A stretch of DNA of 58,499 bases, from contig JASJBF010000036.1 in the NCBI GenBank assembly GCA_030066685.1, positions 1 to 58,499 of the forward strand. The letters run 5' to 3'. Shown piece by piece: positions 1-58,499 of the stretch (positions are counted from its first letter, which is position 1; each line of letters opens with the position of its first letter). Position numbers and translations under genes: made by a program. The notes beneath the pieces were generated by a model. It worked only from the letters and a program-made list of their open reading frames with translations, did no database searches and was not told where the DNA came from. The stretch is from Kiloniellales bacterium. GTDB lineage: Bacteria > Pseudomonadota > Alphaproteobacteria > Kiloniellales > JAKSBE01.

Positions 1-296
1 GAAGTACTGGAAATACGGGTCGGCGCATACGCGCGGGGCTACGCCCCCCAGCGCTCGCACACCGCCTCGTCGGACAGGTGGTAGATGTGCTTGAGCAGCA
101 ACAGGCCGACTATGAAGCGAGTCTCGGTCCCCGGCCGGCCGGTGTCGCTGAAGCGATCGGCCACCTGCTCGTCGATCCAGTCCCAGTCGATCCAATCGGC
201 CAGCTGCACCAGCTCGTGGGCCATGTCGATGATCTGGTCGAGCCGGGCCCGGAACAGATCGCCGGTCTCCTCGGTCTCAGGCCGTCTGGGTCGCAT
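1..296 (-). pseudogene. IS5-type transposase, N-terminal remnant
   Basis: The frame starting at 296 encodes 85 residues matching the N-terminal (InsH/DUF772) region of IS5-family transposases: an acidic, aromatic start (LADWIDWDWIDEQVADRF), then RFIVGLLLLKHIYHLSDEAV and CERW. Full proteins continue into a PYFQYF motif. That motif is present at the window edge (positions 1-21, minus strand) but in another frame, and a stop intervenes at 39-41. The gene is therefore frameshifted as well as cut by the window edge, and no active transposase is expected from this reading. The N-terminal assignment is solid; whether an intact copy lies outside the window cannot be seen. Confidence 0.8.
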
Positions 297-429
297 CGAT
301 GCCCTCCTCGATGCGCCCAGGGAATCATGGATCGACCCCGGACGGAATCCCCAAACCGCGGAAAAATCGCAAGGTTTCGAAGGACAAATCCTCGAAATCC
401 TGCAAAATTGATTACTTCAACCGCCTCGA

Positions 430-993
430 TTATCCAAAGACGTCAACAGCTTGGGCTTTGTTCACAGGGAACGAATGCGTGCCGAAGCGTGACGGATCCA
501 GGCCAACACTGGCGGTCCATTGCGATACCAAGCGCGCATATTGACGGGTGGTGAGGCTCCCTCTACGGGCGGTGAAGAGGAACTGGCCGGGCTTCTTGCA
601 GGCGGCCTCTAGGTACGCATCGATCGCATGGCGCGTTTGCTCCGTGATTTCGAACTTCACGGGACGGCCTGTCTTCTTTTGCCGGACCGTGGCCCGATCG
701 AGCGCACAGCCGTGGGGCGCGACATCGTCGACCCTCAAGCGCACAAGATCACACCCGCGCAGCTTGCTGTCGATCGCCAGATTGAAGAGAGCCAAGTCCC
801 GAGTTCGCCTGTCTAGCTGTAAGCGGGTCCGAATCGCCCAGACATGCTTTGGCTGAAGCGGTGGCTTCGGGCCGATCAGCTTTGTCTTGTACGAGGCGCT
901 CCGATGGCCTGCGAAGACGCCAACATCTCGATGGCTTTGCATAGTTGTTCTCCTCGATATCTCTTGGATCAAAGGAGATCGATCGTCATGCAA
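430..993 (-). pseudogene. Truncated tyrosine recombinase (phage-type integrase)
   Basis: The 187-aa frame carries the start of a tyrosine-recombinase catalytic domain: RTRDLALFNLAIDSKLRGCD with the first catalytic Arg region, then LVRLRVDDVAPHG and RQKKTGRPVKFEITEQTR. It reaches RFGTHS, where the family normally continues as HSLRRTKA followed by a GHT box and the nucleophilic Tyr. Here the sequence changes abruptly to FPVNKAQAVDVFG and stops. The HxxR, second His and Tyr are therefore missing and the protein cannot be catalytic. With the neighbouring IS5 remnant it marks DNA reworked by mobile elements. The first residues before the recombinase core are not conserved and the true start is uncertain. 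Confidence 0.75.
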
Positions 994-1300
994 ATCAGCT
1001 CACCGGCTCATATCAAGCCGCAGCTGGACAGAGACGTCCGGTTTCAGGGCTATTGCTGAGGTCGCCAAAGCCCTGTCGGTACAGGGAACAATAGCCAGGA
1101 GGCGACATATGTCGCCTCCGCACGACCGTCCCCGATGTGTTGTCGCCCCGCTCGCTGGGTGGCCGGCGTCGCGACACCTAGCGGCTCAGCCGGCCACGCT
1201 CGACCCTGCGCCAAGGCGGACCATGAATTAGCATTCCACCCGGGCCATTCGGTGGCAGCCCGTTAGTGAAGTGGCTGCGTCGGAAGGCGTCAACCGACGG
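994..1300. other. Intergenic, no gene seen
   Basis: No convincing coding frame, RNA gene or strong hairpin is visible between the recombinase remnant and the DUF2459 gene. The stretch probably holds the remains of the recombinase upstream region. Confidence 0.5.
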
Positions 1301-1960
1301 TTAGCCGCCTGACAGCCGACCCACGCCAACTGCCGCGCGCAGACGCGTCATCAGATCATCGGCGGTGATGACGCCGGAAGGCGATAGGTTCACGCCGCCC
1401 GCTCGCAACATGCGTGCGGTCCACGTGTTGCAGGTGTTGAACAGGTGGAACGTGCCATGCGCGTCGTAGAAGTGGCTGCCCAAGAAAAGGCCGCGTGAGA
1501 CGGGTTCCGCGCGACCGCTTTCAGGGCGGACGAATTCGCCGGCGATGGCGCCGACCATCCGCCGCAAGCCGCCTTGCGTCATTGCCAGCACCTCGACATC
1601 TGCGTATGTCGGCTCCGGCGCGCTCGCGCGACCAGCCACGTGCATGACCGCAGGCGTCGCCCAGAACGCGGCATCGACCGTCATGCCAAGTGTTGGCTCC
1701 TTGGCAGGATAATATTCGCGGTCGCCCCAGCCGAATTCGAGAAACGCCGCATCGGGGAAGTCGTCGGCTTCCGGCAACAACCCGGTCGCGATCACCTCGG
1801 CGCGGGGGATGACAATCGCGGTGTGCCAGCCGTTGCTGACGACTTGGACGGCGTGGATGCGCGGACCGGCATCCGCCGGGGGCAAGGGGGGTACCGCGGC
1901 ACAGGTTGCGAGGCAGCCGGCACAGACAAGCCAAACCAAAGCGCCCATCATCCGTCCCAT
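1301..1960 (-). CDS. DUF2459 (TIGR02117-type) lipoprotein
   Basis: The protein of 219 aa is taken from ATG 1960; the frame is open upstream, but this start gives a clean signal sequence (MGRMMGALVWLVCAGC) with lipobox-like cysteines (LVCAGC, then LATC). The mature part has the family landmarks: VVSNGWHTAIVIPR near the start, FLEFGWGDREYYPA in the middle, and FNTCNTWTARMLRAGG near the end, with His, Glu and Cys residues spread like those of an NlpC/P60-like fold. The DUF2459 family is known in Proteobacteria, sometimes near urease genes, but its function is unproven. No urease gene is in this window. It is probably an envelope-anchored protein; a peptidase or amidase role is only an inference. 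Confidence 0.8.
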   Translation of the reverse strand: MGRMMGALVWLVCAGCLATCAAVPPLPPADAGPRIHAVQVVSNGWHTAIVIPRAEVIATGLLPEADDFPDAAFLEFGWGDREYYPAKEPTLGMTVDAAFWATPAVMHVAGRASAPEPTYADVEVLAMTQGGLRRMVGAIAGEFVRPESGRAEPVSRGLFLGSHFYDAHGTFHLFNTCNTWTARMLRAGGVNLSPSGVITADDLMTRLRAAVGVGRLSGG

Positions 1961-2577
1961 GGGGCAGGCTAGCACCGGTTCACACGTAAGATGAAGCAAC
2001 CGGTAGGCGACGGTCCGCGTATCTCGAAGTCGTGCCGCAGGCAGATTGGGGGGCTGCGTGGAGGCTTTGCGGAAGTTGCCCAAGAGGCGGATCGAACCGG
2101 AGCGACGAAAGTGGCGCACCTTGAGCGCGCATTCCAGGGATCCCCAATGAGTTTGAGAGCCGACCAGCTAACCCCGAATGACTTGAACGTGAAAAATTCT
2201 TGCAAGTATTCCGCGGTTCTAATCGCCCGGATCGAGGGGCACGAAGGTCGGCTCCGGGTCAGAGTCGGTCTTGGCGGGCCTTGCCGGGCGGCTTCAGCTG
2301 TCCGAGGCAGAGCGGACCTCAAGACCAAGAAAGCGGACCTTGCTGCCGAAGGTCCGACCCCGCGGTCTGACTGGACGTCGAACTGTCGTGACCAGGACGC
2401 GCAAGAGTAGCCACAACCGGGCTCTAGACAGTTCGTCCAGGAGTGCCGTGGCCTCGATTAGGTCAGGTGGTTCAAATCTCTCTGCAAACCAGCCATAGAT
2501 CGGGGCAAGTTAATCATGAGCCTGCCCGCACGGACCGGCCCACTGCGGGCCCAGGCCCCGATTATTGTCGGTGGTAG
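1961..2577. other. Intergenic, no gene supported
   Basis: About 600 bases without a convincing gene on either strand. A tRNA-like tail near 2467-2492 (GGTTCAAATC followed by ACCA) was examined, but it does not pair into a T-arm. Short open frames here have no recognisable protein character. Confidence 0.5.
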
Positions 2578-3300
2578 TCACTCGGTTCGTAATGCCTGCG
2601 CCTTTAGAACGCTATACTGTCCGCGCAGATTGGTGTACAGCACCTGGCAGACAACCTCCTGGCGAACACCGGTAGCGGATTTTTCGAGCACGGTTAGATC
2701 TTGCTCACCGGGGCCCATCACGGGAGCAATAAGCCTCCCGCCAATGCCAAGCTGCTCAAGTGGCGGCGGGGGTACCTCGGTACAAGCAGCCGTGATGGCG
2801 ATCCGGTCGTAGGGCTGTCGCTCGGGATAGCCTAAGCTGCCGTCGGCCAGTACCAGCACGACATCCCTGTAGCCGGTATTTTCGAGGTTTGCCTTGGCGT
2901 ATTTGAAGGTCAAAGGATCGATTTCCATTGCGACCACTAGGCCCTGGTCACCCACCACCTCGCGCGCGACCGCCGTACCATAGCCAGAGCCCAGACCCAC
3001 CTCGAGAAACCTGTGACCCTGACCCAGACCCAGCGGTTCATAAAGGAGTGGATAGCTATGCGGACAGGAAATGGTCGCCGTGACGCCCGGCAGCGGCAAG
3101 GGGACCTCTAGGTAGGCATAGTCCCGGTAGGGCTCCGGAATAAAATCCTCTCTCGGCACCTTCAACAGGGCCTGTCTGATGCGTTCGGATTTGAGCAGGC
3201 CTTCTGCGATCAGCGAGGCGACCTTCTTCCGGCGCTCTCGGGCAAAGGCTTCCTTGCTTTTGCTCGGCTTCTTAGATGGAGGGATGCGCCAGCCGTACAT
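2578..3300 (-). CDS. pcm: Protein-L-isoaspartate O-methyltransferase
   Basis: A 240-aa SAM-dependent methyltransferase that repairs isoaspartyl residues in aged proteins in the cytoplasm. Visible motifs are the PCMT substrate-side segment LLKVPREDFIPEPYRDYAY, the conserved TISCPHSYPLLYEPL that follows it, the SAM-binding motif FLEVGLGSGYGTAVAREVVG, the acidic residue VVAMEIDPLTFKYAKANL, and the late YDRIAITAACTEVPPPPLEQ. The N-terminal 20 residues are Lys/Arg-rich and variable. Length is slightly longer than the usual 205-225 aa. It lies on the island and is followed at once by a broken DJ-1/PfpI gene, another protein-repair-type family, so the pair may once have been a stress unit. Confidence 0.9.
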   Translation of the reverse strand: MYGWRIPPSKKPSKSKEAFARERRKKVASLIAEGLLKSERIRQALLKVPREDFIPEPYRDYAYLEVPLPLPGVTATISCPHSYPLLYEPLGLGQGHRFLEVGLGSGYGTAVAREVVGDQGLVVAMEIDPLTFKYAKANLENTGYRDVVLVLADGSLGYPERQPYDRIAITAACTEVPPPPLEQLGIGGRLIAPVMGPGEQDLTVLEKSATGVRQEVVCQVLYTNLRGQYSVLKAQALRTE

Positions 3301-3819
3301 GGTTTTCCCTGGATCTCAACGAACAGGCCGATCATCCTGATGATTGCCTTCATGAGAACGGGGATATCGGCCGGCCGGCACGAACTGATGAGGTTGCCGA
3401 TCAGCACCACCACGCGGGCGTGGTAGATCACTCCCGCCACCTCCAAGTCCTGACTCATGTCACGGTGGCAGGTGGCGCTCTGTCCCGCCAAGTAGGCCGG
3501 TGGCTATCAACACCTCAAGCCCATGGCAGATCGCCGCCACGGGCTTGTCGGTCTGAAGAAAATACCGGGCGATGGCCACCGCTTTGGGGTTCTTCCCCAG
3601 GCTGGCCGGCGCCTTGCCAGCGGGCAAAAGCAGCAGGTCATAGTCCTCCGGACGAACGCCGTCGAGGGTCAGCCCGGCGTCGACCTCGTGGCCGTGCTTG
3701 CCGCTGATCAGTCCCTTCTGCGGCGTGCCTAAGTCAACCTCCACTCCCTTTGTCCACAACTGGTGCAGCGGCTCGGCGAGTTCGCTGTCTTCAAGATAAT
3801 CGGCGCTGATACTCAGCGC
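3300..3819 (-). pseudogene. Frameshifted DJ-1/PfpI family gene
   Basis: Two minus-strand frames together spell one DJ-1/PfpI protein. From 3819 to about 3460 one reads SADYLEDSELAEPLHQLWTK, GVEVDLGTPQKGLISGKHGH, then DYDLLLLPAGKAPASLGKNP and the nucleophile elbow PVAAICHGLEVLIATGLLGG. The continuation moves to another frame with CHRDMSQDLEVAGVIY and NLISSCRPADIPVLMKAIIR, down to about 3310. A stop (3820-3822) also removes the normal start. At least one frameshift near 3480 and the lost start make a working product unlikely. The conserved Cys-His of the elbow survives, so decay looks recent, or the shift is a sequencing error. Confidence 0.7.
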
Positions 3820-4018
3820 TCACGTATCCCGCTTCCGGTATCGCTCTCTTGGATCCTCCAGGTTCAAGAAATGCAGGCGACGAGCGTTGATGCAAGAGCG
3901 ATAGCAGTCGAGACACTAGGATTTGCTGAGAGGGTCATCACCTGACATTTGGCGCCATGGCCGCCCAGCGGCACGTCACCATGACGCTGGAATGGTAGAG
4001 TCGTGCCGGTCAACCCAT

Positions 4019-4621
4019 CTAGCGACCGCGGACGACCCAGCGCAGGAAAAGGTGGGCGGGCAGGCAAATTACGATCGGCACCAGAATCATTTCCAGCGCG
4101 AGATAGAGCAATGGATGTAGGAACGTCTGCGGCGCCTTCCCCGGCCCGAAGACGAAATTGATATTGTCCGGGGGCTCGGTGGCCAGGTAGGTGATTGGCA
4201 GAACCACCCACACAAGAAGAGTTTGCGCCAACAAGGCCCGCGAATCGTAGCCAAGACGGCGAAGCAAGAAGATGACGACGATGGGCAGCATCACGTGAAA
4301 CAGCGAGAGTCCGCGCAGGTAGAGAGGCAATTCGGCGTCAAACATATAGCTCGTCGTCCCGAGCAGTCGGAAGCCGGCGAGGTTGACGAAAAAGTCTAGG
4401 CTCCAAGCCAGTTCGAATGGCAAGACTCCGATAGCCATCATGCTGTTCAGCAAGCGGTTCTCGAAACAGACGGCCAGGAAAACAATGAAGAGGGCGATAT
4501 CGGAGGCCCAAAGGAAATTGCTTGGGCCATAGTGTTGCCAGTAGACCGGAACGAGGATGCACAGAAACAGACCATAAGTGATCTTGATCCAGAGCGGGAT
4601 CCGACCGCGCCTAATCGGCAT
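4019..4621 (-). CDS. Conserved multi-pass membrane protein
   Basis: About 200 aa from ATG 4621 (an ATG at 4657 would add 12 residues). Five to six hydrophobic segments are visible: IKITYGLFLCILVPVYW, DIALFIVFLAVCF, NSMMAIGVLPFELAWSL, LSLFHVMLPIVVIFLL, ALLAQTLLVWVVLPITYL and ALEMILVPIVICLPAHLFL. I recognise the pattern HYGPSNFLWASDIAL, FDAELPLYLRGLSLFHVMLP and NINFVFGPG as a conserved but functionally undescribed inner-membrane family seen in Proteobacteria and Planctomycetes. No catalytic motif is apparent. It stands alone on the island between the DJ-1 remnant and the activase module, which transcribe in the same direction. Confidence 0.7.
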   Translation of the reverse strand: MPIRRGRIPLWIKITYGLFLCILVPVYWQHYGPSNFLWASDIALFIVFLAVCFENRLLNSMMAIGVLPFELAWSLDFFVNLAGFRLLGTTSYMFDAELPLYLRGLSLFHVMLPIVVIFLLRRLGYDSRALLAQTLLVWVVLPITYLATEPPDNINFVFGPGKAPQTFLHPLLYLALEMILVPIVICLPAHLFLRWVVRGR

Positions 4622-4657
4622 CCCTCCAGGTTCATGGTGTCCCGACACAGCCGCCAT

Positions 4658-5101
4658 AGATTTGCATCGCCATGGGAAGTTGCAACCACATCATGGAGTG
4701 TCCCTTCTTCGCTTCGATCTCCTCTGGCCGAGCCCGCGGCAAAGCGCCCAATTCAACGACAGCGGGGTCCGGTCTCATTTCTGGAGCCAATCCGTTCTTT
4801 AGGATACCTGATCGGGCAGGACGAAATGAACCCAGGATGCCCGTGACGCATCCATCTTCTCCGCCGCAGTTGCGGCAACAGATGGACGGGCCGGTCGATG
4901 TGAGGGAATGCCTTGACGATCAAGATCTCCCTGTTCGGCAATCCGTTTTGGAGCGACAGGCTTTCGGCGCCTTCAAAGCGTCATGGATGAGGACCGGCTT
5001 GAGAGCAAGGAGCCGGCTGTCTTTGCCCTGATGAAACTGGGGACGAGGGCGTATGGGTCCCCGACCGCCAACCGGCTGAGCTGGTGAGACCGGCTCATGA
5101 T
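4658..5101. other. Intergenic, possible decayed coding DNA
   Basis: No intact gene is supported. Minus-strand frames near 4800-5030 give protein-like scraps (LPNREILIVKAFPHIDRP and ALKPVLIHDALKAPKA in different frames). This suggests a decayed gene that I cannot name. Confidence 0.4.
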
Positions 5102-8100
5102 CTAGGCGGGTGCTAGCACGCAGCCCCACACCGACTCGATCTTTTCTCCAAACACTTGTTCACGATAGCGGTCCAAGAAGTAGGCAATGGTTTCAACGCG
5201 GATCTTGATCGAACCGACCGGTTTGTTCTCGTCGATGTCCTTGAAGCAGAAATAGGGCGTGCCGGAACGCTCGATGATTTCCTCGATGACGGTATAGGCA
5301 GGGGCATCGTGTCCACACTTGAAGCTCGACAGTTCCAAAGCCACGAGGTTGGGGTGGCGAGCGGTGAACTTGGCTGCCCAGAGTTTCCGCGAGGTGTGCT
5401 CCGAGTAGCTGTTCTTCCATACGTCGTCGATCGACAGTGGCGATGACATGAACCCGGCGCGGACCTCCTCACCAAACAGCCGATCGAGAATGTCTGGGTC
5501 GCGTGGCAAGGCATCCTGCCAAAAGACCGGATAGCCTCGCTTCTGAAATTCCCCCAGGATTTCGTGATTGACGCCGGGGTCGTTGTGGTACGGCCGGCCC
5601 AACACCACGATACCGATACGGTTTTCCCGTTCGAGTGCGTCCAGGGCGTCGCGCGACCGCCGCCGCAATGCGGCTTCGTGGTCTTCCAACGCCCTTAACC
5701 CTTCACGTACGGCATGGAGCGATTCCTCGAAGGACAGTCCCAGCTCAGCCTTCCAGTCCTCGTACATTTGCCGCGCGCACAGCTGCGGCTCATCCAGATT
5801 GAGGAACGTCTTCTTGAAGACGATGCCGTTCCGTTCGAACAGGTCGCCTTCCTTGATGAAGGCGGCGTGGGTCGCTTCGGCGGTTGCAACCGCTGTCGGA
5901 CAGGCCTTCGCGGCCTGGACATCGTCGAGAAAGGTGGGAAACGAATCTACCATTGGGAAGAAGACATGGGTCAGCGGCTTCTTCTTGTGTTGACGGTGAA
6001 GCAGGTCGTGGACATGCGGGATGCCCAGCTTGCTTGGGAAACAGGGGTCGATACTGCCGCGCTTTGCGCCGCTTTTGTAGAGCGCCTGATCGGTGTAGTC
6101 GGAGAAGACAATGTTCCGGGGCGGGACGCCGAGGGCGGCGAAGTAAGCCATAAAGAACGGCGCTTGAGCGTAGAGATTGAGAACACGCGGGAACCCAATG
6201 CGCAGCGTCTTGCGCCGCGCTACCAACGCGCCGCGCCGGGAGATCGCGGCTCGACGGAACGCCTGGAGCGGGCCGATCACGGGCGGCGGACCGGCGACCT
6301 TGTGGACTTCGGGCTGCCAGAACGCCGATCTGGCGCCCAGGGCCACGAAATTCGGGTTCTGCTCTGCCACCTCGTCGAGCGCCGCCTTGATGCGTCGCAT
6401 GGCATCGAGGTCCTCGACCATGCCCTTCTCGCAGCTAGCTACAATCAGGCGCCGGTGACCGGGATGTAACGGGACCTTGGACTCGAAACTCGCCTCCGAC
6501 ACTCCGCCATCGGTGCCTATGTGCACATCGATGAAGCTGCGGAGGCAGTTGTTCTTGCAGAAATTGCAGCGGGTGGCCTCGCTCTGGGTGGTTCTGTAGA
6601 CAATCTGCGCAACACGGTCGATCCCGATGAAGCGTGTCTTTCGACCGTGTTCGCTCCACACGCGATGGGCCTCCAACGCGCAGCCGATGGCGCCAGATTC
6701 ACCGCAGTGCCGATGTACGACGATCTCTGGCTCGGTGCCGGTGCCGTGGAAGCGCGAGCGGACGAAGTCCACTTGCGCCTTGACCGCCGCCAGATTGTGC
6801 TGGGTACCGCCCTGAAGCACGAAGCGGCGGCCTAGGCGTGCAAGGTTCGGCAGCTGGGCAACGTAGAGCCAGATGTTCTTCGGCAGGACCGCTGCCAGCC
6901 CGGCCATGATCTCGTTAGGCTGCCAGCCCCGCCGCTGGAAGTCGACGATGTCGGACTGCATGAACACGGCGCAGCCATAGCCGAACTCTGGCATCGCGTC
7001 GGCGGAAAAGGCGATGTCCGCGTACTCGCGGACGTCGAACCCGAAAGCTTCGGCCGTGGCCTGCAGGAAGTACCCGTTGCCGGCGGAGCACTGGGTATTG
7101 AGCTTGAAATCCTTCACTCGCCCATCTTTGAGGACGATCAGTTTGATATCCTGCCCGCCGACATCCACGATGACGTCGGTGCCCGGATAAGAGTGCAAAC
7201 AGGCCTCGGTGTGGGCGACCGTTTCCACCAGCGCCACGTCCGCCTTGAGCACGTCCTTGAGCACGTCCTTGGCATAGCCGGTCGTGCCGACGCCCAACAC
7301 CTCTAGGTGCGCCCCCCGCTCTCGCACTTGGCGGGCGAGATCAGCGATGATCTCCATCGTGTCTTCTATCGGATTGCCCTTCGAAAGCCGGTAGGCCTTG
7401 GCAAGCACGCGCCGGGCGGGATCGAGCAAGACACCCTTTGTGGATGTGGAGCCGCCGTCAATGCCGAGAAACGCCTTGACCGTGACCCCCGACTGGAAGC
7501 GTACCGGCCGCCACGGCTCCGGCCGATATTGCTCCTTGAACGCGGCCAGCTCCCTCGCGCTGCTTACAAGCCTGTCCGATCCGGCGCAGCGCAAGTCCGT
7601 GACCGAACTGCTCTCGAGATGCGCGCGCAAACCCGCGTGCCCCAGATAGAGTCCCGCGAGCGGATCATCCTCCAATTCCGCCCTGCCGAACTCGACAGCG
7701 CCGATGGCGGCAAAGTACAGGGCATTGCTCGGCGTTATGATGTAGGCCTCCGCGGGTCGGGAGGGGTCGGGCAGCGCGATACCTCGCTCCTCCCAGATGC
7801 GCGGCAGATTGTGCAGCCAGCACTCCCGCAATCCGCGGATGAACGTGTTCGGCCCGCCGAGCAGCAGGACTGTCGGGCGCAGCGTGTGCCCACGCGCCAA
7901 GACCGAGAGATTCTGTTGAACGATTGATTCGAACAGCGACGCCATGAGCTCTTCGGCTGGAACCCCAACCTTCTGCAAGGAATTGATGTCGGTCTCCGCG
8001 AAGACGCCGCACTTCCCAGCGACCGGATGAAGCGCAAGCCCCCCATAACCCATATTGCGAAGCCTGGCGGGCGAGATCTTGAGCTTGGCGCTGATCTTGT

Positions 8101-8701
8101 CGATGACGGCACCGGTACCGCCCGCGCACTTGTCGTTCATCGAGGGGATCTTCTTTTTGGCGCCGCTCTTGAGCTCCTTGTAGACCATGATCTTGGCATC
8201 CTGTCCGCCAAGCTCCACGACGCTCTGCACCTCAGGATGGAGCTTCTCGACGGCGAGGGACACCGCGTTGACTTCTTGAACGAACTTGCCGCCGATATGT
8301 TCAACGAGGGCAGCACCGCCGGAGCCCGTAACAAAGAGCCGGACCGCCTCGCGCGGGGCATCGGGAAACGCCGCCGCGATGGCATCCAGGAACTCAAGCG
8401 ACTTCTCGGCCTGGCGGCTGCCATGCCGCCGATAGTCCTGCCATAGAATTCGCTGGCTGACCGGTTCCACGACCACCGCCTTGACCGTGGTGGAGCCAAC
8501 ATCGAGGCCAATCAACAGGGCGACGCCAGGCGTATCGGCGGCCGCGGCTGGCCTGACCGCCGGCTCCGCAGGCCTCTTGAGCGGCGGAGCCACGGCCGTC
8601 TTCCCAGTCTGCCTGCCGACCATTCCAGGGCAGGCCTGGCAAGTCGCGCAGCCGCCAAATTCTCGATCAGACTTCGGCCGGCCGTTCCGCGGGCAGCTCA
8701 T
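5102..8701 (-). CDS. Double-domain acyl-CoA dehydratase activase (BcrAD/BadFG) with DUF2229 region
   Basis: A 1199-aa protein. Activases of this family use ATP to push electrons from a [4Fe-4S] cluster into 2-hydroxyacyl-CoA dehydratases or benzoyl-CoA-type reductases. Domain 1 (about aa 62-345) starts LLIGLDVGSTTVKAVVV and has the two cluster cysteines NDKCAGGTGAVI and AGKCGVFAETDI. Domain 2 (about aa 413-680) starts FLGIDGGSTSTKGVLL with the pair NTQCSAGNGYF and GYGCAVFMQSD. Then come a cysteine knot (RCNFCKNNC) and a DUF2229-like part (LRIGFPRVLNLYAQAPFFMA, GSIDPCFPSKLGIPHVHDLL). The N-terminus adds Cys3, 18, 21 and 24, a possible extra metal site. ATG 8701 lies inside the upstream gene (35-nt overlap), so translation is probably coupled. 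The substrate cannot be read from the sequence. Confidence 0.88.
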   Translation of the reverse strand: MSCPRNGRPKSDREFGGCATCQACPGMVGRQTGKTAVAPPLKRPAEPAVRPAAAADTPGVALLIGLDVGSTTVKAVVVEPVSQRILWQDYRRHGSRQAEKSLEFLDAIAAAFPDAPREAVRLFVTGSGGAALVEHIGGKFVQEVNAVSLAVEKLHPEVQSVVELGGQDAKIMVYKELKSGAKKKIPSMNDKCAGGTGAVIDKISAKLKISPARLRNMGYGGLALHPVAGKCGVFAETDINSLQKVGVPAEELMASLFESIVQQNLSVLARGHTLRPTVLLLGGPNTFIRGLRECWLHNLPRIWEERGIALPDPSRPAEAYIITPSNALYFAAIGAVEFGRAELEDDPLAGLYLGHAGLRAHLESSSVTDLRCAGSDRLVSSARELAAFKEQYRPEPWRPVRFQSGVTVKAFLGIDGGSTSTKGVLLDPARRVLAKAYRLSKGNPIEDTMEIIADLARQVRERGAHLEVLGVGTTGYAKDVLKDVLKADVALVETVAHTEACLHSYPGTDVIVDVGGQDIKLIVLKDGRVKDFKLNTQCSAGNGYFLQATAEAFGFDVREYADIAFSADAMPEFGYGCAVFMQSDIVDFQRRGWQPNEIMAGLAAVLPKNIWLYVAQLPNLARLGRRFVLQGGTQHNLAAVKAQVDFVRSRFHGTGTEPEIVVHRHCGESGAIGCALEAHRVWSEHGRKTRFIGIDRVAQIVYRTTQSEATRCNFCKNNCLRSFIDVHIGTDGGVSEASFESKVPLHPGHRRLIVASCEKGMVEDLDAMRRIKAALDEVAEQNPNFVALGARSAFWQPEVHKVAGPPPVIGPLQAFRRAAISRRGALVARRKTLRIGFPRVLNLYAQAPFFMAYFAALGVPPRNIVFSDYTDQALYKSGAKRGSIDPCFPSKLGIPHVHDLLHRQHKKKPLTHVFFPMVDSFPTFLDDVQAAKACPTAVATAEATHAAFIKEGDLFERNGIVFKKTFLNLDEPQLCARQMYEDWKAELGLSFEESLHAVREGLRALEDHEAALRRRSRDALDALERENRIGIVVLGRPYHNDPGVNHEILGEFQKRGYPVFWQDALPRDPDILDRLFGEEVRAGFMSSPLSIDDVWKNSYSEHTSRKLWAAKFTARHPNLVALELSSFKCGHDAPAYTVIEEIIERSGTPYFCFKDIDENKPVGSIKIRVETIAYFLDRYREQVFGEKIESVWGCVLAPA

Positions 8702-10514
8702 GGCGGCCTCCTTTGACGGCGTGCCCGCAGGGCGCCCAAGTTGGATCGCGATCCATGCGCCGGCTTACATGTAGGACGAAGTTGGCAGCGCGCCCGACAA
8801 AGCCCAGTGTGTGCGCGACAGGGCACAGCGGGCGGCGCAGGTCGTGGTGCGCCGCAACAAACGCGCGGATTTGCCCTAGGGTGTATCCGCTGCGCACCAC
8901 GGCCGCGCGAAACTCCTCCTTGCTCCTCGACTTGGCCTCGCCCAGTGCCATCTGCACGCGGGAATAGGCGTTGATGTCGCCTTCGCCCGAGGTCTCAACC
9001 GGCAAGAAAATCATCTCGGGATAGTGGGCGAGCACGGCCGCCTGGGCACCGTCGGACTGCGTGGAGGGCATGCAGCCAAAGGGCTTGAGCGAAAGCACCA
9101 GATGCGCCAGGTCGCGATTGCCATAGTAAATGTTCTTGGCCACTTCGAGATGTCCCTCGCCGCCGCCGCAGCGGCTGTTGTAATAGGGGTGACCGACGCG
9201 TTGCAGCTCGAATTGGTTGGCCAGCCGATGTGCGGTGGCGCCGAGCGCCCGGCGCCGGCTCTCATAGGCTCGCACCAACAACTTCTCGACCAACGCGACG
9301 AGGCTCATGTCCCGGAGGTGGCGCGCCCGCAACACAAGACCTTGCCACGCGCCCGGCTGGATCTCTTCCTTGCCGAGGGCCCGGCGGTCGGCCATAGCCA
9401 GACGGGCGTAGTGCACCGAATAGTGAATCCAAGTCGTCACCGGCTCGACCAGCGCCTCTGCGCCCTCGTGCTCGAGGAAGCGAAACATGTGGAAGTTGCC
9501 GTCGCCCTCCGTGGTCTGAGCCCAGAATTCGCCGGTGATCTTGGCGATCGGCTTCGCCCGCGTGTAGTCGACCTCTATCTCGGCATCGATCAGTTCGCGG
9601 CAGCACTGCAATGTCTCCAGATAGCGCTGGCCGCGCCACTCTTCGAAGAGCTTGGCAAAATCCTGGGGGGCGCCCAAGCCGGTGACCCTCGCCAGCAGTT
9701 TGTGCAACAAGCCAGCGCGCCCAGTTCCGTCCGCCCCAGAACGCAATGCCGCGCAACAGATGCGCAGGCATTCTTCGAGTACGCGATCCGTGATCCCCTT
9801 CCGCAACTCGTAGGGACGGATGTGATAGGCGACTTCGTTAAGCAAATCGCCAATGAATATCGCATTGGCGAGCGTCGCGAAGAAGGTCAGGTTCATCTGC
9901 AGACCCGCCTCGGCATTCGACTGCGGGAACCCGCCTTCCTGATTGAAGATCAAGACCCGGAAGCCGTCGAAGCCCGCGTTGCGCAGGGCTAAGCGATACT
10001 CGGCTTCGTACATCCCAAAGCGGCAAGGTCCGCAAGAGCCGGCAGTCGCAAAGACGTAATCTGAAAGGATGCTCTCCGTCGGAACGTTGGCCTCGTCGCG
10101 AAGTCGTTTGAGGTGGTTGATCAGAGCCCCGACGTTGAAATAGGTCGGGTTGCACTGGCCATTGTTCCCGTACTCCTTGCCCGTCTGGAAGTCGGCCTTA
10201 GTAGGCGTCGGCAGCGCCGCCGCCCGGTGACCCAGGCCCTCGAGCGCTGCCGCAACAAGCCTGTCGTGCCCAGTCGTGAGACCACCGACAAGCACAGTGA
10301 CGCGCTCTCGCTCCTCAAGCGTGAAAGCTGGCTCCGCTGGGCGCCGAAAATGATGGCTGGGCGCCGCCGTCACCGCCGCCGCTCCTGACGCGGCTCTGTG
10401 CCGATCCACTCTCGGCGAATCGACGGTTCGTAGCCCGGAGGCGTCCCTCCCTTTGCCCCCACGAAAAAGATCTCCGACCATGATCTCGACGAAAGCTATG
10501 GCAAATGACCTCAA
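8667..10514 (-). CDS. 2-hydroxyacyl-CoA dehydratase-like partner of the activase
   Basis: Up to 615 aa; conserved sequence begins near residue 64 (FTLEERERVTVLVGGLTTGH), so the first 60 residues may not be translated (ATG 10481 is another start). Cysteines in NGQCNPTYFNVG (Cys121) and TAGSCGPCRFGMYEAEYRLA (Cys161, Cys164), plus the acidic NQEGGFP loop, fit the iron-sulfur-holding dehydratase-like half of the large activase system (COG3580/COG3581-type proteins, described as relatives of HgdB). Later segments include HYARLAMADRRAL and the conserved CGGGEGHLEVAKNIYYGN. It is cotranscribed with, and overlaps, the activase gene. No separate HgdA/HgdB dehydratase pair is present, so this protein may be the electron acceptor or catalytic unit, an inference from context only. 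Confidence 0.75.
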   Translation of the reverse strand: MRSFAIAFVEIMVGDLFRGGKGRDASGLRTVDSPRVDRHRAASGAAAVTAAPSHHFRRPAEPAFTLEERERVTVLVGGLTTGHDRLVAAALEGLGHRAAALPTPTKADFQTGKEYGNNGQCNPTYFNVGALINHLKRLRDEANVPTESILSDYVFATAGSCGPCRFGMYEAEYRLALRNAGFDGFRVLIFNQEGGFPQSNAEAGLQMNLTFFATLANAIFIGDLLNEVAYHIRPYELRKGITDRVLEECLRICCAALRSGADGTGRAGLLHKLLARVTGLGAPQDFAKLFEEWRGQRYLETLQCCRELIDAEIEVDYTRAKPIAKITGEFWAQTTEGDGNFHMFRFLEHEGAEALVEPVTTWIHYSVHYARLAMADRRALGKEEIQPGAWQGLVLRARHLRDMSLVALVEKLLVRAYESRRRALGATAHRLANQFELQRVGHPYYNSRCGGGEGHLEVAKNIYYGNRDLAHLVLSLKPFGCMPSTQSDGAQAAVLAHYPEMIFLPVETSGEGDINAYSRVQMALGEAKSRSKEEFRAAVVRSGYTLGQIRAFVAAHHDLRRPLCPVAHTLGFVGRAANFVLHVSRRMDRDPTWAPCGHAVKGGRHELPAERPAEV

Positions 10515-11268
10515 CCATTTGCTCGTCTTCCGTGCGGCCGCATTGATTCAACGCAACAAAATGTTGGAACCCGCCAGCGTTCTGTGAGCGCCGGATTGCA
10601 TCGCGGGCTCGCTGGAGTTTCGACTTCGCTCGTGTCGCAGAAAGCCACTCGAACGCGCGGTGGGGATCATGAACGATGGGAAGCGGCGGTGTCAGCGCCG
10701 GGAAGTCCAAAGAAAAGGAGCTTCCACGGCCGGCGACGGCTTACGACGTTATGTACCGGTGTCGATTTTGGCCGGTCCCATGGGATCAATGCACCCGCGA
10801 AGGCGACGGTTGGAGCTATTGATTGCAGTGGGCCTTGGTCGGCCGACCAGAGGCACCGAAATCGATCCTTTCGATACACCTTTGGGACCGTCTAGAATCG
10901 AGCACCTATTTGTCCCAAGAGAGATTTCTCTAAAAAGGCATGTACATATCAGCTAGGCCCGCGCCTGCCCGACACTTCGTTGGTTGGATGAACCGTCGCG
11001 ACAATGGCGCGCCCGCTCGGTTACGTGCCGCTTCGGTGTCTGCGCCGGCAACCTGGTACCCGCATCTGCCTGGCTGTCTCCAGGTCATCCCGGATTGCTG
11101 CCGACAGTCTCTCGGGCAAGCGGGTGGGGCCACCGGGAAATGTCAGCTCAAATGAGATCTGCCCTGTCTCGCAAGTCACATTCCCAGCGGTGTCGCGGCC
11201 GATGCGTGTCTCGCCACTAGCAGTGAGCCCTTCTGGCCCTGGATAGCAGGGCGTAGTATTCTTGGATA
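10515..11268. other. Intergenic, 0.75 kb without a supported gene
   Basis: Lies between the divergent activase unit and the rightward 176-aa membrane-protein gene, so it should hold both promoters. I see no clear sigma-70 hexamers, RNA gene or strong hairpin. Open frames here lack recognisable protein features. Confidence 0.5.
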
Positions 11269-11799
11269 ATGGAGGCACCGAAGCAGTATCACCGGCACGA
11301 GCATTCGGGAAACCTGCAGCTTGTCATGGACGCTGCGGGGCTTCTGCAGATACGCGAATTCGACCTGTTTCGTCTTGCCTGGTGTCGCTGGTGGGGCGAC
11401 GAGCCCGACGAGAAGGCGCTGGAAGAATGTTTTGTCGCCTATATGTTCCAGCAGACCCTGCCAATTTGGGTGCGCCACTATTGCCGCGAGGTCTTGGAGC
11501 GTGAGTGGGATGGTCGCCTCGACCCGGCGGAATTCGGGGTCAATCCGGTAGCGCGTCGCGAGCCGCCGGTGGGCCTCGGTAAGGCCTTTGTCGGGGTGAC
11601 GGTCGCCGTATCGATCGTCCTCTATCCTCTGTTGCTCGAGGCCACCTACGACCCGCAAACTTCGGCACCGCTCGCGTGTGAGACGGGCATCGGGATGCAG
11701 TTCTTCGCCGGCCTTGCCCATGCTCTTGCTGGCCGGGAACCGCCTGGTTGCCTGCGCCCAGAGCTGGAACCCAAATGGATTGAGCCAGGGATGAACTAG
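11269..11799 (+). CDS. Hypothetical protein with C-terminal membrane segment
   Basis: A 176-aa protein that I do not recognise by name. The N-terminal half is charged and aromatic with a helical look (LVMDAAGLLQIREFDLFRLA, then WWGDEPDEKALEECFVAYMF and IWVRHYCREVLEREWDGRLD, ending in DPAEFGV). The C-terminal half has one hydrophobic segment (AFVGVTVAVSIVLYPLLLEA) and a tail FFAGLAHALAG. Codon use on this strand is protein-like and the long opposite frame looks like its shadow. Fifteen bases downstream starts a 36-aa membrane peptide (11815), so the two probably form one transcript. It may be a small-subunit or assembly protein for a membrane complex, but that is a guess. The start ATG 11269 has no strong Shine-Dalgarno. 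Confidence 0.6.
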   Translation: MEAPKQYHRHEHSGNLQLVMDAAGLLQIREFDLFRLAWCRWWGDEPDEKALEECFVAYMFQQTLPIWVRHYCREVLEREWDGRLDPAEFGVNPVARREPPVGLGKAFVGVTVAVSIVLYPLLLEATYDPQTSAPLACETGIGMQFFAGLAHALAGREPPGCLRPELEPKWIEPGMN

Positions 11800-11814
11800 A
11801 TTGGGACGGACCTC

Positions 11815-11925
11815 TTGAGCAAGAAGGGTCGGGAGTTCGTGCGTAAGTATGGTCTGGCGGTATTCCTGGGGGTGCTCGCCATCGTCCTTTTCCTCCTCTT
11901 CAGCGGCTACCTCACCGGAGAATGA
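11815..11925 (+). CDS. 36-aa single-span membrane peptide
   Basis: A short frame from TTG 11815: a basic start (MSKKGREFVRKYG) followed by one clean hydrophobic helix (LAVFLGVLAIVLFLLFSGYL) and a short TGE tail. The positive-inside rule predicts N-in, C-out. A GGACGG run lies 8 bases upstream of the start as a weak ribosome site. It follows the 176-aa gene by 15 bases. The arrangement resembles the small membrane subunits that accompany respiratory or transport complexes, but no known family is recognised. The sharp basic/hydrophobic pattern is the main evidence; homologues in the same neighbourhood would be the test. Confidence 0.5.
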   Translation: MSKKGREFVRKYGLAVFLGVLAIVLFLLFSGYLTGE

Positions 11926-12131
11926 CTGACGACAGCTCTGGCCGATGCTACCGATGAAGAAGACAAGCCCCACCAGTGCGGGGTGTCGACGGGGCTCGCG
12001 GCAAGATCAAGCAGTATTTGCTTTCCAGCGGAGCAGACCATCGAAGAGGCCTTTGATCGGATAGGAACCTATTACGGTTGTTGAGAGGCCATGATCGTTC
12101 ACGATCTCGATCTCTGTGCCTTGCGTTGCTG

Positions 12132-12539
12132 CTACAGCTGCCGGCTGTCCAGGTGGTTCGCCCTTTTCAGGCCGAGCGTCGAATTCCGAGGCCGCACCTG
12201 GAAGATCACCCGGTAGGTGCCCCAGATTTCGGGCGCCGCACTCAGGGCGTTGGGCGGGATGCGGTGCAGCCCAGACGGGCGCCAGCTCCCATCGATCACG
12301 CTGGTCACGTGCGGATTGTCGACCTCCAGGGTCACGGACTATTTGCGCTCCAACACAACATCGGCGAGCCGGTCCGCCAGCGCCACGCCCGCCACCTCCG
12401 GGACGAGTGAACAGCCCTGAAGGCCCAAGAGCGCGCGGCTCCCTTCTGCCAGAAGGCGGCCATTCATGGTGATGACGGCAGCGCTGGCGGCCCGGCGCCC
12501 GCTCACCGCGCCATCGGCACCGATGAGCACCTTCCACAC
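12132..12539 (-). pseudogene. RNase H-fold gene interrupted by an in-frame TAG
   Basis: One frame from ATG 12539 reads MWKVLIGADGAVSG, then AASAAVITMNGRLLAEGSRA and PEVAGVALADRLADVVLERK, meets TAG at 12339-12341, and goes on unshifted as SVTLEVDNPHVTSVIDGSWR and PSGLHRIPPNALS to a stop at 12132. The layout (Asp after strand 1, Glu in the helix PEVAG, Asp in LEVDNP) is that of RNase HI-like proteins with the D-E-D acidic triad. Together the two parts give about 135 residues, right for one such domain. The single stop suggests a recently inactivated gene, a read error or, less likely, readthrough. The family call is by fold pattern, not by a named relative. Confidence 0.5.
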
Positions 12540-12736
12540 TTGTCCGTCGTTGCCGTTCCGTTTGCTTGCCTCTCAAGGTTCGGAGACGTGATATCCCTGG
12601 TCAGGAATGCTTTGCCATCCTGAGCCATTCACGCCCAATCGAGAAGCATGGTTCCGTCGCCTTGCTCGAAATCAATGCGGCTCTTGCAGGCGCCTGATCC
12701 AATCGCGGACTTGGCCCGCGCCGGAAGGAAGGAGCG

Positions 12737-14281
12737 ATGCTGACCCTTGCCTCGGCCCTAACCAGGACGGTTCGCCTTCACGGCCAACGCCCCGCGATTC
12801 TGCACGCCGAGGGGAACCTCACGTGGGAGGCGTTCGCTGGGCGCGTCGCCCGTGCGGCAGACGTGCTCAGGTCCCTCGGCGTCGAACGCGGGCAGCGCTT
12901 CGGTATCCTTAGCCGCAACAGCTCTCGCTGTGCAGAGCTGATGCATGCCGGCTACCGGATGGGGGCAATCCCGGTTCCCGTTAATTACCGACTTGCCCCT
13001 CCGGAGATTGCCTACGTTCTCGACAACGCTGAGTGCGCGGTTCTGGCGCTCGATAGTGCCTTCGCGGGCCTTATGAATTCGGAAGACCTCGCCCCCTGGT
13101 CCCGGAATGTCATCGTCCTCGGGCCATCGCGGGCCGCCGAGCCTTGGCCGCAATATGATGTGCTGATGGAGCAGGCGCAGGACGTGGAGCCTGGCGAATG
13201 CACCGAAGAGGACGATGCCCTTCTGCTCTATACCGGTGGCACGACCGGACGCCCAAAGGGTGTCCCTCTGAGCCATCTGAACATCGTCTCGAATGCCCTT
13301 CAGATCGGGTTCGAGCTTGGCCCACACAGCGAAGATGTCTTTCTGCACGTCGCTCCCATGTTCCACTCGGCGGATCTGCTCGCGACACCTTTCGCGATGG
13401 CCGGAGCCGCCCATCTGTTCTTACCCGAGTTTTCGGGACCGGCCGTGCTGGAAGCGATCCAGACCTACCGGGTCACGGCTACCTTGATGACCCCCACCAT
13501 GCTCATCTTGGCAATGCAGGAACCCGACATCGGCAGGTACGATCTGTCCAGCCTCCGGCAGGTAATCTACGGTTCCTCGCCGATGCCGGTGGAATGGATC
13601 AGGAAGATGGTCGAACGGTTCAGGGGTGTCGAGCTCGTTCAGGCCTATGGACTTACTGAAACGTCCCCTATTTTGACTTTGCTGCACGCGGCCGAACATG
13701 AGACAGCGGTGCAGACCGGCCGGTATGAGGTCCTGAAGAGCGCCGGCCGGCAGGTCCCCGGCGTCGATATGAGGGTCGTTGACGCCGAGGACCAAGAGGT
13801 TCCGGCCGGACAACCCGGCGAGGTGATCGTGCGCGGTCCCAATGTCTGCAAGGCATACCTCAAACGACCAAAGGCGACCGAGGAATCGTTCCGCCACGGT
13901 TGGTTCTACACCGGCGACATCGGTCGTATCGACGAGCGCGGTTACCTCTATCTGCTCGACCGCAAGAAAGACATGATCATAACGGGCGGGGAGATGGTTT
14001 TCTCGTCCGAGGTCGAGGCCGCGCTGTACCAGAATCCCAAGGTTCACGAGTGTGCCGTGATTGGCGTGCCGGACGAGACATACGGCGAGGCGCTGGTCGC
14101 AGCCATCGTCCCGGCACCCGGCCAAAGGTTGACCGAGGAGGAGCTGATCGCGCACTGCCGGGGCAGAATTGGCGGCTACAAGATCCCTCGCCGCTACGTT
14201 TTCCTGGACCAGCTTCCGAAGAGCGCGATGGACAAGATCCTCAAGACCGAGCTGCGCCGGATCTACGGCGAGAAAGAGTGA
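12737..14281 (+). CDS. Acyl-CoA synthetase (AMP-forming, FadD/class I adenylate-forming)
   Basis: A 514-aa ligase that activates a carboxylic acid with ATP and CoA. The AMP-binding P-loop-like motif LLYTGGTTGRPKGVPLSHLN (about aa 165-184) is intact, as are YGSSPMPVEW, VQAYGLTETSPILTLLH, the WFYTGDIGRIDERGYLYLLD hinge block with RKKDMIITGGEMVFSSEVEA, and the C-terminal catalytic Lys region PKSAMDKILKTELR. An AAGGAG site lies just before ATG 12737. The substrate (fatty, aromatic or dicarboxylic acid) cannot be settled. It is followed after 10 bases by the 563-aa Rossmann protein, so the two are one operon. On the same island are an acyl-CoA dehydratase activase and a second, truncated ligase, which suggests acyl-CoA metabolism as the island theme. 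Confidence 0.9.
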   Translation: MLTLASALTRTVRLHGQRPAILHAEGNLTWEAFAGRVARAADVLRSLGVERGQRFGILSRNSSRCAELMHAGYRMGAIPVPVNYRLAPPEIAYVLDNAECAVLALDSAFAGLMNSEDLAPWSRNVIVLGPSRAAEPWPQYDVLMEQAQDVEPGECTEEDDALLLYTGGTTGRPKGVPLSHLNIVSNALQIGFELGPHSEDVFLHVAPMFHSADLLATPFAMAGAAHLFLPEFSGPAVLEAIQTYRVTATLMTPTMLILAMQEPDIGRYDLSSLRQVIYGSSPMPVEWIRKMVERFRGVELVQAYGLTETSPILTLLHAAEHETAVQTGRYEVLKSAGRQVPGVDMRVVDAEDQEVPAGQPGEVIVRGPNVCKAYLKRPKATEESFRHGWFYTGDIGRIDERGYLYLLDRKKDMIITGGEMVFSSEVEAALYQNPKVHECAVIGVPDETYGEALVAAIVPAPGQRLTEEELIAHCRGRIGGYKIPRRYVFLDQLPKSAMDKILKTELRRIYGEKE

Positions 14282-14291
14282 ACAGGCACCC

Positions 14292-15983
14292 ATGGACATC
14301 GAGGGCAAGAACGCGCTTGTGCTGGGCGGTGCTGGGTTGGTCGGGCTCGCCGTGTGCCGGGCGTTGCTCGCAAAGAGTCCGGCGTCTCTGGTCGTGGCTT
14401 CACGGCAACGGCCGAGAGCGCAGCAGGCGACCGAGAGGCTAAGGGCTGAATTCCCTCAGACCTCCACGCGGATAACACCCATGTGGGGCGATGTCTTCAT
14501 CCGCAGCGACTGGCAGATCGATGACGGCCACCCCCGCGCTGCCGCTCTTGCGGACCCCGAAAAACGTCGCCGTCTTGTCGCCGACATTCTCGATCTGCTC
14601 GACGAGGACATCGTCTCGTCTTCCATGCTCAGCCGCGTGATTGAAGGGCGAGCTGCCGGCTTCGACACGCCGGCAGCTCAGATTGTCGTGGACTGCATGA
14701 ACACGGCGACGGCCGTGAGCTACCAGAACGTCTATGCCTCGGCCCAACGTCTGGCGAGCATGGCGCAGGCAGATCCCGATGCAAGCGATTTGGTTGGAGA
14801 GCTGGAGCTCTTGTTGGCATCCCTCTATGTCCCCCAGCTGATCCGCCATGTGCAATTGCTTTACGAGGCTATGCGGCGCGCTGGCACTGTAGCCTATGTG
14901 AAGGTCGGCACGACCGGGACCGGAGGCATGGGGCTCAACATTCCGTACACCCACGGTGAGGAGAAACCCTCGCGCTTGTTGCTGTCGAAGGCTGCCCTCG
15001 CGGGCGCGCAGAGCCTGCTGACATTTCTTCTGGCGCGGACGCCGGGCGCTCCGCAGATCGTCAAGGAGATAAAGCCGGCGGCTGTAATCGGTTGGCGCGA
15101 GATTTCACACGGCCGAATTCGCGCTGGCGGACGCGACATCGCAGTTCACGATTGTCCGCCCGATCAGGCTGTCTCCATTCGGGATCGGGCAAATCTCTCC
15201 GAGCAGGGCGCCTTTGGTCGAAGTACAGGCGAATACCTGGAGGGTGTCTACATACAGACCGGCGAAAACGGCCAGTTCTCGGCCGCCGAATTCACGGCGA
15301 TCACCGCTATCGGCCAAATGCAGCTGGTTACGCCCGAGGAGATTGCTGAAAGCGTCGTCCGGGAGCTTTCTGGAGGAAACACCGGACGCGATGTCATTGC
15401 TGCTCTCGACGCGGCCATCACGGGCTCATCTTATCGGGGCGGGGTTTTGCGCCAGGCCGCCATCAACCGTTTGCACGCATTGGAAAGCGAACTCGGGGAG
15501 TCGGTCGCCTTCGAGATTCTGGGGCCGCCCCGACTCTCCAAGCTGCTGTTCGAAGCCCATCTGCTGAGGCGGGTCTGCAAGACCCTGCCAGGTGTACTGG
15601 CTCGGGAACCCGACACGCTCGCGGCCGACTTGGAACGTCATGTTTGCGATAGCGCGGAGCTGCGCAAAGCCATGATCTCCATAGGCATTCCGATCCTGCT
15701 GTCGGATGGAGAAAGATTGCTGCGCGGCCCGGCGATCAAGTCCAAGAACCCTTATCATGGCTGGGTGGACCTCACAGTTTCAAATGTGCGGGCTTGGCAA
15801 GAGCGTCTGAGGTCCGTTCGCGACACGCTGCGCCGGGAAGCCGATGGGGACACGTCGTCCCTGCACGATCGCGCTTTCGCCTCCAGCCGCACCTGGTGCG
15901 CCGAAGACGGGGATTTCGACATCGGAGAAGTTGTCGCGTGGATCTTTAATACGGAAGAGCAGGGGCAGCGCGGGAAAGGTTAG
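14292..15983 (+). CDS. Large Rossmann-fold (SDR/epimerase-like) protein, 563 aa
   Basis: Taken from ATG 14292, ten bases after the ligase stop; the frame is open farther upstream but that part overlaps the ligase. The N-terminus MDIEGKNALVLGGAGLVGLA has a nucleotide-binding GGAGLVG motif, and LVVASRQRPRAQQATER fits the second strand and its basic NADP-type residues. A normal SDR is 250-350 aa; this one carries about 250 extra residues (GPPRLSKLLFEAHLLRRVCK, KSKNPYHGWVDLTVSNVRAW) with no domain I recognise. Mid-protein segments VKVGTTGTGGMGLNIPYTHG and KEIKPAAVIGWREISHGRI look conserved. It probably uses NAD(P) on an acyl-CoA-derived or polyketide-like substrate, inferred only from the coupled ligase. 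Codon use matches the ligase. Confidence 0.7.
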   Translation: MDIEGKNALVLGGAGLVGLAVCRALLAKSPASLVVASRQRPRAQQATERLRAEFPQTSTRITPMWGDVFIRSDWQIDDGHPRAAALADPEKRRRLVADILDLLDEDIVSSSMLSRVIEGRAAGFDTPAAQIVVDCMNTATAVSYQNVYASAQRLASMAQADPDASDLVGELELLLASLYVPQLIRHVQLLYEAMRRAGTVAYVKVGTTGTGGMGLNIPYTHGEEKPSRLLLSKAALAGAQSLLTFLLARTPGAPQIVKEIKPAAVIGWREISHGRIRAGGRDIAVHDCPPDQAVSIRDRANLSEQGAFGRSTGEYLEGVYIQTGENGQFSAAEFTAITAIGQMQLVTPEEIAESVVRELSGGNTGRDVIAALDAAITGSSYRGGVLRQAAINRLHALESELGESVAFEILGPPRLSKLLFEAHLLRRVCKTLPGVLAREPDTLAADLERHVCDSAELRKAMISIGIPILLSDGERLLRGPAIKSKNPYHGWVDLTVSNVRAWQERLRSVRDTLRREADGDTSSLHDRAFASSRTWCAEDGDFDIGEVVAWIFNTEEQGQRGKG

Positions 15984-16073
15984 TGACCGGGCTCTTAAGG
16001 CTTGCTCTTGCGGCCTTCCAGGTCAACGCGAGAAGCTTAGAAAGGATCCGGTCTGCAGAAAGCAAGGGATGTC

Positions 16074-16418
16074 ATGCTCGACCTCCCCATGACCGACGAC
16101 GAAGCGCTGCGGACGGGATTTACGCTCGATGTTTCCGAATACTACAACTTCGGCTTCGACGTTATCGAGAGATGCGCCTTGGCGGCCGACAAGACAGCCT
16201 TCATTTATGTCGGCCGCTCGGGGCAGACGGCTGAGGCTCAACTGTGGTTGAATCTTGCTGAAGGACGCGATGGGCAGTTCGCCAAGTCCCAGATGCATTG
16301 TCGCGCGAGCAAGCTAACCGAAGCCGAGCTTCAAGAAGCCACTGCCTTGGCTGAGTCCTGGCAACCGGGCGACTGCGAAGCTGATCTGGGTGGAGCAGCA
16401 GCCAGCGCGACCAACTAG
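16074..16418 (+). pseudogene. N-terminal fragment of an acyl-CoA/benzoate-CoA-type ligase
   Basis: The first 60 residues (GFTLDVSEYYNFGFDVIERC, then AADKTAFIYVGRSGQTAEA) match the start of AMP-forming ligases, where a FNFGFDVIER-like stretch precedes a strand carrying the acceptor-binding loop. After about residue 65 the similarity ends: RDGQFAKSQMHCRASKL and the tail do not resemble a ligase, and the frame stops at 114 aa instead of 500-550. A frameshift or deletion is likely. It lies 90 bases behind the intact ligase/SDR operon in the same direction, so it could be a former third gene. No function is expected. Confidence 0.6.
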
Positions 16419-17099
16419 CGCTCTTGATGTCACCTTCGGGTCAAAATGCGTCTTCCTGGAGCACCCCGAGGGATGTCCGAACTTGGGGGAAAATCGGTCG
16501 CGGTCGGCTGAGACTTCAGATTTCTGGCCCCTCACGGATGCGCGGTAAAGCGGGCGAACACCGTAGGGTGGTCTCGAGAGACGATACTTTCGATTTCGAT
16601 TTCAAGGCGCCACAGCCGATGCTGAAGGAAATGCCCTCCTTGGCCCAGTCGAGGGGACCTCTGGCAGGTCTTTGGGCTCCAACCTGAGTTCTTTGGTGAT
16701 CTTTCACAGCATGTCCCCGCAGGCCTCGACCAAAAAAAGTTTCTCGGATTTCGCGGCAATATGCGGTGGGTTAGTCACCCGGTCGTGCGGTCAGCGCTGT
16801 AGGGATTTGAGCCCCCCATACCCTGCAATCGCTTACCCGGCAGCGCCTGATACCCCCCTCACCTAATTCCGGCTGAGCAAAAATCCGATTAGGCCGCCGG
16901 TCGCAGAGCCAAAAGTTCTAGGTTCTTGGCCGCCCCCCTTTCGCTAATGACCAGGCGAGGGGCCAGCTGAAGTCGAATATGCCCTTGCCCAAACCGCGAC
17001 GACGCTCACCAGCAACTATTTCGCCGCCAGCAATCAGCGACCTTAGGCGCAAACAGGCTACGCGCTGACAAAAACACGCCGACTACTTCCGCCGACGCA
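16419..17099. other. Intergenic, no gene supported
   Basis: About 680 bases between the ligase fragment and the phage-like block. No intact frame, RNA gene or terminator is convincing. It may be the seam between two parts of the island. Confidence 0.5.
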
Positions 17100-17561
17100 T
17101 CATCCGCCACCCAAGCTGCAGCGGGCCAGAAGCCGGCGCAGCGCGTCGCGCAATAACAGGCGTCGCTTCCCGTGCAGAGCGAGCTGCTCCTCGAGCTCTT
17201 GCCAAGCCGGCCACCACTTCGAGGCCGACGGCTGCGTTCTGAGCACGTACTCGACCACGTCGGCAGGCCACTTGCGGAGCTCTCGCGCGTAGAACTTGGA
17301 CTGCGCGACAAGATCCTGGGCGTCAGTCAGCCGACCCTGCGTCATCACCCTGACTCTGCCGAGAAGAAGCATGATCTTGTGTTCGGCCATTGGTGCGCAG
17401 GCTTGTTCGACCAAGCGCAGATGTTCGCCAACGACGGCCGCAAGACCGTCAGGTGGATCGCCCGCCAGCTCGTAACCGATCAACTCGACGTCCCAGCCGC
17501 CCCATTCAGTCGTGCGGTCCCTTTCGACGGGCTTCAGCAGCGAGTCGACCGTAGATGGCAA
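17100..17561 (-). CDS. Phage/island hypothetical protein
   Basis: The frame is clearly coding from about residue SLPSTVDSLLKPVERDRTTE on, followed by WGGWDVELIGYELAGDPPDG, VEQACAPMAEHKIMLLLGRV, LTDAQDLVAQSKFYARELRK and WWPAWQELEEQLALHGKRRL. The start is uncertain; TTG 17561 gives 153 aa and overlaps the DnaT-like frame by 56 bases. Proteins of this kind follow HTH/DnaT-type replication genes in alphaproteobacterial prophages and islands, but I know no function. The WPADVVEYVLRTQ segment looks like a helical scaffold. Context suggests a role in island replication or regulation of excision. Confidence 0.55.
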   Translation of the reverse strand: MPSTVDSLLKPVERDRTTEWGGWDVELIGYELAGDPPDGLAAVVGEHLRLVEQACAPMAEHKIMLLLGRVRVMTQGRLTDAQDLVAQSKFYARELRKWPADVVEYVLRTQPSASKWWPAWQELEEQLALHGKRRLLLRDALRRLLARCSLGGG

Positions 17562-17952
17562 GGACGCCAGAAGGGCCCGCGTTCGCTCCGATGGCTTTGG
17601 CCCTTGATCGGCGCTCGTCGGCAAACCTGCGCTCGTTGCGGACCCAGGTCTGCCAGGCGCGGTTCCAGTCGTGCTTGAGGCCGGCTTTGCCGGTTTTGTT
17701 GTGCCAGTATTCGGCGAAGTTGGGGGCGATATGGCTTCGGAGATATGCTTCATCGAATCCGTGCTCCAAACCATAGGCGATATCGCGCACGTCCGGCTGC
17801 CAGCCGTTAGGCAGCCTGGTGCCGACGTGCTCGACTTTGCGGCCCTGCTGTTTGGCTGGCGGGCCCACAGCAGGGAGATGTTCAGTGTTTGACGATTTCA
17901 AGCCAGACTGTTGGGCGAGGAACTCAACTCCGTTGCCGGGCGCCAACGGGGG
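17506..17952 (-). pseudogene. DnaT-like C-terminal half of a replication protein (other frame of the HTH gene)
   Basis: The frame gives NGVEFLAQQSGLKSS, then RLPNGWQPDVRDIAYGLEHG, NFAEYWHNKTGKAGLKHDWN and RAWQTWVRNERRFADERRSR. This is the pattern of the C-terminal ssDNA-binding-like domain found in DnaT and phage replication proteins (LP-x-x-W-x-P ... YW ... K-x-DW-x-x-TW-x-x-W). It has no good start of its own; TTG 17946 is the first possible. It begins where the HTH frame stops, across a run of six C residues. The simplest reading is that HTH and DnaT-like parts were one gene of about 300 aa, now split by a homopolymer frameshift, real or an artefact. Confidence 0.55.
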
Positions 17953-17954
17953 GA

Positions 17955-18410
17955 CTATAGGGGGGCCTCTTCTGAGCGTTTAACAAGATCTCTTATAGGG
18001 CTGGCTTCTGCTGACAAATCAGAAACTTGGCCGGTCGGCTTGATTACTGTCTCGGCGTTTTTGTCATCTGTATTGATGACTTTCTCCTCCGGACGGTCAT
18101 CAAGATTGACGACTTCTTTCTCGAGATCGTCGTGATTTATCACGCGGACAATCTTCTCCCTCTTATCCTTCGGGTTCGGACCGACCTGGATGTAGCCGCA
18201 AGCAACAAGTTCCCGGTCGTACCGATTCAAGTTGCGGTAGTGGATTCCGGTTTCGCGCGCGATGGTCGACCGCCGCGCGTAGCAATAGCGGCCGTTCCTG
18301 CCGTTGCGATCGTGATAGCCGTAGCAGGCGAGCAAACGCAGCGCCCCGGCCGAAAGCCTGCGGTCGCTGAACGCTCGCATCGGAATCTGGCCGAATGCGC
18401 TCGCCATCAC
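17955..18410 (-). CDS. Helix-turn-helix replication/regulatory protein (N-terminal half)
   Basis: A 151-aa frame. The N-terminal 75 residues form a winged-HTH-type domain: RLSAGALRLLACYGYHDRNG, then YCYARRSTIARETGIHYRNL with the recognition helix TIARETGIHYRNLNRYDREL, followed by VACGYIQVGPNPKDKREKIV. The rest is acidic linker (DDLEKEVVNLDDRPEEKV). Such proteins, often joined to a DnaT-like domain, start prophage or island replication. Here the frame stops in RSEEAPL at 17955 just before the DnaT-like frame. It is downstream of the AlpA gene by 16 bases and probably in one unit with it. Confidence 0.65.
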   Translation of the reverse strand: MMASAFGQIPMRAFSDRRLSAGALRLLACYGYHDRNGRNGRYCYARRSTIARETGIHYRNLNRYDRELVACGYIQVGPNPKDKREKIVRVINHDDLEKEVVNLDDRPEEKVINTDDKNAETVIKPTGQVSDLSAEASPIRDLVKRSEEAPL

Positions 18411-18426
18411 GATCCCCCGGACTTGG

Positions 18427-18618
18427 TCAGGACGCCGGCGAGTTGGCTTCCTCCACCCTCTCTTCGATCCAGGCCTGCACGATCTCCTCCGGCCAGCCGA
18501 TCCGGCGCGTTCCGATCTTGATCGGCTTGGGGAACCTGCCCTCGCGAGTCATGCGCCACAGCGTGACGTCGGAGACGCCGAGCAGCTTCATAATCTCGGG
18601 CCTGCTGAGGATCTTCAT
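18427..18618 (-). CDS. AlpA-family excisionase/transcriptional regulator
   Basis: A 63-aa protein with the complete AlpA/MerR-like helix-turn-helix: SRPEIMKLLGVSDVTLWRMT, REGRFPKPIKIGTRRIGW, and EEIVQAWIEERVEE. Members of this family bind DNA beside prophage and island integrases, and act as excisionases or activators of integrase genes. The gene stands between the integrase remnant and the HTH/DnaT-like genes, all on the minus strand, the normal order in P4-like islands. All motif residues look intact. Confidence 0.9.
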   Translation of the reverse strand: MKILSRPEIMKLLGVSDVTLWRMTREGRFPKPIKIGTRRIGWPEEIVQAWIEERVEEANSPAS

Positions 18619-18800
18619 GATGTCACCCTCGATGAGCTTGCGTTGGGTGACGTTTCAATAATCACGCCTGCGGCCCGAAAGCAAAGCCGAATCCGTCCGA
18701 GCAAAAGCGTTAGTGTTCGGACAATCGCCGGCACCTGAAGTAAGCCAGCGCGCCGCGTAGGTCGCATCTCTGGAGCGAGGGGACGTGAAGAGTCAAAAAC

Positions 18801-19187
18801 TTAAGGATGATCAGCAATTGGCCGACCATCATAAGGCAACGGCAGAGCCGCAGGCCCTTCAAGTGGGGTTTTGGCGGGCGGCAATCCGCTGGCAGCCCAC
18901 CATCGGGAGGATGCGTTTGCGGCGTCGCTTTCCTTGGCGTCTTTGATCTGCTTGTACAGCTTTAGGACGTCAAGGCCGGCCTCGGCGGCGACCTCGGCAA
19001 TGATGCTCTCTTCCTCGCGTTCGGGCTGGCGCTGTCGCCGGACATACACGCCCGCCTCCGCCTGCGCGTAACGGCAGCTCTCCATCCAGCCGGAGAGCAG
19101 CGAAACCTCGAGGCCGGACTTACGCGCAACCTCCGCGATCACGCTCTTTTCGGACCGCTCCGGTTCGGCCTCACAGACACGGCTCAC
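18801..19187 (-). CDS. Hypothetical protein with two HTH-like repeats
   Basis: Read from GTG 19187 (128 aa); the upstream frame is open but overlaps the integrase remnant. Two similar segments of about 28 residues appear: ERSEKSVIAEVARKSGLEVS followed by LLSGWMES, and EREEESIIAEVAAEAGLDVL followed by KLYKQIKD. Each resembles the first two helices of a transposase-type HTH. The tail AALPLPYDGRPIADHP is Pro-rich. I do not recognise the family. It sits between the AlpA gene and the broken integrase, so it may be an island DNA-binding protein, or a fusion made when the integrase was deleted. Confidence 0.4.
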   Translation of the reverse strand: MSRVCEAEPERSEKSVIAEVARKSGLEVSLLSGWMESCRYAQAEAGVYVRRQRQPEREEESIIAEVAAEAGLDVLKLYKQIKDAKESDAANASSRWWAASGLPPAKTPLEGPAALPLPYDGRPIADHP

Positions 19188-19485
19188 CCAAGCGCCGGCC
19201 GTCCCGCTCTGCCGCGGGATCGGCGCCCTTGGCGATGGCCGCGACATGGTCCCGAGCGGCCGTGCGGGCTTCCGCCAAACTGACCGCCGGGAAGGGTCCA
19301 ATACTGAGGCGTTGCTGCCGGCACTGGCGGCCACCGCCGGGCCGGTACTTGAGCGTCCACGTCTTGGCGCCGCGAGGCGTGACGCGCAGACAGAGGCCCG
19401 GCGTCGCCGCATCCCAATACTCGATAAGGCGATTCTCCGGCCGCACGCTTTCACAAAACCTTGCATTCAGGTTCATCTTAGGCAT
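19171..19485 (-). pseudogene. Island integrase, N-terminal arm-binding domain only
   Basis: From ATG 19485 the protein reads MPKMNLNARFCESV, LIEYWDAATPGLCLRVTPRG, AKTWTLKYRPGGGRQ, LSIGPFPAVSLAEARTAARD and AIAKGADPAAERDG, the DUF4102-type arm DNA-binding domain of P4-like integrases. It then leaves the family (RRLGEPCL) and stops at about 104 aa, where full integrases have about 400 aa with the R-H-R-Y catalytic core. The catalytic domain is lost, so the island cannot be excised by this enzyme. The start faces the tRNA-Asn fragment 190 bases away, the usual position for a P4-type integrase beside its attachment site. Confidence 0.8.
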
Positions 19486-19671
19486 ATCCGTCCCGCCTTG
19501 CGCTTCTTGCTCGTTGGTTCGCTGTGGTCCCACTGTGGTCCCACCAAATCGAAGCTTGATGAAAGAAAGAGCAACTTTCAGAAAGGAGGATAAAGAGAAA
19601 AAAACAAGCGTCGTCAAATGCTAACGACTTCATACGACTTCATGCCCTTTCCGGATAATTCGCCTGAAACA

Positions 19672-19718
19672 GGCTGTTAACCACTGGGTCGCTGGTTCGA
19701 GTCCGGCCCGGGGAGCCA
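19672..19718 (+). other. tRNA-Asn 3' fragment: island attachment site (attR-like)
   Basis: The 47 bases reproduce the 3' half of tRNA-Asn: the anticodon arm around CTGTTAA (anticodon GTT), variable loop, the T-arm GCTGG-TTCGAGT-CCGGC, and GGGGAGCCA with encoded CCA. The 5' half (acceptor strand, D-arm) is not in the sequence just upstream, so this is not a working tRNA. Such 3' fragments form when a tyrosine integrase inserts an element into a tRNA gene. With the integrase remnant beside it, this marks one edge of the island, which lies to the left. Confidence 0.85.
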
Positions 19719-19725
19719 ATCTTCG

Positions 19726-19761
19726 AAATGGCCGTTGGAGACCCCTCCAACGGCCATTTTT
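19726..19761 (+). terminator. Rho-independent terminator behind the tRNA-Asn fragment
   Basis: A perfect 15-bp stem (AAATGGCCGTTGGAG with CTCCAACGGCCATTT) closes a 4-base loop ACCC, and the 3' arm runs into a T tract. It is the expected terminator of the original tRNA-Asn gene and stays with the chromosome side of the junction. Confidence 0.9.
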
Positions 19762-20102
19762 GATCTCCAAAGCTTCATGACTCTCATTGATTTCAGATGT
19801 TTGTTAGCTTCCCTTCCTGCGACTTTCCGTTCTTCCGGGAACAGTCCGAAAGTCGCAAGCTGAGCATCCTCGACTTGGCCCCTGGGATCACGACACTGGA
19901 GAGTGATCCGCCAGAACGAGACCCAATTGCCGCGATCGAAGCAGCCAAGGGGAAAACCCGCTGCGGCAGTTCCAAGCAGAGGAGTCGGTGAATTGCTCGT
20001 TTCGGTTGGAAAGTGTTTGTTGACCTAATGGATGTTACGCCGCCAAAGCAGGCGGACCAGCCTTCGACGGCTGCGGATCGCGGGCGTCAGAAGGAGCAAC
20101 AC

Positions 20103-20633
20103 ATGAGCAACATCGGAAGAGCATTGGTGATCTCGGCGATCCTGGCAGCTCCTGCCACGGGGGCTTGGGCCGAAATGCCAAAGGAGCTCAAGGGATCCTG
20201 GGTCCTTGACGTCGCAGCGACAGAAAGGCACGTGACGACCTCCCCCCAGTGGAAGGCAGAGGATGCGAAATACCTTCCAATTTTCGTGAAGCAAATGTCC
20301 CAGTTTGTCTTTGAGTTTGAAGAGAACGCTATCGTCTCGTCCATGAGAGGCAGGCGGCAAATCCTTCCGGTGGTGCTGAAGGAGAACAGCGGTAAGACAT
20401 ACGTCTTCGAGGGAACGATCCGCGACAAGAGCGTTACGGTGACGGTCTCCTTCGTCGATGATCGAACCATCAACATTCAGTCCTCTGCGACTGATGACAT
20501 GGATTACTACTTGTGGAAGCGGGGTCAGCCGACCGACAAGGCCGGTGCTGACGACAAGTCACTCGCGATAGAGATAATGAAGAAGGCTTTAGAGACGCCC
20601 TCTAACGAGGCCGGTGAAGGCAACAGCGAGTAG
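20103..20633 (+). CDS. Secreted hypothetical protein, about 150 aa mature
   Basis: From ATG 20103 (AGAAGGAGCAAC upstream) the protein is 176 aa. A signal peptide is clear: MSNIGRALVISAILAAPATG, cleaved after AWA (A-x-A rule). The mature part begins EMPKELKGSWVLD, then VFEFEENAIVSSMRGRRQIL, TYVFEGTIRDKSVTVTVSFV and DRTINIQSSATDDMDYYLWK, a run of short beta strands like a lipocalin or small barrel, with a charged C-terminal tail. The start GSWVLDVAATER resembles lipocalin-like domains that open with a GxW motif. No catalytic residues stand out. It is the first chromosomal gene right of the island edge and stands alone. Confidence 0.7.
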   Translation: MSNIGRALVISAILAAPATGAWAEMPKELKGSWVLDVAATERHVTTSPQWKAEDAKYLPIFVKQMSQFVFEFEENAIVSSMRGRRQILPVVLKENSGKTYVFEGTIRDKSVTVTVSFVDDRTINIQSSATDDMDYYLWKRGQPTDKAGADDKSLAIEIMKKALETPSNEAGEGNSE

Positions 20634-20899
20634 CCGCGTCCGATCCGCAGCGATTGGATCGCCAACAAGAACAATGGGGGCGGGCCTCTACGGCCCGGCA
20701 CTTTGTGCGTGGGGCCCTTCTGAAGGTCGGTTTGGGGCCGTCGGCAGCGTCTCCACCGCAGGGTTCGCCGTTGGCGGCTTCGATCCTTGCCATCGGCAAG
20801 CCGAGCAACCCCGATGCCCCCGCCTTGCCGCAGGCTTCGGGGACCCTGACGAGCCGCAATGTGCGTCGTTGCGATGGACCGGTGGCGCGCGCTTGCCTT

Positions 20900-22021
20900 T
20901 CAGGCCCCGCCCTCGCTCAGCGCCCTGTCGATCTGCGCCTGGCTGAGCCCGGCCGCCTCGGCGGCGCGAAGGATCGCCCACCAGGCCTCCTCAGGCAACG
21001 GAATCCCCTCGGCCAGGCGGGTCTCGCGGGTGCGCCGCTCCGGTTCGCCCGGCACTAGGACCTCGCCGTCGGGCGCCGCGGGTTTCGCGCTCTTGAAGAA
21101 GTCGACGTACTGCCGCACCTCGGTCGCGAAGTGATCGTCGGAATCGAAGAATCCGAGATCCATGTAGATCGACAACATGCCGTTGGTCAGGGGGCGCTCG
21201 CCGGGACCGCAGCAGCCGGAGCCCGTCAGAGCGCCCGCCAGCAACTCGATCATGAAGGACAGCCCGGAGCCCTTGTGTTCACCCATGGCGCGAATCGCGG
21301 CCGAGCCCCGCCTGGGATCGGGTACGCCGGTCGCCCGGTCCTGGCCATAGAACAAGGCGGGGTCGGCGGCGAGGCTGCCGTCGCGATCAATCAGGCTGCC
21401 TTCGGGAATCGGCGTGCCGCCATTCAAGGCGACCATGACCTTGCCCTCGGCGACCACCGAGGTGGCGAAGTCCAGGATCAAGGGCGGCTCCTCCGGCAGG
21501 GGCACGCCGATCGCGACCGGGTTGGTGGCCATGCGCCGCTCGGCACCGCCGAAGGGCGCGACCAGGACGCTTCCCGAGACGTTGACGAGATGGATCGAGA
21601 CCTGTCCCGCCTCGGCCGCCATCTCCGCCCAGTCGCCGATGCGGCCGAGGTGGCCGGACCGGCGCAGCGCGATGATCGACACCCCGGCCTGCCGCGCCTT
21701 GTCGATCCCGAGCTGCACAGCCAGGGGTCCGATGGTCTGGCCGAAGCCGAAGTTGCCGTCGGCGACGGCCATGACCGGGCTTTCGGTCACGATGCCCAGC
21801 TGCCGGTCGGGCTTCAGGCCGCCCTGCTCCATCCAGTGGCAATAGCGCGGCACGCGGATGACCCCGTGGCTGTCGTGCCCGCTCAGGTTGGCGCGCACCA
21901 GATAGCGTCCGATGCGGGCGCTCTCCTGGGGCGAGCATCCCCGCGCCTGAAAGATCTCGCCGACAAACCGGCTGAGCGGTTCCGCTTGGATCAGCACCTG
22001 CGAACCCTCCCCGAGTCTCAT
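20900..22021 (-). CDS. Ldh-family (malate/L-lactate/ureidoglycolate-type) dehydrogenase
   Basis: A 373-aa NAD(P)-dependent oxidoreductase of the Ldh_2 family (not the Rossmann lactate dehydrogenases). Seen: LSRFVGEIFQARGCSPQES, the active-site His in SGHDSHGVIRVPRYCHWM, ADGNFGFGQTIGPLAVQLGI, VSIIALRRSGHLGRIGDWAE, RMATNPVAIGVPLPEEPPLI with DFATSVVAEGKV, and GEHKGSGLSFMIELLAGAL. ATG 22021 was chosen; ATG 22048 would add nine residues. The exact substrate (malate, lactate, ureidoglycolate, sulfolactate or proline-type cyclic imine) cannot be decided from the sequence. There is no clear operon partner; the next gene right is divergent. It could serve the amino-acid catabolism suggested by genes at 24.3-27.1 kb, an inference only. 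Confidence 0.88.
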   Translation of the reverse strand: MRLGEGSQVLIQAEPLSRFVGEIFQARGCSPQESARIGRYLVRANLSGHDSHGVIRVPRYCHWMEQGGLKPDRQLGIVTESPVMAVADGNFGFGQTIGPLAVQLGIDKARQAGVSIIALRRSGHLGRIGDWAEMAAEAGQVSIHLVNVSGSVLVAPFGGAERRMATNPVAIGVPLPEEPPLILDFATSVVAEGKVMVALNGGTPIPEGSLIDRDGSLAADPALFYGQDRATGVPDPRRGSAAIRAMGEHKGSGLSFMIELLAGALTGSGCCGPGERPLTNGMLSIYMDLGFFDSDDHFATEVRQYVDFFKSAKPAAPDGEVLVPGEPERRTRETRLAEGIPLPEEAWWAILRAAEAAGLSQAQIDRALSEGGA

Positions 22022-22492
22022 GATCGATACCCCATTTGCCGTCGCCATCGGCCACCGGACGGAAGGGCGCCGATCGGAGGACGATACGCGCCGCATCCCG
22101 GGTTTGCATAGCGCGAGGCGGCACCGCCGCCTTGGACCGCCGCGGCTCACGAAACGACCCTGGATCGTCGCCGGCCCGCTCGGCCCGAGGGTTCTTGTCG
22201 CGGGGCGACGGCCCGGATCGTGGCGCGCCGCGCCCAAGAGGCAAGAGGCAGGGCCGTCGAGCAATGAGTGGCACGCGCGAGCCATCTGCGGAGCGCCAGT
22301 ACACGCCGGTGTGCTAGGCCTAGGACTGCGGACCGCACGCCCTACGCTGCGAAGACTGTTTTCCGGTGGAACTCGCGCCGTGGCTGCGAATAGAGTCCGG
22401 TCATGCTTCCGAGACCGATCCCGGCCGGCCCGGCCGTCCGGGCCGGTGTCGACGGCCTGGCCAGGCGGCCCCCTGCCCGGAAAGGAGAAGCG
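22022..22492. other. Intergenic promoter region, no gene
   Basis: About 470 very GC-rich bases between two divergent genes. No gene is supported on either strand. An AAAGGAG ribosome site for the rightward small gene lies at 22481-22487. Confidence 0.55.
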
Positions 22493-22726
22493 ATGGACGA
22501 AGATCTGACCGCCCGGGTGCGCGCCATCGAGTTCCTGATGACACGCCTTGTCGCCCACATCGCGCTGCAAAGAGACGATCCCAAGTCTGCGCCGGCGGTG
22601 ATCGACGCGCAGCTCGACAGCCTGCTGCAGTCGGCCGAGCTTGGCAGCCGGGCCAAGTCGGCGCTCCAGGATATCTTCGAGGACGCCAAGCGCCTAGCCG
22701 AGGCGACGGCCAAGACCGGACGCTAG
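22493..22726 (+). CDS. Small helical hypothetical protein, 77 aa
   Basis: ATG 22493 follows a good AAAGGAG site. The protein is fully helical in character (LTARVRAIEFLMTRLVAHIA, then VIDAQLDSLLQSAELGSRAK, DIFEDAKRLAEATAK), acidic at the N-terminus, with no signal peptide or membrane segment. A heptad-like spacing of Leu/Ile suggests a short coiled coil or oligomer. No name is known to me. A near-perfect palindrome about 50 bases beyond its stop probably terminates its transcript. Confidence 0.6.
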   Translation: MDEDLTARVRAIEFLMTRLVAHIALQRDDPKSAPAVIDAQLDSLLQSAELGSRAKSALQDIFEDAKRLAEATAKTGR

Positions 22727-22778
22727 AACGGCCTGCATTCACTTGAACGCGGATAAGCTGCTCTACCTATGTGAAATA

Positions 22779-22826
22779 GATCAAATTATCCCCGCTCAAT
22801 TGAGTCCAATTGAACGGGGTTTGATC
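22779..22826. terminator. Long near-perfect palindrome, probable terminator
   Basis: Inner stem CCCCGCTCAATTG pairs with CAATTGAACGGGG (one mismatch) over a 4-base loop AGTC. An outer pair GATCAAA/TTTGATC extends it, with a TTAT bulge on one side only. Only three T residues follow directly, so termination may rely on the stem, or the site may bind a protein. Confidence 0.6.
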
Positions 22827-22912
22827 CAGGCCCTGGACCTGCGCTCCCGGAAGGGCAGCCATTCGCGCTTGTCTGCTGCGCCGGTCGCCGCCATCTGCCA
22901 GCATATCGAACC

Positions 22913-23470
22913 ATGGGCACTCGGAAACACCGACATCCCCGGCGTCACCGCCGGCCCCTGCTGGCGGCGTCGGGGCTGATTTTCGCCTGCCTCCCCACCA
23001 CGGGGGGGATGGCGGCCGAGTGGGGCCAGTGGAGCCCCTACCCCAGCCGTCCGGGCCTGTTCCACGAGCGCTGCGGCCGCTGCCATGACGAGGCGGGCAG
23101 CTTTGCGGCGGCACACTTGAGGTTCGATGCGGGCGTGCTGCGCACCCGGCGCAGCGGCAAGGCGCTGCAGACCTTCCTGCGCGGGCATCCGGGCCGGCTG
23201 GACGCGGCCGAGCTCGAGGCTTTGCTCGCCGCGCTGGCGGCCATCGTCACGACCGGCGGCCAGTTCCGCCAGCGCTGCGCCATCTGCCACGGCGAGGCCA
23301 CGCACTTCGCAAGGGGCCGGCTGGTCGTCCGGGACGGGCGTCTGCTCGGCCGCTATTCTGGCCGCGACGTCGAGGCCTTCCTGCCCGGTCACGGCCGGCT
23401 CGACGCCGAGGGTGCGGCCTTCTTCGGCGACCTGTTGCGCCGCGTTGCAGAGAGGGAGGCGCAACCCTGA
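22913..23470 (+). CDS. Dihaem cytochrome c, periplasmic
   Basis: A 185-aa exported protein. The basic start MGTRKHRHPRRHRRP followed by LLAASGLIFACLPTTGGMAA is a signal peptide or anchor. Two CxxCH haem sites are present in two related domains: FHERCGRCHDEAGSFAA (near aa 55) and FRQRCAICHGEATHF (near aa 125). Each is followed by a similar helix pair ending in FLRGHPGRLDAAELEALL and FLPGHGRLDAEGAAFFGDLL, so the gene arose by internal duplication. It runs into the SCO1 gene, whose frame is open across its stop. This pairing suggests electron transfer to, or assembly of, a copper oxidase, but no oxidase subunit is in the window. Confidence 0.85.
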   Translation: MGTRKHRHPRRHRRPLLAASGLIFACLPTTGGMAAEWGQWSPYPSRPGLFHERCGRCHDEAGSFAAAHLRFDAGVLRTRRSGKALQTFLRGHPGRLDAAELEALLAALAAIVTTGGQFRQRCAICHGEATHFARGRLVVRDGRLLGRYSGRDVEAFLPGHGRLDAEGAAFFGDLLRRVAEREAQP

Positions 23471-23502
23471 CCCGCCACCGTATCCGCAACCTGGCTCTGG
23501 CG

Positions 23503-24072
23503 TTGGTCTCGCTCGTCTGCCTGGTCTTCACCGGCGGGGTCGTCGCGACCCTGATCCTCAAGCCGGAGGCCTTCGACAGCGCCATCGGCGGGCCCTTCGT
23601 CCTGGAGAACGCCGAGGGCGCGCGCGTCACCGAGGCGAGCTACCGCGGCCGCTACATGATGCTCTACTTCGGCTACACCTACTGCCCCGACGTCTGCCCG
23701 ACCCGGCTGCAGGAGATGACCCTGGCCCTTGAGGCGCTGGAGGCCGAGGCGCCCGGGCTGGCCGCGCGGATCACCCCGGTCTTTATCACGGTCGACCCGC
23801 GGCGCGACACGCCCGAAGCCCTGCGCGCCTACGCCGCCCACTTCCACCCGCGCCTGGAGGCCCTGCGCGGCAGCGAGGCCGAGATCGCCGAGGTGATCCG
23901 GTCTTTCCAGGGCTACGTCAACTACGTGCCTCAGGCCGAGGGCGCCGACTATCTCGTCGACCACACCGCCTACGTCTATCTGATGGGCCCCGACGGCGCC
24001 TACGTCACCCACTTCACGGCCTTCGACGACGAGACCGAGATGACCGCCCGCCTGGCGCGCCTGGTCGATTAG
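23503..24072 (+). CDS. SCO1/SenC-family copper chaperone
   Basis: A membrane-anchored thioredoxin-fold protein that delivers copper to cytochrome oxidase Cu-A sites. The copper ligands are intact: FGYTYCPDVCPTRLQEM (CxxxC) and the distal His in VDHTAYVYLMGPDG. Also seen are YRGRYMMLYFGYTY and TPVFITVDPRRDTPE. The first usual start is TTG 23503, but it would cut the basic residues TRHRIRN in front of the membrane helix (LALALVSLVCLVFTGGVVAT). A CTG at 23467 overlapping the cytochrome stop (CTGA) fits better, giving 201 aa and coupling to the upstream gene. Confidence 0.92.
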   Translation: MVSLVCLVFTGGVVATLILKPEAFDSAIGGPFVLENAEGARVTEASYRGRYMMLYFGYTYCPDVCPTRLQEMTLALEALEAEAPGLAARITPVFITVDPRRDTPEALRAYAAHFHPRLEALRGSEAEIAEVIRSFQGYVNYVPQAEGADYLVDHTAYVYLMGPDGAYVTHFTAFDDETEMTARLARLVD

Positions 24073-24230
24073 AAGCAGTACTTCCAGAGGTCGTTGGCCA
24101 TTGCGACCGCCAGTCCCCACTTCGCCCAGAGCAGGAAGCAGAGCGCAGCGCCCGCCGAGGCCAGGCTGCTCCAGAACAGCCAGAGCAGCCACCTGGGAAC
24201 CGGCGGCGCTGCGGCTTGGCTTTCGGTCAT
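24069..24230 (-). CDS. Small single-span membrane protein, 53 aa
   Basis: ATG 24230 is preceded by GGAGGT at a 6-base spacing, a strong ribosome site. The protein has a short polar start (MTESQAAAPPVPR) and a long hydrophobic stretch (WLLWLFWSSLASAGAALCFL, continuing LWAKWGLAVAMANDLWKYCF). Trp-rich ends suggest one or two membrane passes. Its stop overlaps the end of the convergent SCO1 gene by four bases. It may be an accessory subunit for the copper/cytochrome module, but the opposite orientation makes that weak. No family recognised. Confidence 0.65.
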   Translation of the reverse strand: MTESQAAAPPVPRWLLWLFWSSLASAGAALCFLLWAKWGLAVAMANDLWKYCF

Positions 24231-24310
24231 CTGCGGACCTCCGGGGGACAGCACGACAGCCATGCTAGCACAGGCCCGCCGAGACGTCGCCCTTGACCCG
24301 GCGGTCGGGC

Positions 24311-25321
24311 CTAGGCCGCCGCGCCGACGCGGACGCCGGCGCCCTGCAGCAGCATCGTCTTGTTCAACAGCTTGACGCAGGCGTAGACCGCCTCGATCGC
24401 CGGCGCCGGGGTTCCGGTCATGCGGCCGATCTCCAGCACCGCGCCCATCAGGGCCTCGACCTCCAGCGAGCGGCCGGCTTCGACGTCCTGCAACATCGAG
24501 GTCTTGTGGGCACCGACATCCTCCGCGCCCTCGATACGCTTCTCGATCGTGTGCCGGAACGCGACGCCCAAAGGCTCGGCGATGGCCTGGGCCTCGGCCA
24601 TCATGGCCGCGGCCAGGCGCCGGGTGTCGGGGAACCTGCAGATATCGACCAGGGTCGCGTGGGTCAGCGCCGAGATCGGGTTGAAGGACAGATTGCCCCA
24701 GGCCTTGAGCCAGATCTCCGAGCGGATGTCGTCCAGGACCCGGGACCGGAAGCCGGCCTTCACCAGGGCGTCGTGGAGCCGCCAGACCCGCGGGGTCTCG
24801 CGGCCGTCGAGCTCGCCGACCGGAAGGCGATCGCCCTCGACGTGCCGGATGACGCCGGGCTCGGTGACCGCCGCCGCCGGGTAGACGACGCAGCCGAGGA
24901 TCCGCTCGGGATCGATGTTGTCGGTCAGCGCGCCGGTCGGATCCAGGGTCTCCAGGCGGCGCCCGTCGTAGGGCCCACCGTGCTTGCGGAAGTACCACCA
25001 GGGAATGCCGTTCTGGACCGTCATGACCATGGTCTCGGGGCCCAGCAGGGAGGAGAGCTTGCGCGCCACCTGCTCCAGGTAGTGCGCCTTGGTGGCCAGG
25101 ATCACCAGGTCCTGCGGCGGCAGCTTGTGGACCTGGTCGCTCGCCGTCAGCTCGCCGACCAGGATCTGCCGGCCGTCCTCCCAGATCAGCTTCAGGCCCC
25201 GTTCCTGGATCGCCGCCAGGTGACGGCCCTGGTCGACGACGGTGACCGCCTCGCCCGCCTCGGCGAACCTGGCCGCCAGGAGGCCGCCGATGGCGCCGGC
25301 GCCGATCACGCAGATCTTCAT
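24311..25321 (-). CDS. Ketopantoate reductase-family (PanE/ApbA) dehydrogenase
   Basis: A 336-aa NADPH-dependent 2-oxoacid reductase. The Rossmann motif is at the very start (MKICVIGAGAIGGLLAARFA); ATKAHYLEQVARKLSSLL, TVQNGIPWWYF, the catalytic Lys in EIWLKAWGNLSFNPISAL and SMLQDVEAGRSLEVEALMGA complete the family signature. An AGGAGG site precedes ATG 25321. It could be the PanE of pantothenate synthesis, but many alphaproteobacteria carry several copies acting on other 2-oxo acids or opines. It is divergent from the AruI-like gene 174 bases away, which makes 2-oxo acids from arginine, so a shared regulator and a catabolic role are plausible. No specific symbol is given for that reason. Confidence 0.88.
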   Translation of the reverse strand: MKICVIGAGAIGGLLAARFAEAGEAVTVVDQGRHLAAIQERGLKLIWEDGRQILVGELTASDQVHKLPPQDLVILATKAHYLEQVARKLSSLLGPETMVMTVQNGIPWWYFRKHGGPYDGRRLETLDPTGALTDNIDPERILGCVVYPAAAVTEPGVIRHVEGDRLPVGELDGRETPRVWRLHDALVKAGFRSRVLDDIRSEIWLKAWGNLSFNPISALTHATLVDICRFPDTRRLAAAMMAEAQAIAEPLGVAFRHTIEKRIEGAEDVGAHKTSMLQDVEAGRSLEVEALMGAVLEIGRMTGTPAPAIEAVYACVKLLNKTMLLQGAGVRVGAAA

Positions 25322-25494
25322 GACAAGCCTCCTGCTCCTCGCCTCTGACCGGCTATTTTGCGCCGGGTCCCGCGTAGCGACAACGCGGCCGCCTGCAGGC
25401 AGCGCCTGCGGAGCTGCCCGCAGGCAAGGCTTGCCCGCGCTTCGGCGGCGGGCTTCACTGGAGGGCGCCTGCACTTCCTGCCGGAGCCCGAAGC

Positions 25495-27105
25495 ATGAGC
25501 GAAGACGACAGCGACCGGATCACCTGCGCGCAGGCGGCCTTGAACGGGCTGGTCGATCACGGCGTCGACACGGTCTTCGGCATCCCGGGGATCCACACTC
25601 TCGATCTCTACCGCGGCCTGGGCCAGACGCCCCTGCGCCACGTCGCGGTGCGTCACGAGCAGGGCGCGGCCTTCATGGCCGACGGCTTCGCCCGGATCGC
25701 CGGACGGCCGGCGGGCTGCCTCCTGATCACGGGGCCCGGGCTGCTCAACGCCGCGACCGCGATCGGTCAGGCCTATTCCGACAGCGTGCCGATGATCGTC
25801 CTCGCGACGGTCAACGACCGGCGCGACCTCGGCCTCGGCCGCGGCGAGATCCACGAGCTGAAGGACCAGCGCCGCGCCCTCGAGGGCGTGGTCGACTCGG
25901 TGATCACGGTCCACGACCCGGGCGAGGTCGGCACCGCGCTCGACCTCAGCTTCGCCCGCATGGGGGCGAAGCGCCCGCGCCCGGCGGTCGTCGAGCTGCC
26001 CCTGGATGTGGCCGCCGCCGAGGTCGCGCCGCGCCGGGCCGCCGGCGGCACCATCGCGGCACAGGGACTGGCGCCGGATGCCGTGCAGGCCCTGGTCGCG
26101 CGGCTGCGCCTGGCCGAGCGGCCCTTCTTCATCCTCGGCGGCGGCGCGCGCGGCGCCGAGGCCGAGTTGCGCGCTCTAGTCGAGAAGCTCGGCGCCCCCG
26201 TGGTCACGACCGTGGCCGGCAAGGGCATCGTCTCCGAGGCGGGGCCGCTGGCGCTCGGCTCTTCGCTCGGCTCCGACGTAGCCAATCCGGTGATGAACGC
26301 GGCCGACCTGGTCCTCGCCCTGGGCACGGAGCTGGCCTACCTCGACCACTTCAACCGGCCGCTGGAGATCCGTCCCGACCTGGTCCGCATCGACCTGGAT
26401 CCTGACGTGCTGGTCCGCGACCATTCGGCCGTCCTGGCCCTGCTCGCCGATGCGCGCACCGCCGTCGCCCAGGTCCTGGACGCCATGGCAAAGGATCCGG
26501 TCCGGCCGCCCTGGCGCGGCGACATCGCCGCCTTGCGCGAGGGCCTGCGCGACGAGATGCGGGAACGGCGGCCGGCCTTCTGCGCCTACCTCGACGCCCT
26601 GCGCGCCGCCCTGAGCGAAGAGGCCGCGGTCTTCAGCGACATGACCCAGCTCGCCTATACCGGCAACCGCTACTTCGAGTGCCGGCGCGGCGGTACCTGG
26701 CTGCACCCGGTCGGTTTCGGCACCTTGGGCTACGCCCTGCCCGCGGCGATCGGCGGCAAGCTGGCGGCTCCGGAGCGCCAGGTGATCGCGCTGACCGGCG
26801 ACTACGGCCTCGGCTTCACCTTGCAGGAGCTGGGCACCGCGGTGGAGCAGCGGCTCGCCCTGCCGGTGGTGATCTGGAACAACCGCCTGCTCGGCGCCAT
26901 CGACTTCCACATGCGCCGCCAGGAGATCCCGCCCCAGGCGGTGACTTTGCAGCCGCCGGATTTCCGCGATCTCGCCAAGGCCTTCGGCTGCGACTACGAA
27001 TACCTGGATTCGCCGGACCCGCTGGGCGCCGCCCTGGACGCCGCCTTCAAAGCCGGCGCCCCGACCCTGATCGAAATCGAGGTCGACGGCAGCTACGAGA
27101 GCTGA
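25495..27105 (+). CDS. aruI: TPP enzyme, 5-guanidino-2-oxopentanoate decarboxylase (AruI-like)
   Basis: A 536-aa ThDP-dependent decarboxylase of the acetolactate-synthase fold. The catalytic Glu lies in AVRHEQGAAFMADGFARI, and the cofactor block is LTGDYGLGFTLQELGTAVEQ with VVIWNN (GDG...NN type). The middle FAD-like domain has AGKGIVSEAGPLALGSSLGS. Family-defining for AruI are GVDTVFGIPGIHTLDLYRGL, LITGPGLLNAATAIGQAYSD and RGEIHELKDQRRALEG. AruI removes CO2 from the 2-oxo acid of arginine in the arginine transaminase route, giving 4-guanidinobutanal. The next steps (AruH, dehydrogenase, guanidinobutyrase) are not in the window. Other close relatives act on branched or aromatic 2-oxo acids, so specificity is likely but unproven. 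Confidence 0.8.
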   Translation: MSEDDSDRITCAQAALNGLVDHGVDTVFGIPGIHTLDLYRGLGQTPLRHVAVRHEQGAAFMADGFARIAGRPAGCLLITGPGLLNAATAIGQAYSDSVPMIVLATVNDRRDLGLGRGEIHELKDQRRALEGVVDSVITVHDPGEVGTALDLSFARMGAKRPRPAVVELPLDVAAAEVAPRRAAGGTIAAQGLAPDAVQALVARLRLAERPFFILGGGARGAEAELRALVEKLGAPVVTTVAGKGIVSEAGPLALGSSLGSDVANPVMNAADLVLALGTELAYLDHFNRPLEIRPDLVRIDLDPDVLVRDHSAVLALLADARTAVAQVLDAMAKDPVRPPWRGDIAALREGLRDEMRERRPAFCAYLDALRAALSEEAAVFSDMTQLAYTGNRYFECRRGGTWLHPVGFGTLGYALPAAIGGKLAAPERQVIALTGDYGLGFTLQELGTAVEQRLALPVVIWNNRLLGAIDFHMRRQEIPPQAVTLQPPDFRDLAKAFGCDYEYLDSPDPLGAALDAAFKAGAPTLIEIEVDGSYES

Positions 27106-27121
27106 GCCGCTCCAGCCCGCC

Positions 27122-28738
27122 TCAGCGCAGCCAGACCTCGACGCGCCGGTTGAGCGCCCGGCCGCGCTCGGAATTGTTGCAGGCGACCGGCATGATCTCG
27201 CTGAAGCCCAGAACCTGGAGCTGGCGCCGTGACAGGTCCTGTCCGCTGACCGCCTGCAGGGCGGATCGGACGGTGCGCGCCCGGGCCAGCGACAGCCGCT
27301 GGTTCTCATCGAAGGGACCGGCCGAATCGGCGAATCCGACCAGGAGGACTTGGCGGCCGCGCGCGGTCTCGCGGTCCATTAGGCGGGCCAGGCGGCCGAT
27401 GTCCTGAAGGGCCTTGTTGTCCAGCTCGCTGGAGCCCGAGCGGAAGCGGAAGGTCGTCGACAGCCTCTCGGCGGTGCTCAGGGACGAGGTTGCGTTCCGC
27501 ATCATCTCCATGTTGAAGCTGTCCGAAGTCGCGCCCAGCGCCGCGGCCAGGCGATCGCCCTGCTGGCTGAACGGGAGCCGGTCCGCCGTCTGGTCGATGA
27601 AGCCGACGTCGACGATGATGTCCTGCGCGTCTTCGGAAAGGGCGTACTCCAAAAGCTGCTTGCCGTACGGCGCGGCCAGGTTCGGCGTGGTGTACAGGAA
27701 GAGGCGCCGGGACAGCGGATATTCCTCGGTCTTGACGGCGAAGGTCGAGGGCTTTTGAACGATGCCGCAGCCGCTGGCGATGGCCAGCGACTTCGCGTTG
27801 CGCTGATAGGCGATGCCGGTAAAGCCGATGCCCAGGGGATCGCCGGCGACGGCGTCGGAGAGCTCGGCGTTGGATTCGAAGCGGCGCGCCTCCCCGGAGA
27901 TCTTGCGCCTGGCCGGCTTAAGGACCAGCGAATTGAAGGTGTCGTAGGTGCCCGACTTGTCGTCCCGGGCATAGAGGTTGATCCGGCCCGGCGCCAGGCC
28001 GAGCTCGGCCCAGTCGGTGATCTCGCCGGCGAAGACCCGGGCGAGGTCGGCGCTCGCGATGCTGGTCAAGGGGTTCGCCGGGGCGACGATCACCAGCAGC
28101 CCGTCGAGCGCCAGGATGTGCTCGCGGCCGGGCGCCGACATGCCAAGGAAGCCGGCGAGGTCCATGAAGGTCAGCTCCTTCTCCTTGATCGGGCGCGACG
28201 ACATGCCGATCTGCGCCTCGCCCCTGGCCAGGGCCGGGAAGGAGGTGCCGGAGCCGTGCGAGCGCAGGTCGACGACGGAGAGCTTCTTGCCATCGCTCGC
28301 GAACAGCTCCATCCGGATCTCTTCCGGATTGTCGCCGACCCGCTTCACGACCTTGGCGCCGATGGTCTCGGCGTAGCCTTCGATCAGCGCCGGCATCAGC
28401 CGGGCGCCGATCGTGTTGGAGCCGTGGATTCCGAAGTCCGGCCCGGCGCTCAGGGCCGCCACCTGGGCCGGCGCCGCGCCCGGGCAGGCGCCGCCGACGC
28501 AATCGAACTTGTTGCGCGCGAGGCGCAGGGTGCCGAGGTTCTCCAAGGCGACGGTGTAGCTGTTCTCGTCGAAGCCGAGCAGTTCGCCGGTGAACACGAC
28601 CTGCGAACCGGTCATCTGCAGGGTGACCTCATCGGCGGCGGCGCGCGCTTGCAGGAGGAGCGCGGCGCCCAGGACCAGAGCCGTTCCGAGGATCATGCCG
28701 GACCGCGAGAGCGGCCGCCCAATTGCCCGAGCCATCAT
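27122..28738 (-). CDS. PstS-like phosphate-binding domain fused to OmpA peptidoglycan-binding domain
   Basis: A 538-aa exported protein. A signal peptide (MILGTALVLGAALLLQARAA) is followed by a small beta domain (VTLQMTGSQVVFTGELLGF to RNKFDCVGGACPG). A PstS-type binding domain follows (about aa 100-370): GIHGSNTIGARLMPALIEGY, VDLRSHGSGTSFPALARGEA, IGMSSRPIKEKEL, VFAGEITDWAELG, ARDDKSGTYDTFNSLVL and GDPLGIGFTGIAYQRN. An OmpA C-terminal domain (about aa 420-538) has TTFRFRSGSSELDNKALQDI, VLLVGFADSAGPFDENQRLS and NSERGRALNRRVEVWL. The fusion would hold a phosphate-type anion binder on the cell wall. It lies 37 bases downstream of the secreted-protein gene, and both lie behind a Pho box. No PstCAB is present. 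Confidence 0.85.
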   Translation of the reverse strand: MMARAIGRPLSRSGMILGTALVLGAALLLQARAAADEVTLQMTGSQVVFTGELLGFDENSYTVALENLGTLRLARNKFDCVGGACPGAAPAQVAALSAGPDFGIHGSNTIGARLMPALIEGYAETIGAKVVKRVGDNPEEIRMELFASDGKKLSVVDLRSHGSGTSFPALARGEAQIGMSSRPIKEKELTFMDLAGFLGMSAPGREHILALDGLLVIVAPANPLTSIASADLARVFAGEITDWAELGLAPGRINLYARDDKSGTYDTFNSLVLKPARRKISGEARRFESNAELSDAVAGDPLGIGFTGIAYQRNAKSLAIASGCGIVQKPSTFAVKTEEYPLSRRLFLYTTPNLAAPYGKQLLEYALSEDAQDIIVDVGFIDQTADRLPFSQQGDRLAAALGATSDSFNMEMMRNATSSLSTAERLSTTFRFRSGSSELDNKALQDIGRLARLMDRETARGRQVLLVGFADSAGPFDENQRLSLARARTVRSALQAVSGQDLSRRQLQVLGFSEIMPVACNNSERGRALNRRVEVWLR

Positions 28739-28775
28739 TTCCAGGGTCGTCCTTTTCAGTTGTCTTGAGTTGCCT

Positions 28776-29660
28776 TCAGTTGTCGATGAACAAATCCGGG
28801 ATCGCCTTGGTGCTGTAGCGCGCCTCTTCGCTGAGGGGCGCCCCGCAGGCCGCCGGCTGGAAGACGCCTTCCGTGCGGCTGAACTCGCCGCCGCGGGATA
28901 GCTTCAGAACAAGGAATTCGACTTCCGCCATGCGACCGCCGCCGCAGGTCTCGCCCTGCGGCATCGAGCCGCGGCTGGCATAGTCAAGCGCCAGGCGGAT
29001 GACGCCGCCGTTCTGACGCCGGTGGTGCCAGAAGGTATAGACCTCCAGGTGGCTGCCGAGGTTGCCGCCGTCGCTGACATGGCTGATGAAGCCCCGGCCC
29101 TGGCCTTCCTCGCGGGACAGGCGTCGCGAGTCCTCGGGCGACGATGGCGCCGCCGCCCAGACATGGCCCGGCTTGCCGAAGCCGGCCGCGTACTCGAAGG
29201 CATGGATGTCGAGGTTGACGTTGGCCGACCACAGGACGGAGACCTTGGACACCCGCGCCATGTCGCGGGCCACGGCGTTGCGGGAGAAGGTCGAGCCGTC
29301 CTCGAAACCGATCTGGACCGGACTGCCGTCCCCGGCGAAGCAGTCCAGGATGAAGTCGAGCCGCCCGCCGCTGTCGACCTTGCGCTGGAAGGGGACGCCG
29401 ACGTAGGTGAAGGTCACGGTCTGGCCGGCGCGGCAGGGATCGGCGATCGAGAAGCGGGTGCGGCCGCCGGCCATCGGCTGGGTCGTGATCGAGGGCTCGG
29501 CGCAGTCCGCAACCCGCGCCTGGGAGAGCTGCGCTCCATCGATCCCGGCGGAAGACGGAGCCACGAAGGAGCCCAGCGAAGCGGCGACGGCGACCGTCAC
29601 CGAAAAAGATCTGGCCAGCTTCGCCGGCAAGGAAACCCAAATTGGATTACGGCTTTTCAT
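28776..29660 (-). CDS. Secreted hypothetical protein, partner of the PstS-OmpA fusion
   Basis: A 294-aa protein with a signal peptide (KLARSFSVTVAVAASLGSFV, cleavage after PSSA). The mature part is all-beta in look: TQPMAGGRTRFSIADPCRAG, QTVTFTYVGVPFQRKVDSGG, LDFILDCFAGDGSPVQIGFE, then VLWSANVNLDIHAFEYAAGF and LGSHLEVYTFWHHRRQNGGV. The middle (LWSANVNLDIHAFE with GKPGHVWA) resembles the DUF2135/YfaP class of secreted beta-sandwich domains. Six cysteines suggest disulfides. It is the first gene of a two-gene unit with the PstS-OmpA fusion. The function is unknown; context points to the phosphate-starvation response or the cell surface. Confidence 0.75.
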   Translation of the reverse strand: MKSRNPIWVSLPAKLARSFSVTVAVAASLGSFVAPSSAGIDGAQLSQARVADCAEPSITTQPMAGGRTRFSIADPCRAGQTVTFTYVGVPFQRKVDSGGRLDFILDCFAGDGSPVQIGFEDGSTFSRNAVARDMARVSKVSVLWSANVNLDIHAFEYAAGFGKPGHVWAAAPSSPEDSRRLSREEGQGRGFISHVSDGGNLGSHLEVYTFWHHRRQNGGVIRLALDYASRGSMPQGETCGGGRMAEVEFLVLKLSRGGEFSRTEGVFQPAACGAPLSEEARYSTKAIPDLFIDN

Positions 29661-30140
29661 TCAACCTTCAGTCGCGCCGGCCCCAAGTCTCCCGCGCGCA
29701 AACACGTGCTCGTTCCGGCACAACCTGACAGAGAGGAATTCAGCAAAACCCTGCGCTTCGGCGCGACCGAGCGCGTTCCTGCGATCCTCACGGCCCTTCG
29801 GACCTCCCTACTCGATAGTCTGTCCATCGGCGGGCCCGCCCCTCCAGCAGGCTGCCGGAGCTAGAACCAACTTCCCGGACTCGGCTTTGGCGAAAGTAGA
29901 GTAGGCACAACCGCAGAAACTCAGGTTCCTTGCTCATGAAATGGCGCTTTTCCAGCCAGGCGCGAAGGCTCGCGACCTGACGAGGACTTACAAGCTACCA
30001 CCTGCACTTGTACTGCAGTTCGATGACACTTTTATGACAGGATGGGAGCGAAACGCTCGTTGAACCGCGCCGCGACGGGCCTTTCGGGCGGGAGCCCGTA
30101 GCATCGGTCGCCGCGCCGGCTGCCGCCTCGGGCCTTCGCG
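29661..30140. other. Intergenic region holding a Pho box
   Basis: About 480 bases between the secreted-protein gene and the cupin gene, both on the minus strand. Apart from the Pho box (30024-30042) and a possible hairpin ACGGGC/GCCCGT near 30073-30098, no gene is visible. The 360-base distance from box to gene implies a long leader. Confidence 0.6.
30024..30042 (-). promoter_or_regulatory. Pho box (PhoB-binding site)
   Basis: Minus-strand CTGTCATAAAAGTGTCATC: two direct 7-bp repeats (CTGTCAT and GTGTCAT) spaced by four A residues, 13 of 14 matching the CTGTCAT repeat of known Pho boxes. Nine bases downstream is TACAAG, a fair -10 element at the right distance for a PhoB-dependent promoter. 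It points to the secreted protein and the PstS-OmpA fusion. Confidence 0.75.
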
Positions 30141-30536
30141 CTAGAGGGGCCGGTGGCGGGTGCCGTCGCCCCAGGTCACGAAGATCATTCGCCCCGGCTC
30201 ACGGACCCGGAGCCGATGCCAGGCGCCGCGCGGTACCACCAGGGCCTGGCCGGCGCCGAGCGAGACGGCCGATCGGCCTTCGGCCTGCTCCAGCAGGACC
30301 TCGAAGCGGCCGGAGTGACAGAACAGCAGCTCTTCGCCGGCCGAGTGCATCTCCCAGTGCGCCATGTCCTCGGTCAGGTCGAAGGCCGTGACCAGGCGGC
30401 CCTCGTAGCGGCTCTCGCCGGCCAGGAGCCGGCGCCAGAATTCCGCGCCGCCCTCGACGGCGACCGCGGCGCCGCCCTCCCGCAGGTGGAGGTAGCGATC
30501 GCGCAGGTCGAGGGCCTGCGGCTTCGGATCAGGCAT
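30141..30536 (-). CDS. Cupin-domain protein
   Basis: A 131-aa single-domain cupin. Motif 1 is AHWEMHSAGEELLFCHSGRF (H-x6-E type metal site) and motif 2 is LGAGQALVVPRGAWHRL with its His. The size and lack of extra domains fit small RmlC-like metal proteins that bind or isomerise small molecules or regulate. The start ATG 30536 overlaps the stop of the aminotransferase by eight bases, so translation is coupled and the two act together. A role in processing the aminotransferase product or substrate is likely but the molecule is unknown. Confidence 0.82.
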   Translation of the reverse strand: MPDPKPQALDLRDRYLHLREGGAAVAVEGGAEFWRRLLAGESRYEGRLVTAFDLTEDMAHWEMHSAGEELLFCHSGRFEVLLEQAEGRSAVSLGAGQALVVPRGAWHRLRVREPGRMIFVTWGDGTRHRPL

Positions 30537-31710
30537 CGGCGGCCGCCAGATGCTCGACCGCAGCGCGCAGGCCGCCGTCGCCGTGGGGAATGGACCGCCG
30601 GATCAGGGCGGTCTCCACCGCCGCCAGGCAGCCCAGGACCATCGGCGCGTTGAGGCAGCCCAGGTGGCCGATCCGGAAGGCCCGGCCCTCCATCGTGCCG
30701 AGGCCGCCGCCCAGGGCGGCGTCGTGAGCGTCGCGGACATAATCGCGGAAGTCCTGGCCGTCCACCCCCTCCGGCGTGAGGACCGTGGTCACCGAGACCG
30801 AGCGCTCGGCCGGCTCGACGGCGTTGAAGGCCAACGCGCCGGCGCTCTCCCAGGCCGCGACCGCGGCCTGCACCACCCCGGCCAGGCGGGCATGGCGCGC
30901 GATCACCGCCTCCAGGCCTTCCTCGGCCAGGATGTCCAGGGCCTCGCGGAGGCCAAAGAGCGCGTGCTCGGGCGCGGTCCCGCAGAAGCGCCGGTACATC
31001 TCGCGCTCCGAGCGGATCCGCCAGTCCCAGTAGTAGCGGTGCCCGGACCGGGCCGCGGCCAGCTCGACGGCCCGCCGGTTCACCGCGACGGCGGCCAGGC
31101 CCGGCGGCCCCATCAGGGCCTTCTGGGAGGCGCCGATCGCGACGTCGACCCCCCAGTCGTCCATGGCGAAGGGCGCCGCGGCCAGAGAGGCGATGACGTC
31201 GACCACGAGCAACGCCGGATGGCCGGCCGCGTCGATCGCGGCGCGCAGCGCCTGGATGTCCGAGGTGATGCCCGTCGCAGTGTCGGTCTGGACCGCCAAC
31301 ACCGCCTTGATCCGCCCGGCCTCGTCCCGGCGCAGGGCATCTTCCACCACCTGGGGGTCGAGGGCGCGGCGCCGGTCGCCGGAGGGACTCAGCACCTCCA
31401 GGCCGAAGGCCCGGGCATGGCCGCCCCAGCTCTGCGAAAAGTGGCCCACGTCCGGCAGCAGTACGCAGTCGCCGGGCTCGAAGAGGTTGCTGAGGGCGGC
31501 CTCCCAGCCGCCGTGTCCGTTGCTCGCATAAAGGAAGACCTCGCCGCCCGTGCGGAACACCCCCTTCAGGTCGCGGAAGCAGGAGTCCGCCAGATCGAGG
31601 AAGCGGGGATCCGAGAGGTCGTAGGGCTGGCGGTGCATGGCGTTGAGCACCCGGTCCGGGATGTGGGTCGGGCCGGGCGTATGCAGGAATTCACGTGCCG
31701 AAGCGCTCAA
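30529..31710 (-). CDS. Class V aminotransferase (serine/alanine-glyoxylate type)
   Basis: Read from TTG 31710, which has AGGAGA seven bases upstream and gives 393 aa, the normal family length; the frame is open to 31776 but without a better start. The PLP enzyme shows FLHTPGPTHIPDRVLNAMHR, FLYASNGHGGWEAALSNLFE, AVLAVQTDTATGITSDIQAL, the PLP-binding VVDVIASLAAAPFAMDDWGV with the Lys in VAIGASQKALMGPPGLAAVA, and late GRAFRIGHLGCLNAPMVLGC. Relatives transfer the amino group between serine, alanine or phosphonopyruvate-type compounds and glyoxylate. Which is used here cannot be told. The next gene, a cupin, is translationally coupled. Confidence 0.88.
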   Translation of the reverse strand: MSASAREFLHTPGPTHIPDRVLNAMHRQPYDLSDPRFLDLADSCFRDLKGVFRTGGEVFLYASNGHGGWEAALSNLFEPGDCVLLPDVGHFSQSWGGHARAFGLEVLSPSGDRRRALDPQVVEDALRRDEAGRIKAVLAVQTDTATGITSDIQALRAAIDAAGHPALLVVDVIASLAAAPFAMDDWGVDVAIGASQKALMGPPGLAAVAVNRRAVELAAARSGHRYYWDWRIRSEREMYRRFCGTAPEHALFGLREALDILAEEGLEAVIARHARLAGVVQAAVAAWESAGALAFNAVEPAERSVSVTTVLTPEGVDGQDFRDYVRDAHDAALGGGLGTMEGRAFRIGHLGCLNAPMVLGCLAAVETALIRRSIPHGDGGLRAAVEHLAAADA

Positions 31711-31839
31711 AGTCTCTCCTGACCTTTGTCGTCCTTGTCCGGCCCCCTGTTTAGCAGGCGGGCCGAAGCCTGGCATCCCTCTCCTACCGCTCCGGCGCGG
31801 GGCCCTGATGGCACGGCTCCATGCTGTAGCCCATGACCT

Positions 31840-31915
31840 GCAAAAGGGAATAAATTCAATGTATTGGTTGGGGTTATGTGAAATTCATTACATATTAATT
31901 CGTGTTTCCTACAAG
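31840..31915 (+). promoter_or_regulatory. AT-rich promoter region of the peroxidase operon
   Basis: A sharp AT-rich island in GC-rich DNA, with TTGGTT near 31864 and TACATA near 31889 as imperfect -35 and -10 elements (spacing 19). The whole gap 31711-31995 holds no gene. The composition is the main evidence; the hexamers are weak. Confidence 0.35.
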
Positions 31916-31995
31916 AGAGCCTGTTTTTGACTTTGGAATTCCAACGAAGCCCTCCCGATTAGTACGCGCGGGCCAGTCAACAACGGGAAGTCGAA

Positions 31996-33009
31996 ATGAT
32001 GAACAGGAAGACTCTGAGTCTTGTCCTGCCGGTGGCGGCCGGATTGGCGCTCGGCGGACTCACCCTGACGCCGCTTCCCGGCGTCGCCCAGACGGCCAAC
32101 CAGCAGGCCCTAGCGGTCAGAAGCTCGCCGATCCAGCCCCTGAGCCAGCAGCTGCAGCTGAACCGGGAAAAGGTGGTCCTGGGCGAGAAGCTGTTCTTCG
32201 ACCCCCGCCTGTCCCGGGACAATACGATCTCCTGCGCCAGCTGCCACGACATCGCGGCCGGCGGCGCGGATGCGATCGACTTCTCGGTGGGCATCGGGGG
32301 GGCGCGGACCACGGTCAACTCGCCGACCGTGCTCAACAGCGGCCTGAACTTCGCCCAGTTCTGGGACGGCCGCGCCGAGACGCTGGAAGAGCAGATCGAC
32401 GGCCCGGTGCACCATCCGGGCGAGATGGGCTCGAACTGGCAAGAGGTCCTGAGCAAGCTGCGGACCGTGCCCGAGTACGTCGCTGCCTTCGACCGCATCT
32501 ATCCCGGCGGCATGCAGATCCAGAACGTCAAGGACGCGATCGCGACCTACGAGCGCTCGCTGATCACGCCGAATGCCCGCTTCGACCGCTACCTCAACGG
32601 CGACAACGCGGCGATCAACGAGGAGGAGCGGGCCGGCTACGAGCTCTTCTCCTCGCTGGGCTGCGTCTCCTGCCACCAGGGCCGTGGCGTCGGCGGTAAC
32701 ATGTTCCAGCGCTTCGGCGTGGTCGGGAACTACTTCAAGGACCGGGGCAACATCACCCAGGCCGATTACGGCCGCTACAACGTCACCGGCGACGACGACG
32801 ACCTGCACGTCTTCAAGGTGCCGTCCCTGCGCAACGTCGAGCTGACCGCCCCCTATCTGCACGACGGTTCCGCCGAGACCCTGGAGGCCGTGGTCCAGAT
32901 CATGGCCCGCTACCAGATCGGCCAGGAGCTCCAGGATCGGGAGGTCAGTCAGATCGTGGCCTTCCTGAAGACTCTCACCGGCGAATTGGAGGCCCAAGGC
33001 AATGAGTAA
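31996..33009 (+). CDS. Dihaem cytochrome c peroxidase (CcpA/MauG family)
   Basis: A 337-aa periplasmic protein with signal peptide (LVLPVAAGLALGGLTLTPLP, cut near GVAQ). Two haem sites are present: TISCASCHDIAAGG (N-terminal, peroxidatic or low-potential) and SLGCVSCHQGRGVGGNMFQR (C-terminal). Other family marks are LGEKLFFDPRLSRDN, SPTVLNSGLNFAQFWDGRAE, GPVHHPGEMG, VKDAIATYERSLI, KVPSLRNVELTAPYLHDGSA and a C-terminal KTLTGELEAQ. These proteins reduce H2O2 or, as MauG-like members, oxidise protein side chains. Its end overlaps the DAHL-protein start by eight bases, so they are translationally coupled. That odd partner makes a modifying or signalling role worth considering. Confidence 0.92.
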   Translation: MMNRKTLSLVLPVAAGLALGGLTLTPLPGVAQTANQQALAVRSSPIQPLSQQLQLNREKVVLGEKLFFDPRLSRDNTISCASCHDIAAGGADAIDFSVGIGGARTTVNSPTVLNSGLNFAQFWDGRAETLEEQIDGPVHHPGEMGSNWQEVLSKLRTVPEYVAAFDRIYPGGMQIQNVKDAIATYERSLITPNARFDRYLNGDNAAINEEERAGYELFSSLGCVSCHQGRGVGGNMFQRFGVVGNYFKDRGNITQADYGRYNVTGDDDDLHVFKVPSLRNVELTAPYLHDGSAETLEAVVQIMARYQIGQELQDREVSQIVAFLKTLTGELEAQGNE

Positions 33010-33913
33010 GCTCCGTCTCTTCCACGGCGTCGCCATCTTGGCGGCGGCCGGCGCAGCCGGCTTCTTCCTTTCCCAGAGCCAGTGGCTCGGCGCCAGCGCC
33101 GAATCCGAGACCCTGACGCAGCTGCAGCAGCTCAAGCAGTACGACGCCGCGCTCAACCAGGAGGCCCTCAAGGTCCGCTCCGGCCTGGTGCAGCACTACG
33201 ATCCCCTGGTCCAGGCCACCTACCGGGTCGCCGACGTGGTGATCGCGCTGCAGAACACCGAGACCGGAATCGTCGGCAAGGGCAACCGCGACATCGACCA
33301 GCTGGTCAAGCAGTACGCGCAGCTCTACGAGAAGCGGGTGACCATCACCGAGCGCTTCAAGGCCCGCAACTCGACCCTGCGGAACTCGCTGTTCTACTTC
33401 CCGACCGCGGCCACCTTGTTCATCAAGCGCGCCCAGGAGAACAAGGCCCCGCAGGCCATGATCGTCACCACCGAGCAGATGCTGCGCGACCTTCTGAGCT
33501 TCTACGTCAACGGCAACCCCGACATGCACGACCGGGTCCAGAAGGGCCTCCACGAGCTGAGCCGTCTGTCGGACGAGGCGCCCGAGGCGATGGAGCGGGA
33601 GATCACCGGCCTGATGAAGCACGCCAGCATCGTCCTGCGCCACAAGAAGCAGGTCGACGACATGCTGGTCCAGATCACCTCGCCGGAGAGCCTCTCGGTC
33701 CTGGACTCGCTCGTTCACGTCTACCAGGAGCAGCTCAATTCCGGCCAGAGCAGCCTGGAGCTGTATCGCGGCGGCTTCTATGTCAGCGTGACCGCCCTGA
33801 TCTGCTACCTGATCTTCCTGATCGCCGGGATCCTGCGCCGCGATTCCGGTGACCGGGGCGACGCCGCGCGGATCGCCGGCCGGCCGGTCCTTGCATCCGA
33901 CCGGGCGGCTTGA
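33002..33913 (+). CDS. DAHL-domain membrane protein without a kinase
   Basis: A 303-aa protein with two membrane helices: N-terminal (GVAILAAAGAAGFFLSQSQW) and C-terminal (GGFYVSVTALICYLIFLIAG, about aa 258-279). About 230 periplasmic, almost fully helical residues lie between them: YDAALNQEALKVRSGLVQHY, DPLVQATYRVADVVIALQNT, then TITERFKARNSTLRNSLFYF with PTAATLFIK, a DAHL (double all-helical ligand-binding) signature. DAHL domains usually form the sensor of histidine kinases; here only 25 residues follow the last helix and no kinase domain is present. It is coupled to the peroxidase before it and leads to the FGE-fold gene after it. It may be a scaffold or ligand-sensing partner. The function is unproven. 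Confidence 0.8.
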   Translation: MSKLRLFHGVAILAAAGAAGFFLSQSQWLGASAESETLTQLQQLKQYDAALNQEALKVRSGLVQHYDPLVQATYRVADVVIALQNTETGIVGKGNRDIDQLVKQYAQLYEKRVTITERFKARNSTLRNSLFYFPTAATLFIKRAQENKAPQAMIVTTEQMLRDLLSFYVNGNPDMHDRVQKGLHELSRLSDEAPEAMEREITGLMKHASIVLRHKKQVDDMLVQITSPESLSVLDSLVHVYQEQLNSGQSSLELYRGGFYVSVTALICYLIFLIAGILRRDSGDRGDAARIAGRPVLASDRAA

Positions 33914-33951
33914 CCCGGTCCCGACGGGAACTATCCGGGAGGAGCCTTGCA

Positions 33952-35034
33952 ATGTCGAAGTCGTGCCGCATCCTCGCGCTGGGCCTCAGCCTTCTGATCG
34001 GGCTCGGCATCCTGCCCGCCGGCGCCGGCATGTTGTCAGTCGAGCAGCTCCAGGCCGACGTCGAGCTGCTGGTCGACGCCGAGATCCATCAGCGCCCCAT
34101 GGCGGACTCGCCGCAGATCGGGATCCTGCTCAGCGGTTCCCAGGTCCGGGTCACCGGCCGCATCACCGGCACCGAGTGGTTCCGGATCTCGACCCAGGAG
34201 ACGCCGATCGGCTACGTCAGGCAGGATGTCCTGAACCCCAAGGACAGCGAGGCGCTGGGCCTGGTACGAAGCCCCCGCGAGGTGCAGGTCGCTGCGGTCC
34301 AGACGACGGTGGTGCCGGGCGAAGCCTTCACCGACTGCGACGGCTGCCCGCGGATGATCACCCTGCCCCCGGGGAGCTTCATCATGGGCTCCAACGAGGG
34401 CGACATCGCGGAGCGGCCGGAGCGCCACGTGACCCTGGCCAAGGTCTTCGCCATCGGCAAGTACGAGGTCAGCGTCGCCGAGTGGATGCTCTGCGTGAAC
34501 GACGGCGGCTGCAGCTTCTCGCCCAAGGCGGTCGCCCGGCCTGAGATGACGCCGGTCCGCAACATCTCTTGGCAGGACGCCCAGCAGTACGTGCAGTGGC
34601 TGAGCACCAAGACCGGCAAGCCCTATCGACTGCCCAGCGAGGCGGAATGGGAATACGCCGCCCGTGCCGGCAGCCAGAGCGGCTACTGGTGGGGCGGACA
34701 GCCCGAGCCCGGCAAGGCCGACTGCAAGGACTGCGGCAGCGAGTGGAGCCGGAAGCGCCCGGCCGGCATGGGCCGCTTCGAGGCCAATCCCTTCGGTCTG
34801 CACGACATGAACGGCGGGGTCGCCGAATGGACCGCAGACTGCTGGTTCCGGACCTACAAGAACGCGCCCAAGGACGGCACGCCCCGGATCGAGGACGGCT
34901 GCGAGGAGCGGGTCCTGCGCGGCGGCTCCTGGCGCGACACGGCCGACGCCATCAAGGCCACCTCGCGCCAGGGCTCCGAGGAGAACCTGCCCTACGTGGT
35001 CAACGGCTTCCGGATCGCCCGCAGCCCCGAGTGA
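33952..35034 (+). CDS. SH3-like plus FGE/SUMF1-fold secreted protein, no catalytic cysteines
   Basis: A 360-aa exported protein from ATG 33952 (GGAGGAGCC upstream). Signal peptide LALGLSLLIGLGILPAGAG. Bacterial SH3-like domain about aa 35-95 (AEIHQRPMADSPQIGILLSG to GYVRQDVL). The formylglycine-generating-enzyme fold follows, about aa 118-358: FIMGSNEGDIAERPERHVTL, PVRNISWQDAQQYVQWLSTK, TGKPYRLPSEAEWEYAARAG, GLHDMNGGVAEWTADCW, RVLRGGSWRDTADAIKAT and NGFRIARS. True FGEs need a Cys pair shortly after RGGSW; here that region has none, so this is probably a binding, not an enzymatic, domain. It is the third gene of the peroxidase/DAHL unit, 38 bases behind the DAHL gene. Confidence 0.85.
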   Translation: MSKSCRILALGLSLLIGLGILPAGAGMLSVEQLQADVELLVDAEIHQRPMADSPQIGILLSGSQVRVTGRITGTEWFRISTQETPIGYVRQDVLNPKDSEALGLVRSPREVQVAAVQTTVVPGEAFTDCDGCPRMITLPPGSFIMGSNEGDIAERPERHVTLAKVFAIGKYEVSVAEWMLCVNDGGCSFSPKAVARPEMTPVRNISWQDAQQYVQWLSTKTGKPYRLPSEAEWEYAARAGSQSGYWWGGQPEPGKADCKDCGSEWSRKRPAGMGRFEANPFGLHDMNGGVAEWTADCWFRTYKNAPKDGTPRIEDGCEERVLRGGSWRDTADAIKATSRQGSEENLPYVVNGFRIARSPE

Positions 35035-35037
35035 CCC

Positions 35038-35691
35038 CTACCAACCCAGCCGGACCGCGCCGACCGCCGCGGCGGCCGCGGCCTGGCAAGGCTCGACCAC
35101 CGGCAGGCCCAGCTCGGCCTCGACCTCGGCACGGTAGCCGGCCATCCCGGCACAGCCCAGAATGAGAACGTCGGCACCCCTGTCGTCGCGCAGCTGGCGG
35201 CCGGTCTCGACGAGGGCGGCCAAGGTCGCGCCGGGCTCGGCCAGCTGGGCGACCCCGCGGCCGATCGGCAGGCTGTCGGCGAAGCGCGCCTCCAGGCCAA
35301 GGCTGCGGACGTAACGTCGGTGCCGGCCGACCGAGGCCGGCAGGATCGCCAGGATGCCGAAACGCTCGCCAAGGCTCAGCGCCCGGGCCATGGCGGATTC
35401 CGAGATGCCGAAGACCGGCGCCGCCGCGACCTCCCGTGCGGCCCTGAGGCCCGGATCGCTGAAGCAGGCGATGACGTAGGCCGCTGCCGTCTCCCGCCCG
35501 ATCAGCGCCAGCAGGGGCGTGACCACGCCGTCGACCTGGGCCTGGGTCTCGATGCCCGGCGGTCCTTCGGCCAGGGTGACGCAGTCGATCCCGGGGCCCT
35601 CGGCGCAGCGCAGCGGCGCCAGGGCGGCGTCGATGCCGGCGGTCACGGCCTCGCTGGAGTTGGGGTTGATGACCAGGACCCGCGCGCTCAC
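35038..35691 (-). CDS. Asp/Glu/hydantoin racemase-family protein
   Basis: A 217-aa protein from GTG 35691, whose start overlaps the DapA-like stop (GTGA). It begins ARVLVINPNSSEAVTAGIDA. Both catalytic cysteines of the cofactor-independent racemases are present: AAYVIACFSDPGLRAA and DVLILGCAGMAGYRAE; also FGILAILPASVGRHRRYVRS. Members interconvert D and L forms of Asp, Glu or 5-substituted hydantoins, or act as maleate isomerases. Coupling to the DapA-like aldolase suggests a short catabolic route, perhaps for a chiral amino-acid derivative. No hydantoinase or carbamoylase is near, so a hydantoin role is not supported. It ends three bases from the convergent FGE-fold gene. Confidence 0.85.
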   Translation of the reverse strand: MSARVLVINPNSSEAVTAGIDAALAPLRCAEGPGIDCVTLAEGPPGIETQAQVDGVVTPLLALIGRETAAAYVIACFSDPGLRAAREVAAAPVFGISESAMARALSLGERFGILAILPASVGRHRRYVRSLGLEARFADSLPIGRGVAQLAEPGATLAALVETGRQLRDDRGADVLILGCAGMAGYRAEVEAELGLPVVEPCQAAAAAAVGAVRLGW

Positions 35692-36638
35692 GCCCCAAGC
35701 TCCGCGAGGCGCCGCTCCAGGCGCGCGGTCAGCCGGCTCAGCTCGTCCCGGTCGGCCGCGGTCAGGGAAGGTCCGGGCGCCCGGGTCCGGGCCGAGGCGA
35801 TGATGCCGCGGCGGCGCAGGATCTCCTTGCGCAGCGCAAGACCGAAGCCTGGCTGCTGCTCGTGCCGGACCAGCGGCAGGTAGCAGTCGTAGAGGTCCTC
35901 GGCGCCCTCGGCATCGCCGGCGAAGAAGCGGGCGCAGACCGCGACCAGCATCTCCGGATAGGCAAAGCCGGTCATCGCCCCGTCGGCGCCGCGGGCCAGC
36001 TCCTGCGGCAGGTAAAGCCCGCCGTTGCCGACCAGCACCGAGACCCGGCGGAGGCCGTCGCGCGCGGCGGACTCGCGCAGCGCGCTCAGCTTGCCGAGGC
36101 CCGGGCAGTCCTCGTGCTTCAGCATGACGATCTGCGGATGCGCGGCGACCAGGGCGTTGAAGGTCGGCACAGAGATCTGGACCCCGGTGCTCTGCGGATA
36201 GTCCTGGTAGCAGAGCGGCACCTCGGGGCCCAGCGCCCGGCAGACCGAGTCGAAGTAGCGTTGCAGCCGCTCCTCGGTAGCCAGGCCCGGGATCGGCGCC
36301 ACCATCACGCCGGCCGCGCCGCGCGCCATCGCCTCTGCGGCCAGGCGCGCCAGGTTGTCGAGCCCTGGGTTGCTGACGCCGACGACGACCGGGACGCGGC
36401 CGGAGACCCGCTCGAGCACCCGGGCCATGAAGCCGCAGGCCTCCTCGAAGGAGAGCTTCGGCGCCTCGCCCATCATGCCGAGGATGGTAATCCCCTGTAC
36501 GCCGGCCTCGAGGTAGAACTCGACCAGGCGGTCGGCGCTCGCCAGGTCGAGGGCGCCGTCCTCGGCGAAGGGCGTGGCCGAAATGATGAATACGCCCTTG
36601 GCGGTCTCGTTCAAGAGAGCCGTCTTGTCCGACGTCAT
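35688..36638 (-). CDS. DapA/NAL-family aldolase
   Basis: A 316-aa TIM-barrel class I aldolase. Seen: VFIISATPFAEDGALDLASA, VQGITILGMMGEAPKLSFEE, VPVVVGVSNPGLDNLARLAA, the substrate Tyr in EVPLCYQDYPQSTGVQISVP and the Schiff-base Lys in IVMLKHEDCPGLGKLS, then VLVGNGGLYLPQELARGADG. The normal GTTGE of DapA reads MMGEAP, so this is not the lysine-biosynthesis enzyme. It belongs to the wider family that cleaves or forms 4-hydroxy-2-oxo acids, sialic-type acids or hydroxyproline products. It comes before, and overlaps, the racemase gene. The substrate is unknown. Confidence 0.87.
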   Translation of the reverse strand: MTSDKTALLNETAKGVFIISATPFAEDGALDLASADRLVEFYLEAGVQGITILGMMGEAPKLSFEEACGFMARVLERVSGRVPVVVGVSNPGLDNLARLAAEAMARGAAGVMVAPIPGLATEERLQRYFDSVCRALGPEVPLCYQDYPQSTGVQISVPTFNALVAAHPQIVMLKHEDCPGLGKLSALRESAARDGLRRVSVLVGNGGLYLPQELARGADGAMTGFAYPEMLVAVCARFFAGDAEGAEDLYDCYLPLVRHEQQPGFGLALRKEILRRRGIIASARTRAPGPSLTAADRDELSRLTARLERRLAELGA

Positions 36639-36731
36639 GCCTGGCTCCGCCTTCCGCTACGAATCGCCTGAGAGCTTGCGGGCCGGCGCGCACCGATGCA
36701 AGCGGCCGCCGCGCCCGGAGGCTTCCGGCGC

Positions 36732-37799
36732 TCAGGAGCGGCGGTCGGCCAGCTTCGGGCTGGGCTTGTTACGCTGGTAGAAGATGTGCCGGCCGATCTG
36801 CGAGGTCCGGTTGAAGGCCTGGGCCCAGGTCGGCGCAACGTAGTCCGCGTGGTACCACAGCGCGCCGCCGGTTGGGTCGTCGTTTCCACCCCAAAAGACG
36901 GTCCGGGCGAGCGACTTGCTCTTTTCCCACATACGCAGGTTCTTCGGCCGATCGCTCAGGCCGTCGCACCACCAAGTGAACTGGCAGCGGTGGCGGACCT
37001 GCTCCCCGCCCTGCTGGACGACCCGGCAGATCGTGTCCGGGAAGCGGCTGTCCTTCATGCGGTTCATCACGACGTGGGCCACGGCCAACTTGCCAGCCTC
37101 GGGCTCGCCCCGCGCCTCGAAGTAGATCGTCAGCGCCAGGCAGTGGATCTCCTCGTGGACCGGGTGGAACAGCGCCCCGGTCTCGGCCTGGTCGGACAAG
37201 GAGGCGAGCGCCGCCTCGCCGGTCCGGTCCGAGAGATAGCCATGGATCGCACCGAACTCGAAAGCGGTGCCCTCGACGCCCGCCGGAACGCCGTCTTCTG
37301 CGGAAATCGTTGCCGACATCATCGCAAGCTGGGTCGGGGCCTCGGCCGGCCATTGAAAGTCGACGATGCGGCCCTCGGCCGTGCTCGGCCCGTCCGTGCT
37401 CCCGAATAGGGACAAATGACCCAGCCGCAGGTCGAGCAGACCCGCTTCGCCGGACCCGGCAAGGCAAGCGCAGAAAAGTGCGAGGAGCCCGACTCGGCGC
37501 AAAAACAGCCCTCCGGAGCTGCGTTCCGCCCCCCCGGCGACATCGTCACGTCCGCCACACAGCCCGGCCAGCCGGGCCGTCAAGTCGGACGCGGCACGCG
37601 CCTCCTGACCTGATCGTTCCAATGTACCCTCCCGGTCCGCCGTTTTCGGCGTGACCGCTCCCTTAAACCCTTGTTTACCCAAACTCTGCAACGCAGTCAA
37701 AGACAATACGTCGGCCCGCGAGTCTTGGATTAACAGTTTCTGCATTTGTTTTTCGAGAAAATCAATAAAAATGAGGAGATATTTTACAAAATAATTCAT
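36732..37799 (-). CDS. SleB-type cell wall hydrolase (Hydrolase_2)
   Basis: The catalytic domain fills the C-terminal half: VHEEIHCLALTIYFEARGEP with the catalytic Glu, AGKLAVAHVVMNRMKDSRFP, DTICRVVQQGGEQ, CQFTWWCDGLSDRPK and GGALWYHADYVAPTWAQAFN. These enzymes cut peptidoglycan (lytic transglycosylase-like) and were first found in spore germination, but occur widely in non-spore-forming alphaproteobacteria. A hydrophobic segment (RRVGLLALFCACLAGSGEAG) near aa 100 looks like the real signal peptide, so the start at ATG 37799 (355 aa) is probably too early; the AT-rich, poorly coding first 90 residues support that. I give the longest frame for completeness. Confidence 0.82.
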   Translation of the reverse strand: MNYFVKYLLIFIDFLEKQMQKLLIQDSRADVLSLTALQSLGKQGFKGAVTPKTADREGTLERSGQEARAASDLTARLAGLCGGRDDVAGGAERSSGGLFLRRVGLLALFCACLAGSGEAGLLDLRLGHLSLFGSTDGPSTAEGRIVDFQWPAEAPTQLAMMSATISAEDGVPAGVEGTAFEFGAIHGYLSDRTGEAALASLSDQAETGALFHPVHEEIHCLALTIYFEARGEPEAGKLAVAHVVMNRMKDSRFPDTICRVVQQGGEQVRHRCQFTWWCDGLSDRPKNLRMWEKSKSLARTVFWGGNDDPTGGALWYHADYVAPTWAQAFNRTSQIGRHIFYQRNKPSPKLADRRS

Positions 37800-38005
37800 C
37801 GATTATTGCGGAATATGGTTAAAAGTCCGGAAATTTTCATTCCGAATTCTTGACCGCACAAAGACCAGAGCGGCCGTCACGGCCGTGAATACGCCGGCGT
37901 GCAGAGGGCATTGGTTATTAACCTCGGCCTGCTAGCCTGCCTGGGCTTCGGAGGCGCGCGCAGCGCGCAACCGGACGACCGCCGGGACCTTGGAGACGCA
38001 GGCAG

Positions 38006-38602
38006 ATGACGACGGCAGACGCGCAGACCCGAACCGTCGATGGCGGGGCCGGCGCCCGCCCCGGCCCGGCACTCAGCCCCGAACAGGTGGCCCTGCGGGC
38101 CGAACTGGCCGGCAGCAACATCAACGCAACCACCTTCCTGGCCACCGACTACCTCAACCACCTCAACGAAGCGGTGATGATGATCGAGCTGGTGCCCAGC
38201 GCGCCGGACATCCTGGAAGAGGCGCTGGCCTGGCGTCCCAAGACCTATCAGGAGCATTTCCTGAGCAGCGACCTGGCGCTTGCCGAGCTGGCCTGTCGCG
38301 CCTACGAGATCGCGCCCGAGCGCTTCCGCCTGCCCTTCGACCTGACCGTGAAGGCGATCCAAAGGCGGATCGCCACCACCTTGACCAAGCTGCAGCCCTT
38401 GGTCGAGGCCGGCGACCACGGCCAGATCGGTCTGGTCGTCCTGTCCTCCTGCAAGGCGATCCAGGACCTGATCGGCGTCGCCGCGGCCATCGTCAACGGC
38501 AGCGAGCGGATGGCCGACTGTGCGACGAGCCCCGGACCCGCGCCGGCCCAGGACGACGAGACCACCATGTCCCAGGCGCAGATCGACGCCCTTTTCGGCT
38601 GA
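38006..38602 (+). CDS. Helical protein ending in a FliM-like SQxxIDALF peptide
   Basis: A 198-aa cytoplasmic protein. It is mostly helical (NINATTFLATDYLNHLNEAV, MMIELVPSAPDILEEALAWR, then FRLPFDLTVKAIQRRIATTL and QIGLVVLSSCKAIQDLIGVA) with a disordered Pro/Asp linker (PGPAPAQDDETT) that ends in MSQAQIDALFG. The same short peptide, with the pattern SQ-x-[DEQ]-IDAL[LF], is the N-terminal CheY-P docking helix of FliM. It also appears at the ends of several alphaproteobacterial chemotaxis and signalling proteins. So this may be a partner of a response regulator. No flagellar gene is in the window. The gene stands alone after a 200-base promoter gap. Confidence 0.65.
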   Translation: MTTADAQTRTVDGGAGARPGPALSPEQVALRAELAGSNINATTFLATDYLNHLNEAVMMIELVPSAPDILEEALAWRPKTYQEHFLSSDLALAELACRAYEIAPERFRLPFDLTVKAIQRRIATTLTKLQPLVEAGDHGQIGLVVLSSCKAIQDLIGVAAAIVNGSERMADCATSPGPAPAQDDETTMSQAQIDALFG

Positions 38603-38711
38603 CGGGCGGCACGGCACGAGGCGAGGCGCCGGGGATAGACCTCGACGCTGCTGCGTAGGGCTCTATGATGACGTGGCAGTCCCACCCCGCCCCCGAGGTC
38701 GAGCGCCCGCG

Positions 38712-39200
38712 ATGAAACGCCTAGCGATGTTGGTTCTTCTGGTGTTCGGCCCTGCGGCTTGCGCGACGGTCCCGGAGGAGGAGGTCCTGCCGCCCAGGAT
38801 CAGCCTTTCGGACCTCCGGGTTCTCGACAGCACCGGCTTCGAGCACCAGCTCGAGCTCGATCTCAGGGTGAGCAACCCGAACAACTTCGACATCGACCTG
38901 GAAGGCCTGTCCCTGACCCTCGAGGTCAACGACTCGCATTTCGCCGACGGGCAATCCAGCGCCGAGGTCACCCTGCCCCGGCTCGGCGACGCCAAGGTTC
39001 CGGTCACCGCCACCACCACCATCGTCGACGTGGTGCGTCAGGTGCTCCTGCTCGGCCGGGCCAAGGCGATCGACTTCAGGATCGAAGGCTTCGCCTACGT
39101 CACCAACGGTCTGGGCAGCCGCCGTGTCCCCTTCAAGTCCGAGGGCAGCCTGAAGCTGCTCCCCGACGCCGTGGACGACCGCATCTACGTGCCGATCTGA
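38712..39200 (+). CDS. LEA type 2 (WHy-domain) lipoprotein
   Basis: A 162-aa lipoprotein: the lipobox is in MLVLLVFGPAACATVPEEE (cysteine 18 of the protein), so it is anchored by lipid in the envelope. The rest is one WHy/LEA-14 beta-sandwich: RISLSDLRVLDSTGFEHQLE, LDLRVSNPNNFDIDLEGLSL, TLEVNDSHFADGQSSAEVTL, VPVTATTTIVDVVRQVLLLG, then RRVPFKSEGSLKLLPD. The NPNNFDIDLEGL motif is diagnostic. Such proteins are linked to desiccation and stress or to membrane lipid handling, but a precise role is not known. It starts 110 bases behind the SQxxIDALF gene on the same strand. Confidence 0.88.
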   Translation: MKRLAMLVLLVFGPAACATVPEEEVLPPRISLSDLRVLDSTGFEHQLELDLRVSNPNNFDIDLEGLSLTLEVNDSHFADGQSSAEVTLPRLGDAKVPVTATTTIVDVVRQVLLLGRAKAIDFRIEGFAYVTNGLGSRRVPFKSEGSLKLLPDAVDDRIYVPI

Positions 39201-39230
39201 CCGGCCGCGCGCGGCAAGCGCCGCCGCGCC
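39201..39230. terminator. GC-only hairpin between convergent genes
   Basis: A 7-bp stem (GCGCGGC with GCCGCGC, 39209-39229) closes a 7-base loop between the stops of two convergent genes. It lacks a T tract, so it may be a weak or factor-assisted end signal. Confidence 0.35.
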
Positions 39231-39242
39231 CGAACAGCCGAG

Positions 39243-39809
39243 CTACTGATCCCGGATGAAGGAGCTTTTCGGCTCTTTCTTCTCGGGCTTCGGCGCCTCG
39301 GCGACGCTCGGCGCCGGCGGACGCACGCCCTGCAGATGCAGCAGGAGGTGATCGGTCACCGCCCCGGTGACGCGCAGCTGGTTGTCCTTCTGGTAGGCGC
39401 GGATGGCGCTGCGGGTGTTCCGCCCGACGATGCCGTCGGCGGTCCCGGCCTTGTAGCCCTTGGCGTTCAGCAGCGCCTGGGTCTCCTTGATCCCGGCCTT
39501 GTCGGTCAGAGGCTTGGGCGGCGCAGCGAAGGGATCGTCGTCAGATCCGGAGACCTGGGACTCGTCGTCGCCGGTGAAGGCGGCCGGTACGTCCTCGGTA
39601 AAGAACTCGGGCACGTCGTCCGCGAAGAAATCGCCGACATCGGAGAAGAAGTTGCCGGCGTCCTCCGCCATGCCGTCGAGGAAGCCGTCGTCCTGTTTGG
39701 CTTCCTGCTTGGAGCCCAGGTCCTCGGCCCAGGCCGAGGTCCAGGCTGCGCCGACCAGCAGCAATGCACAGGCCGAAACCGCCAAGAGCTTGAGATTCGC
39801 GTGTCTCAT
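39243..39809 (-). CDS. Secreted peptidoglycan-binding-domain protein
   Basis: From ATG 39809 (GAGGGTACG upstream) the protein is 188 aa. A signal peptide (KLLAVSACALLLVGAAWTSA, cut after AWA) leads to a highly acidic, Phe-rich region (DAGNFFSDVGDFFADDVPEF) that looks disordered. A PG_binding_1 domain follows (about aa 95-155): IKETQALLNAKGYKAGTADG, IVGRNTRSAIRAYQKDNQLR, ending in LLLHLQ, then a Pro/Lys tail. The acidic run with repeated FF/F-x-x-D spacing is unusual. It is expected to sit on the cell wall. Another ATG at 39827 would add six residues. Confidence 0.82.
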   Translation of the reverse strand: MRHANLKLLAVSACALLLVGAAWTSAWAEDLGSKQEAKQDDGFLDGMAEDAGNFFSDVGDFFADDVPEFFTEDVPAAFTGDDESQVSGSDDDPFAAPPKPLTDKAGIKETQALLNAKGYKAGTADGIVGRNTRSAIRAYQKDNQLRVTGAVTDHLLLHLQGVRPPAPSVAEAPKPEKKEPKSSFIRDQ

Positions 39810-40225
39810 CGTCGTACCCTCGTTCATAAATGCTCGGGACCGCACGCCCCCGAGGGCGGCAGGCCGGAGCAGCCTCCGTTCGATCAAACCATGCAGAAGA
39901 TGGCAGGACTCGCGTTAACGAAAGGTTGACCGACCCGCCGCGCTGCGGTCTCGGCGTCGCCGTCACCGCCGCCTCCGACCGGCCGCCCGGCCGCTTCAGG
40001 CTTCAGGCGGGCGCCCGCGGAAGGCTTCAAGGGGACTGGGATTTGTGGCCTCGGACGGCGGAGCCCGAGCCGAGGCTCCTCGGGCGGATCGCGGTCTCGA
40101 AGGCCAATGCCCGGGTTGTGACTTCGTTGTGACCTCTCCACAGGCACGGCGTGTTCTGTGTTAGGGCTTTGTTCATAAAGTTTACCAAGAGTCGAGTCGT
40201 CCCCCCGAACAGCAGGCTCGAGGAT
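39810..40225. other. Divergent promoter region
   Basis: About 415 bases between the peptidoglycan-binding gene (leftward) and the PilZ gene (rightward). It has no gene, but contains the 11-bp-periodic direct repeat at 40115-40133. Confidence 0.55.
40115..40133 (+). promoter_or_regulatory. Direct repeat GTTGTGAC-TTC-GTTGTGAC, possible regulator site
   Basis: Two identical 8-bp repeats with 3 bases between them, giving an 11-bp period of about one helical turn. This is typical of OmpR/PhoB-type response-regulator sites. It lies 93 bases upstream of the PilZ start. The regulator is unknown. Confidence 0.4.
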
Positions 40226-40582
40226 ATGACAATCCAGGGAATGAAGCTTGTCCAGGTCGCCGAACGGCGGCACTGCCTTCGTTTCGATCTCGAATGTGCG
40301 ACCTGCGTGACCGCCCTGGCCGGTGGTCGCGCTTACGAATGCCAGGTTGCCGAAATCTCGCTTGAGGGCCTGAGGCTTCGCTTTGCCGGCGAGCCGCCCG
40401 ACGCGGAGCGCATCGTCATTCGCCACCCGACAGCCGGCGAGCTCTGCGCGCTTCGGGTCTGGCGGGCCGGAAACGATCTCGGCCTTGCCTTCGAAAGCTC
40501 CGAGCGCGAGTTGGAGCACCTGCTGCAGTGCATCAGCCTGATCCTGAATCCGGAGGATCGGCGCTTCGCCTGGAGCGCCTGA
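40226..40582 (+). CDS. PilZ-domain c-di-GMP-binding protein
   Basis: A 118-aa single PilZ domain. The nucleotide-binding motifs are present in acceptable form: RxxxR in VAERRHCLRFDLECATCVTA and the D/N-x-S-x-x-G motif as EISLEGLRLRFAG. Later strands are RIVIRHPTAGELC and GNDLGLAFESSERELEHL. PilZ proteins turn c-di-GMP level into changes of motility, polysaccharide or other surface properties. The Glu at the D/N position is a slight departure, so binding strength is open. ATG 40226 follows a CTCGAGG stretch. No partner gene is adjacent; the ABC-importer unit converges on it. Confidence 0.8.
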   Translation: MTIQGMKLVQVAERRHCLRFDLECATCVTALAGGRAYECQVAEISLEGLRLRFAGEPPDAERIVIRHPTAGELCALRVWRAGNDLGLAFESSERELEHLLQCISLILNPEDRRFAWSA

Positions 40583-40615
40583 CGCCCCGATCGTCCGGTC
40601 AGGGCGCTTCCCGGA

Positions 40616-42754
40616 TCATTCGGCAGCCGGGCTGTTTTCCGGCGCCGCAGAGGCGTCGGCCCTGTCGTCGCCCGCCAGCACGATGACCGGCTCCATCTTC
40701 TCCAGTTCCTCGCGCGGAATGTGGCAGGCGATCCGGTGCCCCTCGCCCAGGTCCACCACAGGCGGATCCTGGGTCTCGCAGATCGAGCCGATCTTGCGGT
40801 GGCAGCGGGTGTGGAAAGGACAGCCCGAGGGCGGATCGAGCACGCTGGGCAGGGCGCCTTCCAGTATGATCCGCTTGCGCTGGATCGAGGTGTCGGCGAT
40901 CGGCACCGCCGACAGCAGGGCCTCGGTGTAGGGATGATAGGGCGGCGAGAAGACCTCGTCGGTCCTGCCCTGCTCGACAATGTGGCCGAGGTACATGACC
41001 ACAACGCGATCAGATAGATAGCGGACCAAGCTCAAGTCATGGCTGATGAACAGCAGGGTGGTGCGGTAGCTGCGCTGGATGTCCATCAGCAGGCCGGTCA
41101 CGGCCGCCTGCACCGAGACGTCCAGGGCTGAGACCGGCTCGTCCGCCACCACCATGGCGGGGTTGCCGGCGAAGGCCCGGGCGATCCCGACGCGCTGCTT
41201 CTGGCCGCCCGAGAGCTGGCGCGGCCGGCGCTTGGCGAAATCGCGCGGCAGCTTGACTAGGTCGAGCAGTTCCAGCACCCGCTGCTTGATCCTTGACGGC
41301 TCCGTCTCGGCGCCGAACTTCTTGATCACCCGGGCGAGTTGGCTGCCCACCGAGTGGCTGGGGTTCAGGGTGTCGAAGGGGTTCTGGAAGACCATCTGGA
41401 CGTCGCCGATCTGCTCCGGCGTACGGTTCTGGACCGGCTCCTGTGCGACGTCGTGGTTGCGGTAGATCACTTCGCCTTCGGTCGCGGTCTCCAGGCCCAT
41501 CAGGACTTTGGCGAAGGTCGACTTGCCGCAGCCGGACTCGCCGACGATGGCCACGGTCTCGCACTCCCGGGCGTCGAAGGATATGTCTTCGTTCGCCTTG
41601 ACGTACTTGACCCGCTCGCCCCTGATGATCGCCGCGATCGAGTTGTCGGTGATCTCGTAGTACTTCTTCATGTTCTCGATCTTGAGGACCGGCTGGCCCG
41701 GCGCCATCTCCTCGCCGCTCAGGCCCTCGGGGCGATAGGCCGCCCAGTCGATCTCCTGCCAGCGCAGGCAGCGCACCCGGTGGCCCTCCGCGCCGGAGAC
41801 GCCCTCCATTTGGATCAGGCCCTGGTCGCAGCGGCGCTCGGCGAAGAAATCGCAGCGCGGGCCGAAGTAGCAGCCGCTCGGCCGTTCGTGCGGCAGCGGC
41901 AGCTGGCCGCGGATCGGCACCAAGGGCCGCGCGGTCTTGTCGGCCCCGGGCAGAGGGATCGCGCTGAACAGACCCTTGGTGTAGGGGTGGCGCATCTCAT
42001 CGAAGACTTCGCCGACCGTGCCCTCTTCCACCACCTGGCCGGAGTACATCACGTTGACCCGGTCGCAGGTCTCCAGGATCAGGCCCAGGTTGTGGGAGAT
42101 GTAGATCATCGAGGTGTGGAAGCGCTCGGCGATCTCGCCGATCAGCTCGATGATGCCGGCCTCGACGGTGACGTCCAGCGCCGTGGTCGGCTCGTCCAGC
42201 AGCAGCAGGGTCGGGTTGGAGAGCAGCGCCATGGCGATCACCACGCGCTGCTGCTGGCCGCCCGAGATCTGGTGCGGATAGGCGGCCATGACCCGCTGCG
42301 GGTCGGGCAGCTTGACGTCGGCCAGCATCTTGGCGGCGCGGTCGTAGGCCTCCTTCTCGGTCACCTGCTCGTGGCAGAGCGGCACTTCCATCAGCTGCCT
42401 GCCCAGGGTCAGGCTGGGGTTCAGCGAGGCCATGGGCTCCTGGTAGACCATGGAGATCTCGTTGCCGCGCAGTTGGCGCAACTCCTCCTCGCTGAAGTCG
42501 GCCATGTTGCGGCCCTTGTAGAGCACCTCGCCGCCGACGATGCCGCCGTTCTTGCCCAGGTAGCGCATGATCGCCATGGCGACCGTCGACTTGCCGCAGC
42601 CGGACTCGCCGACCAGGCCGACGCTGCCGCCCTTCTCGAGGGTCAGGTCGAAGTCGATGACCGCCGGGATCTCCCCCGCCCGCGTGAAATAGGAGATGCA
42701 GAGGCCGCGGCACTCTAGGATCGGGCCGTCGTAGTCCACGCCATTGCCGGTCAT
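40616..42754 (-). CDS. Peptide-type ABC importer, fused double ATPase (DppD-DppF like)
   Basis: A 712-aa cytoplasmic protein joining both ATPases of an Opp/Dpp importer. Half 1: Walker [10 protein letters not shown] at aa 49-57, signature [16 protein letters not shown], Walker [19 protein letters not shown], and the oligopeptide C-terminal cysteine box ([18 protein letters not shown]). Half 2: [53 protein letters not shown], and [20 protein letters not shown] 42754 has GAGGAGGG just before it and lies 10 bases after the permease stop. The cysteine boxes may hold an iron-sulfur cluster, as in the DppD/F family. It is the last gene of the importer operon. Confidence 0.93.
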
Positions 42755-42764
42755 GCCGCCCTCC

Positions 42765-43733
42765 TCAATCCCTGAGCGAGATTTCACGCAGGCCGTCGGC
42801 CAGCAGGTTGAAGCCCAGCACGAGCGACGAGATCGCGACGCAGGGGAAGACCGCCATATGCGGCGCGACCATCGCCATCTGGCGGGTCTCGTTGATCATG
42901 CCGCCCCAGTCCGGGTTTGGCGGCGGCAGGCCCAGGCCGAGGAAGCCGAGCACGCCGATAGTGATGATCGTGTAGCCCAGCCGGAGGCAGGAATCGACGA
43001 TCAAGGGGCCGCGGGCGTTGGGCAGGATCTCGACGAACATGATCCGCCACACGCTCTCGCCCCGGGTCTGGGCGGCGAAGACGTATTCGCGGTTGCGCAG
43101 GTCCAGGACCAGCCCGCGCACGATGCGCATAATCCCGGGCGCGGAGGCGAAGGTAACCGCGATCACGATGTTGGTGCCCGAGGCGCCGATCGTCGCGATG
43201 ATGATGACATAGAGCACCAGGACCGGGAAGGACAGGATCACGTTGGAGATGAAGGACAGGATCGAGTCGGTCTTGCCGCGCAGGTAGCCGGCGGCCAGCC
43301 CCATGGGAATGCCCACGGCGTAGGCGCAGATGGTTGCCAAGGGCGCGAAGAGCAGAACCCGCTGCGTGCCGAAGATGATGCGGCTCAGGATGTCGCGGCC
43401 GACCTGGTCGGTGCCGAGCAAGAAGGTGGCGCAGCCGTACTTGCCCTGGTTCTTGCCCTCCTCGATCAGGGTGCAGATCTCCTCGACTGCCTGGCCGTTG
43501 AACAGCTTGCCGGGGGCGAGCGCATAGGGGTCGCCCGGCTTGGCGAAGGGCTGCAAGGTCGCCAGGGGATCGAAGGGTGCCAGCAAGGGCGCGAAGACTG
43601 CGACCAGCACCCAGAACAGCACCAGGCCGGCGCCGATCATCCCGACGTAGCTCTCCCGTAGCAGGGCGACGGCCTTCAGCATCCGGAGAAGAATGGGCTC
43701 GCCTCGCAGGGCGTCGATGGTTTGATCCGCCAC
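42765..43733 (-). CDS. Peptide-type ABC importer permease, DppC/OppC class
   Basis: A 322-aa inner-membrane permease. An N-terminal helix (VGMIGAGLVLFWVLVAVFAP) is followed by a periplasmic loop and the BPD_transp_1 domain with IPMGLAAGYLRGKTDSILSF, ISNVILSFPVLVLYVIIIAT, and the ATPase-coupling EAA loop near REYVFAAQTRGESVWRIMFV. The conserved DPLATLQPFAKPGDPYAL stretch is longer than in most DppC. The last helix is ILVLGFNLLADGLREI. The gene is 11 bases downstream of the DppB-class permease. Confidence 0.92.
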   Translation of the reverse strand: MADQTIDALRGEPILLRMLKAVALLRESYVGMIGAGLVLFWVLVAVFAPLLAPFDPLATLQPFAKPGDPYALAPGKLFNGQAVEEICTLIEEGKNQGKYGCATFLLGTDQVGRDILSRIIFGTQRVLLFAPLATICAYAVGIPMGLAAGYLRGKTDSILSFISNVILSFPVLVLYVIIIATIGASGTNIVIAVTFASAPGIMRIVRGLVLDLRNREYVFAAQTRGESVWRIMFVEILPNARGPLIVDSCLRLGYTIITIGVLGFLGLGLPPPNPDWGGMINETRQMAMVAPHMAVFPCVAISSLVLGFNLLADGLREISLRD

Positions 43734-43744
43734 GATCGCCTCCC

Positions 43745-44677
43745 TCAGCTGAACCGGATTCGGGGGTTGAGATAGGTGTAGCCGATGTCGGCGATGGCCT
43801 GGGTCGCGACCGCGACGAAGACGGCGACCATGGCGCAGGCCTCGATCAGGAAGATGTCCTTGTTGAGCGAGGCATCCAGGATCAGGAACCCGAAGCCTTT
43901 GTAGGCGAAGAAGAACTCCACCACGATCACACCGGACAGCAGCCAGTTGATCTGCAGCATGATCACCGTGAAGGGCGCGATCAGCGCGTTGCGAAGGGCA
44001 TGCTTCACGATCACCATCTTGTAGGGCAGGCCCTTGAGAACCGCGGTGCGGATGTAGTGGGTGGTCATGACCTCAGCCATCGAGGCCCGGGTCATGCGGG
44101 TCACGTAGCCGAAGTCGTAGAGCACCAGGACCATGACCGGGAGGATCAGCTCGACCGGATTGAAGCCGCCGATCATCGAGCTCGTACCCGGAAGCCAGGC
44201 CAGATAGAAGACGAAGAGCGCCTGGAGCATCGGCGCGCTGGCGAACTCGGGCACCGAGGTCGTTATGATCGAGAGGACCGATATGTTCCGGTCCGTCCTC
44301 GATCCCTCCCGCATCCCGGCCAGCACGCCCAATACCAGGGCCAAGGGGATCACCACCGCCATGGTCGCGGCGCCGAGGATCGCGGTGTTGCCCAGCCGCG
44401 GCCAGAGCACCTCGCTGACCTCGGTCTTGTACTTGATCGACTCACCGAAGTTGCCGACCACCGCATTGCCCAGCCAGCGGAAATAACGCTCGTAAAGGGG
44501 ATCGTTGTAGCCGTTCTTCTCCAGCCAGATCTCGCGTTGCTCTTGCGAGGAATAAGGCCCCAGGACCTTGGTCGCCACGTTCCCCGGCTGAAGCTCGAGC
44601 AAAAGAAAAAGCAGGATGGAGACGACCACCATGGTCAGCACCATCGAGCCTATTCGGCGCATGATGAAGATGAGCAT
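43745..44677 (-). CDS. Peptide-type ABC importer permease, DppB/OppB class
   Basis: A 310-aa inner-membrane permease with the class signature: N-terminal IGSMVLTMVVVSILLFLLLE, the coupling region EVMTTHYIRTAVLKGLPYKM, VIVKHALRNALIAPFTVIML, and GVIVVEFFFAYKGFGFLILD. These form the transmembrane pore with the DppC-class subunit. Opposite-strand open frames across this gene are composition shadows. The gene is separated from the binding-protein gene by 120 bases holding a strong hairpin, so it is probably made at a lower level than the binding protein. Confidence 0.92.
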   Translation of the reverse strand: MLIFIMRRIGSMVLTMVVVSILLFLLLELQPGNVATKVLGPYSSQEQREIWLEKNGYNDPLYERYFRWLGNAVVGNFGESIKYKTEVSEVLWPRLGNTAILGAATMAVVIPLALVLGVLAGMREGSRTDRNISVLSIITTSVPEFASAPMLQALFVFYLAWLPGTSSMIGGFNPVELILPVMVLVLYDFGYVTRMTRASMAEVMTTHYIRTAVLKGLPYKMVIVKHALRNALIAPFTVIMLQINWLLSGVIVVEFFFAYKGFGFLILDASLNKDIFLIEACAMVAVFVAVATQAIADIGYTYLNPRIRFS

Positions 44678-44753
44678 GAACCACGGTCTCCCCTGTGTCG
44701 CCTCACCCCTGAAGGTGCGCCCGCCGCGATCCCCCCGGAGCGGGCGACCCTGT

Positions 44754-44780
44754 GCGGGGGCGGTGCTTCGCCGCCCCCGC
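44754..44780 (-). promoter_or_regulatory. Strong intercistronic hairpin after the binding-protein gene
   Basis: A perfect 10-bp stem, GCGGGGGCGG with CCGCCCCCGC, over a 7-base loop, placed between the binding-protein stop and the permease genes. It lacks a T tract. Such elements often stabilise the upstream message or end part of the transcripts, so that the binding protein outnumbers the pore. Confidence 0.7.
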
Positions 44781-44797
44781 TTGTCGTTGTCGCGACC

Positions 44798-46507
44798 CTA
44801 GGCCAGCCAGACCTTGTTGAACTGGTGGTAGAGGGTCGGGTGGGTCTGATAGCCCCGGACGTTCTCGGTCACCGCCGAGAACACGCCGCGCCACAGCGGC
44901 TGGATGATCACGGCGTCGTCCTGCAGGATCTGCTGGACCTTGACCATGACCTTACGGCGCTCGTTGACGTCCAAGGTCGCGCTGGCCTCGTCGAGGGCCT
45001 TGTCGAACTCGGGGTTGTTGTAGTGCGCCTCGTTCCAGGGCACGCCCGAGCGGTAGCCCAGGTTCAGGACCATCACGCCCAGCGGGCGATGGGTCCAGGA
45101 GGTGAAGCCGAAGGGCGTCTTGTCCCAGATGTCCCAGTACTGGGAACTGGGCATGACGTTCAGCTCGATGTTGATGCCGGCCGGTGCGCATTGCTGCTTG
45201 AAGGCCTGCATGGCGTCGAGTTCCCAGTTGCCGCTGGTGTTGCCGACGTCGATCGGCAGGGTGATGCCGCCCTCGTGGCCGGCCTCCTTCAGGAGCTGCT
45301 TGGCCTTGTCGTAGTCCTGCTTGAGCCGCGGCAACTCCGCGTACTCCGGATGGATCGGCGCGACGTGGTGATCCTCGCCGGGCGCGCCCTTGCCGCGATA
45401 GGCGATCTGCAGGATCGCGTCGTGATCGACGCAGGCCTGGATCGCCTGGCGCAGCTTCTTGTTGTCGAAGGGCGTCTTGTCCATCTGCATGCGCGCCACC
45501 GCCGTCTGCGCAGTCACCGCCGTGGAGACGACCACGCCCGGGATCTGCTCCGCGACGTCGAGCTGGTTGACGTCGAACTGGTAGATGCCGTTGACCTGCC
45601 TGGAGGCCAGGGCCGCCAGCCAGGCCGAGCGATCCTCACCGAGGTCGACGTACTGGATCTCGTCCAGATAGGGCGCGTCGCCCCAGTAGCCCTCGCGCCG
45701 CTTGAGCACGGCCTGCTGACCGACCGCGTGCGAGGCCAGCTCGAAGGCGCCGGTGCCGACCGGATTCTTGGAGAGGTCGCCGCCTTCCTCGGAGAAGCGC
45801 CGGTGCAGGATCGCGGTCGGATAGTTGTAGAAATTCTCGGGGATCGAAAGCTCCGGCTTGCGCATCCGGAAGGCGACGGTGTGGTCGTCGACCTTCTCGA
45901 CGGCCCCGTCCATCATCTTCTTGGTCATGACCGGGTTGCCCTGATCGTCCTTCTTGCCGGAGTCGATGTCCTCGACCATCGAGGCGAAGAGGCCGATGTT
46001 GGAGGAGCCAGTCTCCGGGTCGAGCCAGCGCTGGACGTTGAAGACCACGTCATCGGCAGTGAAGTCGTCGCCGTTCGACCACTTGACGTCCTGGCGCAGC
46101 TTGAAGGTCCAGGTCTTGAGGTCGTCCGAAGCCTCCCAGCTCTCCGCCAGGTAGGGGCGCGTGATGTTGTCCGGCCCGGTGATGGTCAGGTATTCAACGA
46201 TGTGCCGGGCGATGTCCGACTTCTCGACCCAGTCGAAGGTCGCGGTGTCGGTCATCTCCTGGACCTGCATGCCGAACTTCAGGGTCCCGCCCTGCTTCGG
46301 CTGCTCGGCCAGAGCGCTGCGGACGGGGCTGCCCTCGCCCAGGATCTGGCCGGCCATGCCGTAGGCGGCGCCGGCCGAGACGCCGAGCAGGCAGACCGTG
46401 CGCAGGAACTCGCGGCGGTCGACTTCGCCCTTGCGAAGCTGTTCGCAGAGCTCGGGGACGTAGGGATGAATTCGCTTCCCGGTCTCGTCCTTCAGGTCTT
46501 TCGTCAT
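44798..46507 (-). CDS. Peptide-type ABC importer substrate-binding protein
   Basis: A 569-aa periplasmic SBP_bac_5 protein. The start has a twin-arginine-like export signal: GEVDRREFLRTVCLLGVSAG followed by the helix AAYGMAGQILG, after a charged leader of about 30 aa. The domain shows GTLKFGMQVQEMTD, NITRPYLAESWEASDDLKTW, TFKLRQDVKWSNGDDFTADD with VVFNVQRW, and MRKPELSIPENFYNYPTAIL, then NKKLRQAIQACVDHDAILQI. The ligand cannot be read from the sequence; relatives carry peptides, opines, glutathione or sugars. It is the first gene of the importer operon, so the promoter lies at 46508-46891. Confidence 0.92.
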   Translation of the reverse strand: MTKDLKDETGKRIHPYVPELCEQLRKGEVDRREFLRTVCLLGVSAGAAYGMAGQILGEGSPVRSALAEQPKQGGTLKFGMQVQEMTDTATFDWVEKSDIARHIVEYLTITGPDNITRPYLAESWEASDDLKTWTFKLRQDVKWSNGDDFTADDVVFNVQRWLDPETGSSNIGLFASMVEDIDSGKKDDQGNPVMTKKMMDGAVEKVDDHTVAFRMRKPELSIPENFYNYPTAILHRRFSEEGGDLSKNPVGTGAFELASHAVGQQAVLKRREGYWGDAPYLDEIQYVDLGEDRSAWLAALASRQVNGIYQFDVNQLDVAEQIPGVVVSTAVTAQTAVARMQMDKTPFDNKKLRQAIQACVDHDAILQIAYRGKGAPGEDHHVAPIHPEYAELPRLKQDYDKAKQLLKEAGHEGGITLPIDVGNTSGNWELDAMQAFKQQCAPAGINIELNVMPSSQYWDIWDKTPFGFTSWTHRPLGVMVLNLGYRSGVPWNEAHYNNPEFDKALDEASATLDVNERRKVMVKVQQILQDDAVIIQPLWRGVFSAVTENVRGYQTHPTLYHQFNKVWLA

Positions 46508-46891
46508 TGATCACTCCCCATTCGGTGGAAGGTGTTGGGCGCTTCGAGCCGGGGCCACGGGCCCGGACGGCCGGGCCGTCGCTGGGCCCGAGCCGATGCT
46601 CGAGCGGGTCTCGCCAAGTCCTTGAATTAGACCGGAGGGCGGCCCGGCCAAAGCTCCGGCCGCCGCATGGTGACAGACGCTCACAACGACAGGACCAAAG
46701 AAGGTCGTTTCCCGTGCGCCGCCGGCTTGCACTCGTCTCCCTGTCCCCGGCCGATCACTTGCCGGCCGCGTTTTTTTATTAAGCCGTTGTCCTATAACAA
46801 GACCCTAACAAACCTTAGGGCGGGCCGTCACCCTCAAGTTTCCTACCGCCGACATCGGCTTTAGCACCAGCGACCCTCGCGGGGGGCGCGG
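46508..46891. other. Intergenic promoter region of the importer operon
   Basis: About 380 bases without a gene. On the plus strand a hairpin CGGCC/GGCCG with a run of seven T at about 46771-46777 could end leftover rightward transcription. AT-rich sequence near 46778-46800 may be the importer promoter. Confidence 0.45.
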
Positions 46892-48139
46892 CTAGGCCGG
46901 GGGCTCGGCCGCCAGGGCGGTGACGACCTTGACCTCGCTTTCCAGGGTCCGGTGGACCGGGCACCTGTCGGCGATCTCCAGCAGGCGCTGGCGCTGCTCG
47001 GCATCGAGCGGCCCGGTGATGGCGATTTCGCGCTCGATCCGGTCGACCCGGCCCTCCTTCGTCTCGCAGTCGGCGCAATCCTGGGCGTGGATCTTTTCGT
47101 GGCGAAGGGCGACCGAGACCTTCTCCAGCGGCCATTTCTTGCGCCCGGCGTACATGCGCAGGGTCATCGAGGTGCAGGCCCCGAGCGCGGCCAGCAGCAG
47201 GTCGTAGGGGGTCGGGCCGCTGTTCCTGCCGCCGACTGCGGGCGGCTCGTCGGCGCGCAGGACGTGCCGGCCGGCGGCGATTCGCTGGGCGAAAGGCCCC
47301 TCCCCGGTCTCGCTCACCACCACCGCGCCCTCGGCGGCCGGGGGCTCCGGCGCCAGGGACGCCGCGGGGGCCGCGCCGTCAAGGTAGCGGCCGGCCCAGG
47401 CCGAGAGCACCTCGGCGACGTAGACCGCGTCCGCCTTGCGGCTCAGCAGATGGTCGGCATCGTCCAGCGAGATGAAGCTCTTGGGATGCTTGGCGGCGGC
47501 GAAGATCTCGCCAGCGTTCTCGATGCCGACGGTCTGGTCGCGCGGCGCGTGGAACACCAGCAAGGCCTTCTTCAGCCTGCCCAGCGCCTCGGAGAGCCGC
47601 TGCTGCGAGATGTCCTCCAGGAACTGCCGCTTGACGCGGAAGGGCCGGCCGGCGATCTCGACCTCGGCCTCGCCTTCGGCCTCGATCTGCTCGAGGGCGC
47701 CGTGAAAGAGGTGCTGGACGTGGGCCGGGGCCGAGGGCGCGCCGATGGTCACCACGGCCACCGCCTCGGGGATCCGCGGCGCGGCGGCCAGGACCGCGGC
47801 CCCGCCCAGGCTGTGGCCGACGATGATCTTCGGCGCCTGGCGGGTCTCCCTCAAAAAGTCCGCCGCCTCGATCAGGTCGGCGACGTTGGAGGAGAAGTTG
47901 GTGTTGGCGAACTCGCCCTCGCTGTGGCCGAGCCCGGTGAAGTCGAAGCGCAGGACGCCGATGCCTTGTGCGGCCAGGGCCGCGGCGATCCGTGAAGCCG
48001 CGAAGATGTCCTTGGTGCAGGTGAAGCAGTGGGCAAAGAGCGCGTAGGCCTTGGGTTCGCCCTCCGGCAGGTCCAGCCGCGCCGCGAGCTGGTCGCCCTG
48101 AGCGCCGGCAAAGGTCACCTTCTCGCTGCCTCCGGCCAT
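46892..48139 (-). CDS. Alpha/beta hydrolase fused to OsmC domain
   Basis: A 415-aa cytoplasmic fusion. N-terminal part (about aa 1-250) is an alpha/beta hydrolase: ALFAHCFTCTKDIFAASRIA, VLRFDFTGLGHSEGEFANTN, the nucleophile elbow IIVGHSLGGAAVLAAAPRIP, acid and His near FHAPRDQTVGIENAGEI and SLDDADHLLSRKAD. The C-terminal part (about aa 280-415) is OsmC/Ohr-like with the two redox cysteines LLAALGACTSMTLRMYAGRK and LEIADRCPVHRTLESEVKV. OsmC members reduce organic peroxides using thiols. The pairing suggests hydrolysis of lipid esters joined to peroxide reduction. ATG 48139 follows AAAAGGAGG. This fusion is known in alphaproteobacteria. Confidence 0.92.
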   Translation of the reverse strand: MAGGSEKVTFAGAQGDQLAARLDLPEGEPKAYALFAHCFTCTKDIFAASRIAAALAAQGIGVLRFDFTGLGHSEGEFANTNFSSNVADLIEAADFLRETRQAPKIIVGHSLGGAAVLAAAPRIPEAVAVVTIGAPSAPAHVQHLFHGALEQIEAEGEAEVEIAGRPFRVKRQFLEDISQQRLSEALGRLKKALLVFHAPRDQTVGIENAGEIFAAAKHPKSFISLDDADHLLSRKADAVYVAEVLSAWAGRYLDGAAPAASLAPEPPAAEGAVVVSETGEGPFAQRIAAGRHVLRADEPPAVGGRNSGPTPYDLLLAALGACTSMTLRMYAGRKKWPLEKVSVALRHEKIHAQDCADCETKEGRVDRIEREIAITGPLDAEQRQRLLEIADRCPVHRTLESEVKVVTALAAEPPA

Positions 48140-48270
48140 CCTCGCCTCCTTTTCCTGCGTCGCGGAACCCGGGAGCGTTGCCGACTCGGCCGCCGGCGGG
48201 GTATCCCGGGCCCAAGCTTTACACCAGCGTGCGGTCGGGCGACAGGGGCCCGAAAAGGGTCGTTGCGCGC

Positions 48271-48300
48271 CCCGAAGCGGCCCCAAGCGGCCCCAAGCGG
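48271..48300 (+). repeat. Three tandem 10-bp repeats just before the nudF ribosome site
   Basis: CCCGAAGCGG, CCCCAAGCGG, CCCCAAGCGG in direct order; the last two copies are identical. They end just before the AAGGAG ribosome site at 48300-48305, so they form the end of the 5' leader. Confidence 0.7.
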
Positions 48301-48311
48301 AAGGAGATCCG

Positions 48312-48914
48312 ATGAACGCCGACGACGTGCGGGTCCTGGCCTGCGAGACCGTCTACCAGGGCTATTTCCGGGTCGACCGCTACCGCCTGCGGCACCGGCG
48401 CCACGACGGCGGCTGGACCCAGGAGCTGACCCGCGAGGTCTTCGAGCGCGGCCATGCAGTCGGTGTCCTGCCCTACGACCCGGACCGCGACGAAGTGGTG
48501 CTGATCGAGCAGTTCCGGGTCGGCGCCCACGCCGCCGGCTGGGCGCCCTGGCAGCTCGAGGTCGTCGCCGGAATCATCGACGAAGGCGAGACGGCCGAGG
48601 AGGTCGCCCGGCGCGAGAGCCGGGAGGAGGCCGGGCTGACCCTGCTCGACCTGGCACCGATGACCGACTTCCTGGTCAGCCAGGGCGCGGTGTCGGAAAC
48701 CGTGCGGCTGTTCTGCGGCCGGGTCGACGCGACCGGCGCCGGCGGCATCCACGGCCTGGAGCACGAGGGCGAGGACATCAAGGTCCTGGTCGTTCCCTTC
48801 GCCGAGCTGCCCGCCCTGCTGGCGGCCAACAAGGTGACCAACGCCACCGGCCTGATCGCCCTGCAGTGGCTGCTGCTGAACCGCGACGCGCTGCGCGCCC
48901 GCTGGTCCGTGTGA
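48312..48914 (+). CDS. nudF: ADP-ribose pyrophosphatase (Nudix)
   Basis: A 200-aa Nudix hydrolase that cleaves ADP-ribose to AMP and ribose-5-phosphate, with Mg2+ in the cytoplasm. The Nudix box is in GIIDEGETAEEVARRESREE followed by AGLTL, with the metal-binding REEAG glutamates intact. The TrgB/NudF-type surroundings fit: HAVGVLPYDPDRDEVVLIEQ, FRVGAHAAGWAPWQLEVVAG, FLVSQGAVSETVRLFCGRVD, HEGEDIKVLVVPFAELPAL. The N-terminal YQGYFRVDRYRLRHRRHDGG is usual for the family dimer. It opens the rightward run of nucleotide and sulfur genes. The ribosome site AAGGAG follows a small tandem repeat. Confidence 0.9.
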   Translation: MNADDVRVLACETVYQGYFRVDRYRLRHRRHDGGWTQELTREVFERGHAVGVLPYDPDRDEVVLIEQFRVGAHAAGWAPWQLEVVAGIIDEGETAEEVARRESREEAGLTLLDLAPMTDFLVSQGAVSETVRLFCGRVDATGAGGIHGLEHEGEDIKVLVVPFAELPALLAANKVTNATGLIALQWLLLNRDALRARWSV

Positions 48915-48989
48915 GCCGACCCCCCTGGCCAGGGGCCGAGCCCGATCCTACATTCCGTCCAGCACGCCGCCAGGGAGGCCCGCAGAGCC

Positions 48990-49910
48990 ATGTCCACAGC
49001 CGCAGGACTCGACGGGAACCGGCGTGCCGCCCTGGCCGTCGCCGCCGCCCTGCTCTTCCTGCCGCCGGCCGCAGCAGCGGAGATCACCGACTGCGACCGC
49101 CTGGCCGCCGATCCCTGGGATACCCGCCGCCTGATCGTGCCCCAGGCGCTGACCGAGGCCAACGCCGCCGAGGCGGTCGCGGCCTGCCGGCGCGCGCTGG
49201 CGGCGCAGCCCGAGGCGCCCCGGCTCAAGCTCCAGCTCGGCCGCGCCCTGCTGTTCCAGGGCTTTCCCGTCAAGGCGCTGGAGCCGCTGTCGGAGGCGGC
49301 GGAGTCCGACTACGCCGCCGCCGAGTTCTACCTCGGCCTCGCCTACGAGCGGCAGGGCTGGGACGGCCACGACCCGGCCGCCGCCCGCACCCACTACGAG
49401 AAGGCGGCCGCGCTCGGCCACGCCCAGGGACAGCATAAGCTGGCCCTCGCCCTGCTCAGCGAGGAGCGCGGCGACGGCGCGCGGCTGCGCGCGGCCCTGC
49501 CCTGGCTGGAGCGCGCCGCGGCCCAGAGCCTGGCCGAGGCCCTCTACCTGCAGGGCGTGCTCTACTCCAACGGCGGCTACGGGCTCTGGCCGGACCTCGA
49601 GCGTGCCGCGGCCCTGTTCGGCGAAGCGGTCGCGCTAGGCCACGACGCCTCCAGGCTGGCCCTGGGCAACGCCTTCGTCATGGGCCGGGGGGTCGAGAAG
49701 GATCCGCAGCACGGCCTCGAGCTGATCACCCGGGCGGCAGAGAACGGCTTTCCCAGCGCCCAGATCGAGCTCGGCCGCATGTACCTCTCGGGGCGCGTCG
49801 TGGAGAGGGACGAGGAGCGCGGTTACCAATGGTTCTGCAAGGCCGAGGGCCCTGGCCAGGCGCTCTTCTTCACGGAGTACGGCAAGCCCCTGCCCTGCAA
49901 CGACTTGTGA
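48990..49910 (+). CDS. Sel1-repeat exported protein
   Basis: A 306-aa protein with a signal peptide (RRAALAVAAALLFLPPAAAA, cleavage after AAA) and then helical Sel1-like repeats: AAEFYLGLAYERQGWDGHDP, AAARTHYEKAAALGHAQGQH, AEALYLQGVLYSNGGYGLWP, RLALGNAFVMGRGVEKDPQH, AQIELGRMYLSGRVVERDEE. Each fits the A-x-x-x-LG-x-x-Y/M-x-x-G pattern, ending in GYQWFCKAEGPG. Sel1 proteins are protein-protein scaffolds, often periplasmic, in stress or signalling. The N-terminal ITDCDRLAADPWDTRR motif is common to an alphaproteobacterial subgroup with caspase-like partners. No partner is seen here. Confidence 0.85.
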   Translation: MSTAAGLDGNRRAALAVAAALLFLPPAAAAEITDCDRLAADPWDTRRLIVPQALTEANAAEAVAACRRALAAQPEAPRLKLQLGRALLFQGFPVKALEPLSEAAESDYAAAEFYLGLAYERQGWDGHDPAAARTHYEKAAALGHAQGQHKLALALLSEERGDGARLRAALPWLERAAAQSLAEALYLQGVLYSNGGYGLWPDLERAAALFGEAVALGHDASRLALGNAFVMGRGVEKDPQHGLELITRAAENGFPSAQIELGRMYLSGRVVERDEERGYQWFCKAEGPGQALFFTEYGKPLPCNDL

Positions 49911-49995
49911 AGCGGGGCCGATTGTCTTCGCCGGGTGCCGGGGCTAGCATCGCTGCCAGGGCAGAGACGCAAAAGGAATTGATGGAGGGGCATCC

Positions 49996-51009
49996 TTGGA
50001 CATCCGCGACGGCTTCGTCGGGGCGGTCGGCAACACGCCGCTGATCCGCCTGCGTCATCTCTCGGAGGAAACCGGCTGCGAGATCCTGGGCAAGGCCGAG
50101 TTCCTCAATCCCGGCGGCTCGGTCAAGGACCGGGCGGCGAAGTACATCGTCCTGGACGCCGAGGCGCGCGGCGCGCTGAAGCCGGGCGGGGTGATCGTCG
50201 AAGGCACCGCGGGCAATACCGGGATCGGCCTGGCCCTGGTCGCCCGGGCGCGGGGCTACCGCACGATGATCGTGATCCCGGAGACCCAGTCCCAGGAAAA
50301 GAAGGACATGCTGCGGCTCTGCGGCGCCGAGCTGATCGAGGTCCCGGCCGTGCCCTTCCGCGACCCCAACAACTACGTCCACCAGGCCGCCCGACTGGCC
50401 GAAGAGCTGGCCGCCGAGGAGCCCAAAGGCGTGCTCTACGCCAACCAGTGGGACAACACGGCCAACCGGCGCGCCCACTACGAGGGCACTGGCCCGGAGA
50501 TCTGGGACCAGACCGACGGTAGGGTCGACGCCTTCGTCTGCGCCATCGGCACCGGCGGCACCCTGGCCGGAACCAGCCGGGCGCTCAGGGAGCGCAAGAA
50601 GGACATCGTCATCGGCCTCGCCGACCCGCCGGGCGCCGCCATGTACAGCTACTACACCACCGGCGAGCTGAAGGCCGAGGGCAGCTCGATCAGCGAGGGC
50701 ATTGGCCAGGGCCGGATCACCGGCAACCTCCAGGACCTGGAGGTCGACGCGCCCTTCCAGATCTCCGACGCGGAGGCGGTCGCGCTGGTTTTCGACATGA
50801 TGGAGCGCGAGGGCCTGATCCTGGGCAGCTCCAGCGGCTTCAACGTCGCCGGCGCCCTTCGCCTGGCCAAGCAGCTGGGCCCGGGCCACACCATCGTGAC
50901 CATCCTCTGCGACTACGGCACGCGCTACCAGAGCAAGCTCCTGAACCCGGCCTTCCTGCGGGAGAAGGGCCTGCCGGTACCGGCCTGGCTGGAGCGGGGC
51001 GCGGCCTGA
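49996..51009 (+). CDS. cysK: Cysteine synthase A (O-acetylserine sulfhydrylase)
   Basis: A 337-aa PLP enzyme making cysteine from O-acetylserine and sulfide. The start is TTG 49996, eleven bases after GGAGGGG. The Schiff-base Lys is in FLNPGGSVKDRAAKYIVLD, the substrate loop reads VIVEGTAGNTGIGLALVARA (usual EPTSGNTG is changed to EGTAGNTG, a form common in alphaproteobacteria), VIPETQSQEKKDMLRLCGAE, the phosphate-binding AIGTGGTLAGTSRALRER, and late GSSSGFNVAGALRLAKQLG. It is followed after 38 bases by alaX, then sseA. Confidence 0.92.
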   Translation: MDIRDGFVGAVGNTPLIRLRHLSEETGCEILGKAEFLNPGGSVKDRAAKYIVLDAEARGALKPGGVIVEGTAGNTGIGLALVARARGYRTMIVIPETQSQEKKDMLRLCGAELIEVPAVPFRDPNNYVHQAARLAEELAAEEPKGVLYANQWDNTANRRAHYEGTGPEIWDQTDGRVDAFVCAIGTGGTLAGTSRALRERKKDIVIGLADPPGAAMYSYYTTGELKAEGSSISEGIGQGRITGNLQDLEVDAPFQISDAEAVALVFDMMEREGLILGSSSGFNVAGALRLAKQLGPGHTIVTILCDYGTRYQSKLLNPAFLREKGLPVPAWLERGAA

Positions 51010-51047
51010 CCCGGGACGCGGGCGAACGACGAGTGGGAGAGAGCGCG

Positions 51048-51755
51048 ATGGAGCCGATTTTCCGCGAGGACGCCTACCAGCGGTCCTGCGAAGCGAAGGT
51101 CGTCTCGGCGGACGAGGCCGGGATCCGGCTCGACCGGACCGTCTTCTATCCGCTGGGCGGCGGCCAGCCGGGCGACAGCGGCGTCCTGCGCCTGGCCGAC
51201 GGCAACACCCTGCGGATCGTCGACGCGCGCAAGGGCGAGAGCCTGGACGACGTCCTGCACATCCCCGAGGAAGGCGCCGCTCTGCCCGCGCCCGGCACCG
51301 CAGTCACCGCCGAGATCGACTGGGCGCGCCGCCACCGGCTCATGAGGATGCACACCTGCATGCACATCCTCTGCTCCCTGATCGAAGGCGACGTGACCGG
51401 CGGCCAGGTCGGCGAGGCCAAGAGCCGGCTCGACTTCAACCTGCCGGACACCCAGCTCGACAAGGAGGCCCTGACCGCGGCCCTCAACCGGATCATCGCC
51501 GAGGACCATCCGGTGCAGCCGCGCTGGATCACCGACGCGGAGCTGCAGGCCAACCCGCAGCTCGTGCGCACCATGTCGGTCAAGCCGCCCAGCGGCCACG
51601 GCAAGGTCCGGCTGCTCGAGATCGAGGGCGTCGACCTGCAGCCCTGCGGCGGCACCCACGTCCGCCGCACCGGCGAGATCGGCCCGGTCGCGATCGGCAA
51701 GATCGAGAACAAGGGCCGCCAGAACCGCCGCGTCAACATCCTCTTCGCGGAGTAG
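51048..51755 (+). CDS. alaX: Alanyl-tRNA editing protein AlaX
   Basis: A 235-aa free-standing editing domain that removes Ser or Gly wrongly attached to tRNA-Ala. The zinc site is complete: HxxxH in RMHTCMHILCSLIEGD and CxxxH in LQPCGGTHVRRTGEI; the N-terminal DRTVFYPLGGGQPGDSGVL is the family's glycine-rich motif. The size matches AlaX-M. ATG 51048 (GGGAGAGAGCGCG upstream) is preferred to GTG 51033. Lying behind cysK, it could matter when serine is high relative to alanine, an inference. Confidence 0.92.
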   Translation: MEPIFREDAYQRSCEAKVVSADEAGIRLDRTVFYPLGGGQPGDSGVLRLADGNTLRIVDARKGESLDDVLHIPEEGAALPAPGTAVTAEIDWARRHRLMRMHTCMHILCSLIEGDVTGGQVGEAKSRLDFNLPDTQLDKEALTAALNRIIAEDHPVQPRWITDAELQANPQLVRTMSVKPPSGHGKVRLLEIEGVDLQPCGGTHVRRTGEIGPVAIGKIENKGRQNRRVNILFAE

Positions 51756-51792
51756 CCGCAGAGGATGAGCACGGTATCGGAAATCCCCTCGC

Positions 51793-51869
51793 TGTCATGG
51801 CCGGACTTCATCCCGCCATCCATGGAGCGGGCGTCCCGATGGATGCCCGGATCAAGTCCGGGCATGACA
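51793..51869. repeat. Dispersed alphaproteobacterial palindromic repeat
   Basis: TGTCATGGCCGGACTTCATC at one end and GGATCAAGTCCGGGCATGACA-type sequence at the other form an imperfect long palindrome, with an inner palindrome GCCCGGATCAAGTCCGGGC. Repeats of this kind occur in many copies between genes in alphaproteobacterial genomes. The stretch between (CCGCCATCCATGGAGCGGGC) is itself a small inverted repeat. Confidence 0.7.
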
Positions 51870-51938
51870 GCCGAGTGGGCGGCGCGCCAACCGTGCCTCC
51901 GGACAACCCAACCAAATCACGAGAGATAGAGCCGAAGC

Positions 51939-52808
51939 ATGACCCAAGCGATCCAGGACTCCCTGGTTTCCACCGACTGGCTGGCCGACCACCTGCGCGC
52001 GCCCGACGTCCGGGTGGTCGACGCCACCCTCGCCCTGCCCAACGAAGACTGGGACCCGCGCGCCCGCTTCGAGGGGTCCCACATCCCCGGCGCGGTCTTT
52101 TTCGACATCGACGAGATCGCCGATTCCGCCTCCGACCTGCCACACATGCTGCCGGCGCCGGAGAAGTTCTCCTCCCGGGTCCGCAAGCTCGGCCTCGGCG
52201 ACGGCACCCGCATCGTGGTCTACGACCAGCAGGGCCTGCGCAGCGCGGCGCGGGTCTGGTGGATGTTCCGGCTCTTCGGCCACGACGACGTCGCGGTGCT
52301 GGACGGCGGCCTGCCCAAGTGGCTCGACGAGGGCCGGCCCAGCGAGGACGGCCCGGCGCGCCCCGGCGAGCGCCACTTCAGCGCTCGCATGAACACCCTG
52401 ATGGTGCGCGACCGGGACCAGGTCCTGGACAACATCGAAAGCAAGCGCGAGCAACTCCTCGACGCCCGCTCCCGCGGCCGCTTCCAGGGCACCGAGCCGG
52501 AGATCTGGCCGGGCCGGCGCGGCGGCCACATCCCGGGCAGCCTGAGCCTGCCCTTCAACGAGCTCCTGGCCGAGGACGGCCGGACCCTGCTGAAGCCGGC
52601 CCAGCTCCGCGAGCGCTTCGAGGCGGCCGGCATCGACATGGCCCGGCCGGTGATCACCACCTGCGGCTCCGGCATCACCGCCGCGGTCCTGGCACTGGGC
52701 CTGCACCTGGCAGGCCACAAGGAGGTCGCGGTCTACGACGGCTCCTGGGCCGAATGGGGCCGGCCCGGCGACACCCCGGTCGAGGTCGGCCCCGGCAGCA
52801 GCCGCTAG
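51939..52808 (+). CDS. sseA: 3-mercaptopyruvate sulfurtransferase (rhodanese family)
   Basis: A 289-aa two-domain rhodanese. Domain 1 (non-catalytic) shows VRVVDATLALPNEDWDPRAR, FEGSHIPGAVFFDIDEIADS, HMLPAPEKFSSRVRKLGLGD. Domain 2 has the active-site loop ITTCGSGITAAVLALGLHLA: CGSGITA is the signature of mercaptopyruvate enzymes rather than thiosulfate ones (CRKGxT). The ending VYDGSWAEWG is diagnostic. It moves sulfur from 3-mercaptopyruvate, a cysteine breakdown product, to thiols or cyanide. The position behind cysK and alaX suggests linked cysteine supply and turnover. Confidence 0.92.
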   Translation: MTQAIQDSLVSTDWLADHLRAPDVRVVDATLALPNEDWDPRARFEGSHIPGAVFFDIDEIADSASDLPHMLPAPEKFSSRVRKLGLGDGTRIVVYDQQGLRSAARVWWMFRLFGHDDVAVLDGGLPKWLDEGRPSEDGPARPGERHFSARMNTLMVRDRDQVLDNIESKREQLLDARSRGRFQGTEPEIWPGRRGGHIPGSLSLPFNELLAEDGRTLLKPAQLRERFEAAGIDMARPVITTCGSGITAAVLALGLHLAGHKEVAVYDGSWAEWGRPGDTPVEVGPGSSR

Positions 52809-52839
52809 CCCCGGCGAGCTCCGGCATGGCCGACCCGAA

Positions 52840-53862
52840 ATGACCACCGAGGACGACGAGCTGCCCGACCTGAAGATCCGCCCGGCCGAGCCGGCGGACG
52901 ACCGGGCCTTGCTCGCGCTCTGGCAGGCCGGCGGCGTTCTCGCCGAGGGCGACGATCCACTGGCCGACCTCAGGAACTTCCGCGCCGCCGCGGACGCCGA
53001 GGTCCTGGTCGGTCAGCATCGCGGCAAGGTCGTCGCCGGGCTCTGCGTCGCCTTCGACGGCGGCCGCGGCTCGATCTACAACCTGGCGGTCGATGCCGAG
53101 CTGCGCGGCGACGGCTACGGCCGGCGCATGCTGCGCTTCGCCGAGCGCTGGCTGAAGAAACGCGGCGCCGAGAGCGCCCAGGTCCTGATCCCGGCCGGCC
53201 GGCTGGAGGCCCGGCGCTTCTGCGAGCACCTGGACTACACGACCGAGCCCCGCCACATCATGCGCCGGCGCCTGGTCGCGGGCGCCGCCGCGCCCGAAGG
53301 ACTCGCCTCCGAGAACCCCGGCGAGGGCAAGCTCGCGGTCACGGTCACTTACCTGGAGATGACCGAGCGGCCCAGTCTGCCGCAGGTCCTGCACCCGGCC
53401 GAGACCACCATCGCCCTGCTCCGCGCCCACAACCCGCCGGTGCCCTTCTACCGCTTCCTCTACGACACCGTGGGCGGACCCTGGCTGTGGTATGAGCGGC
53501 GGGTCATGGCCGAGGCCGACCTGGCGCGGATCCTGGAGGACGAGCGGGTCGAGGTCTACGTGCTCTACGCCGAGGGCGCGCCGGCCGGCTTCGCCGAACT
53601 GGACCGCCGCCAAGGCACTGAAATCGAGCTCTCCTATTTCGGCATGATGCCCTTCTTCATCGGCCGCGGCCTGGGCCGCTACCTCCTGGCCTGGGCCATC
53701 GAGCGGGCCTGGAGCTACGAGCCAAGGCGGCTCTTGGTCAACACCTGCGACCTCGACCACCCCAAGGCCCTGCCCCTCTACCAGCAGCTCGGCTTCAAGC
53801 CCTACAAGCAAGAAGAGAAGGTCATCGACGACCCCCGCGTGACCGGGGTGATCCCGGTCTAG
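52840..53862 (+). CDS. Double-domain GNAT N-acetyltransferase
   Basis: A 340-aa protein of two GNAT domains. Domain 1 (about aa 8-145): LKIRPAEPADDRALLALWQA, SIYNLAVDAELRGDGYGRRM with the acetyl-CoA loop RGDGYGRR, RRFCEHLDYTTEPRHI. Domain 2 (about aa 160-335): LPQVLHPAETTIALLRAHNP, VPFYRFLYDTVGGPWLWYER, IELSYFGMMPFFIGRGLGRY with GRGLGRYLL, ALPLYQQLGFKPYKQ. Domain 2 is a type known from many proteobacterial genomes, with no fixed substrate. ATG 52840 follows the sseA stop by 31 bases. It is probably part of the same transcript. The last four bases overlap the next convergent gene. Confidence 0.88.
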   Translation: MTTEDDELPDLKIRPAEPADDRALLALWQAGGVLAEGDDPLADLRNFRAAADAEVLVGQHRGKVVAGLCVAFDGGRGSIYNLAVDAELRGDGYGRRMLRFAERWLKKRGAESAQVLIPAGRLEARRFCEHLDYTTEPRHIMRRRLVAGAAAPEGLASENPGEGKLAVTVTYLEMTERPSLPQVLHPAETTIALLRAHNPPVPFYRFLYDTVGGPWLWYERRVMAEADLARILEDERVEVYVLYAEGAPAGFAELDRRQGTEIELSYFGMMPFFIGRGLGRYLLAWAIERAWSYEPRRLLVNTCDLDHPKALPLYQQLGFKPYKQEEKVIDDPRVTGVIPV

Positions 53863-55139
53863 ATAGGGGCGTCTTCGGAGGGCTTACCCTCATCGAGCAG
53901 GCGCGCCGTGCAATACTCCCCTGCAGGCCAGATACCGCCGAGATAGTTGTAGCGGAGCGTCACCGATGCCGTCTTCCTGAGGGCGAGCCGCCGGGACCAT
54001 TGCGGCGCCCGGAAGTCGGAGCCCTTCCAAGACAGCCAGGCGCTGCTCAGCTCCGTGCTCAGCCGCCGCCAGAGATCGTAGGTCGGCGCGTGGTTGCCCC
54101 AGGTCCATTGTGACGGTGGGGCAGAGGGAAAATGGCGGATCCGATACCTGAAGCGGTCCTCCTCGCGACGTGCACAGCCCCTCATCTGCATTAGGTCGAC
54201 CGTCCAGGCCGCCTGCGGCTCCAGGCTCTCGTTCCGGGCCCTCATAAGCGTGACCATCACGTCGTCGTCGACGTACTCGAACGTGAAGCTCTCGATGCCG
54301 AACTGCTGATCATCACGGGTCGCGCTCCTCGGATAAAGGATCCGGGCACCATCCGCGCTGCGCAGGTAAGGCGCGCGCCCCTCGATGCTAGGAAGCGCTT
54401 GGCCGGCTGGAGCGATCCGGTGAGTGTAAAGAAACCCCGGGTTGTCTCTGGGCCCGAGAACTCGATAGCCCGCCTCGTCGGGCAGATCGAACACTCTGAT
54501 GAGTTCGGGAAGAGGAAAACAACAGTTCTCCCCGGGCGGCGGCGCATCAGCTGGATAGGGATGGAAGCGCCAGGGTGATGGTGGCGCCTCGTCCAAGGGG
54601 GCCATGGCGGGCGTCTCCGCTGTCAGGGTGTGAAGCCCCCTTTCGACGCCCTGCCTGATATCGGGAGTCAGGGGCGCAAAGGTCCGGAACAGACGGTCCT
54701 GCCAGCCGCCATTCAGCCAGCCGCCGCGAAGGCCGACCTGCTGCCAGGCCGGTTCGCCGGACCCCTTCCCTGGCCAGCAGGGAAAGGCATCGGTGATGCA
54801 GTCGTCAACCCGGCGCCAGAGGCCATAGGGCGGCACCTCCGTCTCACTGCCCCTTTCCCGCCGCCACAAGGAGGCCGAGCGATTGTGATCGACCTGAAGG
54901 ATCTGGCCCGAGAACTTGTCGCACGGCTTGAGGGGGTTGATGTAGCGGCTCTCGGTCAGCCGGCAGATGAGCGGGTAGCCGACCTCGTCATCCCGATACT
55001 CGAAACGAAACCAGCCTTCCGCCGCCGGATCGTCCTCAACCCGGCCCGGCCCAATACGACGGAGCCTCTGGCCGCTGGCCCGATTGACCAGCATGTCTAC
55101 TTTCGGTAGAGCCAGCCACCAGCCGAAGCCCTCGACCAT
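53859..55139 (-). CDS. Hypothetical protein, 426 aa, unrecognised
   Basis: The frame is long, unbroken and protein-like, but I know no family. It is rich in Trp, Arg and Pro (YGLWRRVDDCITDAFPCWPG, then YDLWRRLSTELSSAWLSWKG). The YDLWRRL/YGLWRRV phrase with a following SAW/AFPCW occurs twice, near aa 105 and aa 365, so the protein looks built from two similar halves. Other pieces: FRFEYRDDEVGYPLICRLTE and FTFEYVDDDVMVTLMRARNE share the F-x-F-E-Y-x-D-D pattern, again one per half. No signal peptide or membrane helix is seen. A start at ATG 55094 is possible. The two-fold repeat is the clearest feature. Confidence 0.65.
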   Translation of the reverse strand: MVEGFGWWLALPKVDMLVNRASGQRLRRIGPGRVEDDPAAEGWFRFEYRDDEVGYPLICRLTESRYINPLKPCDKFSGQILQVDHNRSASLWRRERGSETEVPPYGLWRRVDDCITDAFPCWPGKGSGEPAWQQVGLRGGWLNGGWQDRLFRTFAPLTPDIRQGVERGLHTLTAETPAMAPLDEAPPSPWRFHPYPADAPPPGENCCFPLPELIRVFDLPDEAGYRVLGPRDNPGFLYTHRIAPAGQALPSIEGRAPYLRSADGARILYPRSATRDDQQFGIESFTFEYVDDDVMVTLMRARNESLEPQAAWTVDLMQMRGCARREEDRFRYRIRHFPSAPPSQWTWGNHAPTYDLWRRLSTELSSAWLSWKGSDFRAPQWSRRLALRKTASVTLRYNYLGGIWPAGEYCTARLLDEGKPSEDAPI

Positions 55140-55262
55140 GGAATTCCCCGGAACTACTAGAACGCCGCCGCTGCGCGGATCACCCTATCAACCGAAGGTT
55201 CTGGAGGTCTTAAGGTCCACTTTTGGCTTTGCTGCGATGATGGGCCGATTGGTGGAGCGGGC

Positions 55263-56204
55263 TCAAAACGATAGCACCGCATCGAAGTAGAGGCGGTATT
55301 CCATGATCGTGTTGTCGTCCTCGGTGACGGGTGTTTCCGCGCCTGCGCCGATCTGGATATTGTCGTTGAACTGATAGCGCAGCCCGCCGCCGACCACCAC
55401 CGTCGTATCCCGATCCTCGCTGCCGAAGTTCAGGGCATCCAAACCGTCCAATTGGCCGATCGCGCCCTTGGACCGGTTGCCGTTGTCGACGGCCGTGTAG
55501 CCGTTGACCTCGAAGATCGGGAAAAGACCCGGCAACACCTCATAGTCGGCATGCAGGGAATAGTGGAGAATGGAGGTGTCTTCGGAGGGACGCAGCGCCA
55601 GGTTGGCGCCGATGCTCGCTTGCAGCCCGAAATCGCCGAAGCTTCGCGTTCCGCTGACAAAGGGATTGAGAAAGCCGTCACCGTTGCCCTGCAACTCGAT
55701 GCCGCCGGTCTCGAGGTTCTGAATCGGGATCTCGTAGCGCAGTCCTGCCGTCAAGAGGCTCTCCGTCTCGGGCTCTGAATAGAGCGCGTACTTGAAGCCC
55801 AAGGCGATGTTGGCGAAACCGTCCTCGTCCTCCAGCACCTCGTCGAAGTAGGCGTCGACGTAGCCGTCCTTGGTTGCGATGAAGCCGAGCCGCTCCGTGA
55901 GCGCGAGGCGGAGCTGTAGAGCGACGAGGTTGATATGGCCGCCCTCGGTCACGAAGTCGTTCGGGATCTCGTTGTAGAAATAGAAGGCCCGCGCCTCAGT
56001 CGTGATGTAGGGCGTCTCGTTGAGGATCGGGTTGGTCACCGGCGGCACATAGCGGCTGTGCCGCCCCTCGCCCAAGGACCCCTTCAGGTCGAGGCCGAGG
56101 AAACCGGGCTGCCCCTCTTCAGCCCTCACCTCGCCCACTGCGGCCGTCACCGCCAAGACAATCAGGACCCCGGCCGCCATGGCCGCACGATGGCGGTTTC
56201 CCAT
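55263..56204 (-). CDS. Outer-membrane beta-barrel-type hypothetical protein
   Basis: A 313-aa exported protein from ATG 56204 with a strong GGGGGAGGAG upstream. Signal peptide AGVLIVLAVTAAVGEVRAEE, cut near VRA. The mature part alternates hydrophobic and polar residues in short strands: ITTEARAFYFYNEIPNDFVT, VALQLRLALTERLGFIATKD, GFANIALGFKYALYSEPETE, LLTAGLRYEIPIQNLETGG, TVVVGGGLRYQFNDNIQIGA, and ends EYRLYFDAVLSF with the terminal Phe typical of barrels inserted by BamA. The YVPPVTNPILNETPYITTEA stretch is typical of a transporter-like family of unknown role. Confidence 0.82.
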   Translation of the reverse strand: MGNRHRAAMAAGVLIVLAVTAAVGEVRAEEGQPGFLGLDLKGSLGEGRHSRYVPPVTNPILNETPYITTEARAFYFYNEIPNDFVTEGGHINLVALQLRLALTERLGFIATKDGYVDAYFDEVLEDEDGFANIALGFKYALYSEPETESLLTAGLRYEIPIQNLETGGIELQGNGDGFLNPFVSGTRSFGDFGLQASIGANLALRPSEDTSILHYSLHADYEVLPGLFPIFEVNGYTAVDNGNRSKGAIGQLDGLDALNFGSEDRDTTVVVGGGLRYQFNDNIQIGAGAETPVTEDDNTIMEYRLYFDAVLSF

Positions 56205-56468
56205 CAGATTGCTCCTCCCCCAACCCCTGTTCCCGGAGGTAAATCCCCCGGCCATTTGCCTTGGATGCTATTTCACTGGCCGGAATGGAGCTATCCGATT
56301 CACGCAATTGTCGAAGGGCTTGCCTTGAACTCGGCCCCTGCCTCGTGAACTTAGTCCAAGTCCTGGCGCTGCACTTATGCTGGAAAGAGCAGGCGGTGGA
56401 TTGGGGAATATGATCGTCGGAACAGAAAGACGTGTTGAATATAAAACACCGCCTCTAGAGGATACCGG

Positions 56469-57059
56469 TCAATAGGGTTCTCCGGTTAGCATGTCGACGT
56501 AACCGCCATATCCCGGCGGCACAAGGCAGAATGCCAATACTACTTCAGTATATCTTAGTGGTGCCACCCGTCCTAACTCATCGATTACGTCAGACAAGTA
56601 CATACCGTTCCTATTGGCCCTTACATTGCGTATCGTGACGACGTCAATTGGAACATGATCGTTGGAATCCACGAAATTCCTTATGTCCTGGTAGCTTTCG
56701 GATGCCCGCCGAATTCTAAAAAAGTGCGCCAGTCGCCTCCCTGGACGCGGTTCGGTGTCGTGATAGCCTTGAAACTTGGTTAGTACATAATCTCCAACCG
56801 CCCCGTGAGGCGCCCCAGCTGGGTGGAGTGTATCGTTTTCATATCGGGTTACCCAATCATCCAGCGTCCCCCTGGTTTCCGAGCCAAAGCGGGGGTCCAT
56901 GTAGAACGTGATACCTGGAGGATTGTATGCATGGCCGTCTCTTCGTTGCCCGCCATGAGAGGAGATAATGACCCTGTTTGTTCGCAAGTTATTCCCTCGA
57001 AACAATCTGATACGATCCCGTTTCAATTCATTACACATTCTGGTCACCCATGTAATCAC
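56469..57059 (-). CDS. Putative adhesin (Stv-domain-like), lower GC
   Basis: A 196-aa frame (GTG 57059; ATG 57038 would start at MCNELKRDRIRLFRG). The motif TNRVIISSHGGQRRDGHAYN followed by PPGITFYMDPRF resembles the Stv (putative adhesin) domain of polymorphic-toxin and surface systems, in which a conserved SxHG precedes a strand and FY. Later parts are LHPAGAPHGAVGDYVLTKFQ, GYHDTEPRPGRRLAHF, VDSNDHVPIDVVTIRNVRAN and MYLSDVIDELGRV. Base composition is clearly lower in GC than the flanks, with more A/T at third positions, suggesting recent arrival. No partner toxin or secretion gene is next to it. Family call by pattern only. Confidence 0.55.
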   Translation of the reverse strand: MITWVTRMCNELKRDRIRLFRGNNLRTNRVIISSHGGQRRDGHAYNPPGITFYMDPRFGSETRGTLDDWVTRYENDTLHPAGAPHGAVGDYVLTKFQGYHDTEPRPGRRLAHFFRIRRASESYQDIRNFVDSNDHVPIDVVTIRNVRANRNGMYLSDVIDELGRVAPLRYTEVVLAFCLVPPGYGGYVDMLTGEPY

Positions 57060-57336
57060 GACGGTTATCTGGCCTTAGTTGGAAGCGTATACGACTCCTG
57101 TTCTTGTGGTTCTAGGCAGAGAGGAGCGTGGAGCGCGCATCCCTAAGGATCCAAAGAAGAGCGTTATCCGGGTTCTATCCAGGCTCCTATCCCATCGACA
57201 AGCGGACACCACGGCACCGCTAAATCCCGCGCTTGGCACCAAGATAAATCACCAGCTTTCCAAGCTAATGGTTTGCTTCCACTTGAGGACAATGGCAGCA
57301 TCGTCCGGCGAAAACCAGACATTGATCATCTAAACT
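57060..57336. other. Lower-GC intergenic DNA, no gene supported
   Basis: Only short frames are seen. On the minus strand an ATG at 57329 starts a 25-aa protein-like scrap (MINVWFSPDDAAIVLKWKQ) that stops early, perhaps the remains of a gene displaced by the transposon fragment. Confidence 0.4.
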
Positions 57337-57580
57337 CTAATGACGGGCATCGATCTTGACTGTGCAAACCGGGATTTCCCACGTGGATCCCTCCCGTGCT
57401 GTTGATGGTGACCCAGATCCGCTCGAGGGACAACCTGTTCGCGCGCGCCATCCTAGGGCATCATCGAGTTCGCGATAGGCGAGCAAGCCAGCGTCGGGCC
57501 TGACCCACGGTCCATGGAACTCTAGCTTCAGGCGGCGGTTGAAAACGGGTCGAATTGGGACGCAATCCGATTCACCCGCC
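57337..57580 (-). pseudogene. IS1380-type transposase fragment
   Basis: One frame reads CVPIRPVFNRRLKLEFHGPW, then VRPDAGLLAYRELDDALG, the N-terminal signature of IS1380-family transposases (K-x-EF...DAGLLAYRELDDALGL). After DALG the similarity stops, and another frame continues with MARANRLSLERIWVTINSTG, which may be the far end of the same element after an internal deletion. Full proteins are about 430 aa, so this is an internally deleted remnant. It lies next to the lower-GC gene and suggests how that DNA came in. Confidence 0.6.
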
Positions 57581-57682
57581 GGAGTCCGCATCCGAGCCGC
57601 GCTCCACCTGATCCAATACCAAGGAGCGTTGATAGTGACACATTTGACCGGGTTTGCTTGCCCGCTCGCTGCGCTGCCGCGC

Positions 57683-58351
57683 TCAGACCACCTCGAGCAG
57701 GCGATCCAGCGAGGATTCCTGGAAACGCGGCGCGGCCTCGTCGTCCGCCGGCAGGCCGAGGCGGTTGTGCCAGTAGACCGGCATGCCGAGGGCGGCGGCG
57801 CCGGGCAGGTCCGCGGCCGATCCGGCCACGAAGAGGCTGCGCTCTGGCGCGACGCCGAGGGCCGCAAGCGCCATGGCATAGGGCTCGCGGCGCGGCTTGT
57901 AGAAGCCCGCACCCTCCGCCGTGACGATGACACTGAAGCGCCGTGAGACCCGGAGGGCCGCCAGACGGCCGCGCATCTCCGAGCAGTTGGTGACCACCGC
58001 CAAGTCGGCGCGCCGGGCGAGCGCCTCCAGCACCTGCGGCGCTTCGGGCCAGGGCGTCAGCTCGCCCCAGCGCGAGAGCAGGTCCTTCGGTGCCGAGGGC
58101 GGCAGTCCGACGGCCTCGGCCGCCTCGGCCACGATGTCCTCGTAAGACCGGTAGGCGCCGGCGCTGTAGGTCAGCCCGAGGTAGGCCTTGCGCCAGCGCA
58201 GACCGAGTTCCTCGGAGCCGGCGATGCGGTTCCACAGGGACCAGGAGTCGATCAGCGCCGTCAGGAGGTCGAAGACGACAGCGTCATAGTGCGCGGAGAA
58301 ACCGGCTCCGGCGGCGTCCGCGTCGTCACTGTGTCGCGTTTTCCGTCGCAT
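57683..58351 (-). CDS. HAD-superfamily hydrolase (haloacid dehalogenase type II-like)
   Basis: A 222-aa cytoplasmic HAD enzyme. The nucleophile segment YDAVVFDLLTALIDSWSLWN has the first Asp but Leu in place of the second Asp/Val position; motif II is LAVVTNCSEMRGRLAALRVS; the Lys is in VIVTAEGAGFYKPRREPYAM; motif IV is SLFVAGSAADLPGAAALGMP with the acidic residue shifted (GSAADL rather than GDxxxD). Its cap (AYLGLTYSAGAYRSYEDIVA) resembles L-2-haloacid dehalogenases. Activity on haloacids or phosphates is open. The start overlaps the preceding cytochrome stop by 26 bases, so the two are linked. Confidence 0.85.
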   Translation of the reverse strand: MRRKTRHSDDADAAGAGFSAHYDAVVFDLLTALIDSWSLWNRIAGSEELGLRWRKAYLGLTYSAGAYRSYEDIVAEAAEAVGLPPSAPKDLLSRWGELTPWPEAPQVLEALARRADLAVVTNCSEMRGRLAALRVSRRFSVIVTAEGAGFYKPRREPYAMALAALGVAPERSLFVAGSAADLPGAAALGMPVYWHNRLGLPADDEAAPRFQESSLDRLLEVV

Positions 58352-58499
58352 CCGGGGGGGCGCTCGGGGCCGGACCGGTCAGGGTGCCCAGGAAAGCGGC
58401 GATCTGGTCGAGCTGGAGGTCGGTGAGCTCCAGCGCGTTCAGCTCCTGGTGCCCCAGCCCTCCGCCCGGCGCCTTGCGGTAGTGCTCGAGAACCTCGCG
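58326..58499 (-). CDS. Probable dihaem cytochrome c peroxidase, C-terminal end (partial)
   Basis: Only the last 57 residues lie in the window; the gene begins beyond the right edge. The readable part EVLEHYRKAPGGGLGHQELN followed by ALELTDLQLDQIAAFLGTLT matches the C-terminal helix of CcpA/MauG-type proteins (a terminal EL-x-x-I-x-AFLGTLTG). It ends with a short Pro/Ala tail. The stop TGA overlaps the HAD start by 26 bases, suggesting translational coupling. This would be a second peroxidase-family gene next to the one at 32 kb. No haem motif is visible, so the call rests on the tail alone. Confidence 0.6.
   Translation of the reverse strand, partial: REVLEHYRKAPGGGLGHQELNALELTDLQLDQIAAFLGTLTGPAPSAPPDATENATQ

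Follow-up and report, generated by a model that had tools for sequence, protein, structure and literature searches.

The closest described system to the locus analysed here is the docA–docB (tlp10) pair of Campylobacter jejuni, in which, according to the accessible text of two reports, a DAHL receptor gene is directly preceded by the gene for a di-haem peroxidase-like protein (CCP) (PMC3156733, PMC9796306). The available part of a third report places the tlp10 promoter region used for complementation upstream of ccpA (PMC4444964), and DocA (Cj0020) is described in partial text as closer to tri-haem peroxidases than to classical CCP (PMC5656828). In the accessible sections of PMC3156733, DocA is needed for colonisation, while the C. 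jejuni CcPs, DocA included, make no contribution to peroxide resistance. A general pairing of CCP and DAHL genes was not found stated in the literature listings searched, and the word 'peroxidase' is absent from the main text of a paper on Tlp diversity (PMC6433261). A more distant parallel is TorT–TorS, in which a periplasmic partner protein binds the receptor (solved complex entries). TorT is not known to be a haem protein. DAHL may also be linked to VirA, which has ChvE as its partner.

The window analysed is a stretch of 58,499 nucleotides from a Kiloniellales bacterium, and contains the following features.

31996–33009, + strand: gene for an exported di-haem CCP/MauG-family protein (Pfam CCP_MauG, E = 1.1e-58).
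33002–33913, + strand: gene for a protein with a DAHL receptor domain between two membrane helices and no cytoplasmic output domain (Pfam DAHL, E = 3.1e-43).
33952–35034, + strand: third, lineage-specific gene for an exported SH3_3 and FGE-fold (PvdO-like) protein (Pfam FGE-sulfatase, E = 1.3e-51; SH3_3, E = 1.4e-7).
31784–34953, no strand: stretch missing from congener G002 by comparison of the congener, and nearly the same in congener G001.

The coordinates, strands, 8-base overlap between the CCP and DAHL frames and 38-base gap before the FGE gene are as an earlier note on this DNA had claimed. A ribosome-binding-like stretch, GGGAGGAG, precedes the ATG at 33952. All three genes look intact and coding, because their third-position GC (CCP, 0.92; DAHL, 0.94; FGE, 0.93) and GC2 (0.42, 0.39 and 0.51, respectively; the last is for the frame from 33910) resemble those of neighbouring genes. 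The gene-like frames on either side of the set lie on the opposite strand. Scans for promoters and terminators gave nothing useful, the sole promoter-like site being on the opposite strand and the two terminator-like sites comparing with 1.5 expected. The three genes are putatively co-transcribed.

The order of the first two genes recurs widely. A CCP gene lay directly upstream of the DAHL gene in all 30 loci fetched (L007–L036, window included) from 45 DAHL-protein matches in 398 genomes, in 19 of 19 wider neighbourhoods (16 being places already among that set), in 79 of 80 named loci (72 by the strict rule plus 7 with overlapping frames; 79 by profile) and in three of three plasmid matches (Gloeocapsa, Vitreoscilla and Rhizobium), one of them cyanobacterial. 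Most linked rows were gathered via DAHL and their count is therefore biased; the fairer test is the converse search, in which a DAHL gene was directly downstream in 44 of the best 46 CCP matches (the window among them, none with E above 1.5e-82; 200 genomes). No CCP was found beside five DAHL loci with lower scores, all from one genus of the order (L002–L006; three checked more widely), 5 of 25 DAHL loci in another class (L210–L212, L217, L218), 7 of 16 DAHL matches of a class sample (L003, L044–L048, L050), locus L124 or the weak match G316. Except for L124, these CCP-less loci score low, at 63 bits or less wherever the family model was applied, and some fall below the cut-off. The adjacency is far beyond chance, and its conservation in DAHL-led, CCP-led and plasmid searches bears out the view that the CCP and DAHL genes belong together.

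The window CCP has one N-terminal hydrophobic segment by hydropathy and CxxCH motifs at residues 80 and 223. The bridging Trp, catalytic Glu and Met ligand of the classical CCP core are all present, and Ile occupies the position of the distal His of classical CCPs, His71 on the peroxidatic haem in P. aeruginosa numbering. We surveyed these positions in 189 of 194 distinct sequences, ignoring pieces shorter than 240 residues and leaving out five CCPs (L070, L126, L270, L274, L302) that lacked DAHL and had less than 900 bases of sequence downstream; the unlinked CCPs of lower rank, 34 in all (L271–L305 without L302), were hand-picked from CCP-search rows not known as linked. The distal His is kept in only 1 of 136 DAHL-linked CCPs versus 41 of 53 unlinked ones, 'distinct' here meaning by sequence so that one place may count twice, and in 1 of 96 versus 29 of 41 after thinning at 80% identity. 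The catalytic Glu is missing from 17 of the 136 linked CCPs. Because Trp and Glu are mostly retained, the linked CCPs may still be enzymes. For the tree, thinning at 80% identity reduced the 189 rows to 137. A single group unites 96 linked CCPs with 3 unlinked ones, and the tree needs 2 label changes where shuffles average 35. The window CCP is placed among the DAHL-linked sequences, and the fork of the linked group has an SH-aLRT of only 80. Tri-haem CCPs without DAHL nest inside this group, which parallels the likeness of DocA to tri-haem peroxidases.

The DAHL protein has two hydrophobic segments (residues 6–24 and 260–278) and stops 25 residues past the second, and a Pfam scan up to E = 0.1 returned DAHL and nothing else, hence no cytoplasmic output domain, in keeping with the earlier description of a membrane protein lacking a kinase. 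Its structure model (pLDDT 91.9) predicts a helical bimodular (HBM/TorS-like) sensor fold of two stacked helical bundles. The best solved folds were McpS (Z 18.4, rmsd 2.8 over 203 aligned residues), PilJ (Z 16.6), TorS (Z 15.8, rmsd 3.2 over 207 residues) and TorS from the TorT complex (Z 14.8). The likeness is one of fold only; helical proteins with no apparent relationship, listed alongside, score Z about 12 to 14, and the Foldseek TM-scores to these folds are only 0.35 to 0.53. A sequence search of the PDB gave no credible match, and the window protein alone as a query of genome contigs found no relative. A 15-row alignment was too divergent for a profile; one built from a 5-row alignment recovered 160 relatives in one scan.

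The missing output sets the window protein apart. Among ten other DAHL proteins scanned, eight carried HATPase, one GGDEF and one, in a split frame, PAS only. Of 147 distinct DAHL frames, 59 run past the end of the fetched stretch, and among the remaining 88 only those of the window and L187 are output-less and intact-looking. Other candidates were rejected: L097 carries PAS and adjoins an overlapping frame large enough for a kinase, L163 is a fragment whose contig has a long DAHL frame next to it, an overlapping frame of 853 aa comes after L256/L306, the short frame of L006/L229 runs into an overlapping one of 347 aa and seems to be split, and G316 (365 aa) is a weak match with CCP absent. 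At L187 (Oceanospirillales strain Hp36) the CCP gene overlaps a 276-aa DAHL-only gene, as in the window, but sequence similarity is low and no FGE gene was found in the stretch. Pairs with DAHL histidine kinases or diguanylate cyclases (for example L091 and L092; L191 and L192 by annotation) share the gene order, the DAHL domain and a CCP of the same group, mostly without the distal His. They differ in that no FGE gene was found and in having far longer DAHL proteins, which in the cases scanned carry cytoplasmic output domains. TorS likewise carries a kinase that the window protein lacks. The docA–docB (ccpA1–tlp10) pair, compared by description and not by sequence, has the same order, but docB, which we take to be Cj0019, is a chemoreceptor, whereas the window DAHL protein is output-less and a third gene follows the pair.

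We put at roughly one in two the probability that the window pair belongs, as a variant without output, to a widespread haem-protein/receptor module, a CCP docking on a DAHL domain, with the FGE gene as a lineage-specific extra. That the pairing is so widespread suggests a role for the haem protein in sensing by the receptor. The specialised di-haem CCP would sit in the periplasm, with the periplasmic DAHL domain of a membrane receptor as its partner. In the usual form it would dock according to redox or ligand state and change how active the fused output is, be it kinase, diguanylate cyclase or chemoreceptor, in a manner resembling the action of TorT on TorS. Because the window receptor stops shortly past its second membrane helix, the pair here would be limited to the periplasm, with DAHL anchoring the CCP to the membrane or regulating it, or would act via another membrane signalling protein. 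Slightly more tentatively, the CCP group that lacks the distal His, and in some members the Glu as well, could represent periplasmic haem co-receptors dedicated to DAHL receptors whose outputs are interchangeable, in Pseudomonadota, a cyanobacterium and a Poribacteria bin, the window form being output-stripped and wholly periplasmic.

An unlikely alternative, though the strongest, is a membrane-anchored peroxidase, in which DAHL merely holds the CCP near an electron donor and the pair removes or respires H2O2 like tri-haem quinol peroxidases. The absent output, the intact Trp, Glu and Met of the window CCP and the nesting of tri-haem CCPs in the linked group fit this, but the outputs (HATPase or GGDEF) fused to 9 of the 10 other DAHL proteins, the linked CCPs without Glu and the lack of peroxide resistance from C. 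jejuni CcPs including DocA, as given in the available text of PMC3156733, argue against it.

Somewhat less probable is a decaying remnant, in which the receptor lost its kinase and the remainder persists by chance. The rarity of output-less frames is consistent with decay, as is the lack of the operon in both sequenced congeners (G001 and G002; the flanks are adjacent in G002). Because the last codons of the FGE gene remain there, the missing stretch being all three genes save that tail, the operon was probably deleted in the congeners. Against decay, none of the three frames is broken and their codon bias is strong, residues invariant across 40 DAHL rows hold in the window protein, the next gene begins 38 bases on and a second output-less pair exists.

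The third gene bears on the three-part system put forward in the earlier note. Its product, as that note had it, is an exported SH3-like/FGE-fold protein, with one N-terminal hydrophobic segment and, as its best solved match, PvdO (E = 3.9e-36; common DCxxCP motif). The formylglycine-generating enzyme has a catalytic Cys pair near its C-terminus. The window protein shares the FGE-sulfatase domain of the PvdO/FGE (SUMF1) family but has an extra SH3 domain and no Cys after residue 317, which lies ahead of a GGSW motif; it is without the FGE catalytic cysteines. A complex in which this protein is a ligand binder common to CCP and DAHL is doubtful, a shade more so than decay. The genes share a strand, the gap is short, a ribosome-binding-like stretch precedes the third gene and the three are missing together from the congeners save the FGE tail, but joint deletion of neighbours is no proof of joint function. 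Moreover, the stretches fetched around 99 distinct DAHL loci (98 CCP-paired) yielded no FGE homologue, and six around the order's FGE relatives yielded neither a CCP nor a DAHL gene; those relatives adjoin other genes, one being fused to a caspase domain. The CCP–DAHL part of the proposed order is thus conserved in other genomes and the FGE part is not, being seen next to the pair only in this window, which speaks against a three-part system. The FGE gene is probably a lineage-specific extra drawn from a family that has expanded locally, its product probably a binding protein on the same transcript.

MauG-like maturation, with DAHL or FGE side chains as targets of oxidation by the haem protein, is suggested by the Pfam family CCP_MauG but is very improbable, as the second-haem ligand is Met, not the Tyr that replaces it in MauG, and the similarity to MauG (E about 1e-24) is far below that to solved CCPs (E 1e-84 to 1e-65).

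The docA–docB pair was already known, and the earlier note's remark that it knew of no described system must be amended, given the accessible accounts, as regards the CCP–DAHL gene pair. Having no kinase, the output-less form offers a minimal setting in which to test docking. If the co-receptor reading is true, it would give a candidate answer to the puzzle of DocA, which in the available text of PMC3156733 serves colonisation and not peroxide resistance. If the pairing reflects a partnership, there would be an input to test for many DAHL receptors, such as the 160 relatives above, and proteins now annotated as enzymes that remove peroxide would partly be signalling parts.

Three genes of the window form a compact unit in which GC3 exceeds 0.9 and the reading frames appear intact:

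31996–33009, + strand, CCP_MauG gene (di-haem CCP/MauG family, CCP), first of the unit
33002–33913, + strand, DAHL-only gene (receptor-type sensor domain), second of the unit
33952–35034, + strand, SH3_3+FGE gene (FGE), third of the unit

An N-terminal hydrophobic segment is present both in the CCP, whose CxxCH motifs lie at residues 80 and 223, and in the FGE protein, which contains nine cysteines, none beyond residue 317. In the DAHL protein, which ends at residue 303, the hydrophobic segments span residues 6–24 and 260–278. No second DAHL match was found in a search of the window's genome. Elsewhere in the window, 27122–28738 (−) encodes a single protein in which a PBP-like domain is fused to an OmpA domain.

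The DAHL protein was used as query against 398 genomes of the phylum and matched 45 times, in 34 of them. Of these matches, 30 were fetched as loci L007–L036 (window included; part of the remaining 15 was fetched later), and every one is immediately preceded by a same-strand CCP gene; a CCP gene is also upstream in 19 of 19 larger neighbourhoods, 16 of which are places among those 30. When a five-row DAHL alignment was scanned over genome_contigs and the best 80 of 160 relatives were kept, a strict position rule placed a CCP gene upstream in 72; seven of the other eight have a CCP frame that overlaps with the stop-to-stop frame of DAHL, and a recount by profile gave 79 of 80 as paired. At loci L151, L163 and L178 the CCP is a piece cut off at a contig end. 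All three plasmid matches carry the pair, in Gloeocapsa and Vitreoscilla by annotation and in Rhizobium sullae by our own search. One genome, G096, has five DAHL matches (L092–L094, contigs C25 and C36), each adjoining a CCP gene, indicating that the module has multiplied there. Unlike the other 79, L124 from a Methylotenera bin has no CCP; a response-regulator/HD-domain protein gene (L124:4687-5730, +) lies upstream instead.

The reciprocal search set the window CCP against 200 genomes. Of its top 46 matches (window included; E up to 1.5e-82), 44 are followed directly by a DAHL gene ("linked"), the two exceptions being in G095 (L259, three CxxCH) and G158 (L260). Four lower-ranked matches were linked (G121, G125, G141 and G173:C445), and 34 of 34 lower-ranked CCPs chosen by hand, since no DAHL link was known beforehand, were unlinked. 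In a tree of 137 CCPs, 96 linked and three unlinked proteins form one group with a support of 80, and two changes suffice to explain the labels, compared with 35.3 in shuffles. The three unlinked members are L279, a long branch with two CxxCH, and two proteins (478 and 486 residues) that carry three each; one linked CCP frame also has three.

Four sites were compared among 189 CCP rows, with residue roles and numbering as given for classical CCPs. The distal His of the peroxidatic haem is present in 1 of 136 linked and 41 of 53 unlinked CCPs (1 of 96 and 29 of 41 after thinning), a contrast that partly reflects common ancestry, the rows being akin to each other. All 189 rows retain Trp; Glu is found in 119/136 linked versus 51/53 unlinked, and Met in 134/136 versus 47/53; the window CCP has Ile in place of the His, and Trp, Glu and Met. 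Among solved CCPs, the His is present in 1iqc, 3o5c, 1nml and 1zzh and absent from the best match, 9qdt, so that its loss marks this wider CCP group, with the tri-haem forms in it, and not DAHL linkage alone.

The pairing has exceptions. DAHL occurs in 6 of 61 genomes of the order, where the five matches besides the window (38 to 55 bits) belong to one genus and have no CCP nearby. A class sample gave 16 matches in 14 of 385 genomes, with a CCP upstream in nine (window included) and absent in seven (L003, the short stretch L050 and five below the cut-off, one with a CCP fragment). In a second class, 20 of 25 matches in 19 of 48 genomes were linked; the others were L217, L218 and L210 (61 to 63 bits) and two below the cut-off. 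G316, weakest but one or two of the 45, is also a weak match without CCP. Pairing is thus near-constant in high-scoring DAHL domains and absent from lower-scoring branches, and these exceptions fall outside the claim of a module. Among lower-scoring, CCP-free DAHL loci (L002–L006, L229–L231, L210, L217 and L218), the one protein scanned with Pfam is a histidine kinase; the input of such proteins may differ from that of paired ones.

A domain scan of ten other DAHL proteins found HATPase in eight, some also with HisKA, response-regulator or Hpt domains, GGDEF in one, and PAS only in one whose frame is apparently split; none of those domains was found in the window DAHL protein. Of 147 distinct DAHL frames, 59 extend past their fetched stretch; five of the remaining 88 are shorter than 450 residues, and only the window and L187 look both intact and output-less. 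L097, L163 and L256 were set aside as short frames not judged so. The AlphaFold2 model of the window protein (40-row alignment) is all helical, with a mean pLDDT of 91.9, and its best solved folds are the sensor domains of McpS (Z 18.4), PilJ (16.6) and TorS (15.8), which stand out because apparently unrelated helical proteins reach only about 12 to 14 in the same list. Foldseek alone was modest (best E 9e-4, TM-scores 0.35 to 0.53). This predicted likeness is one of fold alone and no proof of function; TorS offers a precedent for such a fold with a periplasmic partner protein.

The earlier note proposed that CCP, DAHL and FGE may form one periplasmic complex, to be refuted if their order is not conserved in other genomes. 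The CCP-to-DAHL order held up, and FGE as third member did not: a search for FGE homologues at E up to 0.01 gave none in the 102 stretches fetched, which measure 3.5 to 20 kb and cover 99 distinct DAHL places, 98 of them CCP-paired. FGE relatives occur in 48 of 58 genomes of the order, the window's genome has a second copy (51% identical, near a DUF4399 gene), and six stretches around such relatives gave no CCP or DAHL match. A DUF4399 gene also lies near each of two relatives, L110:9398-10570 (+) and L233:7596-9740 (−), the latter being a fusion with a caspase domain (Peptidase_C14) that has a protein-kinase gene close by. The nearest solved structure to the window FGE protein is PvdO. The window FGE protein is most likely a locally recruited binding protein, for which working with the pair is a candidate role.

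No DAHL match was found in the two congeners, of which one genome is 81% complete and the other 10% contaminated. Aligning the DNA placed the flanks next to each other there: 23 bases separate the equivalents of window 31783 and 34954 in G002, and 20 separate those of 31779 and 34980 in G001. A remnant of the FGE gene persists, its final 81 bases in G002 and about 55 in G001. Loss of an ancestral operon by a shared deletion is the best explanation, and insertion in the window's lineage a less likely one.

A counterpart is docA-docB (tlp10) of Campylobacter jejuni. PMC3156733 places docA immediately upstream of docB, reports that both matter for chick colonisation and gives the two CcPs no contribution to peroxide resistance. 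In other studies, the tlp10 promoter region used lies upstream of ccpA (PMC4444964), Tlp10 bears a DAHL domain (PMC9796306), and DocA is closer to tri-haem quinol peroxidases than to classical CCP (PMC5656828), in agreement with the tri-haem CCPs inside the linked group. No statement of a general pairing was found in searches of an open-licence library, which does not cover the main Tlp10 paper, and we claim no priority. The window pair belongs to a known, little-noticed module as a variant without output, with the FGE gene as its local neighbour, and it is the CCP-DAHL module, more than the window's trio, that merits follow-up.
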